Of a stretch of 64,000 bases of DNA, positions 1-64,000 are shown piece after piece. Source of the stretch: Auricularia sp. M13 (lineage: Eukaryota; Basidiomycota; Agaricomycetes; Auriculariales; Auriculariaceae); NCBI GenBank assembly GCA_037042915.1, contig CM073193.1, positions 9,356,554 through 9,420,553 on the forward strand. Reading direction: 5' to 3'. The notes under the pieces are model-generated. The model was not told the DNA's origin and did not search any database. It saw nothing but the letters and a program-made list of their open reading frames with translations. Made by a program: the position numbers and the translations under genes. Within the stretch, counting starts at the first letter, position 1, and each line of letters starts with the position of its first letter.

Positions 1-3000
1 CGTCTTTGTGAGATCTGCGCTGCGCTGTACCTCCATCCCGACAACTTGGCGAATCTGGCCCAAGTCGGAGATGTCGAAACGTTTCGAGAGCTCGGTTTTG
101 AGGGCCTCGTTGTCTTGTGCCGACGTGGCTAGCATCGTCATGTCGTCGACGTGTACCGCGACAATCCAGACTTTCTCACCGGACAAGCGCATGTAAACGC
201 ATAAACGCACCGGTCGCTGATGAGGCGCTTGAATCCCATTGCGATGAAAGCTGCGTCGAGCGTCGCGTTCCAAACGAGAGCCGATTGCTTGAGGCCATAA
301 ATCGAGCGTAGTACTTTGAGAACGTCGTCTGAGCCGTCTTGTAGCCCAGGTGGCTGCTCCATATAGATCTCCTCCGTCAGCGTTCCGTTGAGGTACGCGC
401 CAACGACATCGACGACCTGGACATCGAGTTTGAGTTCAGTGGCAATCGCAAGCATTCCTCTGAGCGTCTCCAGGCGAACGACAGGTGAGAAGGTTTCGAA
501 ATAGTCGACTCCGGCTTGTTGGGTGAACCTGCGAGCGACAAGTCGAGCCTTGTATTTGACAATTTCACCACGGTCGTTTCGTTTGATCTTGAACACCCAT
601 TTGCAGCTGATGGCACGACGATCGCGGGGAAGTTTCGTGCGACGGAACGTATGGAAACGTCGATGTTGTGCCATTTTTGCGTCTATGGCGGCGCGCCATT
701 TGTCGGCGTCAGGACGTCGCATGGCTTCTGCAAAAGTCGCAGGCTCGTCGTCCAATGTCTGCGCGGCGAAGACAAAGTCAAGGAGCTCAGAGTCATCGGC
801 CTCGGGTGCAGGCTGAGTCTCCGGTTCTGTGTCGGCGACATCAGGTTGTGCGGCAGCTTCGCGTGCCCGCTGGCGAGCTTTGGCTGCTCGGGAGTCCGGA
901 TTGCCGATGAGCTGGTAGTCAAGGCGTTCCTGTGTCGCTAAACGCGAGCTTCTCTTCGCGCCTTCAGCACGCGGACGGACGGGTGAAGTCTGTCGCAGCT
1001 GCTGAGGAACGGGGGCGCGAGCAATAGCGGGTGCAGGCGGCGTTGGTGGAGGCGGAGGTGCAGCTTGCACTGCAGGGAGAGGCTGAGGCTGAGCTTGCAG
1101 CGGCGGCGGCAGCGGCGGCGGTAGCGGTGCATATGGGAGTGGTACTGCGGGGATAGCCGGCGTGTGCAACTCCTCCGATGCGATGGACGGGGACTTTGGT
1201 GCGGGCGCGGTATCGTCTTGAACGTCGCGAATTCTAGTCCAAGATGGCAAGGGTAACGGGTCTTCTTCATCGCCAGCATTCTCCCCCTCAACCGGCACGC
1301 GAATGGCCTCGGGGCCAGCGGGCTGGTTGTCGTCAAAGATGACGCTTCTAGACATAAGAATTCGCCCTGTATCTGCCTTGTAATACCGATACGCGCGAGA
1401 TTCTTCTGTAAAACCCGTGAATGTATGCTGCACTGATCGATCTCCCAGTTTCGTGCGTAGCTTTTCGTGACGGTGTACCCACATTGCCGACCCGAACTTC
1501 CGTAGGTGCGCTAGACTCGGAACATGACCCCATGCCGCTTCGTATGGTGACGAATACGCAAGAGCACGAGTCGGGAGGCGATTCTTGATGTAGACGGCGT
1601 AGAGGACGGCTTCGTACCATAAGAAACGCGGTGCCGAGCAAGCGAATAGCATGGCTCGCGCCATGTTGAGAACTGTCAAATGTGCGCGTTCCACGATTGC
1701 GTTAGACGATGACGAATAAGGCGCTGTGATCTGTAGACGTATGCCTTGCTGCGCGAGGTACGCACGGACGGTGTCGTTGACGAATTCGAGTCCTTCGTCC
1801 ACTTGCAAGCATTTGAGTTGGACGCCGAACTGCGTCATTAGCCAGGCTTGGTACCACTTGATGTGTTCAAGCTGGTTACCCTTTGTCTTGCCGCCGTAGA
1901 CAACCGAGTAACGCGTCCTGCGATCGACAAAGTGTGTGAAATACTCTCCTCCACCGATTGCGCGCTGCGGCGCGCGTCCGAAAACGTCCAAGTGCACAAT
2001 CTCGCCGATGTGCATGCGCGATTTGTCTCGTTGCGACGAAGTTGGGAATGGTCGTGTAACGTGTTTCGCGCGAATGCAGGCGGGACACACGTGTTGTTTC
2101 TCGTTGAGGTCTGTGACGTGAATGCCGGTCATGCGCTTCTCCCTGACCATGCGCCGCAAATAATCGAAGTTGGCGTGGCCCTGGATTTCGTGCAGCTCAT
2201 GTAATGTACACGTGAACATCGCCGTAGCTGGCTGGGCGACAAGGTTGGCGCGGTGTAGTTCGCCGACACGGTAGCCGGTCATAATCTTCTCGCCGGAGCG
2301 TTTGTCGATGACGTGCGTACCGTGTTCTCCGAATATGACGAGTCGTCCTCCAAGCGTCAGTCGTGAGACGGAGATGAGGTTTGCCGGCGCACTGGGGATG
2401 TGCGCGACATTAGTCAGTCGAATATGGCGCGTGCGCTGTTCTCCCGTGAGGCCGACGCCCGTCGCCACGACCACGACTGTTCCAACTCCAAGTTTCGGGA
2501 TACGTTGAGAGCCAACGCCTCGCACAAAAGCGCCTGGCGTTTCGGTATACGTCTCGAAGATTGCGCGGTTGTTGGCGACGTTGATGTTCGCGCCACTGTC
2601 ATAGAAGAACGCATCAGGAACGACTGCCATGGCTGTGGCGTGGCTGTGCGCCGGCGCTGCGGGATCCTCAGGTTCATCGACCGATTCGGCGGGGACGTCG
2701 ATCAGGTGATTCTCCGTGTTCGCGACGAGCACGCGATAAGCGCCAGTGGGTACGAAGGGAACGGCGAGCGGGTTGAGCGGCTGCTGCGGCATCTCGCTCG
2801 GCGAATTGTCGCCCAGGGCGACCTCGGGAATAAGATCTGGCATAGCGTCATGCGTACCGTTCAGCATCCACACGTGGCCGAAGTTGACGGCCGAGATGTC
2901 TTCAATGGCCGCGTTGACCTGCGCCTGAAGCTCAGGAGGAACATCGTCAACGATGTCAATGCTCGTGCTCGCAGCGTTGGCATCGTCGTGCGATTCATCG

Positions 3001-3943
3001 GAGTAGTACACGCGTCCGTTGTACCTGATCGCGCGAGCTGGTTGTCCTCCTCGAAACGGACGTCCGCCTTGTGCGCGTGGATACGAGCCTCCTCGATTCG
3101 GCGGACCAGCGTGGCTGTGTTGACGCCACGCAGCAGCGTCAGCTCGCTGGCTCGCAGGTGTGCATGGTTCGAGGCAGTCACGCGAGAAGTGCCCGACCTT
3201 GCCGCAATTGTAGCAGGCCTGTACCGCGCGCCAGACGTACTCGTCCGGTAGAGCTCCTGCGGGATGCACGACATGCAGATGCGGCGGTGCGGCGGGCTGA
3301 TGTGCAAGAAGCGCGTTCTCAAGTGGTGCTGATGGCACCTTGGAGCGGCGCGATCGGAACTCTTCATTGATGCGCCTGACCAACGAGTTGGGCGTGACGT
3401 CTGCGGGGCGGTACCTCCTGACTTTGGTTGCGACAGTGAAGGTGTACGAGCCCGCAGTCTGGGTTGGCGTAGGTTGTGTGGGCGGCGTAGTTGACTGCGG
3501 CGAAGCGGCCAGTCCACCAGCAGAAGGAGTAACTGTGGTGGCTGCGCCAGTGATGCCGGGGACTGTGATCGTATGCGTCACGTCTTCGATCGCATCGTAC
3601 GCGGTCTGCAGGAACTGCTCGGGCTTGAATGTCGACGCGAAAGGGAGGTACGAATCGGGGAGCGAGAGCAACAGTGTCTTGCAGAACTGTTCGTCGGGAT
3701 TGGGAATAGGGGCACCGACATCCGCGAGCTGCGAACGTAGGTTCAGCGCGGTCGCGCAGTGCGTGGGAAGATCGGTAGTTTCGTCGGCCCGCATGTCCGC
3801 AAGACGCTGAAGCAGCGTAACTTGGGCAATGATGCCGGATGGGAGGTACGAATCCTCGAGCGCGCGCATCATCGTGAAAGCACTGAGGGTATGGTGCACA
3901 ATTGCTTTGTTTATCGGGCCCATGCGGAGGCGCATGATGCGCA
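1..3943 (-). pseudogene. copia gag-pol polyprotein, main part, frameshifted
   Basis: This is a polyprotein for retrotransposition. Reading down the minus strand I see a UBN2-type gag region and a CCHC zinc knuckle (C-x2-C-x4-H-x4-C, about 3175-3216). Then come an aspartic protease DSGAN motif (about 2585-2600) and an integrase HHCC finger (about 2100-2200). The integrase core D, D, E residues lie near 1990, 1795 and 1690. A long Pro-rich linker leads to reverse transcriptase with the conserved ARRFTQ and GAYLNG blocks. The frame breaks at 194-209 through an 8-bp tandem duplication. Beyond the break another frame continues the polymerase with the VDD catalytic motif (about 140-150). The first 57 or so codons are displaced to 10644-10815 by the nested transposon. 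With two independent lesions this copy is dead. The family assignment is secure. Confidence 0.93.
194..209. repeat. 8-bp tandem duplication causing a frameshift
   Basis: TAAACGCA occurs twice in direct succession. One copy would keep the reverse transcriptase in frame. The second copy shifts the frame just before the VDD motif of the copia polymerase. Confidence 0.85.
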
Positions 3944-3951
3944 TGCCAGCG
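3944..3951. repeat. target-site duplication, left copy (TGCCAGCG)
   Basis: This is identical to 10644-10651. The two copies directly flank the nested transposon. Taking out the element plus one copy rejoins the copia gag reading frame. Confidence 0.95.
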
Positions 3952-4440
3952 TAGGGTGCTGTTGAAAACTGTTTGTTAATAACAATGTTATTAACAAAGT
4001 GTTATTAACACGTTAATAACAGGGGTCCCCAGGACGGCCTTGTTAAAAACAAATTTGAACATATCAATTGCTGAGGCCCTGGCACTTTGCAGTGACATGA
4101 ATCTAATTTTGTATGAGCCTGAGTGCCTCAACATGAACTCAAGCTCGTGTTTTGTAATTTCAGAAGGTATGCAGACCTAGGCCAACGCTCTCAGCTGTGA
4201 GTGTATGATGACTAAGCGCTGCTCTGAGGCTTGGCCAAGGCTCCAAAACCATCAACATGAGGTGTGGACACCACAACAGCTTGTGGCATCTCCTTCGTGC
4301 AGTAATAGTTGACAAGAACATTTACAAAGGGTCATAATTGGGTCATTACCAAGGGTCCCTCGGAAAAAAAAATCCGGACACTAGGCCAAAAATTCCCATA
4401 AGAGCCATGAGCGGACCCCCTCCCCCCCTCCGGTCACGTG
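3952..4440. repeat. left terminal and subterminal repeats of the transposon
   Basis: The terminal inverted repeat is followed by reiterated palindromes of the form GTTAATAAC and GTTATTAAC, then by a C-rich stretch (about 4415-4435). A matching arrangement in opposite orientation sits at 10400-10643. No gene is visible from 3952 to 4548. These sites are probable transposase-binding sequences by analogy with other elements. Confidence 0.7.
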
Positions 4441-4548
4441 ACGTCTAAAGCAAGCACTAAACGATTCATACAATGCTATTAAAGCATATATTACATGAGT
4501 AAGTGGTGTATTTAAGGACGAACAACCCGACTGGCATTGGAAATCTGG

Positions 4549-7500
4549 TCACCGACGTGCCCGAGCACGCTTTGGAGCGCCGTTGCCGCTGCTTTCGCAG
4601 GATGGACAGATGAAAGGAACGGCAAGCTCTCTGCTACCCTTCAACTTCAACGCACAAGCTTTGTGAAACTAGGGAATTGTCAGCCTGTTTACCGCACAGC
4701 GAGCACACTGCTCACCCAATGGGTCTCGCAACCCTTGCCAACACACTCAACGAAGCCATCGGGCACTTCACCGGCATGTATTGTGGCTTCTTCTCCACAA
4801 ACGCAGACCTCCTCGATGACGGCTCGACCGCGCTTCCTCTTGGTCGCCCAGTTGCAGGTTGCGGCGCTGGGATTACCACTTGGTCAACGGGCTCGCTGCG
4901 GTCCTCAGGGTGCTCAACGTGCGGTGTCCGCACAGCCGTGTCACGTTCCGCGTCCGATGCAGGTGGCAAATCGTCCTCCTGTGCTATCGTGGGCACCATT
5001 TCGGAGCGCAAGAGGGCCGCTGAAGATGTAGCTGTTGCCAGATGACTGGGAGCATGTGCTGCAGCACGAAGCGCAGCTGCAGATCCGGAGTCTGTGCTGG
5101 CGTGTGGCTGCGGTTCCGGTGTGTCGATTGACGCGCCCTGTTGATCCTCGTCATCGGAGTCGAGCTCAGAGGTACTGTAACTAGATTAAGTGCTGAATCA
5201 AAATGACGACACACCACTCACTGCAAAGCCATGAGAGTAGAATGCGCGGCCGATATGGCCAGCTTTGGCTCTGTTGCGGGTTTCTTGGTTTTGCGCGAAT
5301 TGTGTATGCGCGTCCACAGGTTGCAAAGGCCGTCCTTCTCGTCTCTAGAGAGCTTCCAAAGGTCCTTGTACATCTGAGGGTCAGCTAAAGGGTGGTCCGA
5401 CTGGATATGAAGCTTGAGATTGTATTTCCAGACTGCGGGTGCGTCATCGGGGCACAGTGGACACCAAATCGGAACGTTTGAGCTCGGAGAGGACTTCTTG
5501 GATTGAACCGCAGAACCGTAGGAAAACTGGGTCGGGAGTCGAGGACAGGAACAGCGCTCGAGATTGAGCTGTTGGTTCGTAACATTGTCGCCTTTCTTAC
5601 AAAGAAAGAAGCGACATTTCCCATCTGAATTGAAGCAGAATCCGCAGTACTGGACAGTCTGCCGGACTGCGCTGTCAAAAAGTATGTGGGCGGCGATGTG
5701 ATTTACGAGGCCGGGAACAGAATCAATCTTGACCTTTGAGCTGCAGCGGTCGCACGCAAGCTTGTCAACGCCTACGCTCCAATCGTCTGGCTTCTGCGCC
5801 GCAAAGCAGTACTTGTCTAGACAATTTGTCAGTGCAGGGGAGTTTTGAGTGGGTGAAAGGCGCACCGTTGAGCCGATAGGGAAAATATGCCACCTTCTTC
5901 ACAGACGGCAACGAAAACTTGCTGTCTCGCTCCACCTTCTCAAGCAAAAGAAGTGTCAGTGCCGCGAGGTCCTCCTTTTTGAAGTGCATCGACGGTGCAC
6001 TTCCATCGGCCGATATCACAGTTACAGGCTTCACGGGCTGGATTAACGGTGCAATGGTTGAAAGGAGGGTGTCTGTCGAGGCGAATCGAACCGTGTCGGC
6101 TGTGCAGGACCAATCAAGACCTTCGTGATCGTCATCATCTCGAGGAACAAGACGCAGCACTTGGAAACCAATGTGATTTAGGGGATCGTCCAGCATTGCA
6201 CCGTGCAGGGCTTGGGCAGGCTTCGAATGAATGGAAATCGACGCAATCTGAATGATAGCTGTGAACGCGACGTTGCAACACCGCAGCATAGTGGCGGCAA
6301 TATCGTTGATCAAGAGCCGCGAGCCGTCTTCTCCATCGTCCACACTGGTCAAGGGTGTGAGGTTGTCCAAATTCGCATGATAACGCTTGCCACCCATCAC
6401 GCGTTGCAAACGATCTGTAGAGTCCGGTCCAAGTGGGTCCAGAGGATCGAGTATGCATCGAAGCACCGTCGCCTTGTAAATCTTGCTTGTTGGATCCCCA
6501 GATGTTGCAAATACCCAGGGCTCAGACGCAGCTGTCGGGCCCTTGTCCGCACGACATTGCTCCGCAAGTTCTGCTGCCGCATAATCGTCCAGCTCAAGGT
6601 CATCAGGGTTGGTGGATTGTGTACTGGTCGTCGCGGTCGGCGTCACAACCTGATATATAGTGAGCCCGAGCACATTCATAGAAAGTATATATGGTACTCT
6701 ACCTCTGGCATGTCCTCGTTCTCTTCCCCATCGAGAAGCTCGCCATTGAAGCAATATGATCCGATTGGTCGCAAAATGTCGATGTTTCCCTTGGCCTCCA
6801 TCTGCTCGAACGGAACATCTGCACCATATGCGGCGAGTCTTTCTGCTGCTACACGACGACCTTCCTTCCATGACGTGGGTATAGAGACATGGCTCACTTT
6901 GAGGTCCCCCGTCCACGAGCGCGGACTGATATGGTCGACTCCTTTGTCCAGTAGGGCGCCCTGCTCTTCCAGTGGCTTGAGCTGTAGACGCCGCTTCGTG
7001 CGATCCCACTCTGGATGATCACCAAATATGATCGAAATCTCTGCAGCGGCCGCGAGTCGTGAGGACGCCTGTAGCATGTCGACATTGGAATCGTTTCCGA
7101 CGCTGCAGCGCATGTTCCCAAAATCGTCTTCAAGTCGGTCAGAGCCTTCAAGACACAAGAAATATTCGCCCTCGGGGTTGTCGATCTGCGTTTTAGCAAC
7201 GGTGAATATTGCATTTTTAACCATACGAGCGCAGTCCGCGTAGAGCTGAATGGGAACGAATGCGCCACGACCCTCGGCGTACAGTGCAAGCATCAGGTGC
7301 ATAGCTGTGGAAAGCATCTCGATTTGCTCGCTCACGCTCATCGACAGAGTGACAAACGGCTTCAAGAAGCAGCCAAACATGAATCCCAACAGATTCAGAG
7401 CTTGCCGCGTCCTGATCCACTGGAACGAGTCCTCTGGGGATGGTTCCGGCAGCTTCATGATCGCGACGAGAAGGGAGTAAGCAAGCGGTACATCTTGCTT

Positions 7501-10192
7501 GTCGTTGGGGTTCATCAGCGAGCGAACGCGCGAGGGCGTGAGGCCGTTACTTGATAGATGCTTCTGGACTTGGTTGCGAACTGCCTCGCTGACCGGCTCG
7601 TCGGACTCGGTGATAAGAGATAGAGCATGCTCTGGGAAAGTCCGGCGAAGTAGGTGCTCTTTGAGGATGGAAGGCGTGATCATATTCCCGCAGATCGAAG
7701 TGCCGTTGCTGCGCAGTAACGAGCTACGCATGCGCTTGAAGAGATGCTTGGGATCTTTGCTCAACGTCATCGTGCCTGGACCACAAAGCAAGTTGAATAG
7801 CTGAAGCTTGCTGAGCACAGGGTACAGCGGCGAGTCTTGAGGAAGAGTCTGGCACAGAGTCAAAGGCACTAGGGCCTTTCCTCGTTTGGCTTCGCCATCG
7901 GTCGCGATAGAGTATATCCGCGTGTGTTGGAGCTTTGCATGCTTTGACGCCGTTTCGATAATTGTCTGAAGGAGCCCCATCTGTGCGGCAGCGTCCTCGA
8001 GCTTGCAGGTCCCAGAGACGAGAATAGGTCGGGCAACTTGATCCCGTGAAGTGCGCACGAGAGGGCCGAGGGCTGCAACGGTCATCTGCTCGAAAGTAAG
8101 TGGGAGATAAGACATTAAATTCGACGTGCGTCACTGACCTCCTTTGATAGATGCACTGATTTATCCTGAAGCGCAGACGAGACGGCGAGAGCTGTGCCGA
8201 GGTTCCGAAACTCGAGGTCAAGGTGGCTTGCGTGTTCGCGACACGTCCCAAGGATTAGATTTGTGCTCGGGTCCCAGCGCAGTCGCTCTTCCACCTTGCA
8301 CTCGTCAATCATCAAGACGACACCTGTCCGAGTACCATATGGAGGCGGCGGAATGGGATTCGGATACATCTTGTCAATGTTGAGCGTAATCTCAGCTGGC
8401 GTAGGGTATCCCGCAGATACGCGGATCGCCGGAACATGCGAATGACGGTGGATAGTCTCTGGGGATGGTAGCCCAAGGGCACGGGAAGCCAGCGAGGATA
8501 CAGTATCGCCACCGAGGCGATATAAAAGTGTTGCAACGGCAAAGTCTTTCTCGGTATAGCTGCGAGCGTGATAAACTTGCCTTGCGGCTTTGTCTACCAG
8601 ACTGAGCATCGCGCGCACGCTGCGCTTGTTGTTGATGGCGACCTTGAGAACCGCGGCGACTCGAGGAATATCATCTACATGGTATGAGCACATTGCAAAC
8701 CCAATGTGCCAATGCTTACCGTTCGCGATGGCCCAGACCAACCGGTTGTGATCGTCCACAGTCCCAGCAACTCGCGTCAGTTTCCACGCCAGGGAAAGCG
8801 CGCCTAGCTTGTGCTTGTTGTTCTCCTTCCGCAGGCGGCCATTCGAGTCGTACATGTTCTCCCAGCTGAGAAAAAGCGTGTTGGTAAACTGCGAAACACC
8901 GTTTCGCATGCGATCGAGAAGATTGACGACGAGCGGTCGGTTCTCGAGGTCGGAACACTCTTTACACGGCGGGGAAAGGCTGTCATTGTGACAGAACGTG
9001 GACTTGATGTACAGCTTCCCGTCAACTGCGTTACCTCGCCATGCAAAGCGACGACTAATGTCCATCCCCCACGGATACGGGGCTCCAGCTACTCTGTCTG
9101 GTGCCAGGTCGACCGGAAGGCCATAACAGCGCCGCATAGCGTTCGAAGGACCAAGTGGATGCACTGTGCCGACAGACCGATCAGGATTTGCCGCACTGGA
9201 TGAGTTCGGGCCCGAGTCTGTAGTGGACGCGTCGATAGACTGGCCAAGATCATCGTCTGCCGTGAGGTCAATGATATTCCGTGCGGCTGATTGACTAGGA
9301 TCTCCGGCTGATTCGGGTAGCGCTGGCTCGTTTCTGTGAGCGGAACACCTATGTGCGCAGTCAGATCATAGCACTATTCTGCGTCAGACTGGAAAAATAA
9401 ACTCACAGTTTATCAATGGCGCGGATAATGCGCAATATCTTCCCATGAAAGAGAACCTCGTCGATTCCGGCATCCTGGATGTGTAGCTCAATCCAGTCGC
9501 AGAGAGCCTGCACCCGAGAGGGCCACGGCGTAGAAGTTTTCCGATCGAGTCCTCGGAGCAGTCGCCCCCGAAATTTCGATTCAGAGTGGCGTCAACGGCC
9601 TCCCATATCTCTTCCTTCGCATCCTGATCTTCGCGTATACGGTCGGGGAACACTGGCGGGATGGCAAATGAGGCCGTGACGTCAAGAATAGTGGCCTCGG
9701 GAACGGTGCATGGGATGCGACGAATAGCGCCCTGCAATTGCAGATGATAGCGTATGGCGACTTCCTGACTGGTAATTGAGGTGTGGGAAAAGCAGGAGGT
9801 GTTATTGGACTAGCGGCAGTAAGAGCAGAAATCGAAGTAGAGGGGCCACGGAGCAACGGTGGTGCTGAAGGGGCGGGTGCAGCAGTCTTGGGTTTAAAGA
9901 AGCTGGATATCGAGCTGTCCTTCAGCTTACGCACAGCAGGGATCTTGGAAAACAGCTTGAGGTGGCGTGCATGCTCAGCGGATGCACGATGGATCTCGAG
10001 GTTCTTGAATCCACCAGTGCCGACCTTGACTTTAAGACCGCAATCACAGTCCCATACAGAGCTTGTATCGAACTGGAAAACGAGTAAGTAGCGTCCTAGA
10101 GTTCACGGCTGGGACATTACCTCGTGCTCCTGGCCGTCTGGCCCGACCTGGATGCTGACGCCTCTCCGAGAAGTGCTGCTGGTTGCGGACAT
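4549..10192 (-). CDS. P-like transposase with BED-like, C2HC-type and PHD-like fingers
   Basis: The start ATG is at 10192. Exon 1 is 10121-10192. Other introns read cleanly at 10073-10120, 8086-8138, 6650-6702, 5817-5865 and 4669-4715, with further introns near 9400 and 5220. The order is: a BED-like finger (C-x-C, then H-x6-H) about residues 30-60; a SISSFFKPK motif; an IIDLTADDD SUMO-interaction-like motif (9249-9275); and MIDE...EERLRWD with CREH (near 8200-8300). Next come TDGEAKRG (near 7900), DPKHLFKRMR (near 7750) and EGSDRLEDDFGNMR-x4-GNDSN (near 7090-7160). These four blocks parallel the P-element/THAP9 blocks DE...YD, DG, HLxKxxRN and DxLExxFxxxR. The C-terminus has CDRC, CGFC and CPLC zinc pairs, a basic KRKRGR stretch, and a PHD-like finger (CVCG, ECVGKGCETHW|FHKAC, FICPSC). 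The frame slips near 9513 and about 4840-4870. Total product would be near 1,750 residues. Confidence 0.75.
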
Positions 10193-10399
10193 CGTGGGTA
10201 CGTGAAAGCGTAGCTGATACTGGGTGGTTCAAGACAACCCATGTCGATCCGCAGCTTTTAAGGCGCGGCGCGACATGGGTTGCCTTGTACCACGAGCTGC
10301 TGCACCACAAATGACGGCTGTGGGCAACGCAGATTGCCCGGCGGATATCGCCGGATGCATCTGATGACGAACTTCGTACGCCTAAACCAAGCCTAATCT

Positions 10400-10643
10400 G
10401 CTAATTTGAGGTCAAAATTCTTGCATCAAAAAATTCTCATAACGCCCCCAATCCGACCCCCCTCCCCCCCGCCTCGTGTTATCGGATTTTGCCGACGAGG
10501 GACCCTTGGTCATTACTAACTCTCAGAGCTTCCTTTGTTATATTATGTAAGTTTGTTATTAACAGTGTTTTTAACACTGTGTTAATAACAGATTTTGTTA
10601 AAAACATGTTAAAAACTCCCGGGGAGTTTTTAACAGCACCCTA
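10400..10643. repeat. right terminal and subterminal repeats of the transposon
   Basis: This mirrors the left end. A C-rich block is followed by an ACCCTTGGTCATTA-like block, then repeated GTTATTAAC, GTTTTTAAC and GTTAAAAAC palindromes, a CTCCCGGGGAG hairpin, and the terminal AACAGCACCCTA. The interval 10193-10400 is the promoter side of the transposase gene and shows no other gene. Confidence 0.7.
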
Positions 10644-10651
10644 TGCCAGCG
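10644..10651. repeat. target-site duplication, right copy (TGCCAGCG)
   Basis: Exact partner of 3944-3951. Confidence 0.95.
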
Positions 10652-10815
10652 GCATCGTGACCAGCGGTATCGTTTGCGGGGTCGAGCTCGCCCTTGATGT
10701 ATTTAAGGATGTCTTCGTGTTTCTCGGCGGCGATGTCGTATATGTCAGAGCGCCAGGATAGAAAATTGCCGCCGTCCTCGGCGAGGTGCTGAACGGTCAA
10801 TCGATCGGTGGCCAT
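10644..10815 (-). pseudogene. copia gag N-terminus, separated fragment
   Basis: ATG at 10815 opens a frame beginning MATDRLTVQHLAEDGGNFLSW. This is the typical copia Gag N-terminus, with the NFLSW block of the UBN2/DUF4219-like region. It runs to the transposon junction and continues in the same frame at 3943 on the other side, with residues GHDAAG then MRIMRLRMG. This is the missing start of the gag-pol at 1-3943. Confidence 0.88.
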
Positions 10816-10909
10816 CGCGGGTCCGTGCGTAAAGCGACTGCGTCCGTATAGCGTCCGTTGTTAGCGTATCGAGTGTTTGAGCGTCCGTGTCGTCGATTAG
10901 CGTGCGGCG

Positions 10910-10921
10910 GGGCTCATAACC
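10910..10921 (-). other. copia primer-binding site, half-tRNA initiator Met type
   Basis: On the minus strand the sequence reads GGTTATGAGCCC. This is complementary to the anticodon stem-loop of eukaryotic initiator tRNA-Met (GGGCUCAUAACC). It lies 95 nt upstream of the gag ATG, where a primer-binding site belongs. Drosophila copia primes in this way from a cleaved tRNA, so the same mode is inferred here. Confidence 0.7.
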
Positions 10922-11110
10922 TTTCGCACCTCGTAAGGGTGGATAAGGGTAGAGGCAACAGATGGTTGACACCTCATGGTGTCCACCTATGTATATACCA
11001 CTCGTCGGATAGGAAATACATGAGGCGTACATGCGGGTATACTACTGTAGACACGAGAAATGGTAACATGACTGCGATCGCGAGACTTGATCACGTGGCT
11101 GCATAAGCGC
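10922..11110 (-). repeat. probable copia 5' LTR
   Basis: This stretch lies immediately upstream of the primer-binding site. It holds a GTATATAC TATA-like motif (about 10988-10997). The outer edge and the TG/CA termini cannot be fixed without the second LTR, which lies outside the window. No gene is visible here or up to 11285. Confidence 0.45.
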
Positions 11111-11285
11111 TCACAGTGCGATAGATGATATTTAGTCGCTCGGGAGAAAGGCCGATGATTCAGCATTTCTAATCGCTCGACTTCGGCGCATGTCGATGTC
11201 GACTCGGCGAGCTCAAGAAATTAGACATATCCAGGCCGCCGTATCCAGACCGCCCGCAGGCTGCCCGTGGTTCTCTCCTCCACGC

Positions 11286-11600
11286 ATGGTCCACGCGGCA
11301 TATATTCTCGTTGTTTTCGCGCTCACCTGCCGCGTGACCGCTGCGAAGCGGGCTATTGCACGAGTCGGATCGACTGGGGCCGGGAGGCAGAATGTGTTTG
11401 ACCAGGCGCAGTTCACGCTAGAGGCTGCTGGCGACGAGCTCATGTTTTTTTCTTTGACGTTAAGTTAGTCCTTCGACCTCGATGTCTGGGCCCCGAATGC
11501 AGTGCAGCGACTCGAATCACAGCGTCGTGCAGGCCGGGCCTACTACACCTTGCACGGCGATGGCGGGCGGCCCGGGGCTCAAAAACCGGACTCATTGCCC
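11286..11600 (+). pseudogene. cupredoxin-like secreted protein, decayed
   Basis: ATG at 11286 gives a signal-peptide-like start (MVHAAYILVVFALTCRVTAA). A segment FDQAQFTLEAAGDELMFF follows, resembling the strand before the copper site in fungal extracellular cupredoxins. In another frame, 11515-11553 encodes NHSVVQAGPTTPC, the hallmark NHxVxQ...PC block of the family. The two parts are not joined by a clear intron, and the frame after the PC stops quickly. No downstream WFYC-H block is seen. It is related in type to the intact genes at 20868 and 41735. The family call is fairly firm. That it is broken is an inference from missing parts. The interval 11601-11985 shows nothing else. Confidence 0.5.
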
Positions 11601-11985
11601 GTGGCAGCTCTGCTAGTGATCCTTCGTAAACTATTGCGATTAAAGATAGCCACGAGAGAGCTTTGGGTTAATGCGTGTTACGACTGGGATTCCTGTCTTC
11701 CAGGCGTATTATTCTTGTCTCCTTTAGTTTAGACTTTCTCTGAAAGAACTGAATGAATTGTCGGCTGAAATTTTCTGATCTCGAGCCCAAACAAGATCGC
11801 CCGTCTCTGTGGAATATGGGAGCGGTGTGTAGCACTAAATGCACCAAATATGTCTACATATATATTAAGGTTCTTCGGAGCAGTGATACAATACGAGCCG
11901 AAGCGCCTGTCGCTCGATTGAAAGTTGATGGCTGAGTGCGAAATAAAGTTGCGGCCGGTCCATCGCTTCCATCCACGCCTCCACC

Positions 11986-13437
11986 ATGACCGAGTCTTGC
12001 CCCAGCATCCGCACCTGCGCTTGGCTTCCTGTCGAACTGACTGACAGAGTGATTGACTACCTGGACTTCCGCTCACTCCTGGTCGCTGCGCTCGTCGCGA
12101 AATCCTGGACACCGCACGCTACGGCCCGGCTGTTCGAGCGGGTCGTTGTCTGGGGTGCTGGTAATGCACAAAGGTGCATGCGCCGGCGCCTTCCGCCTGG
12201 ATCCCATGCTCCTATGCACTATACCGCATTCCTCCAGCTTTCTGAGCGCAACCCGTCCGTCGCCGTGTACGTCCGGGAGCTGCATCTGGTCTTCAACGGT
12301 AGCGGAAAAGACCGCGATGAGCCGAGCAGCGAGGCTTTCGGCGTACAGGAGGCCGTCGCCATGTTCGATGCCTTCACGCGTCTGTGCACCAGCGGTCAGC
12401 TCAAAGTCCTGCATCTTGGGCTGCATGGCTTTGGGTTCTGCGATACCTTGGACACTGCGTTGGACATCTTGCTGCGGGCGTGCACCTATCTTCGCTCTGT
12501 CCACGTGGTGCACTGCCGTTTCATCTGCATGAGGAATCTCCTAACGCTGCTCGCTCTCAAGCACGATCTGAAAACGCTCGCAGTCCTTGGTGGCGCAACC
12601 TTTATCCCTGACACCCTCACTGGCACTGGCCCTGATGCTGCGCGCCCACTAACGCAGCCATGCAAAATTTATCTCCATCCGGAATCCGTATCTAAGCTCT
12701 TGTTGGCCGTCGTTGGTAGTCGGCCTGAACAAAACCAGCTCAACCTCATCAGACTGCCTGTCTTCCGGGAGAACGAAGACGTAGAAGCCCTATTAGCGCA
12801 CGGGATTCCATTCCTGCAGAACGCTATGTCATGCGTGCGTTCTGTGGAAATGAACATCATATACGGTGGTGCGTCCTGCGCAATTCCACTCTACTGCTGG
12901 CCCATTCGAACCGCTCACGCGCTCATGCTACTGCATACCACCCTTTTACAGCTCCCCCGGACGAACTCACCAAGATGCTTGACATCTTCCGACAGGTTCC
13001 AATGCTCCAACTAACCTTCCAGTGCGAAGGCGACATCCTAAAAACGCTCGCCAAAATCTTCCGCAACACCGCCTTGGACCGGTTGAGCACGTCCCAAACT
13101 CTCGTCCTGGCTCCGCGCTCCGCGGGGAACGACACCCCGGCTGAATCTTGGGAATGGGCGCTCGTGGACGCCGCGCTGGCCATGCCGCACCATACCGCGC
13201 TCGCGAAGGTCGTGCTGTTTATCGACGTCGATGCGGATCCAGATTCGATGGCCCTGCCGCGCCTGGAGGCGCAGGGGCTGCTATCCGTTGAGCGTCGTGG
13301 TGAGTCTTCATTCCCTGTCTGCCAGAGGTGTGCATCCGACGCTCACATGCGATGCATACGTAGAGTTCGGCCTCAACCTGTGGGACATCCCGTTGCCGTG
13401 GGTCGCGCAGCGTGACGGCGCCGCGGTGTGCTTGTAG
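11986..13437 (+). CDS. F-box-like protein, paralog A
   Basis: Three exons: 11986-12868, 12952-13299 and 13364-13437, giving 434 residues. The N-terminus carries an F-box-like start (LPVELTDRVIDYLDFRSLLVAALVAKSW, about residues 14-41, given here as a loose match). Such a domain would bind Skp1 in an SCF ubiquitin ligase. The rest is a leucine-rich, repeat-like helical body typical of basidiomycete F-box families, which would carry the substrate-binding role. Introns are 83 and 64 nt. The minus-strand gene at 15228-16627 is a clear paralog, with exons 2 and 3 of exactly the same length (348 and 74 nt). The two genes are convergent. The substrate is unknown. Confidence 0.85.
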
Positions 13438-15227
13438 ACCCAGCCATGCCACGGTAACCCTTCTGGACCGCCATCGCCACAGACTACTGGAAGCTTGCTC
13501 GCGCGTTCATTTGGTCGTTCGTGTCTCCTTGTATTCTTGGATTGGCGCTGTTAGTCTGTTCATTATCCGTAACTGTGCTCTGTCTCGACTCTCAACCGGA
13601 ACAGTGATCATCGAAGACTCCTGTTCAAATAGTACGAAAATGTATTGTAGATACTGTAGTATCTGTGTCCGTTCCAAGCCGGTGTCTAAATCGAGAAAAT
13701 AACAACCACCCGAAGCCTCGTGCATGCAGCACATGAATGTCTCTAGAACGTCCGCGGCGCGCTAGCTGGGTCGCAACTCGCACCAAGCCAAAGCATTGCT
13801 GCAACTACTACAGTGTTGCTGCGTCGTAAAAAATGTGCTGCGCGACGCGAGGTCGAAGAGGGATACTAACAAGTGTCTGAGTTGGGTAGGGGACTGTCTC
13901 AAAAAGCGTGTACGCCCTATCGGGCTCTCTCGAGGTCAATCGACCCCGATCCGGTCGTCTGGCAGCTCATAGTCCAGATCTGGGAAGCAAAGCCCCGACC
14001 GATTCACCTTTGGCATGATCGGCCGGATCGGGCCAGACAGCCCGATCTACTCAGATTTGGCTCGGTCAACGTCGACCTGGCTGGAGGCCAACGTATAAGA
14101 AAATACTCTCATCACTTGCCCGCTCTCAGGCTCTTAATCTTTACTATCTACTATTTTGTATCACAACCTGTTACTAATACGAACTATTACTATTCTATCA
14201 CTTTATTATCTGGAATACTACAGTCGTGGATTTTGTACTAGAGCGTATTGGAACCCGTAGCCTAGTTATTTCATTCACTGCGCATGTGTGGAGTCGCGCG
14301 CAATAGACAACTGAGCTAATGTGGAGACTGTCCAGAGTGGAGCTTCCGGAATCATATCCTGCTCCACACCACCTCGGAGCAGCTGCCAACTTGTCGGCGT
14401 CCAACTGCATCGAGCCACAGCCAGCGCCGCCTATTGAACACTGGTACTGGAGGCTCGCAGCTGATTGGACTAGAGTCTTCCGCGACGATGCGGCGAGCTC
14501 AGCACTAGCAGGCGTACCGTCGAAGGCTGACAGCTATAAACGCACAGATGATGACCACACGGCGGCGCTCTACCAGTGCGCATCCACGGCCGTCATGAAC
14601 GGAAAGAGGTCTAACATCTTAATCAGGTGTTGCTGGCACTGGATGTGAATCCGGGATGGAGATCGTGCACTACTGGACCGTCACCGCGGTAAGTCACGAT
14701 TGGGAGCCTCGACTGCCGCGGAAAAGTGGCATCCTAGTCGGCGAGTCTACAAAGTCGTTGAGAACGCTAGCTGATGCTTATGGCGCTGCGCGCAGTTTCA
14801 GGTGTCGACGCGCGTCGGTCAGCGATTCCGATGCGTGATGATTAGTAGGTGCGGCCTCCCCATCACTCTTCGGAGATCGACATCCTCTTCCTCGACCTCG
14901 TAGTGACGTCTCCCGTTGTCGGCGCGCTTGGGGAATCGAAAAGTCGTTGTCGACCGCAGGTAGTTAAGAGAGGTATGTGCTGAATGGACTGTATACACTA
15001 CGCTCGATCACAACGACGGTATCTAGGGCTGTCTATATGGTTGAAATACAGAAACATGATCACTTGCTGTTTACTCACCGCAGACATGATCTTGCCCAAA
15101 CGAGCCAGATCTTGCCAGACCTGACCCTTGCTGGTGCAAGATCTGGCCAGATCTGGTTATCTGGCTTTGTCTGGCCCGATCGGCCTCTCGCACTTTTTCA
15201 GACAGGTGGATTGTGTTCAGGCCGAGA
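13438..15227. other. intergenic spacer between convergent F-box paralogs
   Basis: No gene is recognised. Short open frames have no family resemblance. The stretch 15095-15180 holds clustered CCAGATCT and AGATCTGG motifs, including an 11-bp inverted pair CCAGATCTTGC/GCAAGATCTGG. A related TCCAGATCTGGG occurs near 13975. This could be a remnant of a small inverted-repeat element. Confidence 0.5.
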
Positions 15228-16627
15228 TCACAAGCACTGTGCAGCCCTGTCGCGCTGCGCGATCCACGGCAGCGGGACGGTCCACAGATTCCCCTCGTCC
15301 TCTACAGTAATCTTGAGCATCAGACTTGCTGATGCTGGGAGTGGGGACTCACCACAACGCTCCACCGAGAGCAGCCCGAGCGCCTCCAGGCGCGGCAGAG
15401 CCATCGCACCGAGCTCGGCAAAGCTATCGAGAAACAATACGACCTTCGCTAGTGCAGTGTGATGCGACATGGCCAGCGCCGCGTCCACAAGGGCCCATTC
15501 CTTCGTTTCTCTCGGCGTACTGTCGTGACCCTCGCAGAGCGGGGCCAAGACCAGCGTTTTGGATTTATCCGGTCCGTCAAGGGCGGTGTTGCGGAAAAGT
15601 TGGGAAAAGGTTTTCAGAACGTCGCTTTGGTAATCGAAGATTAATTGGACGATTGGGACCCGTTCGAAGATGTGCAAAATCGTGGATGTTTGGGCAGATG
15701 CTGGCGATGCAGAGTGAGATAGCGAGCAAGCAGAACAGGATTTATTTAGGACGAACCGCCATTGAGCATGACCAGCTCAACAGAGCGTACGCACGACATG
15801 GCATTCTGCAAGAACGGGATACCATGGCTGGATACCGTCTCCACGCTATCAGTTTCGGCAAGCAGGCATAAAACGTTGAGCTGTTCGCGACCAGACCGCA
15901 TCACAAGGCCTCCAATCATGAGCTCATGTAGACTTCTAACCGACAAGTAAATTTGGTATGGATTCCGCCGTGCCGGTGTAGTGGCAGGTACGGCCGCACC
16001 TGCAGCAATGATAGAATCGTCGTCGAAGACAGGAGTCGTGAAGCAACCGAGGACAGCAAGCGTCTCGAGCTTGGAATGAGTGGACAATGTAGCTAGCAGG
16101 CTATTCATCATGATGGACCCGCAGTGCACCAGGTGGACGGAGCGAAGCTGCACGCAAGCCCGCAGCAGGTTGTACAGCGCCGGGCACAATGAAGCGGAAA
16201 GAAAGAACCAGTGCAGCCCCAGATGTCTGATCTTGTTGTTGCCAGCGGCGCATATGCGGGTGACAGCCTCGAGGATACAGGTCATTTCGCAGTCGCCGCG
16301 CGGCTCGTCGCGGACGTTCCGGCTGCCGTGGAACACGAGCTGCAGCTCCCGGACGTGCTTGAGGACAGACGCGTTTCGGTCGCAAAGCCGGACAAGCGCA
16401 GCATAGTGCAGAGGCGCGTGGGATTCGGGCAGAAGCGGCGCGCGCTCGTCCTTCTTTCTGTCAGGACCGGCCCACACAACCAGCCGTTCGAACAGCCGCG
16501 CCGTCGCGCGCGGTGTCCAGGATTTCGCCACGCGCGCAGCGACCGGGAGCGTGTCGAAGTCCAGGTAGTCGATTATATAATCAGTCAGCTCCACAGGTAG
16601 CTTTGCGCAGGATCGCAAGTCGGACAT
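15228..16627 (-). CDS. F-box-like protein, paralog B
   Basis: Exons are 15757-16627, 15353-15700 and 15228-15301 (430 residues). The introns of 56 and 51 nt interrupt the same codons as in paralog A. The start MSDLRSCAKLPVELTDYIIDYL gives the F-box. Later shared blocks include HGIPFLQNAMSCVRSVE, ALVDAALAM-HHTALAKVVLF and the C-terminal NLW-x2-PLPW. An in-frame upstream start lies at 16691-16693, but the start at 16627 aligns with paralog A. Likely role: Skp1-binding adaptor in an SCF ligase, substrate unknown. The interval from 16628 to about 16900 shows no gene. Confidence 0.85.
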
Positions 16628-17469
16628 GGTGATGGACTCGGGAAGAGAAGTATGGGACGGAATTGCTGCCGAATGCCTCCGCCAGCTCGCCATCAACAAG
16701 AACGCGATCTCGGCACGAAGGAGCTGTACAGAGACCTCGCCCGCACCGCCGGAAGAGGAGTCGTTGAATTACAGTACTCTGAGGTAGACTAGAGCAGCAC
16801 CATCATAATAAGCATTACATACTGTGCTACTTCCCGCTGATAAGTACTGTGGCGCATCCGTGATTGACTGCGCTGCAGCCCCAATAACGCCCACTTAGGC
16901 ATGACGAGGTCATTCTATGGCTTACAGAGTGGCCAAAAAATAAACCGCTGTATGTAAATCCGAATCCTGTATCTATCGCGTCAAACACCGCTGTATATCA
17001 GCTCCGATACCGCTGTATGTTTCACCTTCTGCAGGGGACCACCTCCTATTGTGCTTCTTACGGCATGGGAGGCTTCCACTCCACTCTGTGCATGTAATGG
17101 CCATGCTCTCAGGCCAGCATCGTGTCTGACTGGTGTCTAGGAGCAAGTGCAATCCAGAGCGGAGATAACTTGGATATGTCCGAGCTTATCGCCGACCCTT
17201 GATCCGCGGCCGTCTGTGAGGCTCCAGCTTCCTTGAAAGCTCAGGAGTACGTCTCAGCTCTTGTAATGAATCTCAAAAAGGCTAGAAAGACCCCACACCG
17301 CAAGCCGAAATTTATTCTCATCCCATGACGAGGCAAAGCCTCTACAAGGCCTCTTGAGAACCACGATAGAGATCTAAGCTCCTCAGGGACTCAAGTATTA
17401 ACAATTAAAACTACCCAGAGCATCTCCCTTCCAATATCACGACTACAGTCAGCCTCAGGCTCAGTCATT

Positions 17470-19172
17470 CTTCTGTAAAAATCCGGGTTGCTCATCAGCA
17501 CTCACGCCGCTCACGAGTGCGTGAGCCCGAGAGCGACCCTACCTTTTCATGAGCACCAGTGAGCGTGGCTGGCAGCTCACGGAGAGCTCATGAGCAGCCT
17601 GTTGAAGCACACAGAGCAGCGTGTGAGCAAGACTCTGAAGGGGTAGCCCATCTCTTTCTGCTTCCGTTCGTTGTTCCCTGGGTCACCTGGTGGTAAAATG
17701 GATTGATAAGAATAAGAGGAAATAAAACTTTCATTGCATAATTGACTGCTAAATACAAAAAGGCTGCCGGGCCTTTGCAGTGCTCATCTTGGCACGCGAA
17801 TACACTCAATAGCAGACTTGTCGACGTCTGATGGCTATACATGCCGCTGCCCAAATGGTGTATGCCCTCCACCAAGCCCTAGATTGTACGCTGTGAGAGG
17901 CACCCACCGGGGTCAAAAATTGACTTGCCTTGACATCCCATTGCCTGTATCGGAGGCACGAGATGGAGTCACCGGCGCCTGCCCTTGCATGGCTGGTGCC
18001 GGAACAGGTGGTGCAGCGGGAGTTGCGGATGCGCTGCTGAGGCACGACCAATGAGCCCAACACAGACCTACAGTAAATATTGTCAGTACTCAACATTTAT
18101 ATAGGAAAGATAAACGGCCTTCGGGTGCTTACTGGCAGGCTCTTGCTCTGTTCCAACGGCGCAAGATTGGAGAGCAGGTCAGGGTATCTGGAAGGTGTCA
18201 AAGAGGCGTGCAGTAACAAGCGTACTCGGCGGTGGTGGCGGCGGCTTACAGGGAGCCGGGAGAGCGCACCGTATTGTGCGTAATATCCATTGACTTTGCG
18301 CTTGTTCTGGAAGGCGCTGAGGAGTCGAAGCTGCTGCTCTGCGTGTGCATAAGTTCTGACCGTCAAGGTTGGACGAGGGAGGGAAGAAAGCCATGGACTT
18401 ACCACACGGCTCTGCTCGTCCTTTATCCGGTGGCGAGCGTGGTGGATGCCGAGCGGCGCACGTGGTTAATCTGAATTTGAACAAAGCGTGGTTGGTCTAC
18501 CGCCTCCCAAAAGCTGATGCACAGTGCAAGAGCATTGAGCGGGTGCGTGACGAGCGGCCTGCTCCCCGAGTAATTGGGTGAGGGAAGTGGATGCGCCTGC
18601 GGTGCGAGTTGAACGTTGAATGCTGCGGGCGACAGCCGTGCGCGCTGCGCGTGCGCCACACGCCTGCGCTGCAGGAAGTTGGCTATGCGTGATGTCCATG
18701 TTGGGGATGCGAAGTTTACACAGAATGTCGGCTGTGTTACTGTAGCGGACCGTGGCGGTGGATCGAGCTGGGCAAAGGAGCGGACTTTGCCGCCGCGGCC
18801 CAGCGATGTTGTCGGCAGCGTTGTTCTGCACAACGACCAGTCTCTGCTAGCTATTTTATCTCACATATGACTTTGTCTGTCCCTGCTTTATACCGGAACA
18901 GTCGAAGCCACTACGCCAATGTATCGCTCTATACTTGAGAAATTGGACCTGCTCTGCACACATACGAAGCTGCAAGCAAATCTCAGCTATCTCGGCACGG
19001 CTACAAAGAGGCTAAATTTTTTGAGCACTGTGAGCTCGAAAGACCCAACGCGCTCACGTCTTTCTCCTCACAGACTCATCAGTCTCCAGCGGCCTGCTCG
19101 TGAGCGCTCGGTGAGCACGAAAGCGGGTGAGCATTGATAGGCTGCTGATGAGCATTTGGATTTTTACAGAAG
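17470..19172. mobile_element. inverted-repeat element with GCTCA-rich ends
   Basis: The left end CTTCTGTAAAAATCC, followed shortly by TGCTCATCAGCA, is matched inverted at the right end (TGCTGATGAGCA ... GGATTTTTACAGAAG). Inside each end the motif GCTCA(C/T) is reiterated over 100-150 bp (17490-17640 and 19025-19150), as in subterminal transposase-binding arrays. I find no clear target duplication. The interior holds a small spliced gene on the minus strand. Confidence 0.6.
17806..18484 (-). CDS. unrecognised spliced gene inside the GCTCA element
   Basis: The minus strand shows consecutive GTAAG...AG introns: about 18376-18421, 18190-18251 and 18040-18135. They separate open segments, among them TCAARHPPRSPPDKGRAEPC, then SSSFDSSAPSRTSAKSMDI (before HNTVRSPGSL), then YPDLLSNLAPLEQSKSLP. 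A last segment leads to a stop near 17806, or a Pro/Ala-rich alternative frame ends near 17930. Upstream exons may reach 18830. I recognise no domain. The tidy splice sites argue for a real gene rather than chance. It could be transposon cargo, a captured host fragment or a remnant of the element's own gene. Confidence 0.35.
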
Positions 19173-19593
19173 TTGCTTGCCAAGCGGCTCAGGCAGCAGG
19201 TTCTGCATGAAATTGACCATGTTCATCCCTCACTGCATCTCATTGCTCCCCACATGCCCCTAAAAATTTTAATTAACCATCTGAGCCTGCAACATGGACG
19301 AGACGCTGACGAGACGGGCGTTCGGGAGGTCATGGCCGGAACCATCCGGACCCAAATGAATACAGCGGATCATGTGCGAATACAGCGGAAACGTGCTCAC
19401 ACTGATATATACAGGTCAACCAGATATTTACAGCGGGATCATTAAATGGCCAACCTAATGGACGTAGTCATTCTGGCGACTGCGGCAATTCTAGTACCGA
19501 CTGCGGCGTAGATTTGATCAAGTTAACGACGGCTTTTCGAGCTTATCGCCGGAAGTACGGGTCCGGGTCCGAGGAGGACGCGGGTTCCCGCTT

Positions 19594-20088
19594 CACTTGC
19601 CTCGTTTCCGCAGGTAACCTTGTTTCTAAAAAGGAAATCTCCGCAGGTTCATCACGGAGATGCGGACTAATGCTCCGCTCCACCACGACAGCACCAAGCC
19701 AAGCACCAAGTCCTGATTTGCCCCGACCAAGTCTACCTGAGAAGAAATGTGCAGCATTTACAGCCATGCAATACAGCTTCACTGAGTCAATACAAAGCAC
19801 TTGTCCAGCGTCATTGAGGCTTATGGAGTATTCATTCAAGGTCATAAAATCGGATTAAAAGTATAATTTTAATAGCATACACAGGTGGGGGGAGGAAACT
19901 GGTAGACAATGCAGGGACAGTCTTCTCGAGGGCAGGGCAAGAGGGACAAGGATGCAGGAGGGCGGTGTGGTGTGACAGAGCTGGGCCAGCTGGAACACAA
20001 CGGCACAAAAAAGAGGCTTGCACAGTGGGAGGCAGAGGGGGTGGGTTATGGATGGGCGAGGGAAACGGGTGGGCGAACTCGAGGCTGT

Positions 20089-20120
<32 letters not shown>

Positions 20121-20254
20121 AAGGGGCGGAAAGAGCAGCGCGCAAACACGATGCAAACAAACCAGCTCGGGATCACGGCCTCGGCGCGACCGGACGGAGA
20201 TATCGCGGACATTTCCTTTTTGGATTTAAGGTTACCTGCGGAAACTCAACAGTG
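19594..20254. mobile_element. hAT-like non-autonomous element (661 bp)
   Basis: The ends begin CACTTGCCTCGTTTCCGCAGG and, inverted, CACTGTTGAGTTTCCGCAGG. Both are followed by GTAACCTT and AAAAAGGAAAT. The perfect 8-bp duplication TCCCGCTT flanks it at 19586-19593 and 20255-20262. A CA(C/G)TG-like terminus with an 8-bp duplication is the hAT pattern. There is no transposase inside. A GGC-rich microsatellite lies at about 20086-20120. Confidence 0.75.
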
Positions 20255-20867
20255 TCCCGCTTCATACCACGCCGCAATGCATTTCAGCTGTTCTCAAATG
20301 TCAGAGAATTGTACAGGTGTGTGCGTTCGGGCTCGTGGATTCGCGCTCCAACGAGATGCTCCACTTCACCATACAGATATTACTGCCGAAGACGGCCTAT
20401 GCTCTCTAAGTCCGTCCCGCGCGCAAAGTCATATGGCGGCACTGCGAGCGCCCGTGGAGCGCAAATCCACCAGCCCGAACACACACAGCTGTGGAATTCT
20501 CTCACATTTGCGAACAGCTGTTACGGAGGAAGAAAGACCGACTCGAGCATCACGGCACCGCGGAAGAAAGCTTCTTTGCGTCCAACTGTTATTCCGCGGG
20601 CTATCGGAGTGGAGCGTCGCAGGCAGACTTGGCGCGCTCGTGCAAACTGTCGCCAGTCAGATTGCAGGCTGGACATCAGACGCAACAGCACAATTAATAT
20701 GCATTATATGGAACGCACTGTACGGGCATGCAATTCCATCATCGAATGCCAATTCGTGTGCCTAAGTGCGATATCTCCGCGAATTTGATTTTACGTGACT
20801 GAGTCGCCGGCTGCGTCCTCCGCAGTAAGCGCTCTTCCTCTTCGCCGATCCCCTTTCTCCAGCGCCC

Positions 20868-22119
20868 ATGCCCGCGCTCGCTGCTTTTCTGGTCTTCGCG
20901 TTTGCCGCGGCGGCGGCGGCGAAGGAGCAGCGCATCCTCGTCGGCGACGACCCCGGCGCGCTGCTCAACCCGGCGCACGCCAACCTGACTGCGGGCGACA
21001 CCGTCGCCTTTACGTTCTGGACGCCGTGCGTTGCGTTCCTTGCCCGCCCCCCCCCCTTCTTTTACACCCTGCCTGACCGCGATTCGCAGCGGCACGAATT
21101 TCAGCGTCGTCCAGTCCTCGCGCACGCGGGCGTGCGCGGCGCTCGAGGGCGGCTTCGACTCGGGTTGGGTCCAGAGCACGCGGGACGATATTAAGGTCTT
21201 CCGGATGTTCCTGACCAAAGATGAGCGTACGTTTTTTTCTGTTCCAGGCTGCCGCGATGTTCTGTGTTCTCTGGCCTCACGTTCATTTCAGCCATCTTCT
21301 ACTACGCGCTGAACGGCTCAGCCACCGCCGCCGAGCCGCAAAAGTGCACGGAGAGGATGTTCGGCTCCATCAACGCCTCGCCGACCCAGATATCGGCCTA
21401 CAAGACCCTCGCAGACGATGTGACAGCGTTTCCGGTGCGTCGTGCGCAATTCAACGCAACATGCCAAGCTAACCAACGACCCCTAATAGCTCGGATCGCC
21501 AGTGCCAGGAGTCGGCTCGCCCGCCGGATCGACGGCCTCACTATCCCTCCCTGCCAGCCCTAGTGCCTCGGCGAAAAACGGGGGAAAGGACGGCAGACAC
21601 AAGGACGGGGACGGGGATGGAAACGGCGGGCTGAGCACGGGCGCCACCGCCGCGATAGCCATATGCGCGCTCCTGGGCGCGGGCGCCGTCGTCTGGCTCG
21701 TCCGGCGCCGAAGGACACGGCGCCGCGCAGCTGAGCGCAGGCCGCCGCGTGACCCGCCGCCGGCGTACGTCGCGTCTCTCAGCGCTGCGTCTGGGTCAGG
21801 ATCGGGGATGGCGGAGGTGTGGGAGGAGGTCGGAGGGCGCACGATCATGCGCGCCCCGAGCGTGACATCGCAGCCTGGGGCGCATACGCATACGCATACC
21901 ACCGCCGCCAGTTCGACGACGGGCCGGACGCCTTCGTCGAGCGATCGATCTGCGACGCTCGATACCAATCCTTTTGCGTCTCCCGAGGACGATGAGACGG
22001 TGACGTTGCGCTCGTCGTCGCGGCCGACGACGCCGTCGGGCGAGGATGAGGATGCGCCGCCCGAGTATATGAGCTCGCATAGCGTCCCGCCGCCGTTCAG
22101 CGCTGTTGCCCGGCGATAA
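20868..22119 (+). CDS. membrane-anchored cupredoxin-fold protein lacking copper ligands
   Basis: Exons are 20868-21025, 21090-21226, 21292-21434 and 21490-22119 (355 residues). A signal peptide (about 1-18) is followed by a cupredoxin-like domain (about 20-145) with the LTAGDTVAFTF, FSVVQSS...C and FDSGW blocks of fungal extracellular cupredoxins. A Ser/Gly/Asp-rich stalk leads to one transmembrane helix (about 197-217). A basic RRRRTRRR stop-transfer and a Ser/Thr/Pro-rich cytoplasmic tail of about 140 residues complete it. The usual copper ligands are altered: NFSVVQ instead of NHxVxQ, and PIFYYA instead of a WFYC-like strand. The domain is therefore probably structural or ligand-binding rather than a copper protein. 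The role is unknown. Confidence 0.85.
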
Positions 22120-23676
22120 CTCTCGCACGCTCCACTTCGCAGCCTGTGGACTGCGGCTGCGCTCCCGACGAACGGCACTCAACGTCACGGACACACATTG
22201 TGCATTATCTATGTAACTTATTCCCTTCTAGTTTGAGTGCTGCTTCAAAGATGACTCGAGCACGCGCACTGTATGTACTGCACCGTCGTTTGTGGATGTA
22301 AATACGCATTCCTTCCTGCTTGGCAAAACTCTGCTTACTTGTGAGCGTGCAGCCTTCGACTATTCTGATGAGGGCAGCTGAACATTTGATTGACGCCAGG
22401 AGCCGTGCAGAGAGATACCCTTCGGTGACGATGGTTCAGCCTACTAGTAGCAGAATCCGAGAGGGGGCGTCCGAGACTCCGAGTCACCACTGGCAGCGGC
22501 CCTCTACTTCGAACGATTATCTTCGAATGTCAAAGCCTGCGAAGGCCCAGAGCCCAGCCAAGCAGCCGCTGCCTTTTCGGTTCTAGCATTCGGTGAGCGA
22601 GCGGTGCGTGAATATCCTACTATAAATGCGCATGAGATGTTGGCCTACGCGCATGAGTGGGCTCCACCGCGGTGGGATGACCGTTGGGCGGAGAGAAGTG
22701 CGAAGGAATGAACTCCGACAGTTATGCTCTTTCCGTCGGTCACACGCAGTGCTTTTCTGTCATCGTCAACGGCGCCCGTCTCTTTTATGACTGCGCAACG
22801 ATTGCTTGTTGTTGCCTCCCTTGGCGTGAAGATTGGCTTTTGACGCGGGCCCGTGGCTGGCCTGCAGTGGTTGGAATGCCTGCGCGCCACGGACGTCGTG
22901 GACTGTTCCTGTGCAGCGCGCACGAGGTTGCGGATTATGGATTCACAGCATGCATGATCTGGCGACCTTTGTTATGTTTCCGCGACCTGGCAGCTGTCTG
23001 GTTTTCTTCTGATTCACAGTTGGTGCAGACTGCATGACCCAGGAGCCGATGTTCTACCGCTGTTGTCTTCTACGAACAACAACAACATCGAAGGCGAGAC
23101 TCTGATGTGCCTACTATGTACCGCGGAGCACTGTGACTGTTGCTCTGCATCCACGCCCGTTACCCGAGGTCGCCGATCTGGCCAGCATGCCAACGATCCA
23201 ACTTGCACTATCCCGGTCCGCCGGCGCTCTTCCGACATACCTACTAATACATAGGATCCTATCTGCTCGCACTGCTCCCTGCCATGCTCCTCCGCACGGC
23301 TTCTGTATCGCTTCTACCCGGGCCCGGGAGCTCTGGAGACTGTGGCGCTGCGCGGTGCACGCTGACATGGTTACACCGGCCAGACTGACACGGTACGCAA
23401 AGGCAGGCCGTCGTGTCCCCAGAGGGTGCTGTCTCTGATGATTCCTAGGATTATTCTGTTCACTGGCAGGCGCCAGTCGGTTGAAGGCGGCGCGACCGAT
23501 GCGGTCCCCGCAGGCGCTTCGTTCGCTACGACCGGGCGGGTACCTGCCCCCGCGCTCTGCCCAGGACTGAAGGCGACCGATGCGGTCCCCGGCCAGTAGC
23601 GTTGAAAGCGCACGCAGGACGCGGCCCGGCACGCCTTGATACCTGCCTGCTCCTGCCTCCACTCCACCGAAACGCG
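22120..23676. other. intergenic region, no gene seen
   Basis: There are only short open frames without family resemblance. The GC-rich part after 23450 is the upstream side of the F-box gene at 23677. Confidence 0.6.
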
Positions 23677-25468
23677 ATGCTGTCCGACGCCCACGCCAGC
23701 GTCGTCCAGAGCTGCGTCGAGGCCGTGCTCGACTCGACGCTCCCCAGGCACGTCCGCCCGCCCGCTCGCCAGCCTGCCGTCTGAAGCTGATTCCAGCAGC
23801 GCACCGACGAACCAGGAAGAAGCCGCGCAGCTCTTCCGCGCGCTGCACGCCTCCGTGCTCTCCGCCGCCCGCTCGACCCTCGCCCAGCGCGCCCGCGCCC
23901 TCAACGCCCACGCGCCGGTCAACAGGCTCCCGCCGGAGCTGCTGTGCCGCGTCGCCGCCCACCTGCCCTTCGGCGCGCGCTGCGCCGCGCTGCTCGTGTG
24001 CGGCCGCTGGGCGGCCGTGCTCCTCGCCGACGGCGCGCTCTGGACGCGCGTGGCGCTCGCCCTGCGCCACGCGCCGCGCCGCTGGCCCGCCGCGGTGGCT
24101 GCGCTGCTCGCGCGCAGCCGCGGGCGCCCGCTGGCGCTCAGCGTGCAGTGCGAGGCGCCGGCGTACGCGCACGCCGCCGCCGTGGACGTCGCGCGCGTCG
24201 TCGCGCTGCACATGCCGCGCGTCGCGGAGCTCGCGCTCGCGCTCTCCTCGGCGGGCGCGGCGTGCTGGATCGGCGTCCTCACCGCGCCCGCGCCGCTGCT
24301 GCACACGTTCAGACTCCAAATCCATGCTGCGCCGAGCGCGCCGCCGACGGGGCACTGCGGGTTCGAGATGACGAAGCAGCTGCCCGGCGCGCTGTTCCGC
24401 GGCGCGGCGCCGCTGTTGAAGACGCTCGCGCTCAGCGGCGCGCTGCTCCCGGAGGACCCGTGCCCCGCCGTCGCGCACGTCACGGCGCTCAGCTACGACC
24501 GCATCCCGCACCTCAAGCCGGCGCACCTCGCGCGCGTCTTCGCGCTGTGCCCGCACCTGAAGCGGCTGACGCTCTCCAGCCGGCCGCACCCCACGGACGT
24601 GTTCGCCGTGCTGCCCGGCGCGGCGCACCTCGACGAACTGCGCGTGGCGGACGTGCCGCGCGTCGAGGCGCTGCTCGGCGCGCTCGGCGCCGCGAAGAAG
24701 GTCACGCGCAGCTTCCTGTTCAACCCCGCGCCGCTCGCCGCGCTGCGCGCGATGGTGCTCTTCCCGCCGTCGCCGTGCGCGCTGCCGCCCGACGCGGACG
24801 CGCTGGCGCTCGGCCTGGGCGCCGCGGCCGCCGCGCACACCGGCGTGCACGCGCATGCGTTTGCGCGCGTCGCGCTCGGCGGCCGCGCACAGGCCGTCGA
24901 CGTCCTGCCGCACGCGGCGCACGCGCTGCTCGCCGACGCGGACGTGCGGCGCGCGTTGCACGGCGTGCGCACGCTCGTCGCGCACGAGCGATTCCTCATG
25001 CCGCCCGCGCCGCCGCTCGCGCTCCCCGCGCTTGAGGAGCTCACCGTCGTCACGGAGTGGACGCCCGGGCCGAACGCGTGGAGCATCCTGCACCAGGGGA
25101 AGGAGGTGGAGATGGCGCGCGGCCTGGCGGAGGAGTCCACGCAGCACCTGCGCACGCTCACTGTCGTCTTCGCGCGCCTGCACGAGGGCGCGCCGCTGCC
25201 CGCCGCGCTCGTCGCGCACCTCGTGCGCTGCACGCTGCACGCGCCGCCGCTGGAAAGGCTCGTCATATGCCGCCGCGGGCGGCATCCGCTCGCTGTAGAC
25301 GACCGCTTGGCGGGCTGCGCGAAGCGCGTTGTGCTGGACTGCGCGTGCGCGGAGGCGGAGAGCCTTGGCTTGGCGCTGGACGAGGAGCGCGGTCGGTGTC
25401 GCGCCCATGGGCATGGGCATGGGCATTGGGTGTGGAGTTTTCCGATCGGCGAGGCGGGTGTTATGTAA
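23677..25468 (+). CDS. F-box protein, very GC- and Ala-rich
   Basis: A first exon at 23677-23747 is best joined to 23797-25468 through a 49-nt intron starting GC (AG|GCACGT ... TTCCAG|). This gives 580 residues in one frame. The F-box is VNRLPPELLCRVAAHL with VCGRWAAVLLADGALW (about residues 68-110), a Skp1-binding module. The remaining 450 residues are an LRR-like body of alternating Leu-rich strands. If the GC donor is wrong, the frame could instead open further upstream at 23636. A strong third-position G/C bias makes the antisense strand open over almost the whole length. Only the sense frame encodes a domain. The substrate is unknown. Confidence 0.8.
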
Positions 25469-25559
25469 GTTTGGTCCCCCTCTCTGCTCGGCGTGTGCGT
25501 AGCGAGATGGTGTGCTGTACGGTAGAAGTCAGGATGGTGGATTAGTATGATATAATTTT

Positions 25560-27000
25560 GATGTACTGCAATATAAAAGGCGCCTCTCGAGAGTCCATGC
25601 ACACTATGAGTCTGGCCTGGCAGCACCCAGTTCAACATTGGCATCGATATCATCCAGCTCGTCCGCCCTCGTCATCTGCTCGCCATGCGGACAGGTTATC
25701 TCCAGGTCTGCATAATGATAGCTTCCCCCGTCGCAGCGGCCCGCCGATGTTGCACAGACGTCATCTCGAGCACTGTTACTCAGTGTATTGCTCGTCGTCG
25801 ACGGCAGGTTCGAGCCAAGTAACAGATTGGAACCAATTGGGCTACATATTGTATGCTGTAGCTGACTGGCATGTGGACGCTGGACCCGACGTTCCCTGTT
25901 CCATAGTCTTGGTCTGTACACTATGGGCGGTGGATTGGTGGACTTGGAAGGGCCCCGGGGTGAGGATGATGCTGGTGAGAGTAAGTAGGTCCGAGTTCTG
26001 TCAGTGTGTAGGTTTTGTTCAACCGTCTGCTGGTGCAGCTGATAGGGGAGGATTGGTGATGATGCTAATATCGATGCGAGGCAGGGGTATAATGAGAGAT
26101 GTGGTTCAAGCAGCCTGGCGGCATATCTCGATGCGGTGCATATTGGCCGCTCGGACATGCGGATCCGCGGGTGGCAATGGACGCGCCAGTGTGTATGGTT
26201 GTGGGCGGAGTCGACGGGGACGTGGACGAGGTAAGGAGATGCTTCTGAATCATTTACACGTTGCCGGTGAGATTGCAGTAGTCATGAGGGATCCTGAGGG
26301 CAGCTGCCAGTGGAATATTTGAGGGACTCAGGATGCGACTCCGCGAGTGGTGATACCAGAGGCCTCTCTTTGCGGCGCTTCAAGTTCCGCGTCGTGGGCG
26401 GATGCTTTATGAGACGCAGTATAAAAGGAGCTTGATGGGTCCATGGAACTGCACCTCAGGCTCGCCTTCAAATCTGCAATGCCTCGCACCCATCATCCAG
26501 TTTGAGGGTCCTCCGTGCTCGCTCTTATCATCTGCTTGACATCGGACGGAATGCTGGTCACCTTCTGAGGCCCTCCATACCTCGCCTCCCAGGCACAAAG
26601 TCTACCGAATTTCTCCCCAATGACGAATTTCACCTCCAGCTCGCCGGCCGGTATCACCATCGTGGGACAGGCAAAGAGGTTTTTCACTAGTCCTGTCCGG
26701 CGACATTCTACAGAAGGCCGAAGCATATTGCTCAACCTCTGCCAGTGCGAACCTGCGGCGTGCGGGTACGTGTGGCAGGAGAAGTACCGTGACAGTGCGT
26801 TCCACCGTTTGGCAGCATGGCACGAATTGGGGGAGAGGGGGATCGATGAATACGAATATTCTGTCGATGCAACCGGTGGGATGCGGCATTGTTGCGCCCA
26901 AATAACGGGTGATGTACGCTGAAAAGCATAAAAAGCGCTTCCCGGGGTCCAGTGGACTTCATCTCGCCAACAGATTCAAATCATCCGTGCGATACTATCG
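25560..27000 (+). promoter_or_regulatory. three repeated TATA-type promoter units
   Basis: TATAAAAGGCGCC (near 25570), TATAAAAGGAGCTT (near 26420) and CATAAAAAGCGCTT (near 26930) are each followed after 12-20 nt by a GTCCATG- or GTCCAGTGGAC-like start region. Units 1 and 2 then share TCATCTGCT (followed by C or T) and flanking blocks. They look like duplicated promoters with decayed small genes. The only sizeable frames are 25558-26322 (254 codons) and 26620-26922 (100 codons). Neither shows a domain, and I do not claim them as genes. Confidence 0.35.
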
Positions 27001-27066
27001 TCGGCAATGGATGGGAGGAAGCGACTTTGCGTCGTATCGAGTTCTACACCCGGAAAGAATCAGAAA

Positions 27067-28389
27067 TCAGAAACGTTCAACCTGAAATAATGCACGCGCC
27101 AACGCACCCCGCCGCACAACACGGACCATCCCTCTTTGCCGTAATTGTGGCAGATATGCGAGACAGTCGGCGTCCGAGGGACGGGCGTCCCTGAGGGATA
27201 TGATGACCGATTGCAGCGAGGACTGATGCTGGGATTCCGTGGCTAGCGTCGTATCGATGAGATCCCATTGTGGCAGCCGTAGAGGCTGGGGCGATCGAAG
27301 ATCAAAGATGATGTGCTGAAGGAAGGACCAGTCGATGGATGTCTCCTGTAGCAGCTGCGCGATGAGTTCGAGGTTTGCGCCGTCCGAGTCGAAGGTGAGC
27401 TGAAGGACGGGGACATGGCAGAACGCTTTCAGAAGCCTGACGAGTCGGTAATATTTGTCTGGCGTGGCATCAGAGCCCATGGTCAGTGTCTGCAAGGTAG
27501 GTGTATAGTACTGGCACCGACCTTCGTAATCGATGACTATCTCGAGGGATCGGATGCACGACATTGTGTCGTCTAGCTGGAAGGGCGGATGCGTCTCCAA
27601 TAGCTCCTCAAGACCACGGCCGAATGTGAACGCGCGGACGCCGACGATGTTGAGCGTACGTCCTGTCTGAGGTGCGTGCGCAATCCAGGTCAAGAGGTCC
27701 ACCATGGTGTTCGGTGCCAGAAAGACCTGGCAGTTATCAGGAACGATATAGTCGCGGTCAGCCCGATGCGTGGTCGGTGTGAAGTCTATAATGTTCACGT
27801 CGATAGAACTGCCAGAAGTTCCTTGGAGCACTGCGAGTGTACGTATGCATGGAAAGCGTCGCGCATGGAATAGGAGGATGTCCACGTCGACCGTGTTGAA
27901 GTCAACAATGTGCAGAGAGCGCAGGTTGGTCGACAAGGCCATCAACTCGTTGAGCGGCTGGCTCACGCTGCTGGGGAAGGAATACATCCCCAGATGTTCG
28001 AGCTCGCAGAACGGAAGACGCCGCACAGAGTTTAGGAAAAGGTCCATCTCGCGCAGCGCGTCGGAGGACAGTCGGCTGCCGGCAAACACGAGATGCAGCT
28101 CGCGAACAGGCCGGAACCTCGCCTCGTCGCGCGCCAGAAGCTCCGTGAACGCCGCAGAGGATATTTGCACGCAGGACCGCCGCGGCAGCCGCGAGCGCTC
28201 GCACGTCGCGCTGCCGCCCGACCACACTTCGAGCCGCCTGTACAGCTGGATCAACGCGCGCACGCGCCAGGATTTCGCGATCATTGACGCGTGCACCAGC
28301 GAGGGGCGGTCCAGATAGTCGATTATGGCGTCCGTAAGCTCGACGGGCAGGCGCGCCAGCGGGTCGTCTGTTGGTTTTGGCGTCGACAT
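27067..28389 (-). CDS. F-box-like protein, paralog C, single exon
   Basis: This is an uninterrupted frame of 440 codons with ATG at 28389. The N-terminal ARLPVELTDAIIDYLDRPSL matches the F-box of the 12-kb and 16-kb paralogs. Internal blocks (RPVRELHLVF, DDTMSCIRSLEIV, HVPVLQLTF) align with theirs at more distant identity. Unlike them it has no introns, so it may be an older copy or one that lost its introns. Expected role: SCF adaptor. The neighbour at 28549 lies upstream, transcribed in the same direction, about 160 bp away. Confidence 0.83.
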   Translation of the reverse strand: MSTPKPTDDPLARLPVELTDAIIDYLDRPSLVHASMIAKSWRVRALIQLYRRLEVWSGGSATCERSRLPRRSCVQISSAAFTELLARDEARFRPVRELHLVFAGSRLSSDALREMDLFLNSVRRLPFCELEHLGMYSFPSSVSQPLNELMALSTNLRSLHIVDFNTVDVDILLFHARRFPCIRTLAVLQGTSGSSIDVNIIDFTPTTHRADRDYIVPDNCQVFLAPNTMVDLLTWIAHAPQTGRTLNIVGVRAFTFGRGLEELLETHPPFQLDDTMSCIRSLEIVIDYEGRCQYYTPTLQTLTMGSDATPDKYYRLVRLLKAFCHVPVLQLTFDSDGANLELIAQLLQETSIDWSFLQHIIFDLRSPQPLRLPQWDLIDTTLATESQHQSSLQSVIISLRDARPSDADCLAYLPQLRQRGMVRVVRRGALARALFQVERF

Positions 28390-28548
28390 GGTGGTTGTTG
28401 GCAGAGAGGCGCGCGCGTTGCGGTGCCGACCCCCCGGCGCTAAACGCTTCTCAGCCTGTCAGTCCGCTGGTGCACAAACAGCTGAAGATATATTATACGC
28501 GAGGAAATGGTTTCGCTCGTCTATTATAGAAGAGAAGGTAAAATAGGG

Positions 28549-29966
28549 TCAGGATCGATCAAGCCAAATTGGAACAACCAGGGGGCAGCAGGATCCACCA
28601 ACGGATTTGCTTCGGACGCGATCTGGCAGCTGGGTGAGGACGGTCTCTCTTTCTCCGCATGAGACCTACTTACTCGGAAGTTCGAAGCCCATGATCTCCG
28701 CCTCCCTGTCAGCTTCGGAGCATCGAGAAGCAGCTGTCTCATGTCGCAGAATCTTTTCCCGACCGCGAGGTGTGGGATCACATGGTCGCGCACATATTCG
28801 CTGCGGATTCGCGATTAATAATATATAGACTACGAAGAGAAGGTATACGCACGGATCCGGGCACTCCCTGAAAGCGCTAGACAGCTCAACGTCTGTCGTG
28901 AGCGCCAAAGTATCCGTATGGTCCATGAGCTTGACTAGCTTGTTGGCGGCTTCGGTGTAAGTCGAGAGAGCATTCCGCAGCTGGCCCTGAGCGATCTCCA
29001 TGTCGAAACTGGCGCGACACGGATCGGCGAGGCATGTGCACGGGGCCCCAATGGCGTGTCGCCGTTCCAGAAGGACCTTGAGCACCCGCTGTGTCTCTGG
29101 CATGGAGGACGGCATGCCTAGAAGGAGCTGCCACTCGGAGAAGGCATTCTCCCTGAACAAGAGGCAGTCGAGTTCGATTGTGGGGATCGCGACGAGGGAT
29201 GTTGGCGCTTGGAGTCTGCGTCTATCAGTTGGTGAAAACAATTTACCAAGCCGCACACCTGATTTTGGTCGCACATGTCCTGGAATCCGTTCCGGATTGC
29301 CGCACAAGTTCCCTCTCTTGTAAAGAGAACGCTTCGCCCATGTAAGCCCTGCATACATCCAGAAAACGCTGGATTCACTTTAGAAATCTACGGAAACGCG
29401 CCATGCTACAAGCAACTTACTTGAAAAGAGGTCCGCGCGCAAGGCTGGTAATACCTCGTGGTACCAGTATCGAAAAACTGAAACGATGGGACCCCAACGT
29501 CGAAACGTAGCTGCATGTCCTGCATCACATCGTACAGCCGGTCAAGCGCGATGCTCTGGAGCTGTGCGTGTTTCTGTAACAGGGCTTGATCGTCACTGCG
29601 AGGGTTTGACACTGAGTGAGCAAATGAAAAACACAAATTTGAAGGGGCGTACCACTGCGCCACGGTTAAGTAGACCTGGATAATGTTCAGCTGTTCAGAA
29701 AGCCGCGCCCTCAGCGCGTCGACCTGTGTCTTGCCTCCCATGATACTCCACGCAGCCACAGCCCAGTACTGGCGCCACGCTGCAGCACCGAGAGTGCCAG
29801 TCATCCGGACTCGAAATTTCCGGATTTGGAGTTCCATTCGCTGCAGCACCTCTACGCATTTGGCGAGAGCGTGGGCGATGCCGTTGAGCACTCCCGGCTG
29901 CAGCTCTTGATACCGGCGCTCCAGAACCGCTTTTATCTCGAGGAGGGCGCGTGCATATTCGTCCAT
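28549..29966 (-). CDS. helical STAND-N/PigL_N-like protein
   Basis: Six exons: 29653-29966, 29421-29595, 29259-29368, 28853-29221, 28674-28800 and 28549-28629 (391 residues). The first 100 residues (EYARALLEIKAVLERRYQE, then repeated amphipathic helices with ALAKCVEVLQRMELQIRKF) resemble the fungal N-terminal helical domain found on STAND and ankyrin receptors (PigL_N/helo-like). The remaining part is helical and Cys-containing (CTCLADPC) without a recognised domain. No P-loop and no repeats are present. The intron between exons 3 and 4 is only 37 nt. Either it is genuine or a frame correction is being read as an intron. Family membership is by pattern only. Confidence 0.65.
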
Positions 29967-32876
29967 GTCGGCTACGAGCGCGCGAATATCCGCAGATGCG
30001 CGCGTTCATCATGAAATCGGGAAAAAGATGGTACTCTAATGTATACGGTTACATTGAAAATGGGCCTTTGCATTCCGTTACAGTCTATTATATTACGATC
30101 TAAGCCCGGTATCAGGCTGCCCGTGATCTTGCGGAGTCTTACATCCGCGGACTTTGGATGACAGGCACATGTAAACGACCATATGACTGAATTGGGTGTT
30201 ACAGTGGATTATAGTCAGTGTAACCGGGAAGCATCCTGATTGGAAACTTACATAGAGATTCAACTATGGGAATGCTTGTCGGCTGCAACACAGATACCTC
30301 CTCCTCCTAATACCTCCTAACATGCATCCGAATATTTTACAAGTTTTAATTGACTAGTATAGGCAAATCAAGTTTTTTTCTATCAATATCCCGACACATA
30401 TGCTGGGTCTAGTCACTGTCTGCACTCGGGCAGTTTATGATTATGCTTCCGAGTCCGTACGGAACCTTCATCCGAGTCCGTTTGCTGCCGGAACGGAACC
30501 TTATCCTGCGGAACTATTTGAGTCAACAAACCGCGGAGTCCGAAACGTACTTCGACTCTTTTTCCTCGCCGCATCTCCTCAAGCAAGTCCCTCCAGATCC
30601 ACGCCCTCCACGAATCGTCATGCGTAGCGGCCCAAGATATCCTCCATCAAGGCCACCCTCTGGTTTCTCGTCGTTCGTCGCCTCAGGATCCACACGTTGC
30701 TGTTTCCCTCCTCGTGGCTCTTTGCGTCACTCCGCTTTTCCGCTGCTAGGTCTGCTTTGTTGCTGTTGCTCTACTCGCTGGTATTAGGTCTACTTTGGTT
30801 CTTGCTTCTCGGGATGCCTTTTGCACTGGCGGATTGCTTCTCTGGTCCTGGTCTTGCCTCGTTCACTGGCTGGTACCGCTGTTATCGGAATTTTGATCTT
30901 TTTGCTGTGGCTCGCCTCTTTCCTCCCTCTTGCTATGCATATACTGACCCCTTCTACGCTCAATCTAATGAGCCGTGACCATGCACTTTCATGCGCTGTC
31001 GTCGTTCGCCCGATCATGTATACCGCACCATGTAGAGTTGATTTAATTATATACTTCCATATATTCTACCTTTCGTACCGTTTCGTGACGTGCGCAAGTG
31101 CAAAGAATCTGTATACCGAGCTGCCTGTTCGGTCACTGGTCCGCAACGCAGTCCATATGAATTGGTGGGCTTGTCACTGAGGTACCGGATTCAACCACAC
31201 CGCCGGTTAACTTGTACGCCGTCGAGCAGTGGACACTAGCTTGACAACTGGCTTACCGGCCTTCAAATTGCTGGCCCAGGCTGACGAGATTCTGATATCG
31301 TAAAGTTGAGTTTACTTTTAAAAGTAAGGGTCCGTCTCGCTTACATGCAATGTGAGAACTTGTAAGCAGTTCGGGACGTGCTAAGCGGTTACATTTAAAT
31401 GTACTGCAATACAATGTTTTTCCCAATTTCATGATGTTGCGTCGTGAAGCGCTTCGAGGAGACGCCAGACTAGCTGTAGTACGCTGGCGATGTCGCCAAA
31501 TGAGCCGAAGGCAAAGGCCGCTGTGGGCATGCGGAGTGCTTGACGAGGGTAGAACCAAGATTGCTGTATGGTCGGAGCCGTCGGGTGCTGTGTGGGCGAT
31601 TAACAATCGAAGGTCGGGAGGAATTGCATCGTGCAAACGACCTGCTCAAGTAAGGTCAGTTCTGCATATTTTCGGTAACCATAGAGAAGAGGTAGGAAGA
31701 TGAAGAGGAGGCAGCGAATGATGGAAGCATAGGGCTTGCGAAGAGCAGGACTGAGGAGAGAGCACAAACTTAACAAAGCATTCCATTGCTATAAACGGTG
31801 ATATAAAAATTTGATATTAAATGAGCACATATTTTATAAGCAGCGTGCGCCCGAAATGTGCATCCGACCAGATGGCAGCGTAGAAAAATGTGGGACTGGG
31901 AAGAGGGCAAGGCGCGAAGCGGAGTACGAAACGGAGCTAAATGACTCTCACCCGGACTGCGACCATGTATTGCGAACCACAGTCCTGGATCTAAGGCGCC
32001 GGTGCTGTGTCTGACCTTATTACCCTCGCTCCTTTTGCTGTGCTTGAGCGCATTGTTTTTTCTTGGCCGATAACCGCTTGACTTCGACTTTGCCTCATTT
32101 TTTCTCCCGGCCATCCCTATCCGTACTTTACGTGCTCAGCTACACATTGGGAACAACGAAAGCCGTGTCGATTGTTTTTTCTCTTACATTCGGGTCGTAC
32201 AACGGCACTGGCATGGAGCTGGTGTCTCTTTTTGGTCGCTGGTCCCATCCCTCACCTCTGTCAGCATTTTTCAGTCTTAACTGTTTCTGGCATACCGCAT
32301 ATGGCTCCTGTGACCCTGGATTCCATCGCATCGGAAACTTTACGAGCGGCTCGGTCGCTCCAACCCCACACGCAATGCTAGCATCATTATGCGTGGGTCA
32401 TCAGAGCTCGGGTACTACGCACAACCCGCCCTCTCGCGCTGCCGAGTACCTGATACGCAGCCTGTGCCCACATCCGAGAGCCATAAATGGCTTGACGCCG
32501 AAACGACCGCTCAAGAGCCAATCCGCTGCCCATGAATATGGATTCGTTCCTCAGATCCTGGCTACCCGCACTGCGCCCGACCTTCGGAAGTAGTGCACTC
32601 TCTGGTGGAATTACCACATTGCATCTAGCTGGCAGTATAGCTCGTCCTCATACAGCGCCATTTTCGTAAGCGCTCTTCTGGAAGCACCTTTCACCCCTGC
32701 CCTTCTCTTAATACCTCCTCTTTCGAGTGATGACCTCTGACCTCTACCGTAAGGCTTCACTCCACGGGACCCAAGCATCAGTATCCGAGAACCAGCTGAT
32801 ATTGAGTCCATTAGCTTGCACCGGGCCATTCTCGCCTTATAATGCGATCATCCCATACCCACGCCACCATCGAGTC
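29967..32876. other. intergenic region, no gene supported
   Basis: This is a comparatively AT-rich stretch to about 31450. Many short frames exist (for example 30437-30787 and 31770-32114), but none shows a domain or clean splice structure. ACTTTTAAAAGT near 31310 is a palindrome. CTTATAATGC near 32835 is a possible core promoter for the esterase. Confidence 0.5.
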
Positions 32877-33622
32877 ATGTTCCTCGCGCTCACCCTCAGC
32901 CTTCTCTACGTCCTCTCGGCGTCCGCGCAGTCCTGCCCACAGGTGCACGTCTTCGGCGCGCGCGAGACCACCGCGCCGCCGGGCCTCGGCTCAGCCGCGC
33001 CCGTCGTGCAGTCGATCGTGAACGCGTTCCCCGGAGCGACGTCTGAGGTGATCAACTACCCCGCGTGCGGCGGGCAGTCGCAGTGCGGCGGCATCAGCTA
33101 CGCCAACAGCGTCAAGATGGGCGTGCAAGCCGTCGCGAACCAGGTCAACGCGTTCAATGCGCGCTGCCCGAACACGCGGCTCGTGCTCGTCGGATACTCC
33201 CAGGGCGGACAGATCTTCGACGATGCGTACTGCGGCGGCGGCGATCTCAACGAGGGCCTGACTGACACGCGCATCCCCATCTCGACGAACGCGCTCAATC
33301 AGATTAAGGCGGCCATCTTTATGGGCGACCCTCGCCACATCCCCGGCCTCTCGTTCAATGTTGGATCGTGCCAGGCTTCCGGGGTACGTTCCTATTTTCT
33401 GCTCCCTGGCCCGCCAAGGTTTTGTCACCTCAAACTGTGTAGTTTGCCCCGCGCCCCGCAGGCTTCCAGTGCCAGTTCGCGAGCAACATCCAGTCTTACT
33501 GCGATGCCCCAGATCCGTTCTGCTGCAACGGCAACAATCCGGCTGTTCACCAGGGTTACGCGCAGGAATTTGGACAGCAGGCGTTGACTTTCGTGCGCAA
33601 TAAGGTCAATGCGTCGCTATGA
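32877..33622 (+). CDS. secreted CE5 esterase (cutinase/acetylxylan esterase family)
   Basis: Exons are 32877-33383 and 33443-33622, with a 59-nt intron, giving 228 residues, the usual CE5 length. Residues 1-17 form a signal peptide ending ASA. The mature start CPQVHVFGARETTAPPG is diagnostic of the family. The nucleophile elbow GYSQGG places Ser at about residue 108. The C-terminal SYCDAPDPFCCNGN and VHQGY supply the catalytic Asp (about 193) and His (about 205), with the paired cysteines of the disulfides. It acts outside the cell on ester bonds, as deacetylation of xylan or cutin hydrolysis. The Cys-rich pattern favours acetylxylan esterase over classical cutinase. All catalytic residues are present. 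Confidence 0.93.
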
Positions 33623-34511
33623 CAGGGCCATCTCGCTACTTTGCATATTCGCTGAAGAAAGACTGGTTGTTAGCATGCGAACGCAGACCGCCGTCCCACG
33701 ACCTGTGCATGCTTTGGCCTCCGTCTCGGTCTGAGAAGAGGAACTGTTCGGTGTTGTCCTCATTTAGATGGCGGCAGACGTTTGTTTTGCGGCTTCTTCC
33801 TTTGAGTACGGTGTGCTGGACAGGATGGGGTGATGATCGCGTGCTTGACTGGACGGAGATGATTGAGGTCAACTGAGCTGCCATCTCTCCGGCTGGGCCA
33901 TCTTCCCTGACCCAGAACAGTGGTTTGCTTAGCCCTTCAGGGGGCCCCATTTCGTGGCGTGCCGTTCTGCGCCACACTGGTTGCTGGTCCCCATTCCTAA
34001 TGTTTGTTATGCACCGTGACATATCTCGTGCCAGCTATTCCTGAAGACAGACTGCGGTGCAGCCCTGCGCATACCGTTTTCCCAGTCGTTGAAAACATTG
34101 TGCCTTTCATGATGCTTCGTACAAACCGCCGCGCCAGTTTTAACACGCCCGGGAAACTGGTGGTGCACGCTGATCTTATTTCCCCGTTTTGCGGAATGAC
34201 ACAGGTCCAGTCTGTGACCGAGAATATCTGTACACGATCTGCCACGCCTCTCGTCCAATACCTACACCCATGCACTGGTTCTTGGCTTCGAAGTGAAGAT
34301 GTCCGAGTCCTCAACGAGACAGGAATTGTCGCAACGTTTCTGCTGCGGAACATTGACCCACTCCAAGTCCAAACAGTGACGCGGGTTTCTCCTCCGGTTG
34401 TTGAATGGCCTGCGCGTGCAATCGGCCTGGTACACTGTATAACTACACCGACGTTCTATCGCCACTGTTTCACCAACTTTCCCTCTTTCCACCCCATTCC
34501 CCACCTCCATC
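33623..34511. other. intergenic, no gene seen
   Basis: A long frame from 34004 overlaps the next gene but has no domain in its upstream part and crosses the clear ATG at 34512. It is treated as chance. Confidence 0.5.
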
Positions 34512-35142
34512 ATGGACGCTTTCGGTATCGCGGTCTCTTGCGTCAATTATACACGCCAGTTGTTCATGGTACTCCAGTTTCGATTCCCATCCGCCTTCGC
34601 ACAATAACAGGACATTTTCAGCTGCGAAGGAAGTATGCTCAGCGCAAAGCCCTAATCGTGAGGCTGGCGGAGGACCTGACCGCGGCCCGAGGTCGTCTCG
34701 ACGACGATGGTGGTGAGGATCCCGACATTCGCCGCGCAGTGCTCGACCCGTACGTCCAGGCCTGCTATTGGGTCCTCCACCTACTCAACCTGCACGAATA
34801 GTCTCATCAATCGTGCAACCACTCTTTTGCATCTTCTCAAGCGCCAGACATTCCTATCATGGGCCAGGAAGGCGGTCATCTCGGGCGTCGAAGACGGAAC
34901 TGCCGCTGCGCTAGACCTCATCCGTGCCTTCCAGGAAGCGCCCGCTGAGATCAGGGTGGGGCTATGCCTATGTCGACGCATGTCGACGCACGTTAAGCTG
35001 ATGCATCTCTTTGTAGGAGCGTTGCACGGCCAAGCAAGTGCAGGATATCGCACGCGACGTCCGCTTCGTCGTAGAGACGCAGTCCACTCGCCCCCATGTC
35101 GAGATCAATGCGACCTTTGTGATGTTGGCATTCAATGTTTGA
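34512..35142 (+). CDS. small helical STAND-N-like protein
   Basis: Four exons: 34512-34568, 34622-34749, 34802-34955 and 35017-35142, with introns of 53, 52 and 61 nt, giving about 154 residues. It starts MDAFGIAVSCVNYTRQLF. It continues as amphipathic helices (LIVRLAEDLTAARGRL, then TTLLHLLKRQTFLSWARKAV, and IRAFQEAPAEIR), ending in a stop after a short C-terminal stretch. The pattern is that of the fungal N-terminal helical domain normally fused to an NTPase, here standing alone. It could be a truncated receptor or a separate signalling partner of the STAND gene at 36-38 kb. No P-loop or transmembrane segment is seen. Confidence 0.6.
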
Positions 35143-36263
35143 CCACGCCAATGTATGGTAGGAGCTCATACCGTCGCCATTACAGGTTCCTGGTTGACCG
35201 TCGCGGTGACCTCATCGACATGGCCTAACTTGCGGTCCCTTCGGGTCTTCGGACTATCGACAAACTTCAACATGCGAGCTCAAAGTACAAAAACACCAGA
35301 TATGATTCAAAGCCAAAAAAAAATCGCTCTCTTATAACTCCGTTCACTGCTCGCATGCATCCCTTGGTGATACCAGATTCCAGCTGTGAGTGTATTACCA
35401 GAAAGACAATATCTGACTCAGTCTCGTCGCAGGCAACCTTCTCAGTCTGGGCGTTGCACAGCCGGCTTTTCGGACGGGTGCTCGGTCCTCCTTCGAGGGC
35501 CGAGGACACGACCGGTGGCTCCGGTTTCCACTTCTTGGTGTTGTTCTTACATCTCCGGTAAGCGCTATGTATGTTTTCCCAGAACTGATAGATTAGAGCT
35601 CAACTTTCTTCAATCAAGGGATTTCTATCACTGGGTTTCACACATACTGCTTCAATGGAGCTCACTGTCTCGCGGCCGAGTAGAGGGTTCGTCGAGCCTG
35701 CTACGGGGTCGCTGAGGCAGGCAATCTACTGCGATATGTGATTATCGTCGCTTCAATTCTTGCCATATATTTTATCTCCGGTTAGGCGTACATCATCTTA
35801 CCTTTTTTTTTTCGATATTTTTTTCGAGATCTCGAAACAATGTCGGAGTTACAATTGTGCTCTCATCTTGCTTACGATCTCCTCGGCCCTTACCCTCTTA
35901 ACCTCGCAAGCTATGGCACGCGCTTGGTGCCATAGCAAGTGAAGTGGAAATCCATATACTAATACGGCTCAAACAGGTCGACGCGTGACCGTGGATCTAG
36001 CTGTTGTTCTGTCATACGATCGCATCCCTGCCTCCAGCAGACGAGTTGTTGTGCTAATTCCTGCTTGGAAACGTGTTAGCTTTGCTTGCTGTTCGTCGTT
36101 CTTTGCTTTGTATTCCTGTCCAGCCACGAACGGTGCCTCGCCTTCCTGTTTCTGGGATCTTATCTTCGGGCCCGAGCTGTCGTCGTCGGTCCCGTCAAGG
36201 GTTGCTTCTCTTCCCTCGTACGCCACTCAGTCCGTCATTTGCATGCGTGCTCCAATACCATAA
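35143..36263. other. intergenic, no gene seen
   Basis: Only short frames. There is a T-rich stretch near 35800-35830. Confidence 0.5.
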
Positions 36264-37971
36264 TCAGGTGGTTGCGTGACTACACCCTAGGCGACAGGAC
36301 CCGCTTGCCGGCAACTGTATGATCTGGACGTCATTCAGAGGTTCTACAAGCGCAGAGGACTCATCGCGCCGTCGGACCTCTTGCGCTTCAACTGAGCGGG
36401 CAAAAATAAGTAAGCGACTAAAGCTGCTGCTGCTTCTGTATTCCTCCCCGCTTCTACTAGCACAGACTGCGTCCCGCTTGGTATGTCGCGACTCGCTAGT
36501 GGAGGAAGGAAAGGACGGTGCCATGCAACACCGTGCGGGCGCTGCGTCCCGCGGAGCGTCACGATCAACGACAGACTGGGAATCTCGGACAGACGTTGGA
36601 TCATGCTCTCCGCCTGCGCGCGCTGCGCCAACGGTGCCCAAGCAAATTCGAAGCCGTCCAAGACCAGCAGCGAGGGTTCACTCGTGAGAAATCTCCTGAT
36701 CTTCCGCTCCAGTCCCGTGTCGGTACGCGATGCAAGGCCCAGCGCACGCCCCACAGTATGCAGGCAGTTGGAGAAGGTCTCGTCCGCGAGAAACGAAACA
36801 AAGTATCGCCGTCTCTGGTAGCGGTCTGCAATGGCGGGATCGTGCAGTGCCGCGAGGGCGAGTGTTGTCTTCCCAACGCCTTCGACTCCCAGTACTGCGA
36901 CCTGCGCGCTCGAATTCACGGCCTCCCTGACTGCGTGCAACTCTGCGCAACGTCCGGTAAAGCGCACCGGTGGATCGGGGAGTTCAGCAACCTCCCGATC
37001 AGGCTCTGGGGATGGTGAACGGCAGTGTAGGCTGGCGCTGGCGTTGCGGAGATCGTGGTACGCGCCGACGATGGGCAGTACGACGCCGCAGGCCATGTCG
37101 CTCACGTGCACGTGACTTTGCATCTGCGACAGATTTCAGATGGGCGTGCTGAGCAGCGGGCCCGGCGACATACCAACAGTACGCTGAGCGCGCGGGATAC
37201 GTCTTCGGCGGCGTTCTGGATCTTGCCCTTGTTGCGTTCCTGGTACAGCATCTGCTGAAAGTACGTCTGCCGAACCAGCTTTGCCAGAAGTGACTGAGTC
37301 TCTAGGAGCATGCTGCAGCGTTGTCAGTCACCGACGATCACCAGGATAACAAGGTGCACAGACCTCTCCATATTCTGGATGGCGTGCAGCCAATCCTCGG
37401 TGCCAACTTGATATTTCATTTCCTCGAGCTCCGTTGCGACGGCCATGACTAGCTCGTCGACTCGGCGCGACAGCGCAATCGCGGCCCCTTTGTTGACTCG
37501 GACGCTCTGCCAACGACACACATCGGCAAGCCGGCCCCGGCGGCGCACGCAATATCTACTCACCCTGCACAGGTCTGCGATAGTTTCTGCGACACCGAGA
37601 ACCGAGCGCGCGATGCCTTGGCTGGCAATGTCCATGGACCGCCCGCCGATGGCGACCCCGAGTTGGTAATGAGCCATGACGCAAGATAGTATGCGGCAGC
37701 GGAGGTGGACTTCGGGGAGGCGGGGCGGCGGGAGGTGTTTGAGGAGGGCAACTCGAACAGCCTTGTCCTCAGGTTTATGAACCATCGGAGCACAGCCCGC
37801 GTGTGGCGGGGATGGGCAGACGTGCAGAGTTAGTTCCGAATCGCCGATATGTTGAATGATCGCCAGTGCATCCTTTGGGACAAATAGTAGGTACATAATG
37901 GAACCGTCCGGGAACGCCGCGCGAACCGTCCCTTGCCATGCGGACTTGCCACTGGGAGTAGATAGGAGCAT
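36264..37971 (-). CDS. STAND NTPase (NB-ARC/NACHT-like), no C-terminal repeats
   Basis: Exons are 37564-37971, 37364-37506, 37174-37312 and from 37123 down. The N-terminal 210 residues are helical, of the fungal STAND N-domain type. The NTPase follows: VRFTGRCAELHAV, Walker A GVEGVGKTT, Walker B LLVLDGFEF, then SLIVTLRG and W-x-RPFLPPL. Read straight through, the frame stops near 36344. A possible 94-nt intron (36398-36491) would rejoin a block resembling the family's LSxxAxxVF helix and end near 36264. Either way no TPR, WD or ankyrin repeats follow, so the receptor's sensor half is missing. Related proteins work in non-self recognition and programmed cell death. That role is inferred, not shown. 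Confidence 0.8.
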
Positions 37972-38010
37972 TGTCTCCGTTAGCTTGAGCCGAGTTTCGT
38001 ATATTGGGAA

Positions 38011-38058
38011 GTCTCAGTCTCAGTCTCAGTCTCAGTCTCGGTCTCAGTCTCAGTCTCT
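38011..38058. repeat. hexanucleotide microsatellite (CTCAGT)n
   Basis: About eight units with one variant (CTCGGT) lie 40-90 bp upstream of the STAND gene's ATG. It may affect promoter spacing. Confidence 0.9.
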
Positions 38059-38614
38059 CCGTTTGGAACGGGCAGACACAGCTTTTTGATGCGCTACATA
38101 AGCTTTGACAATGAGACTTGCGCACTGCTTGCACAGCAAAGGTGGTGTCGTGCAACCTGACCTATCGTGGGATACAATCGGGTCCGGATCTTCGTATTTG
38201 ACTTTGGCAGATGAAAACAACGAGAACTCGCCGGAGAATGCGGAATCGTCGGCGTTTGTGCTTTTGTCAACCAGGCTAGAACGTACCGGTACAGCCTTTC
38301 CCCTTCTTTCACTGATTCTCCGTGTCACTGTGGATCCTGTGAGCGCCTGGGCCCAGTGACTCGGGCGCCTCAGATAGAAGTGAGTACAAAGATCTTGGGA
38401 ACTCGCACAGAGACTCATCCTCTGTCAGAGGTCAATTGCACTCTCATCACGATGTGCTCGACATTATTGTCGCCGGCGGTGAATGGACCCAGCGCTCAGC
38501 GCTCAGCAGCTGCAGGGTCGAGGGTTAACTGATAGCCGAGGAGGTTAGACAGCTGTAAACTACCAGCGGCGGCGGCCCTCGAACTTTATAACACTCTTCC
38601 CCGCACCCCCCACC

Positions 38615-39454
38615 ATGCCCGCACTGGCTCGCAGCGACCATGCAGACCCCACCAATGCAGCCCTCCGGCAGGTCATGGACACCGATCAGTACATGGAGCA
38701 CCAATCCGCCGTCGACGCCGCCGGTCTCGCTGTAGAAGAAGCGAGAGAGGCGCTCAGAGAGGCTGAAGACGCCGCGTCGGCGCCCGGCGCCTCGAAGCGC
38801 GCTAAAAACCTCGTGGGGTTCAACAAGGGCGAGCTCGACGCGGCCCAAGACGCGCTGACGCTCGCGGAGGCTGAGCTGTGTGTGTTCATCGCTGAGGAGA
38901 CTGAGCGGCAGCTCAAGGCCTTGGCGGATGCGGAGTCGCGGAAACCTGCCCTCGGCGCTTCCGCCACAAAGAACGCTGATATTGTCTTTATCGATCCACC
39001 AGTGTGTTTGCACGTGTTCTTCATCCTATTCGCTTTACTGAACGGACTTCTCCCTTCTCAGTGTGATCTCTGCGTGGGAAAAGGACGCGTATGCCAGCGG
39101 CAGCCCAACAGACCGGCAAGCGTGGCCTGTCTGCAATGCGTCCGGCGTTCGATCGCTTGCTCCCTCGTACCAGGGCCTAAGCGCAGCAGAAAACGACAAA
39201 GCGATGTTACATCCGACTCTCCAATGGCTGTGAAGCGCCAGCATGCCGTCGAGGGAGACCACGCCAGAGCAAGGAGCGCCGATTCTCGGGACAGCGACCT
39301 GTTACGTCGCATCGACCGTCGCAGCGCGCGCAACGCGCGTAACATGACACTTCTCGTGTTTAAGATTTGCGAGCTGCAGAATATGGAGCTACCGGCGTCG
39401 TGGGAGGAGCATAGCGACTCGGACTCGGATGTCGACGAGGAGGCGTCGGATTGA
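38615..39454 (+). CDS. coiled-coil protein with a Zn2Cys6 cluster
   Basis: Exons are 38615-39001 and 39062-39454, giving 259 residues. Residues 30-120 are Ala/Glu-rich and predicted coiled coil (AVEEAREALREAEDAA, AQDALTLAEAEL). Directly after the intron comes a full Zn2Cys6 pattern: C-x2-C-x6-C-x11-C-x2-C-x6-C. A basic stretch (PKRSRKRQ) follows, then a short helical segment and an acidic tail (DSDSDVDEE). This suggests a nuclear DNA-binding protein. However, the cluster is central rather than N-terminal and there is no fungal transcription-factor middle homology domain. Similar small proteins are common in Agaricomycetes as uncharacterised paralogs. Confidence 0.8.
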   Translation: MPALARSDHADPTNAALRQVMDTDQYMEHQSAVDAAGLAVEEAREALREAEDAASAPGASKRAKNLVGFNKGELDAAQDALTLAEAELCVFIAEETERQLKALADAESRKPALGASATKNADIVFIDPPVCLHVFFILFALLNGLLPSQCDLCVGKGRVCQRQPNRPASVACLQCVRRSIACSLVPGPKRSRKRQSDVTSDSPMAVKRQHAVEGDHARARSADSRDSDLLRRIDRRSARNARNMTLLVFKICELQNMELPASWEEHSDSDSDVDEEASD

Positions 39455-39943
39455 ACTCTGACCGACGTAGCAGGGGACGTTTTGTACGGCAGATTGCTTA
39501 CTTCTTGAGATCTTGATTCACTTGTACTCATTGCCTGCGCACCTGATTGAAGTGCAGTGAGAGTCTGCGATGTGCGCACGGCGATAGCACGAGGCGCCGG
39601 ACTTAACAAGTGAATAACCGTTCGGGATAGCCTCGGCGCACTGCCGTCCGTCGTTGTTGGCTCCGTCGCACCGCCATGGATCCACCTCCTTTCCCACCAC
39701 ACTTGCATTACGCCCATCTGTGCAAACTAAATGTAACCTACTGGCGCGGCATGTCGCCTAGGATGCTTTCCGCCTCGTTATTGTTTTTTTTTGCGATCCT
39801 TGGCTATTCACACCGTACCAATCGAACGCTCGCAGCTGACGACTCGCTTTGCGGCATAACATACGACTTGGTAGCAACGGCAGCAGCTAGCTGCGTTCTG
39901 AGGTCGTGAATGCCTCACATAGTGCTCAGCGCTCAGCAATGAG
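39455..39943. other. intergenic, no gene seen
   Basis: Nothing recognised. The repeat GCTCAGCGCTCAGCA occurs just upstream of the next ATG and a similar one near 38490. Confidence 0.5.
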
Positions 39944-41484
39944 ATGGCCCGACCGAAGTCCCTTTCCGCAGCACGCGGTAAATTCGAACAGCGCACACTC
40001 GACTTGGACTCCGGCTTTCATGTAGACGGCATGCTCGTATCCAGACGGCAGCGGAGCGCGCTCAGACTGGCTGCGCTGGTACTCGTAGTGCTCGGCAGCT
40101 TCTGGATCGCCAGCCTTGCACCGACCGACAGTCCCGGTGCGCCTGCAGTCCTCCAGCACTCACAGTGCGAGCGCGTTCTTGTGTACCGGTTCGACAGTGC
40201 GAATGGCTTTGGATCAGAATTTGGCATCTACGTGCGTGAATTCAGGGCCAATTGCGCCCCGATGCAGCTGACTGGGGCGCCATTAGCTGCGCGTCGCTGC
40301 CCTGTCTTCAACCCTGGGTTATACTATCATTTCCGACTCGCGCAACTGGGTCTACGGCGAGCTAATCCATTTCTTCGAGCCTGACCGTCTGAACTGCGAT
40401 TTGGAGCCCGGTATCCTGGACGGCTGGTCCTACCCGTTTGGCTTCTGGGGTTGGACGATCTTCCCGCGCATATCCTTGCCGCGGGAGTATAAAAAGCTTG
40501 TGCTCCTCGATGCCATCGTGCGAGAGACGAGTACTGACCTGGAAGAGATGCGTCGGCTCAAGGAGCGCGAGCAACTTTACGCAGTCGACGTGTCGCGGAT
40601 GACGCTCCCATACGGCGAATCCGTCCCGGATGGGCTGCGCCGCGCGTTCCACGAGCAGGTCGAGGCGCTGGAGCGAATATGGGTGCCGAGTGCGCGGGTT
40701 CAGAAGGACGTCGACGTCCTGCGAGCGCGAACTGGGTTGGACGAACCTGGTCGAATACGGCCTGTTATCGCGTGCGTTCGTGACATGCTGTTTCTTTCCT
40801 TCAGAAATTCTCTGAGTTGGCATTGGCATCAGCCTACAGATTCGTTTGGGCGACAAGAAGCGCGAGCAGCAAGATATTCGCGACGCCGGGTCGCATATCT
40901 CATTGTCCGTACACTTATGTTTTCCGATGCAAGTCTGATCATTCTTGATGTTCAGCGGCGACATGCGAGTATATCTGAAGGCCGCGAAGGAAGCCCTGGA
41001 CCGTCTGTATGACCCGTCTCTCACCCGGCAGCCGTTCCTCCGCCCAGGCCATGGCGAGCGACCGCCGCTGCTCGTTGTCATGACCGTCGAGCGCCACGTC
41101 GTTCAAGACCTTCAGAGGCTCGACACCGCCGGCACTTTCGAAATCATCCAATCGCCCATCGCCGAGCTATTCTCCGAACAAGAAACGGCAGAGTACCATC
41201 GCGTCCTCGGTGAGGGATGGACCCAGGAGAAATTCACCGCCGCCTCGGAGCACCTGCGGCTCGCGCTCACGCGGAGCTTGATCGCTGAGCTGACGGTGTA
41301 CAGCCGGTACGCCGATGCGTTCGTCGTCTCTGGAAACTCGAATATGGGACGCATTGCGCTCCTGCTTGCAGGCGAGGAGGGCGCGCTGGGACTACCTGGG
41401 AGACGGCATGAGGGCGGGCGGGTGCGGTCGATTGATGTGCCGTTTTATCCGACGACGTTTCGCATGTTTTCGTTTCCACCATAA
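39944..41484 (+). CDS. fucosyltransferase-like type II membrane protein, copy 1
   Basis: Exons are 39944-40231, 40287-40775, 40840-40904 and 40956-41484 (456 residues). A basic N-terminus precedes one membrane anchor (ALRLAALVLVVLGSFWIASL, about residues 38-57). A lumenal domain follows with LVYRFDSANGFGSE, a DSRNWVYGEL block, the IACIRLGDK block formed across an intron, and a C-terminal VVSGNSNMGR...GRVRSIDVPFYP. The arrangement (NGFGSE, W-x-YG, xRxGDK, SxNSNxGR) resembles GT23/O-fucosyltransferase-like fungal proteins, where the Arg-containing block binds GDP-sugar. The exact donor and acceptor are unknown. Copy 2 at 43894 has identical intron positions, and exons 2 and 3 of equal length. 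Confidence 0.72.
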
Positions 41485-41734
41485 TGTTATATGTCACCCA
41501 CTGCAAAATTCTTAGTTGTATGAGGGACAGGTGACAATAGAGATGAAAATTCTGTGTGACTGGTGCAAGCTATGATTGTCCGGGATAGTCGGGATAGTCA
41601 CGGCACGCCGGCACGGAGCAAATGCATCATTCTTGGCTTAGTGCCACCATGACCCTCCGCACCGCAATGGCGTTAGCGCGCCGCGCCTCGCTCTCACCCA
41701 CTCCTCACGACGAACTCAAGGCATCTAGAGCGAG

Positions 41735-42969
41735 ATGAAGCTGAAGGCGGCGCTCGTCTGCGCGGTTTCCGAGCTCACTTTGCAGACTCTTGCTGCGCGG
41801 GTTCGTTTCCAGATGTTCAACCCCGGCCTGCCCTGACTGACGCAACGGTTTATATAGTACGAGATCCTGGTGGGAGATCCCACTGCCGAAGTCAACACGA
41901 CGTCTGCGCTCGTCTTCGTGCCCGACCTCGTCAACGCGACGGTGGGGGACACCATAAGCTTCGTGTTTGCCGCACCGTGCGTTAATCCAGTTTCTAGCGT
42001 CCAAAGAGCCTAACTCGTTGCCCGGGAAAGGTGGTCTAACCACCGCGTTGTGCAGGGGGTGCGCACCCGGCCTTGTGCGAAGGCGGTCGACGGGTTCGAC
42101 AGCGGCTGGCGCCCCGTCACTGGCAATTCGAGCGAGAACAGCACTTTCCAGTTTGTCGTGCAAACGAACGCACGTGCGTATGATCTGGCATAATATTATG
42201 AAGTGTAATCTGTTTCTGACGAATATGATACACCAGCCGTGTTTTTCTTCTGTGCTCAACCGGACGGTGTCAGCGGACGACCGCACTGCTTGGATGGGAT
42301 GGTAGGCGCCATTGGCGCTGAACAAGCCAGCTTCGACGACTTCCGCGCGTCCGCTATGGCTCTGGAAGAGCTACCTTCTGTGAGTGCACATCGCATACTT
42401 GCTCTGTTGACGCTCAGATGGTACTGTAGTTGCCGACATCTGCAATAAGCAGAGCGACCCCGTCCTCGCGTCCGCCGCAATCCGCAACAGGCGAGCGTGA
42501 TAGCGAGACAAAGACGAACCACTCGAAGCTGGCAGTCGGGCTGACCTTGGGCCTGCTTAGCGTGTTCTTCCTTCTCCTCTGGTGCTTCTGCAGACAGCAG
42601 GACAGGAAGCTCAAGCGCGCCCTGCAGCAGCCGCTCCTCATCGTTACGACGCCGACGTCTCCGCGGTTCGCATCTACACCCAGGTCGGCGGCTCCATTAG
42701 CGTCGCCCAGGGAGAGCTCGTGGCGACTGGACTTACCTTTCGTCATTCCCGACTTGAACGATCCGCCCACTGGCAATACAGTGATTCGTCCGCCGCCACC
42801 CGCAGCTGCGACCCTGCGGCGTGATACAGAAGAACAGGATCTTCCGCGATATGAGGATAGACGGGCCGACGTTCTGCTCGACCAGGCTGCGCCTTCCCAG
42901 GTTCCTACCACGGCGGGGGCGCAGCAGGAAGCTCCACCCCCAGACTACGCGCGAGCACGCGATGCATGA
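41735..42969 (+). CDS. membrane-anchored cupredoxin with copper ligands
   Basis: Five exons: 41735-41800, 41858-41976, 42031-42173, 42237-42379 and 42430-42969 (336 residues). A signal peptide (about 1-21) leads to the cupredoxin domain: ATVGDTISFVF, NHRVVQ...RPC, DGFDSGW, then PVFFFCAQ...RPHC. His66, Cys115 and His126 stand where type 1 copper ligands are expected. A Ser/Thr-rich stalk is followed by one transmembrane helix (about 191-211, LAVGLTLGLLSVFFLLLWCF) and a cytoplasmic tail of about 120 residues. It is anchored at the cell surface with the copper domain outside. It lies between two fucosyltransferase-like copies. The paralog at 20868 has lost the ligands. Confidence 0.87.
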
Positions 42970-43893
42970 TTACGACTAATTCATGCTCGATGATGGACTT
43001 CTACGGCCTACCGAACTTGCATTGCAAATAATACAGTACTTTGAGATCTGTGAAGACCTGTGCTGAGCCCAAGCTGAGCCCATGACTAAGCGACAGGTGG
43101 CGGCGATGGCCGAAACCTCTTGTCCTCGTCCTTCCACGTCGCGGTTCCACTGGCAGTGTATCCCTGGTATCTTTGCACTCATGTGGCTGTCCTCCATCCA
43201 GCGCTCATGCGTGTATCTGGCGCCCGTAATCAGTCTTGTGATGCGCGCGGTGTTTCACAGCCCGGAACGCGCTGCTGTCTGCTACGAGTCTAACCGCCGC
43301 GCGTCACCAACGTGGAGTTTTACTGGGTCTGCGCACGCCATATCTGGGTGGCTTCTTTTACACCTGCGTGCGCTCCTCTGGATGTGCTGCGGGGCCTGCG
43401 AGCAGTCCTTCTTGATTCCGACGCAGCCCCAGTCCTCCCTGCCCGATTCCGATATTCTGCACTGCTCACACATATCCTAATGCGGCTTATCCCCCTAGCG
43501 CCGTTTGTTTATTCCGCCGCTTCCGCCTTCGACAGGTCCGGGCGCATCTCATTGTACTGCGGCGCGCTTGATCCTCCTTGCGGACAGCCCGCAGACTACT
43601 CGAGCGCTGCGGGCTAGTACGACCTGAACAACAAAATGTATTCCCCTGAAACTCGGAGGATGTCTGTGGCTTTACGCTATCATAACCGCTGATAGAATGC
43701 AACCATCGCTTAAGCACGCAGAGATTTTACAGGTGCTTGAAGATCTGTGCATTGAACACGTTCAGAACACGTATCTGATCCGCAGCACCGGAACCCCTGC
43801 CCTGCCTGCGGATGCACGCGATTGTTGATTGCACCGGGCACGCACCTTATATAGCCGTCATCTTGAAGCCCAAGTTCCTGCACTCCCGAATCC
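42970..43893. other. intergenic between cupredoxin and glycosyltransferase
   Basis: Overlapping frames at 43082-43617 show no domain. The region might hold relics of earlier tandem copies, but I see no shared block. Confidence 0.45.
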
Positions 43894-45378
43894 ATGTCTC
43901 GGTCGCGACCTCTTTGTGACTTACTAAAATTCGTCCTTCTCTGCTTCGTCATTGTTCTCAGCTACTTCATCGCGGGTCTATCACACAGAGAGGCCACGCC
44001 CGACATCTTCACACCCTCATCCGAGATATGTTCGCGCGTACTGGTGTACCGATTCGACAACAAGAACGGGTTCGGCTCGGAGTTCAACATCTACGTGCGT
44101 CAAACCGGCCGATTCTGTCCTTGCGCCACTCCTAATGCCGAGACGTTGTAGCTGCGCGCTGCTGCGATGTCCTCGCATCTGAATTACGCAGTCATCCCGG
44201 ACTCCCGCAATTGGATCTACGGCGACCTGCGCGAGTTCTTCGAGCCGCCGCAGCTCGACTGTGAGCTTCCGCCCGGAACACTCGACCGCTGGACGTACCC
44301 GGTGGGCGCGCCGGGCTGGGGCTTCTTCCAGCGCGTCTCGCTGTCGCGCTGGCTGCGGCGCCACGCGCTGCTCGACCACCTCGTCCGCGAGTCCAGCGTT
44401 GACCTGCGCGAGATGCGGCGCCTGCGGGCGCGCGAGCAGATGTACATGCTCGACGAGACGCGCACGTCCCTGCCGTACGGGCAGAGCGTGCCGCCCGGCG
44501 TTCGGCGCGCGTTTCGCGAGCAGACAGACGCGCTCGAGCGTATTTGGCGCCCGAGGCTGCGTGTTCAATCCGACGTTGAGCTCGTTCGCGGGCGGCTTGG
44601 ACTGCAGGGTGTGGAGCCTCGGCGACCAGTCATAGCGTGCGTGTGGAATTCTGCACCCCATCTAGCTGGGGTCTTTATTTACCTTTTTTCGTCCGTTAGC
44701 ATGCAGATCCGGCTGGGCGACAAAGAACGGGAACAGAGCGAGATTCTCCAAGCTGGATCCCATATTGCCTTGTGCGTGTGCTTGTAGTGGCGGTATTGCT
44801 GCGTTGTTTGCTGACGACTCAACTGCTCTAGCGGTGACATGCAGGTCTACTTCGATGCTGCTCGGGAAGCCGCCGCGCGACTGTACGATCCTGTCCTCAC
44901 GGCGCATCCTTTCCCTCCCCCAACCCGGAACAACTCCACGCGACCGCTGCTCGTCGTCATGACAGCGGAGTCGGGCGTGCTGGAGATTCTGTCCGAGCTC
45001 GACGTTGGCAATGAATTCGAGATCATCGCTTCGCCCGTTCAGGATGAGCTGTTTTCATCAGAAGAACGCGCGGAGTACGACCGCCTTTTCTCGACCTCGG
45101 ACGGCTCGAGTTGGCGACAGGAGAACCTCGCCGACGCCTCAAAGGATCTGCGGCTTGCTATCACGCGAAGCCTGATCGTTGAGCTCACAGTCTACAGCCG
45201 GCACGCCGACGCGTTTGTCGTTTCTGGCAACTCCAATTTGGGGCGCCTCGCGCTGGTTCTCGCTGGTGATGAGGGCGCATTAGGCCCACCGGGTCTGCGA
45301 GACTTTGGTGGCCGCGTGCGGTCCATTGACGTTCCTTTCTATCCGACTGCTTTTCGTAGATATTCCTTTCCCCAGTGA
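43894..45378 (+). CDS. fucosyltransferase-like type II membrane protein, copy 2
   Basis: Exons are 43894-44094, 44152-44640, 44707-44771 and 44832-45378 (433 residues). A short cytoplasmic tail and anchor (FVLLCFVIVLSYFIAGL, about 13-29) precede the same domain as copy 1: VYRFDNKNGFGSEFNIY, PDSRNWIYGDL, IAC|IRLGDKEREQ, SGNSNLGRLALVLAGDEGA and GRVRSIDVPFYPTA. Exons 2 (489 nt) and 3 (65 nt) equal those of copy 1, while exons 1 and 4 differ in length. The copies have drifted over the stem. Likely Golgi glycosyltransferase. Substrate unknown. Confidence 0.72.
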
Positions 45379-48300
45379 ACTCTAGTCGAATGATCTGTAT
45401 TACAACGCCCACTTGCCACAGTAGAACCATTAATATATTATGCACTCAATATTCAAGGGTGCAGCACGATTTCGGCGCACATCACTCGCGTCCGGAACAG
45501 AGTCTACTAGGATTCACAGCCTTCTCTACATTCAGGTACTATCAGGGTGTAGGGAACGGCCCATGAATTCCGGCTGCTGAGGGAAGCGGAAGGCTTGCCC
45601 TTGCGATGCCAGGGTGATTCACTTCCAGGGCGACTCGGGCTCTGCACGCAGATCTATGGCTATGTATCATCCTTGGGATCAATTGGCGAGCTAGCGCCAG
45701 AGTGTGAAATCAACAAGCTTCGTATTCGCGCGAATACGGTATTGGAGCGATGAGACAGTCAGATGTGCAAGATAATGCTCCAGGTCACAACTTTAACGAA
45801 GACGCGCATCCAGGAGTATGAGCGCCTATATGCTTGACCAGTGAATTTTGTATCATCGCAGTGGGGCACAACTTCCAGCACCGTTTCTGATGCACAGCAA
45901 ATGGTTGGCTGCCAGGGATCGGATTGTCGTAGTCTGATGTTATGCCGCGCTTCATGCAAGACGAGGATGTGAACGTACCCAAACTGATTCGCCGTCAAGA
46001 TGAGCAATGATTATTCTTGTTCGTGGACTGGGTGGCCCGGTTTACGTGGAGTTTGCCTCGACGTGGGGGGCAGTAAGGTCTGACAATACGTAGACGCTCG
46101 TAATACTTTTCAAGATACCCGCATCTGAAAGCCTTCAGAATGTCGCCCAAGATTCGAGGGTGAGAGGTAACTGCGGCACCGCGAGTCCTCCATATGGAGC
46201 ATTCCCGCGATTGTGCAGCAGAATTAGAACCAGCAACATCAGCTTATGCCCCATCCAGGGCTGGAAATCGTACTGCCGCGCGAGAACATTGATCGGCCAG
46301 TGCAGCGATTCGCACTCACGTAAGCGACGGGTGCGAAAGAGGAAGTGATGCGCTGCAGCGCAACGAGCCCCTATCCGAACAGCGAGGCGATCCAGGTCTC
46401 GCGCAAAGCACATTTGCAACGAGGGATCTGCAGCCGGGCCGACCCCTGAGATTGACGAGGACCTGACCCAATGGCGGCCCTCTGCAAGCATCGTTCATCA
46501 TGATGAGAGGATGTGGGCGCCCTGCGGCAACCGAGCACGCCGCCATGGGAAGCTCGCGGAAGTTTACCCGGCGTACGCGTGACTAGCTGGAGACTGCTTA
46601 TATAGCCTGGCGAGGTGCTGGGGCCAAGAGCATTCGATAGAGCGCGACACTGCATGGGTCGCCACCTGGACGCCAGCACAACCAGCCACGCCGCTAACCC
46701 ATCGTCGAGGGCGACGTCGGAGGCGTGGCTCTGGGTGAAGCATCGCCGTCGATGCAGTCAGTTCACCCACCGGCGTCACAATGCTGGGCGTGGGTGGAAT
46801 TTCGCGCGACTTCCAGGGCTACCTGTTCGCCACCACAGCCGAACTTGCTACCAACTTCCACGTCGGCGGAAGGTGGCAGTCCGCCTGTGGCTGGTGAACG
46901 GTAGTTCTGGATACAGCCATTCCGCTACAGCGTTGCAGGACCCGTCACGATAGGCTCGCTGTAATCCCATCGCTCGAAAATCCAGGAATTCCGCGGATCG
47001 AGCCTGAGCCATCGCAAGAAAAGCAAGAAGGCCTCGGGCGTAAATTGGGCTGAATCGAAGGCTGGATCGTTGTACGTGTTTCCGGTTGTGCGCAGCACTG
47101 ATGGTAAAACCAGAGCATCGGTGCCAATGTTATAATTTGCGCTGCATATCGAGAGCCAAGAACTCTTGTCAAAGAGCCGACTGTTGCCAAAATAGTCACA
47201 CCAGCGAGTAGCGAGACTCAATGATAACGGGAAGATAACGCATAAGAGCCAAAATTTAGCCGGGAAGCGCTAGAGAGCAAGCACCAGAGGCGGAAGCACC
47301 ATACGCGCTGGCCGCAGCTACCAATGAGCACATCCTGGATTGCAGCGTGACGGCTTGGACCGAGAGAGCAGGACGGAGAACCAGCGCTACAGGCCAATAT
47401 GAGCGCGATGGGCCTTGTGATGAGCGATTGCCTGGGTTCGCGCAGTCAGTCAAAGTTCAAGCTGCAACGTCCTGCGGAAACGCTTACGACTCACGGCTCC
47501 GTTTTTGAATCGATGGCCATCGTTGACGCTGCTTTACGCAATCCTGCAATACTAATCTGTCTTGAGAAAGGTTTTCTAATCTAGAACCAAAGTTTCATGA
47601 GTTGCAGACGGCAGCGCAGGACCGCGGTACGCCGAAGCATTTTTGCCGCGCGCGACTCGACGTCTAAACGGGATATGGCAAAACGCGCCATGCCGATATG
47701 TGACACGCTTCTCGCGCAAAAATATTAGAGGATAGTAGGCTGCTACCGAGTAAGTTCATGAACAGAGACGGGCAGAGGCAAGGTATCGGTCGGAGTTGAC
47801 GCGAGTTTTTCCGTTCCGGCGATGCATCCGGGCCGCTTGCGCCACTTCGCTCTCGACTCTTGCACTGTCTGGGTCTAATGGTTCGCCGTTCAAGTCTTTG
47901 GTTACCGCGTATCCAAACTCGACTTCGCGGACTGGGGCTAGGTTGTCGCCTCGCCGGCGCCGCACTTCCCCGCTTGCGTTTCTGCTGCTCCGAGTCGCCT
48001 GCATTCTTCAGATTTCTGCTGCCCAGCCGGCTCAACGAGATGATCTCCGGCCTATCCTCGCATTCTTCATACAAACAGCGCAAAGACACGCGGCTTCCTG
48101 CCTCCGTCGTTGGGAGCGCCAATTCGTTGCGCCACTGCCAGTGGAACATTCGAACCGTGCAGTCGGTCTGCGCCCCTAGCCAAATCCCTCGGAAAGCAGC
48201 TGCTAGCGTCATGCTTATCTGTATCTGTTCAGAGAATTGCACCTACTATCGTCCAACAATGATCATCTAACGTAGCGGGACCGACGCTGCCGTGCTTCAA

Positions 48301-48621
48301 CCTCTTGATTGAAGCGAACGACTGGCAGGATGACGCGGCGGCAATCCGGCTCTCAGGCTGGCTGACTCCCATGCCGTCCGCAGAACACGTATTCAGCGCC
48401 CACGACATTCGTACGCTCTGGGTGTCTATGTAGAGCGCCGCATTCAACGTCCCTCACACCGGTGTGGCACAATAATATCTCTGAGCCGAACTACCGATTC
48501 CCAACTGCGGCCACCTGCGTCATCTGACCACAGACGACCTGCTGCTGCTGTATCTGCCAACGGCGGGTACCGAAGCGAATACCAAGCCTATATAAGAAGA
48601 CGTCGCTGTCCGACCGTCGTG
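45379..48621. other. 3.2-kb region without a supported gene
   Basis: Several open segments occur on the minus strand: 46925-47221, 47256-47453 and 47664-48242 (192 codons). None shows a domain, and I could not link them by clean introns. This could be decayed genes or non-coding DNA. Confidence 0.45.
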
Positions 48622-50204
48622 ATGCTACCCGGCATGTCTGCCCAGGCCGCCATTGCAGACTTTATCGGGCGGGTCGAGCACGGCAGGGACGTGCACGTAC
48701 GTCGTCCCCTAGCCGCATCGAGCACCGTTGCTCTCAAAGCTGATGACTTGGCTTATCGTACTAGTACCTGCATGGTGCGCCGAATGATAACGCGCCGGAC
48801 TGAAGATCTACTCACACCCCATAGTGTCCGCGGTGTGCTTATTTGTGCGTATTCTAGTACACTTACAGACTCAAGACTCATGAGAAATGGCAGATATACG
48901 ACTGCGCGACGACCTTGTCCGCAGAGGTCGCGCTCATCTGGCCGGCGCGGGCAAGATTATCTTCCTCTTGACGCGGTATATGGCCTGGCCGGAGTTTCTG
49001 TTCACCATGTACAGTCTGTGCAGTTGCTCATTTCTTGTGCTGCGCGATGCTGCTGATCGTGCCGGACGGGCAGTGGAGTTCTATGCGACCGAGTCCGCCA
49101 CGTGCCATCATATCTTCGCCTATATGACATGTGCGTGTAAAACGCCAGTTCTTGCATTGACTGATGAGGTGTGCGTGCAGGGTCCATCGTGGTGACCGGC
49201 ACGATTTCCGAGAGTACGTTGTCAATGGGCAAGACCTCAGCTTGTCAGCGAGCGATCTTCTGAGTCTCGGTCGCAGCCATTCTTATCATTCGCACGTGGG
49301 CCATCTGGGATGGCCGGAAATCGATATTATTCGGCCTCGGGATCGTGCTCCTCGTCCTCACCGCGACGTTGTCGTACCAGATGGCGCTCTACATTCGCGA
49401 ATCCGAGTGTGAGTGTGAGTCAGGCGATATCGCGTTGTTGAGATTACAGTAAACATGTCGCAGTTGTGCTGCCTCCCATTGGCACGACTCGGAGCCCGGC
49501 AGTCCCGGCATGCTTCCTCAACTCGACGTCGCGGCGCGTAGCTGAGTTGGACGTCGTTCGAGCTCGGTCGGTCGGCCTTAGTGGCATGTGTCCGAGCGCA
49601 ATCGCTGACCTGCCAGTGCGGCGAAACAGTTGTTGTCGTGATGACCCTGATCAGCGCTCCAGCATTGTGTACTCCGCGCGCGCGAATTCGCGCCCTACTT
49701 GAAGTCCTGATCGCCATTCTTCACCGTTGGCAGTCCAGCACGGCTCGTCGAACCTCATGAAGGCGCTGTACCGAGACGGTACGCCGCTACCGCGCGCCGG
49801 GAAGAATGCGTTCCTGAGTCAGATTTGCGTGGTAGGTGTCATCTACTTTATTTATATGTTCTGTAAGTCGCCCTGTCGCATGTCGCGCCGCCTGATGCTT
49901 TGGAACAGCGATATCCCTGACAAATGTGACCGTTCTCTACACGACCTCGGTGCGCCTCCGCCCGCGGAATGTTTCTTCAGCGCTCATGAGAATTTTTTGG
50001 GCGGGCTTTTAGTCGGAGTCGTACATCATCCTCCTCGCGATGTACGTTCTGAGCCCGACACTTGCGCGTTGACACTCAACTCCCGCGCGACGCAGCATGC
50101 ACCGCGCACTGCACGCGATACTCTCGTGCAGGATCATCCTGAACCTGCGTCGTGCGGGTGTCGCAGCCAGAAAGGCCACGGGGACGATCCGATTGCCAGT
50201 GTAA
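48622..50204 (+). pseudogene. DUF6533 multi-pass membrane protein, apparent frameshift
   Basis: Segments in order match the basidiomycete DUF6533 seven-helix family: LKTHEKWQIYDCATTLSAEV-x3-IWPAR (48870-48950), KIIFLLTRYMAWPEFLFTMY (48953-49012), a Cys-containing loop to about 49130, then ILIIRTWAIWDGRKSILFG plus a helix (49290-49410). Later come SSNLMKALYRDG (49740-49780) and the C-terminal MHRALHAILSCRIILNLRRAG (about 50098-50160), with stop at 50204. Several introns lie between. Around 48948-48953 the frame slips by one base within one conserved exon, with no splice sites to explain it. So either the gene is broken or there is a sequence error. The family is of unknown function. Confidence 0.6.
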
Positions 50205-51220
50205 ATGCACGGCGTGCGCACCGACTCGGACTGCCAGTGCCCTTCGAGCGATCAGAAATCCGGTGAATGTACATATGTAACAGTTAATTCTGTAGATATA
50301 TCGCGTGGCAGGACCGTTCTGAGGTCGAGAAGATCGGAGGCCAAGAGTGATTCGATGTAGCGAGTGTGCTGAACGTAACGGTAATACTGCGTGAAACAAT
50401 ATCCGGCGGCGTGCGCGCTGACCATGTCATGTGTAGGTGCGTGCATTCCTCAAGCAGCGGCTGGAGATTCGGGATACGCTAACAAAACGCCAAACCACAC
50501 AACGCAGAACATCCGATTACTGTGATTGTGAGGTGAAAGGCAAAAACGATATCTAGCAGGGCGAGTATTGCGCAGGTGGGGCCAGAAACGGTACAGTACA
50601 CACGCCTGAGTTGGAGAATGGATGAAGCATGTTCGAGAGGCCACACGGAAAGAGGATGCGACGCAGGAACTCGAGGCTTGCAGGGACTTGGGCTCGCTTG
50701 GGTAAGTTACCGTATGACGGGCGTGAAAATGCCAGTCGGGGACGGTGCATATGGGTGTTCTTGGTGGACGGTTGGAACTAGGAGCGTTTTTCTCCTTGGT
50801 GCAAGAGAAGGGAGGTGCTTAGAGAGCCACAGTAGCCAGGAATAAAGGCGGTATCCACAGTTACCAGAAATAAGCGAGAGGACGGTACGGTGAGTATGAC
50901 GCAGACTGCAGCCGGCGACGTGGAGCAGGAGCAGCGGCAAAGAGCAGCGCAGGAGCCTCGGCATGTACAGTAGCAAGAGCCAGCGAGTCAGAGCGAAGCA
51001 AAACGCGAGCAGGAGCGTCATACGCGCGCGCTGGGCACGTTGCCCGCGATCCAGAGGGGCTGAGCAGGTTGAGGGAGGAAGCCAAGCAAGAAAGAAGCGC
51101 GCGCCGAGCCCGGCAGTGACGTGAGAAGATTGCACCCGAGCGCCGGGCGTCTGTCTCGACGTACGCGTGACGCCAGCACCTGGCCGCGTGGCGTCCCTTG
51201 CTTTCCGTCCTCCATCGTCC
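50205..51220. other. intergenic, no gene seen
   Basis: Only antisense and chance frames. The promoter side of the glucanase gene lies here. Confidence 0.5.
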
Positions 51221-54200
51221 ATGCCGTCGACACCGACGCCGGGCAAGCCGTACTCGGCGCAATCGTCTTTTCTAAACCCGACGCCTTTGTCGCCGTCCCA
51301 TTCGCGCGCGGCATCGGGCTCGGTCCGGTCTGCCGTTCGCCCGCCTCTAGCGTATCTAGCAGCGCCGGAGAAGACGCCGCACGCGCTGGCGCATGCGCGC
51401 CGGCGGCGGCGCGCGCGGTACTGCGCGCTGGGGTGCGGCGCGGTCGTCTTGCTCGTCCTCGCTGTCGTCCTGCCTGTGTATTTTGCCGTCGTCAAGCCGC
51501 GCCGTGACTCCAGCAGCGGTGGAGGTGGTGTAGAAACGCCGAGCAGCTGTACAGGATGCGAGGTGGGCGCCGGAGGGGTGCTGGTTGGACGGGATGGGGT
51601 GACTGTTACGACGTCTGAGGGCAAGAGCTTTGTGTACCGCAATCCGTTTGGCGGCTATTTTGTCCAGGTGCGCGGCGGGTGCTCGTTGATGTGGATTGGC
51701 ATGAATGCTGACGGTGGGTTAGGACCCGAAGAACGCGTTCAACGACGGCGCGAAGGCCCAGAGCTGGACGCCCGCGCTCAACGAGAGCTGGACTTGGGGA
51801 CAGGACAAGGTCTTTGGGTGCGTCCCAGGCGCTCTCTCTTCATCGACGAACGCAGCAATTAATTAATTACGACGCGTTCAGGGTGAATCTAGGGTACGCC
51901 CGCTCGCCCGCTATTCCATTAGCTGTCGATGACTGACGCGACGCAGCGGATGGCTCGTCCCGGAACCCTTCGTGCGTCGCGTCCAATTGCGCGCCCGCGC
52001 TGCAAAAGACTGATCATGAACGGCGCGTAGATCTCGCCGGCGATGTACCAGAAGTACCTCGCAAGCGGCACGCTGACGGGCGACGAGTGGACGCTGTCGC
52101 TCGCCATGAAGGCCGCCGGAGATGAGGACCTCGACGAGCTGCGCGAGCATTATCGCACGTTTATCGTACGTCCCTTTCCATTCCGCGTTTCCTGCCTCCT
52201 TCTCCTTTCTGCCTTCTTTCTCCCTTCCCCGTCCAACCCGCTCGCTAACGCCCTCCGACAGACCGAAGAAGACTTCGCGCAAATCGCCGGCGCAGGGCTC
52301 AACTGGGTGCGCCTCCCGCTGCCCTACTGGGCCGTGCAGCCGCCGTGGCCCGGCGAGCCCTTCCTCCCCCGCGTCAGCTGGGAGTACGCCCTCCGCGCGT
52401 TTGGCTGGGCCAGGAAGTATGGATTACGGGTTAATTTGGATTTGCATACTTTGCCTGGTGAGTGGGTGGTTTTCGGTTCGAGGGGATGGACCGTACTGTG
52501 TTGCTCGATCCGCATGTCGCGATCGGCGTGTGTTAGATGCGCGCGCGACCTGTCGCGGCATGATTGCATCCCGCTATGCTATATCATTTCGCCCAATCCC
52601 GGCCCTCTCGCCGCGCTCCATCTTCATCTGCCGTGCTTATCGCTGGCGCCGCGCTCGACCTCCTACTCGTCCCGTAGCGCTTTTTTGCTGCTTCCATCTA
52701 TCCCATTCCTCCCGCCCTCTCGCTCGGAGCATCTGCGCTGTTCCACCCGTTCTCATGTCGCTCAACCCAACGCTCCATCTCTCTCGCCGAAGCTCTATGC
52801 TCGCCCGAGACTTGATGTCGCGCTCGCGCTTCTCGCGTCATGGGCGGGGGAACTCGCGACCTCCTGCATCGCTGCATCCTTTCATCGCACCCTCCCGCCG
52901 CGCTCTATCGTATTACTTCACTCAGCCCCACCCTCCTGGCCTCGTCTCCATCTGCACGCGCTGACTGCGGTCTCGCTTCGCACCCTCGCTCCATTTTGCC
53001 GTCCAGCCGTCCCACTGCGCTCCCCATTCGTCGTTGCATCTCTTTTTCCCGCTGAGCGCGCGCGGCTCGTCAGTCGCGCGCCACCTCCCGCCGCGCCTGC
53101 ACCCTTCGTGCGCTGCCCGCGTTTTCTCGCTTACTCCCTCCCATTCGCCATTCGTTCGTTCGCCGTCCGCTTCGTTCGCCATCCTCTTCTCGCTGCCCGT
53201 TCGCCGTCTGCTGCGCTCGCTGACTCCCCTTCCCCATTCGTCATCCGTCTGCTTCGCTTGCTGACTGCCATTCGTTCCCCATCCCTTTGCTCGCCATTTG
53301 TTCGCCGTCCGCTTCGTTCGCCGCCCATTCGCCATCCTCTTTCCTTCGCTGATTCCCCTTCCCCATTCGTCATCCGTCCCCTTCGCTCGCTCCGCGTCCG
53401 CTTCCCCCTTCGCCCTTCGCTCGCTCGCTACCCCTTCCTCTCTGGCTAACGCCTCCCTACCCCTTCCTCTCTCGCTAACCCTTCCTCCTCCACTCGCTAA
53501 CGCTCGCACACAGGCGCCCAAAACCCCTGGGTGCACTCCGGCCGCGCGGGCGGCGTCAACTTCCTGCAGGGCGTCATGGGCTTCGCGAACGCGCAGCGCG
53601 GGCTGGACGTCGTCCGGACGTTGGCGGAGTTTGTTAACCAGGTGCGTTATTCTTTATGCTCCGATTATCGGCCCCTGCGGTGCCTGTCTGTCTCCCGTGG
53701 TGTTCGTTCCCGACTTTCCCTTTCCCAAGTGCCTGCGTGTATCCGTATGTGGCGCTGCGTTCCCAGACGCTGGCGGGGACGGATAGAGGGACTGCAGGAG
53801 GTGTCTGCGCGCATCGGTGGGCTGTGGCTTCCCGCGCTCGGATGGGCAGTGGCTGCCCGCGCTCGGGTGGGGGTGCGGCTGCCCGCGGACAGCGCGCATG
53901 CAGAACAGGGCAGCAGCTGTGCGCCCAGACCATCCGCGGCTATGTAATCCTGCCAGGCTCGGATGGTCGGTAGCGGCCTGCCGGCGGGCGGGCGGGCTCA
54001 TGGGGTCGCTACATGACTTGAAGGATGGACGCTGACGCGCGCACAGGACGAGTACAAGAACGTCATTGGGATGTTTGGGATCGTCAATGAGCCCACGGCG
54101 GAGGTTGGTGCGCTGAGGAATTTGTGAGTGTTTTTCGTTCGACATTCTCCGACTGCGCGCGCGAGCCATCCCAAGCGCGATTTGGACACGCGGAGGGTGG

Positions 54201-56086
54201 ACGCAGGACGTTCCCTGCGCTCGCGAAAGCGCGCCGTGCTCGTTCGCCGTGTTTCCACGCTCCAACTGCCGTCGTGCTGCTCGCCGCGCTCAACTCGAGT
54301 TTCGCCTGCGCTGACCACTCTTTCTGCGTGACAGCTACCTGCACGCGCACGCGCTCGTGCGGAACGTCACTGGCATCGGCGCTGGCAAAGGCCCGTATGT
54401 CAGTATTCATGATCAGTTCTTGGGACCGGAAGATTGGGCGGGGTTCGGGGCTACTGCGTGCGTTTGTGCATTATCTGCGCGCTGCATGTGGCTGATTTTG
54501 TGCTTCGTTGCATTTTCATTCGCTCTGTTCTCCGACCCGCTGGTTCCGAAACGGACCCCGCATTCATCGCCCAACCGACACCCTACCTCTTCATGTCCAT
54601 CTGTCTATTCGTCTGCGCACTCGGATTATGCCCATGCTCTCGCGCACTCCGACTACGTCCTCGCTCTCACGCTCGCTCGATCGGACTACGTCCTTTTTCT
54701 CGCGCATTCTGTCTGCTTCACTCACTCTGGCACAATCGCACTGCGCGTCGCCCTCGCTGGCTCGGACTACGCACACTCTTTTGCTCAATCGAACTGCATC
54801 CTCGCGCTCTCCGGTTTGACTGCGTCCTCCCTCTCCCGCAATCGGACTACGCTCTTACTATCGCGCAATTGGACTCCCTCCCCTCTCTCGTCCAATCTGA
54901 CTGTATCCTCGCTCTCGCAAACACGTCTTACCTCTTTGCCCTCGCTCCCGCCCACTCCCGCACACAATAGCGACCGCCTCGCGCTGGAGCAACACCCATA
55001 CCTGGCCTTCGGCGTCGGCAACGCGCCGGACATCGCGCCGTTCCTCGCGCGGCCGTGCAGCGACTGGGCGCCCGGGCTCGCGGCGAGCCAGAGCGCGTTT
55101 GGCGTCACCACTGCGGGCGAGTGGAGCTTGGGGTTCAATGTGAGTTCGGACGTTTTTCTTCGGCGTGGCGGAGCGCATCGGCTGCGGGCTGCATTCCCAC
55201 GCGTTATGCTGCAGAGCGAGCAGTCATGATGCATCCCTGTTTTCCCGCGCCGAAACCGAGCTGTTCGTGATTCGTCGCTGACGCGATTTGAAACTAGGAC
55301 TGCGGGCTGTACGTGAACGGACTCGAAGATACGCACCAGACGACGGACTGCACCGGCTGGGACCAGTGGGAGAGCTGGACGGACGAGCGCAAAGGCCAGC
55401 TGAGGACGTATGCGCTCGCGCAGATGGATGCGCTGCAGGTACGCACTGGAAGTTGCTTCATTCCTTTCTTTCTACTGATTTCATTCGCTTCTTTGATGCT
55501 TGTAGAATTGGTTCTTCTGGACATGGGTGCGCATCGCCGCGCTCACGGCATTCTTGAAAATCACTGATTGCGCGCGCAGAAAATCCTGCCGGACTCACAA
55601 TCCAACGCCGTCCGCGCTCCCCTCTGGAGCTACCAACTCGGTCTACAAAATGGGTGGATGCCCACAGACCCGCGCGCAGGCGCCGGCACCTGCGCCTCGC
55701 TCTCTCCCGAAAACGCCGTGCCCTCCCCGGCGCCGTACAGCGCGTGGCAGACGGGCGGGCAGGGCGCGACGACGCTCGCGGCGGTGTGGCCGCCGGCGAG
55801 CGTGCCGGAGTATGCAGCGTGGAATACGGAGGCGCACGCGTGGCCGACGTATACGGCTACTGCGCCTGTGCCCAGTGTTACTGGGCTGCGTCAGGACGCG
55901 CGTGGTGAGGGGGGCGAGGAGAGGGGGGAGGAGAGGGATGTGGCGCCTGTGAGTGGGTGCGAGTATCCGGATGCGTGGAGGCCGGGGACGGCGGTGCCGG
56001 ATGTCTGTCAGAACGCGCAGCGGAGGAGGGAGATTGGACGCGGAGACGGCGTTGGGTGGATGCCGCGGCGGACTGACGCGCCTTGA
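51221..56086 (+). CDS. type II membrane exo-1,3-beta-glucosidase (GH5, ExgD-like)
   Basis: Thirteen exons start at 51221, 51723, 51882, 51947, 52031, 52262, 53514, 54047, 54335, 54971, 55298, 55506 and 55580. All phases fit and give 691 residues. An Arg-rich cytoplasmic tail and a membrane anchor (about 68-91) precede the catalytic domain. It has the VNLGGWLVPEPF entry block, WVRLPLPYWA, LRVNLDLHTLPG, QNPWVHSGR, then IVNEP (acid/base Glu361), QHPYLAFG and GEWSLGFN (nucleophile Glu463). NWFFWTWK and a Cys-containing C-terminal tail complete it. It hydrolyses glucose from 1,3-beta-glucan ends at the cell surface or wall. Odd points: a 12-nt exon (51882-51893) and introns of 1,056, 405, 513 and 211 nt made of pyrimidine-rich repeats. 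An alternative upstream ATG lies at 51167. Confidence 0.94.
52458..53513 (+). repeat. 1,056-nt repetitive intron
   Basis: Intron 6 of the glucanase gene begins GTGAGT and ends CACACAG. Its second half (about 53110-53500) is built from diverged repeats of TTCGCTCGC, CCATTCGTCATCCGTC and CGCTAACGC-like words, with C and T far exceeding A and G on the sense strand. Introns elsewhere in this window are mostly 45-65 nt. Confidence 0.85.
54458..54970 (+). repeat. 513-nt repetitive intron
   Basis: Intron 9 of the glucanase gene. It contains repeated CTCGCGCA...CGGACTACG and TCGCTCTC words (about 54620-54930), pyrimidine-rich on the sense strand like intron 6 but with a different repeat word. Confidence 0.8.
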
Positions 56087-57134
56087 CTGATGTCGACGAG
56101 CTTGGATGAAATCTTTTGATAATGTAGCCTTAGATGCACGAATATTGACGTACGACTTGCCCCGCTTTCGTCGCTTTCAATTTTATGTAACTGCTGCTGG
56201 TATTCCCCCGAGTCGTGAACTGTAGTTGTTGAGTTTGCACCGTCCTTCCGAATGGTCCACATCGCATCCATCTCGATTTGGAATGTGTGTGAATTGCAAC
56301 TAGGCGGTCTCATTATTGATTTTGTGGACGTGTGAAAGTGTCAGGTCATTTTGGAATTGTGTGACGGGCATAGCAGATGATGAGGTCGGCTGGGTGGGGG
56401 ACTGGGACGTTTGCTGCGTGGGATGATGCGATTTTATAGGGCTAGACAAGGGCTAGACGCTCGAGATGACGAAATCCACCTCCATCCTCCATCTGCAAGG
56501 AGAAGCATCCGCTGGCTTGAGAGACAGACGAGAGTACCGGCACACGGAATCATGTCTCACTGCGCTCCCGCCGCGCAGATGGTACATAACCGCGTTCGCG
56601 CCAGTTTACGCGGGTCTGCGCATGAGAATCTCGCTGAATGTCATTAAACTCGGCCGCAGAGTGGAGCACGACGCTGCGCGCGACGGTGGTGGCAAAGACT
56701 GCATGGAAAAACGGAAGCGCTGTTCGCAGCTGTCGCTGTCGACGCCGTAAACGATAGTGACGGAAGAGAGCAAGGCGCCCAGCGCTCGGGCCGGGTGCTT
56801 TGCGGAGTTGCGGGCGTCGGCCCGCTTCTTGACTTCGTGTCGTCTTCCAGCGGCAAGCATGCGCAATTGCAGCTCGAGCGCACCGTGTCAATTCTGCTGG
56901 CCGAATACTCGGTGATTGCGCCACACTCGTACACCAGGAGCTACCTGCCTGATCCACCTGGCGAGAGCTGGTCCGCCTGGTGCTATAACTTCTGAAGGAT
57001 TGAACTGTTCAGGTCAACTCTCCCAGGCGCGCTCCGAGTCGTGCAGCAGGATCCCGAATTGTCTTCATGAGCATTGCTTGTGCGACGCTCTGGCGCTCAG
57101 TTCCGTAACTAGCACAGAGATCTGCAATGCACAG
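56087..57134. other. intergenic, no gene seen
   Basis: Overlapping short frames at 56411-57143 show no domain. The 9-bp repeat AATGCACAG at 57126-57134 ends the interval. Confidence 0.5.
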
Positions 57135-57150
57135 GCAAGATAGGTTTGTG

Positions 57151-57422
57151 CACGTTCATCTTCCCTTCCCACACGCTGGCCAATTACCCATCTCACACGT
57201 CTCCAGTTACCCTTCCCACACGATCTTTATGCCTTCCTGCACGTGCAGTATGCCTTCCTACACGTCCATTATTACCCTTCCCACACGCTCCAATAACCCT
57301 TCCCACACGCTCCAATAACCCTTCTAACACGTCCTTATAACCCTTCCTACACGCTGGTATTACCCTTCTTACACGTTCTTGTAACCCTTCCTGCACGTTC
57401 TAGTATCCCTTCCTGCACGCTC
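57151..57422. repeat. tandem array of about 22-bp units in the left inverted repeat
   Basis: About a dozen units of roughly 21-23 bp read CCTTCC(C/T)(A/G)CACG(N)4-6TAA-C. Each has a core CACG next to CCTTCC. The same array, inverted, fills 61261-61550. Units differ by a few bases, and the spacers vary. Confidence 0.85.
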
Positions 57423-57900
57423 CCAGGGAGAACTCTAGTACACATCAAAGGAGTGCTCCAAAATTTCTGGAAACTGGATGACAAATATTTAGAATTCAGA
57501 TGAAAAATATTGGGATACTTATTAGGACCCTGGGCTCTGTGCATGATTTGATATCGAGTTTTCTTTCCTTTTTGGGTGGGTGCAAGTGATGCTGAACTCT
57601 ACAGCACCAGAAACAGACTGCCAAAAATTCCAGTTATACATTAATAAATCACCATAATACAAATAAAAAATACCTGGCCAGTTTGCGGAGTTCAATCGCA
57701 TTTCCAAATCTAGTAACAAATCCTGTTTGAGCTCGCATTACAGCCTACATGGCACAACCATCCTTGAGTACAAAAAATACTGTTGTATTGCAACTCATTC
57801 ATGAGCATTTCGGAAAGAGGGAACAGGGAAGAAGGGGATGTGAAAGGAATGCAGAATAATTTGAAATGATGGCATGACAAGTAAGGACAGAATATATATA

Positions 57901-58478
57901 AGATAGGGCCGGCCGGGAACGCAGGACATCACATGATGTTTAGCGCCGACCTTGTGACAAGCAAACGAGAAGTCTAATGGCCGACGCTACTTCTACAGAA
58001 TCACTGCGATTTTTGCGCAGAACACTAAGGTCGTTGTCTGACGACAACTCCTCGGGGCCAGATTTTCGAGTTTTCGAGTTTTCCAGGTTGTGTGCAAATC
58101 AGTGGGCTGTGCAGCCACTGTGCAGAAGTAATGGCGGCTTGAGAAGAGCATCTAGTCCCATATTTCGAAGCTGAACAAGCTTATGAACACATTTACAACA
58201 CTTTGTCGCGGCCAGTTTTTGAGGAATGTCTCAATATCGAGTTCTGTGAACCCAGCTGGCCGGGTGATGCAGTAATACTATAAAGCAGTGTGTGGCTAAT
58301 AGAAGCCAATTCCCCATAGTCTGCCATCTGTAACTAGATTGAATCAGTAATAATGAGCCTGAAACCCTTCTGCTTCAGATGATACATGATTATTTGAGTT
58401 GTTTCAAGGGCCGGCACCAGGCTGCCACGGAGATGTCACGGATCACGTGATGTCCTGCGTTCCCGGCCGGCCCTATCT
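57901..58478. mobile_element. nested 578-bp MITE with GGCCGGCC-containing ends
   Basis: AGATAGGGCCGGCCGGGAAC at 57901 is matched inverted by GTTCCCGGCCGGCCCTATCT ending at 58478, and the pairing extends through CGCAGGACATCAC. TA sits on both sides (57899-57900 and 58479-58480), as for Tc1/mariner-type insertion. There is no coding capacity inside apart from a 65-codon frame at 57977. Confidence 0.7.
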
Positions 58479-60286
58479 TATGTTAGAGAACATACTGCTG
58501 ACATAGGAAAAAAATAAACACTGCACAGCCTCTTGAACTTTCTGCACATTTGGTAAAACCTCAGCTGCCCAATGGGGTAGTCGGACTGCCAGTACGGCTG
58601 GACTAATTCCTCCATTTGGGGGGTATAAACTTTCTGAACACAAAATTGCTATGCTGTGAAAATGACACAGGTACAGTGGATGCCTTCCCGTATGCTATTC
58701 CGCTAAATCTGTGTGCTCCAAATTGAATCAAATGGATACATCTGAGAAATAGTGGAGGGTCGGCCAACCCATAGCGCACTTGCATCAACGGACACCGCAG
58801 ATTGGCAAGGCTGCCTCAAACTCTCCCTTCCCTGTTATCTCCGTGCCATGTCCAACGGCCCGCATGCGCATGGAGCTTCATGTCCAACCCTGCCCAATCC
58901 AGACGCTACAGCAAGAGCACAGAACAACAGCAGATGATCTCTCAGCATACCAGGATGGCTTTAAGAGACTGATTGTTTACTTAGAGTGAGAAATGTGCAA
59001 GAGAATGATGCAGAACTTCCACCAGCATTCTCAGGCCTTGTCCCAGTGCACAAAAAAGTGCTCTTAGACTTCGAGTTATTCTCCATGGCTGCCCCCTACG
59101 CAGACTTGCCTCTGGCCAGGTAGGTAGGTAGGTAGGTACAGGAACTATGGGCCTATGTAGACGCGTCCCGTTTCAGGAAAAACCCGGCACTCCAGCTCCA
59201 ACCCCAAGGCACAGCAGGCTTAACATGCCATTGCTATCCCTGTTACCAGACACCGTTTCCTGCTTGTACTCATGCCCGGAGCTGACTTCTCAGTATCCTG
59301 GTAAACCATTGACTCGAAATGACTCGTAATTGATACTGCTTTGGTATATAAAGTGAGAGATCCTAGCCATAATATGATCATCCCCCGAGCAGAGCAGCTC
59401 AGAGTTAGTGCCACAAAAGCGGCCTTGAGCCTGAGTGATCAAGCAAAATACTGGCTATTCCATAGCCTCGATCTCGCGTTATTCTCACGGGTTTCTTGGC
59501 GGCCAACAAGTCTGATTCTCAGTGTCCAGCAAACGGTGGCTCGCATTTATTGCCTTCCTGTTCCGCAGCAAATCGAACCTACAATCTATACACTAGGGGT
59601 GCAGCGCGCACTGCACAGACCAAGACCGAGGCTGGTGTCAAAGGCCGATAGCAGGTATTCACAGCCGACAGCCCAAATGGCGGCAGGAGCATGCAGATGG
59701 TGCTGGGATGCACTGGCACGGCAATGAGAGAGGGGCGATGTCTGGTGAGCAGGCAACTAGGGACATGCAGAACACAAAAGCTCATACTAGGGAAACAGTC
59801 TGTATCTTAGTTATATCTATATAGGCTGTTAATTAATTATACTTAGTAATTAATTAAATTAGTTGCAGCCTTAGTTTGAGCAGTGCCAATTTCATGGATT
59901 GCGGCTCGGATTGCTGCTCGAATTGCTGACCGCATTGCACCGTATTGGAAACAGCCTAATCTCAGTTACCCCCAGCCATCTCCGTTGGCTTCAGATCCAG
60001 TTCCTCCCCCTCCCCTGGTGCATGGTCCTGACTCTCATGGTTCCACACTATCCATTCCCTCTCCACCATGTCATTTCCTCGTAATCTGTGTTACATGTGT
60101 TCACCGTGTTCACGCTGTCATAGACTTCTGCTGTGCAGGCACAAAGGCAAAGCATACACCTGCTTCACTTACCTCTTCTCTCACACAATCTGTAGTTGCT
60201 AACACCTCAGATACGAACTTGGGTTCTGTCTTGTCTCCATAATTCACTTTCAGGGTTTTGATCACACACTCAAAGCCCCTTTCCCT

Positions 60287-60769
60287 TAGCGCTCAGTTAG
60301 TTACTTAAAGTTAGTAACAAAGTTAGTAACTTGTTAGTTACTAACGTGTTAGTAACGAGCACCCCGAGCGAGTCTCGTTACTAACTGGAGAGGTTATATT
60401 CCAGCCAGGTGAGACACAATATGCCCTGAATAAAATTGATGTCTGTAGGAAGCTTGAGTGTCAAATATCCAGGACGGTCACTAGGACACTTGTCCTCAGA
60501 GAATTCCAGGTTCTTGGGGGCTTCCAGCGGGTCAACCTTCTGCTGAGAAACACTGTCTACCGTCCACATATGATGGAACTGCACCTCAGCTGTTGAACAG
60601 GCTTCTCTTTACTTCTCATATGTAGTGATAAGACCTTTCAGGAGTGTACAAGAGGAGTAAGCCCTATGTACACCTAGTTGTTATTAACATTGTTACTAAC
60701 ATGGTGTTAGTAACTTGCAATGTTAGTAACGTGTTAGTTACCCCATGGAGGATAACTAACTGAGCGCTA
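60287..60769. mobile_element. nested 483-bp MITE with GTTAGTAAC ends
   Basis: The ends are TAGCGCTCAGTTAGTTA and the inverted TAACTAACTGAGCGCTA. The perfect 8-bp duplication CTTTCCCT flanks it at 60279-60286 and 60770-60777. Both ends contain reiterated GTTAGTAAC palindromes, parallel to the GTTATTAAC clusters of the 6.7-kb P-like transposon at 3952. It is probably a non-autonomous relative of that superfamily. Confidence 0.8.
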
Positions 60770-61260
60770 CTTTCCCTCAATATCTACACCTCTATTCTCT
60801 CATGTATTGGGTATACTCAACCCACCTACCGTTTTGTCTGCAGCTCCTATGTAGTCCCTGCTTACTCTCTCTCGCAATGCTCATGAATGAGTTGCAATAC
60901 AACAGTATTTTTGTACTCAAGGATGGTTGTGCCATGTAGGCTGTAATGCGAGCTCAAACAGGATTTGTTACTAGATTTGGAAATGCGATTGAACTCCGCA
61001 AACTGGCCAGGTATTTTTTATTTGTATTATGGTGATTTATTAATGTATAACTGGAATTTTTGGCAGTCTGTTTCTGGTGCTGTAGAGTTCAGCATCACTT
61101 GCACCCACCCAAAAAGGAAAGAAAACTCGATATCAAATCATGCACAGAGCCCAGGGTCCTAATAAGTATCCCAATATTTTTCATCTGAATTCTAAATATT
61201 TGTCATCCAGTTTCCAGAATTTTTGGAGCACTCCTTTGATGTGTACTAGAGTTCTCCTGG

Positions 61261-61550
61261 GAGCGTGCAGGAAGGGATACTAGAACGTGCAGGAAGGGTT
61301 ACAAGAACGTGTAAGAAGGGTAATACCAGCGTGTAGGAAGGGTTATAAGGACGTGTTAGAAGGGTTATTGGAGCGTGTGGGAAGGGTTATTGGAGCGTGT
61401 GGGAAGGGTAATAATGGACGTGTAGGAAGGCATACTGCACGTGCAGGAAGGCATAAAGATCGTGTGGGAAGGGTAACTGGAGACGTGTAGGAAGGGTAAT
61501 TACAAAGATCGTGCAGGAAGGGAAAGTCAACGTGTGGGATGGGAAACGGA
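61261..61550. repeat. tandem array of about 22-bp units in the right inverted repeat
   Basis: Complement of the left array, with units of the form CGTG(T/C)(A/G)GGAAGGGTTA. The outermost three or four units have diverged from the left copy, while the inner ones are identical. Confidence 0.85.
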
Positions 61551-61580
61551 ACGTGAGGAAACAGATTTTTGAATGCACAG

Positions 61581-62843
61581 CAGCTGTGTCGCTTGGCCTC
61601 AGATCGCAGTGTTCTGCACTGCCATCGCGACTCACGAGCTCAGGCAGATGGAAACGCCGGCTGGAAATTTCTTCCATAGGCATCTGGGCCGTTCAGCTCT
61701 TGCGTCGGGGCGTCTCCGAGTAATTTTGATGCTACACTGGCAGGGCGTGCGCGCTCTGAGAGGATCGGGTCAGGCTTCCCCGGCGGCGTCTGACCTACTC
61801 TGATTCATCTTTGTCTGGCAAAGGACGCACTGGTCGTGAAGGCTGGACGACTCGAACGATGCACTCTCGAATGTGCGTGCGAGCTCTAGCCTGCACACTC
61901 AGATGGGAGGTCTGCGCCTGTGTCCACGCGGAAGATGCTGCGCGGCAGCGATTCGATGTCTTTCAATGTCTGTGCGCGAGCTTGCCAACGATGCCAGTGG
62001 ACAGCCCACGCTGCCCGCCAGCTCTGGCGGCCAATGTACTATGTCTTGGAGATCTGAGCGCCAGAACAGACGGATCGGTGTCCGTTCCATCGCAGCTTCC
62101 ATTCGTTGTCTGTGAAACTGAAGTGCGAGGCGGATTGTAGATGATGAGGGCTGATTCAGATGTGGGGTGATGCGGTCGTCGCTGTGGTACTCCTCAGGAT
62201 GTGGCTTTATACCCTGTTCAGATGTTTAAGTTTGACCGAGTACGCCATCTCCGGTCCCGGGCTGGGAAGCCGGCGCAGTTGGCGCCTGAGCTCCAACTCG
62301 GTGCGCCGTAGAATTCGTCTATGAGGCGTGCAAAGGCACATCCCAGAGGTACTACAGGGACTGCTGTAGTAATTTCTGGGCTTCCCACAGCAAATTGCTA
62401 ACTGTTCGGTGCAATCCTCCCATTTCAATCTTCTATTTGCTATGACTCTCGCTATGACTCTCAAGATGAGAATTTCTGCCGCAGCCGTTCTTGCTGTCCC
62501 AGCGGTATGCTGTATATAGCAATGCCAAGCTGCTTGCTGGACTGTGTGCCGACTGTGAAGCTCGAATTCAATTGCGTGTATCGCATCTGGGAACATGGAG
62601 TTCTGCTGCTCGGTGCTATGGTATTTGAGGCAGTATTGGCATGAGAGTGGACTGTGGAGGTTGCAGATGCAGGGCGCTTGCGCTGTGAAACTCGAAACAC
62701 TTAGTTCTTGGGTGCTTCGGGTCGCGCTTTTGTGGTCTTTGCGATGATGAGTTTGTGATCCGCATTCGCAGGTGTAGGAATTTGAAACACGAGGAGAGGA
62801 TGGGAATACAGGGAGCTCGGCATTACGTCTGCTGATCATCTCT
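61581..62843. other. region without a recognised gene
   Basis: An uninterrupted minus-strand frame of 210 codons (62207-62839) lies downstream of the DUF6593 gene but has no domain, and its start overlaps the end region of that gene. The plus-strand frame 61811-62140 is also featureless. Confidence 0.4.
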
Positions 62844-63535
62844 CTAGGCGCTCCCGCCGCGCAGATCGTAGCCGACGCCGCCGTGTGAGGTATACGTCGG
62901 CTGCATGATTCTCCACATGAGGATCATCGAGACGACGATCGCGTCGAGCAGTGGCGTTGCCAGCGCTTCCTCGACGACGTGCAAGGTCGAGCTGCCGTTG
63001 GAGTGACGCTCAACCATCGCAATCAGCTTGGTGTTGTGCAGAAGCTACTCAGGCGCACATCTTCTCAGCATTCCGCGTGAGACTGATAGCAAAACCCACT
63101 GTCATGGACGTCTTTTGCCACTCGTACGCCTTCCCGCCCAGGATGAGCTGCGGCGTGATAGGGTTTCCCGTCACGGGCTGCCATTCGTAGGTCTTCCCGT
63201 CCACGAGGAACTTGCGGTTCCTATATGAGTCGCGATGCGCAGTCAGTTTAAAGTTCGGTGCGACCGGCACGTGACCGCAGGACTCACGGCCCGGTGAACC
63301 GTGCGCGCGCGAGGAACTCGCTGACTTTCTGCTCAACGCCGCCCACTGGCATATGCAGCACGTTCGGCGCAAGCGTGTGCCAGTCGATGACCGCGACAGC
63401 ACTAGGCGTTGTGCCGTCGTTGCGCGTAATGGTCGTGTGCTTCTGGATCGTGCCTGGCGAGCGGACGTCGTAGGTGACGCCGTGCCCAACGAGCTGGGTG
63501 TTGAGCGGGTTATTGGTGCTGATGGTGAGATCCAT
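62844..63535 (-). CDS. DUF6593 protein
   Basis: Exons are 63285-63535, 63100-63220 and 62844-63044, with introns of 64 and 55 nt, giving 190 residues. The start MDLTISTNNPLNTQLV and the blocks YDVRSPGTIQKHTTI, RNDG...AVIDW, FLARARFTG, KTYEWQ...LILGGKAYEW and LLDAIVVSMILMWR are the standard DUF6593 pattern. This is a beta-barrel, tubby-like small domain found almost only in basidiomycetes. The C-terminal hydrophobic helix may associate with membranes. Function is unknown in the family. A second copy follows upstream at 63628. Confidence 0.88.
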
Positions 63536-63627
63536 GATGGTACTCAGAGGTATGCAAGTCCTTGCTGCAACTTTATAGCTCACCGTGTGACGTTCAGACT
63601 GAATCCAGCTCTCAGGGCTCCGCAGCT

Positions 63628-64000
63628 TCAACTCCTGCGCTCTAGCGCCGCGCCGACAATCTCCGATTCCAGGCATGGCGGTTCGCTGCGCAAAGTAAGA
63701 TTTCCGTGTGCAATTTGAGTCGGTGGGAACGCCAACTCAGATTCGACTGGATTGGAAGACAGAGATAATCCACGCGCGCAGCTCGTATCGTGCATGTCTT
63801 CAGCAACCCCCTCCCCATCGCCTCCTCCGCCTCCGCCATCATCTCCGCCTCTACCGAGTTGTCTCCGCCGCCTTTTCTGCTGCTCTCGTATCCTCCACAT
63901 GAGGATCATGGTCACGATAAGAGTGTCGAGGATCCTCCGCCGCTTGGGACACTTGCAACGTCGAGGCGCGCAGGAAATGCCTCTTCATTGCGGCGATCGG
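63628..64000 (-). CDS. DUF6593 paralog, C-terminal part (truncated by window end)
   Basis: On the minus strand from the window edge, IAAMKRHFLRASTLQV aligns with IAMVERHSNGSSTLHV of the neighbour. In the next frame LDTLIVTMILMWRI aligns with LDAIVVSMILMWRI. A one-base frame change near 63935 separates the two blocks, so this copy may be defective. After the hydrophobic helix come a basic KRRRRQ run and a Gly/Asp-rich tail, with the frame closing at 63628. The N-terminal domain lies outside the window. Confidence 0.6.

Follow-up and report, generated by a model that had tools for sequence, protein, structure and literature searches.

The 6159-bp element at positions 4350–10508 of the window (the whole 64,000-nucleotide stretch analysed here) is, with a probability we put at roughly 85%, a cut-and-paste DNA transposon of the autonomous type that falls within or very near a fungal branch of the P-element superfamily, a placement that rests on sequence comparison. 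It sits inside a smaller, unrelated MITE, and that MITE in turn sits inside a copia-type retrotransposon frame. The parts of this nest are as follows.

138–4001, minus strand: C-terminal part of a Ty1/copia-type polyprotein frame (a long ORF, its family named by inspection), interrupted by the outer MITE and running slightly into it
3944–3951: left copy of the outer 8-bp duplication (TSD), TGCCAGCG
3952–4349: left part of the outer MITE, with inverted end (TIR) TAGGGTGCTGTT, terminating in one copy of the inner TSD
4342–4349: left copy of the inner 8-bp TSD, GTCATTAC
4350–10508, minus strand: the P-like transposon proper, 6159 bp, with its gene on the minus strand
4350–4362, plus strand: TIR CAAGGGTCCCTCG
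10496–10508, minus strand: TIR CAAGGGTCCCTCG on the reverse strand
10509–10516: right copy of the inner TSD GTCATTAC
10517–10643: right part of the outer MITE
10644–10651: right copy of the outer TSD TGCCAGCG

The initial annotation had taken the transposase-bearing element to span 3952–10643. Inverted ends do lie exactly at 3952 and 10643, and the 8-bp duplication beside them is real, but these ends belong to a 525-bp MITE with TIR TAGGGTGCTGTT and TSD TGCCAGCG; the longer span is anatomically wrong, and the transposase element is delimited by its own TIR CAAGGGTCCCTCG and its own 8-bp TSD GTCATTAC. Copies of the MITE without the insert occur elsewhere: among the matches listed, all 13 full matches to positions 1–398 of the query also span 6557–6692. 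When the empty site was reconstructed by joining the flanks, 5/5 tested MITE copies matched it without gaps over 92–94 bp at 95.7–97.9% identity. Because such empty MITE sites occur, the P-like element is nested in the MITE, and we rejected 3952 and 10643 as its ends. Joining the outer site likewise leaves the copia-type frame open across the junction. The outer MITE is probably hAT-derived.

The genome carries 15 such loci, comprising the window and L037–L050. CAAGGG ends were present in all of them and an exact 8-bp TSD in 13. A fixed scan recovered a TSD with a perfect 12-bp TIR at ten of the 15, and additionally at L044 with two mismatches; the ends of L042, L043, L047 and L049 were found solely by a looser search anchored on CAAGGG, the fixed-scan matches for L047 and L049 being due to chance. 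In those last two loci the TIRs agree at 14/14 bases, with TSDs matching at only 4/8 (L047) and 1/8 (L049) positions. The TSDs of L045 and L046 are mutually reverse-complementary, and these two loci are therefore probably one duplicated insertion. As a control for chance, we ran 200 shuffles (five loci of 8.0–9.3 kb, 40 each) at separations of 3.5–8.5 kb; an exact 8-bp TSD adjoining a perfect 12-bp TIR was never obtained (0/200), and one adjoining a TIR with one or two mismatches was obtained three times. Short derivatives of 503–514 bp share the same ends, and the five that were fetched all had perfect 12-bp TIRs and 8-bp TSDs. The second copy of the window transposon, at L037, is 99.4% identical to it, and the P-like elements here are apparently recent. 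Several diverged families, with identities of 29–99%, coexist in this one genome. Beyond it, 74 stretches in viral contigs and 34 in prokaryote contigs fit a pattern for relatives, and none in either set was confirmed.

The gene reads on the minus strand throughout, and its features are listed here from the amino-terminal end.

9387–10192, minus strand: N-terminal region with a C2H2-like finger, by eye
8139–9330, minus strand: transposase region with an HTH-like block and the first D; the edge at 9330 is taken from the initial annotation
8675–8719, minus strand: probable 45-bp in-frame GT-AG intron, by inspection, without counterpart in the relatives
8442–8561, minus strand: HTH-like block SYTEKDFAVATLLYRLGGDTVSSLASRALGLPSPETIHRH, aligned to the HTH region of Drosophila P
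8304–8306, minus strand: Asp of MIDE, putatively the first catalytic acid, aligned with P D230
8086–8138, minus strand: 53-bp GT-AG intron separating the two catalytic exons
6703–8085, minus strand: transposase exon with the second D, D-x2-H, insertion region and D-x2-E
7897–7899, minus strand: Asp of TDGE, putatively the second catalytic acid, aligned with P D303
7744–7755, minus strand: D-P-K-H, counterpart of P D339-x2-H by alignment
7129–7140, minus strand: D-R-L-E, counterpart of P D528/E531 by alignment
5765–6660, minus strand: open frame between the RNase H core and the C-terminal fingers
5218–5898, minus strand: several C2H2-like fingers (by eye) in a C-terminal exon region; similar in relatives
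4689–4883, minus strand: C-terminal cysteine-rich finger-like stretch, by eye; similar stretch in L040

The 53-bp intron junction was also found in L037, L039, L041 and L044 in a GT-AG search. In Pfam, the fingers at 5218–5898 drew zf-C2H2_12 at E 0.27 only, and the cysteine-rich stretch at 4689–4883 had no meaningful match.

We built a profile (A1) from nine of the 15 relatives, omitting L037, L043, L046, L047 and L049 as near-duplicates and also L039. D157, D275, D323-x2-H326 and D528-x2-E531 are invariant in all nine aligned transposases. The four ordered blocks from which the P-like reading was originally drawn thus hold up: they lie on the minus strand, span the 53-bp intron and contain these invariant acids. 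One of them, given as “DG,” corresponds only in part, since the D is shared but Drosophila P has SDLG where these proteins have T/S-D-G. The P signature string D...D...[C/D]-x2-H...E, as set out in PMC8230255, is present in order in 9/9 relatives and aligns to D230, D303, D339 and E531. The reading gains from a block that the initial annotation had not listed, an HTH domain ahead of the catalytic core that appears, by alignment, to be the counterpart of the Drosophila P HTH; PF12017 itself was absent among the Pfam matches of exons and cores.

Profile A1 aligned with Drosophila P (PDB 6P5A) over the HTH, D230, D303, D339-x2-H and K398QKV. Against P residues 99–569, hhalign gave a score of 30.3; none of 300 shuffles exceeded 26.87, the reversed sequence reached 17.45, and 17 pieces of other frames in the window reached no more than 20.84. 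Taken singly, the P pieces scored 23.5 for the HTH (E 0.0089), 28.6 for the catalytic region plus insertion, and 18.1 for the last 54 residues, in which D528/E531 falls on D-x2-E. The hhalign probability for Drosophila P was only 6.4%, with an E of 0.0058. Global hhalign against Drosophila P produced a meaningless alignment, and adding Drosophila P with MAFFT misplaced D528. No P structure was recovered by phmmer or A1 profile searches of the PDB, and an AlphaFold model of a single exon from a single sequence was unusable (pLDDT 36). The stretch separating D-x2-H from the D that precedes E, 173–206 residues here, brackets the 189 of Drosophila P.

Among Pfam transposase families, the sole one to respond was PF21787, the P RNase H model, and it did so below threshold: its best match reached 21.0 bits (E 4.5e-4) against a gathering cut-off of 24.6, whereas Drosophila P scores 47.2 bits with the same model. 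Across the genome, PF21787 matched three places at E ≤1, all in relatives of the P-like element, and it was silent even at E 5 in five of the nine cores, including that of L041. PF21789 matched four places in the genome, none within the 15 loci. In three N-terminal frames, Pfam gave no match of any kind at E ≤5, and hence no THAP. PMC7776569 states that THAP is absent from fungi, and the THAP criterion may therefore not apply to fungal members.

These scores below the cut-off, the THAP result and the low hhalign probability would also suit a DDE superfamily distinct from P, the two having D-x2-H and D-x2-E in common through shared RNase H ancestry or convergence. Such a superfamily would further accommodate the longer D1–D2 spacing (117–121 residues here versus 73 in Drosophila P) and the missing counterpart of D444/N447 in six of nine cores, with only the D in L045. 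However, the resemblance extends beyond the acids to the HTH and the K-Q-x-V segment of the insertion; L048 and L050 carry D-x2-N at nearly the P distance; and both P elements and a P-Fungi class are already on record for Basidiomycota. We therefore regard a separate superfamily as unlikely.

At the sequence level (Pfam, and hhalign with one protein of each class), a best match to hAT or KDZ, the result that the initial annotation had set against its own reading, was not seen. A divergent hAT transposon could have the 8-bp TSDs usual for that superfamily, an insertion domain in its RNase H fold and zinc fingers, and the enclosing MITE looks hAT-derived. Yet Pfam scans of exons and cores contained no hAT family, none of the genome's 21 hAT dimerisation-domain rows falls on the 15 loci, and a hAT-like protein encoded in this genome, compared with the profile as two shorter pieces (418 and 357 aa), scored 16.9 and 19.9, which is noise. 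The termini differ as well, TAGGG in hAT versus CAAGGG here. With no hAT domain and a profile score at noise, we rejected hAT identity as very improbable. Least plausible is membership of the KDZ (Kyakuja-Dileera-Zisupton) transposons, which are common in this genome (149 rows) and whose Zisupton members make 8-bp TSDs. We rejected it because Pfam scans of the cores did not bring up PF18758, the 15 loci coincide with none of the 149 rows, and one KDZ frame (305 aa, shorter) scored 17.0 against the profile, again at noise.

On the P-like reading, the multi-exon gene encodes a transposase that has a finger near its N-terminus, then an HTH, a D/D/E core of RNase H type that takes in a large insertion between D-x2-H and D-x2-E, and further fingers towards the C-terminus. 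Finger and HTH may bind the CAAGGG ends, the fingers being presumptive DNA binders; the putative catalytic acids would then excise the element, whose insertion by strand transfer, staggered by 8 bp, would generate the 8-bp duplications.

This organisation is close to that of known P-type systems. Like Drosophila P (6P5A) and zebrafish Pdre2/THAP9, the elements have 8-bp TSDs, short TIRs and internally deleted derivatives. The TIR of Pdre2 starts with CA, as does that of Drosophila P. With Drosophila P they share, by alignment, an HTH that precedes the RNase H core with its D/D/E, as well as D-x2-H, the large insertion and the D three residues before E. They differ from both in the finger-like stretches at both ends, with no THAP found, and from Drosophila P in the D1–D2 spacing, in having D or N at the K400 position and, in the window copy, in lacking D444/N447. 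Within Basidiomycota, rust fungi have the P elements P-1_PSt, P-1_MLP and P-2_MLP, which belong to the P superfamily and are likened to ours by description; for Melampsora, PMC3164196 reports 8-bp TSDs and both autonomous and non-autonomous copies. A table entry in PMC12387193 gives a P-Fungi repeat class in Pleurotus ostreatus with ten copies totalling 46,557 bp, or ∼4.7 kb per copy, a P class named for fungi that is likened to ours by its entry. These reports weaken the remark in the initial annotation that elements of this kind do not usually carry a P label. A literature search for P elements among Agaricomycotina transposons returned no paper, and the fungal P record may be fuller. Since fungi are already on record as hosts of P-type elements, the present find is well supported but mostly ordinary: the element is a further representative of a class described in rusts and listed in a table for one mushroom. 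It yields precisely bounded fungal P-like elements, complete with termini, TSDs and empty sites, that go unrecognised by curated protein models at their cut-offs, and otherwise serves as useful annotation.

The insertion between D-x2-H and D-x2-E is similar in length to that of Drosophila P. A genome search with PF21788, the model of the GTP-binding insertion, returned nothing, but its control was equally silent. Of the GTP contacts of Drosophila P (K385, K400, V401, S409, F443, D444, N447 and D528), V401 and D528 have invariant counterparts here by alignment, whereas K400 has none. It is conceivable, though we hold the idea only tentatively and think it rather doubtful, that within the fungal P lineage the L048/L050 subgroup keeps a D-x2-N GTP contact that the window subgroup has lost, so that GTP dependence differs between them. 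Were this so, zinc fingers having taken the place of THAP, the family would illustrate how P transposition can shed its control by GTP, and natural variation at the candidate contact would permit a direct test of the role of GTP in P transposition. A candidate D444/N447 pair is present in two of the nine cores (L048 and L050), D alone in one, and neither residue in six; in L048 and L050 the D of D-x2-E follows the D-x2-N at a distance of 81 residues, compared with 84 residues from D444/N447 to D528 in Drosophila P.

A scan for exact 8-bp duplications (TSDs) adjoining inverted repeats (TIRs) revealed two TSD/TIR pairs in the region, which the initial annotation had read as one fungal transposon (3952-10643) with P-element-superfamily-like catalytic blocks. 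The outer ends and their 8-bp duplication do exist, but both belong to a MITE rather than to the transposase element.

Features of the nested elements in the window (end pairs from the duplication scan)
3952/10643: outer pair, ends of the MITE; TSD TGCCAGCG, TIR TAGGGTGCTGTT
4350/10508: inner pair, ends of the P-like transposon, gene on the minus strand; TSD GTCATTAC, TIR CAAGGGTCCCTCG
8086-8138: catalytic intron junction of the window copy

In a whole-genome DNA search, whose counts are lower bounds, the outer sequence was present elsewhere without the inner element. At least 13 places matched query 1-398 in full, and all 13 such matches among the places listed also matched 6557-6692. The two matches overlap by 9 nt, accounted for by a single TSD copy and a further shared base, and removal of the insert and second TSD copy leaves a MITE of 525 bp. 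The joined inner flanks were uninterrupted in all five MITE copies tested (95.7-97.9% identity, gapless, over 92-94 bp), and the joined outer flanks formed an open copia-type frame. Thus, the order of insertion is copia, MITE, transposase element. The copia-type polyprotein split by the MITE occupies 138-4001 and 10651-10860, its frame open across the joined site.

The outer MITE TIR was found at 56 genome sites, 28 on each strand, with at most one mismatch. One pair of MITE-type TIRs on contig C2 (locus L058) lies 4.35 kb apart with the 8-bp TSD CGGTAGGC. Since DUF659 (E 4.8e-10), a domain associated with hAT, is present in a protein encoded by L058, the outer MITE probably derives from a hAT element. 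The duplication at 3952/10643, originally offered in support of a P assignment, therefore has no bearing on it; the inner TSD does. L058 is a candidate autonomous partner of the 525-bp MITE (3952-4349 and 10517-10643).

A protein search of the genome identified relatives of the inner element at 28-99% identity by segment, and a second, using locus L045 as query, yielded zero additional loci. Across the 15 loci examined (the window and L037-L050), elements were ~5.0 to 6.3 kb long and all ends began CAAGGG; an exact 8-bp TSD flanked 13, while L047 and L049 had perfect TIRs without a matching TSD. Since L045 and L046, at two places on contig C11, have a common element and reverse-complementary TSDs, they are probably a single duplicated insertion, which suggests an inverted segmental duplication and not two insertions; counted as one, they leave exact TSDs at 12 of 14 independent loci. 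Five non-autonomous derivatives (L051-L055, 503-514 bp) have the same ends as the P-like element and are all flanked by 8-bp TSDs. In a shuffle control (200 shuffles, five loci), a perfect TIR with a TSD arose 0 times, and one with 1-2 TIR mismatches 3 times. Recent movement is suggested by the copy on contig C5 (L037), which differs from the window copy in its TSD and is 99.4% identical to it across 6166 aligned columns.

GT-AG introns (44-61 bp) located by search served to join exons in the window, L037, L039, L041, L044 and L048-L050; in L038, L040, L042 and L043 the exons were joined by alignment. Aligning nine transposase cores (window, L038, L040, L041, L042, L044, L045, L048 and L050) revealed an invariant first D (MIDE), second D (TDGE), D-x2-H (DPKH) and D-x2-E (DRLE). 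In a D-K-Q-x-V segment, D, Q and V were invariant and K variable. Spacings were 117-121 from first to second D (73 in Drosophila P, from residues 230, 303, 339, 528 and 531), 48-49 from second D to D-x2-H (36 in P), 173-206 from there to the D of D-x2-E (189), and 224-257 from second D to E (228).

The sole transposase family responding in Pfam was PF21787 (P-type RNase H, N-terminal part), with E 0.21 on the window exon and listed matches in four of nine cores at an E limit of 5; the best E was 4.5e-4 (L044), and none of the matches reached the family's gathering score. Genome-wide at E up to 1, it found three places, L042, L043 and L044, all relatives of the P-like element. PF21788 gave no match, its control being likewise silent, and PF21789 matched four places in the genome, none in P-like loci. 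PDB searches did not find any P structure, and a structure model of one exon was unusable. The KDZ transposase domain gave 149 match rows genome-wide, many with open frames. Taken with the short introns, this number would be in keeping with a mushroom-forming host.

Using hhalign, we compared the profile built from the nine cores with residues 99-569 of Drosophila P (score 30.3 and E 0.0058, but probability only 6.4%). The HTH, the D230 block (VLMIDECKVEERLRWDPSTN versus VLAFDEMKVAAAFEYDSSAD), the D303 region, D339-x2-H and a KQKV segment aligned. This score was not reached by any of 300 shuffles (top 26.87), by the reversed sequence (17.45) or by any of 17 pieces from 14 other window frames (top 20.84). 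Two pieces of a hAT-like protein encoded in this genome scored 16.9 and 19.9 and one KDZ frame 17.0, all shorter than the P query. Singly, P pieces scored 23.5 (HTH), 28.6 (catalytic plus insertion) and 18.1 (last 54 residues, aligned at D528/E531). MAFFT addition placed D230, D303, D339 and E531 on matching columns and misplaced D528, and global hhalign failed.

A 2011 paper reported P elements in rust fungi, describing 8-bp TSDs in Melampsora (PMC3164196), and a 2025 tabulation gives 10 copies of a P-Fungi class in Pleurotus ostreatus (PMC12387193). Set beside these by their descriptions, the window element is most simply a further representative of an already reported P kind, with unusually clear anatomy. 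Pfam found no THAP domain in it; by eye, there is an N-terminal C2H2-like finger and several C-terminal finger-like stretches, for which Pfam support is weak.

GTP contacts described for Drosophila P are D528, K385, K400, V401, S409, F443, D444 and N447 (PMC7776569), D444 being described as essential (PMC8230255). Counterparts of V401 and D528 are invariant in the cores, whereas the residue aligned with K400 is D or N. Neither D444 nor N447 has a counterpart at the aligned positions in the window, L038, L040, L041, L042 or L044, so GTP dependence may have been lost in the window's type of transposase. L045 has the D only. In L048 and L050 the insertion region of the transposase holds D-x2-N (SDVLN), 81 residues N-terminal to the D of D-x2-E, compared with 84 in P. 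Because this pair was looked for after the fact, and D-x2-N fell at a distance of 79-89 in 111 of 5000 shuffles of L048 and 116 of 5000 of L050, we treat it as a lead to a putative GTP-contact counterpart.
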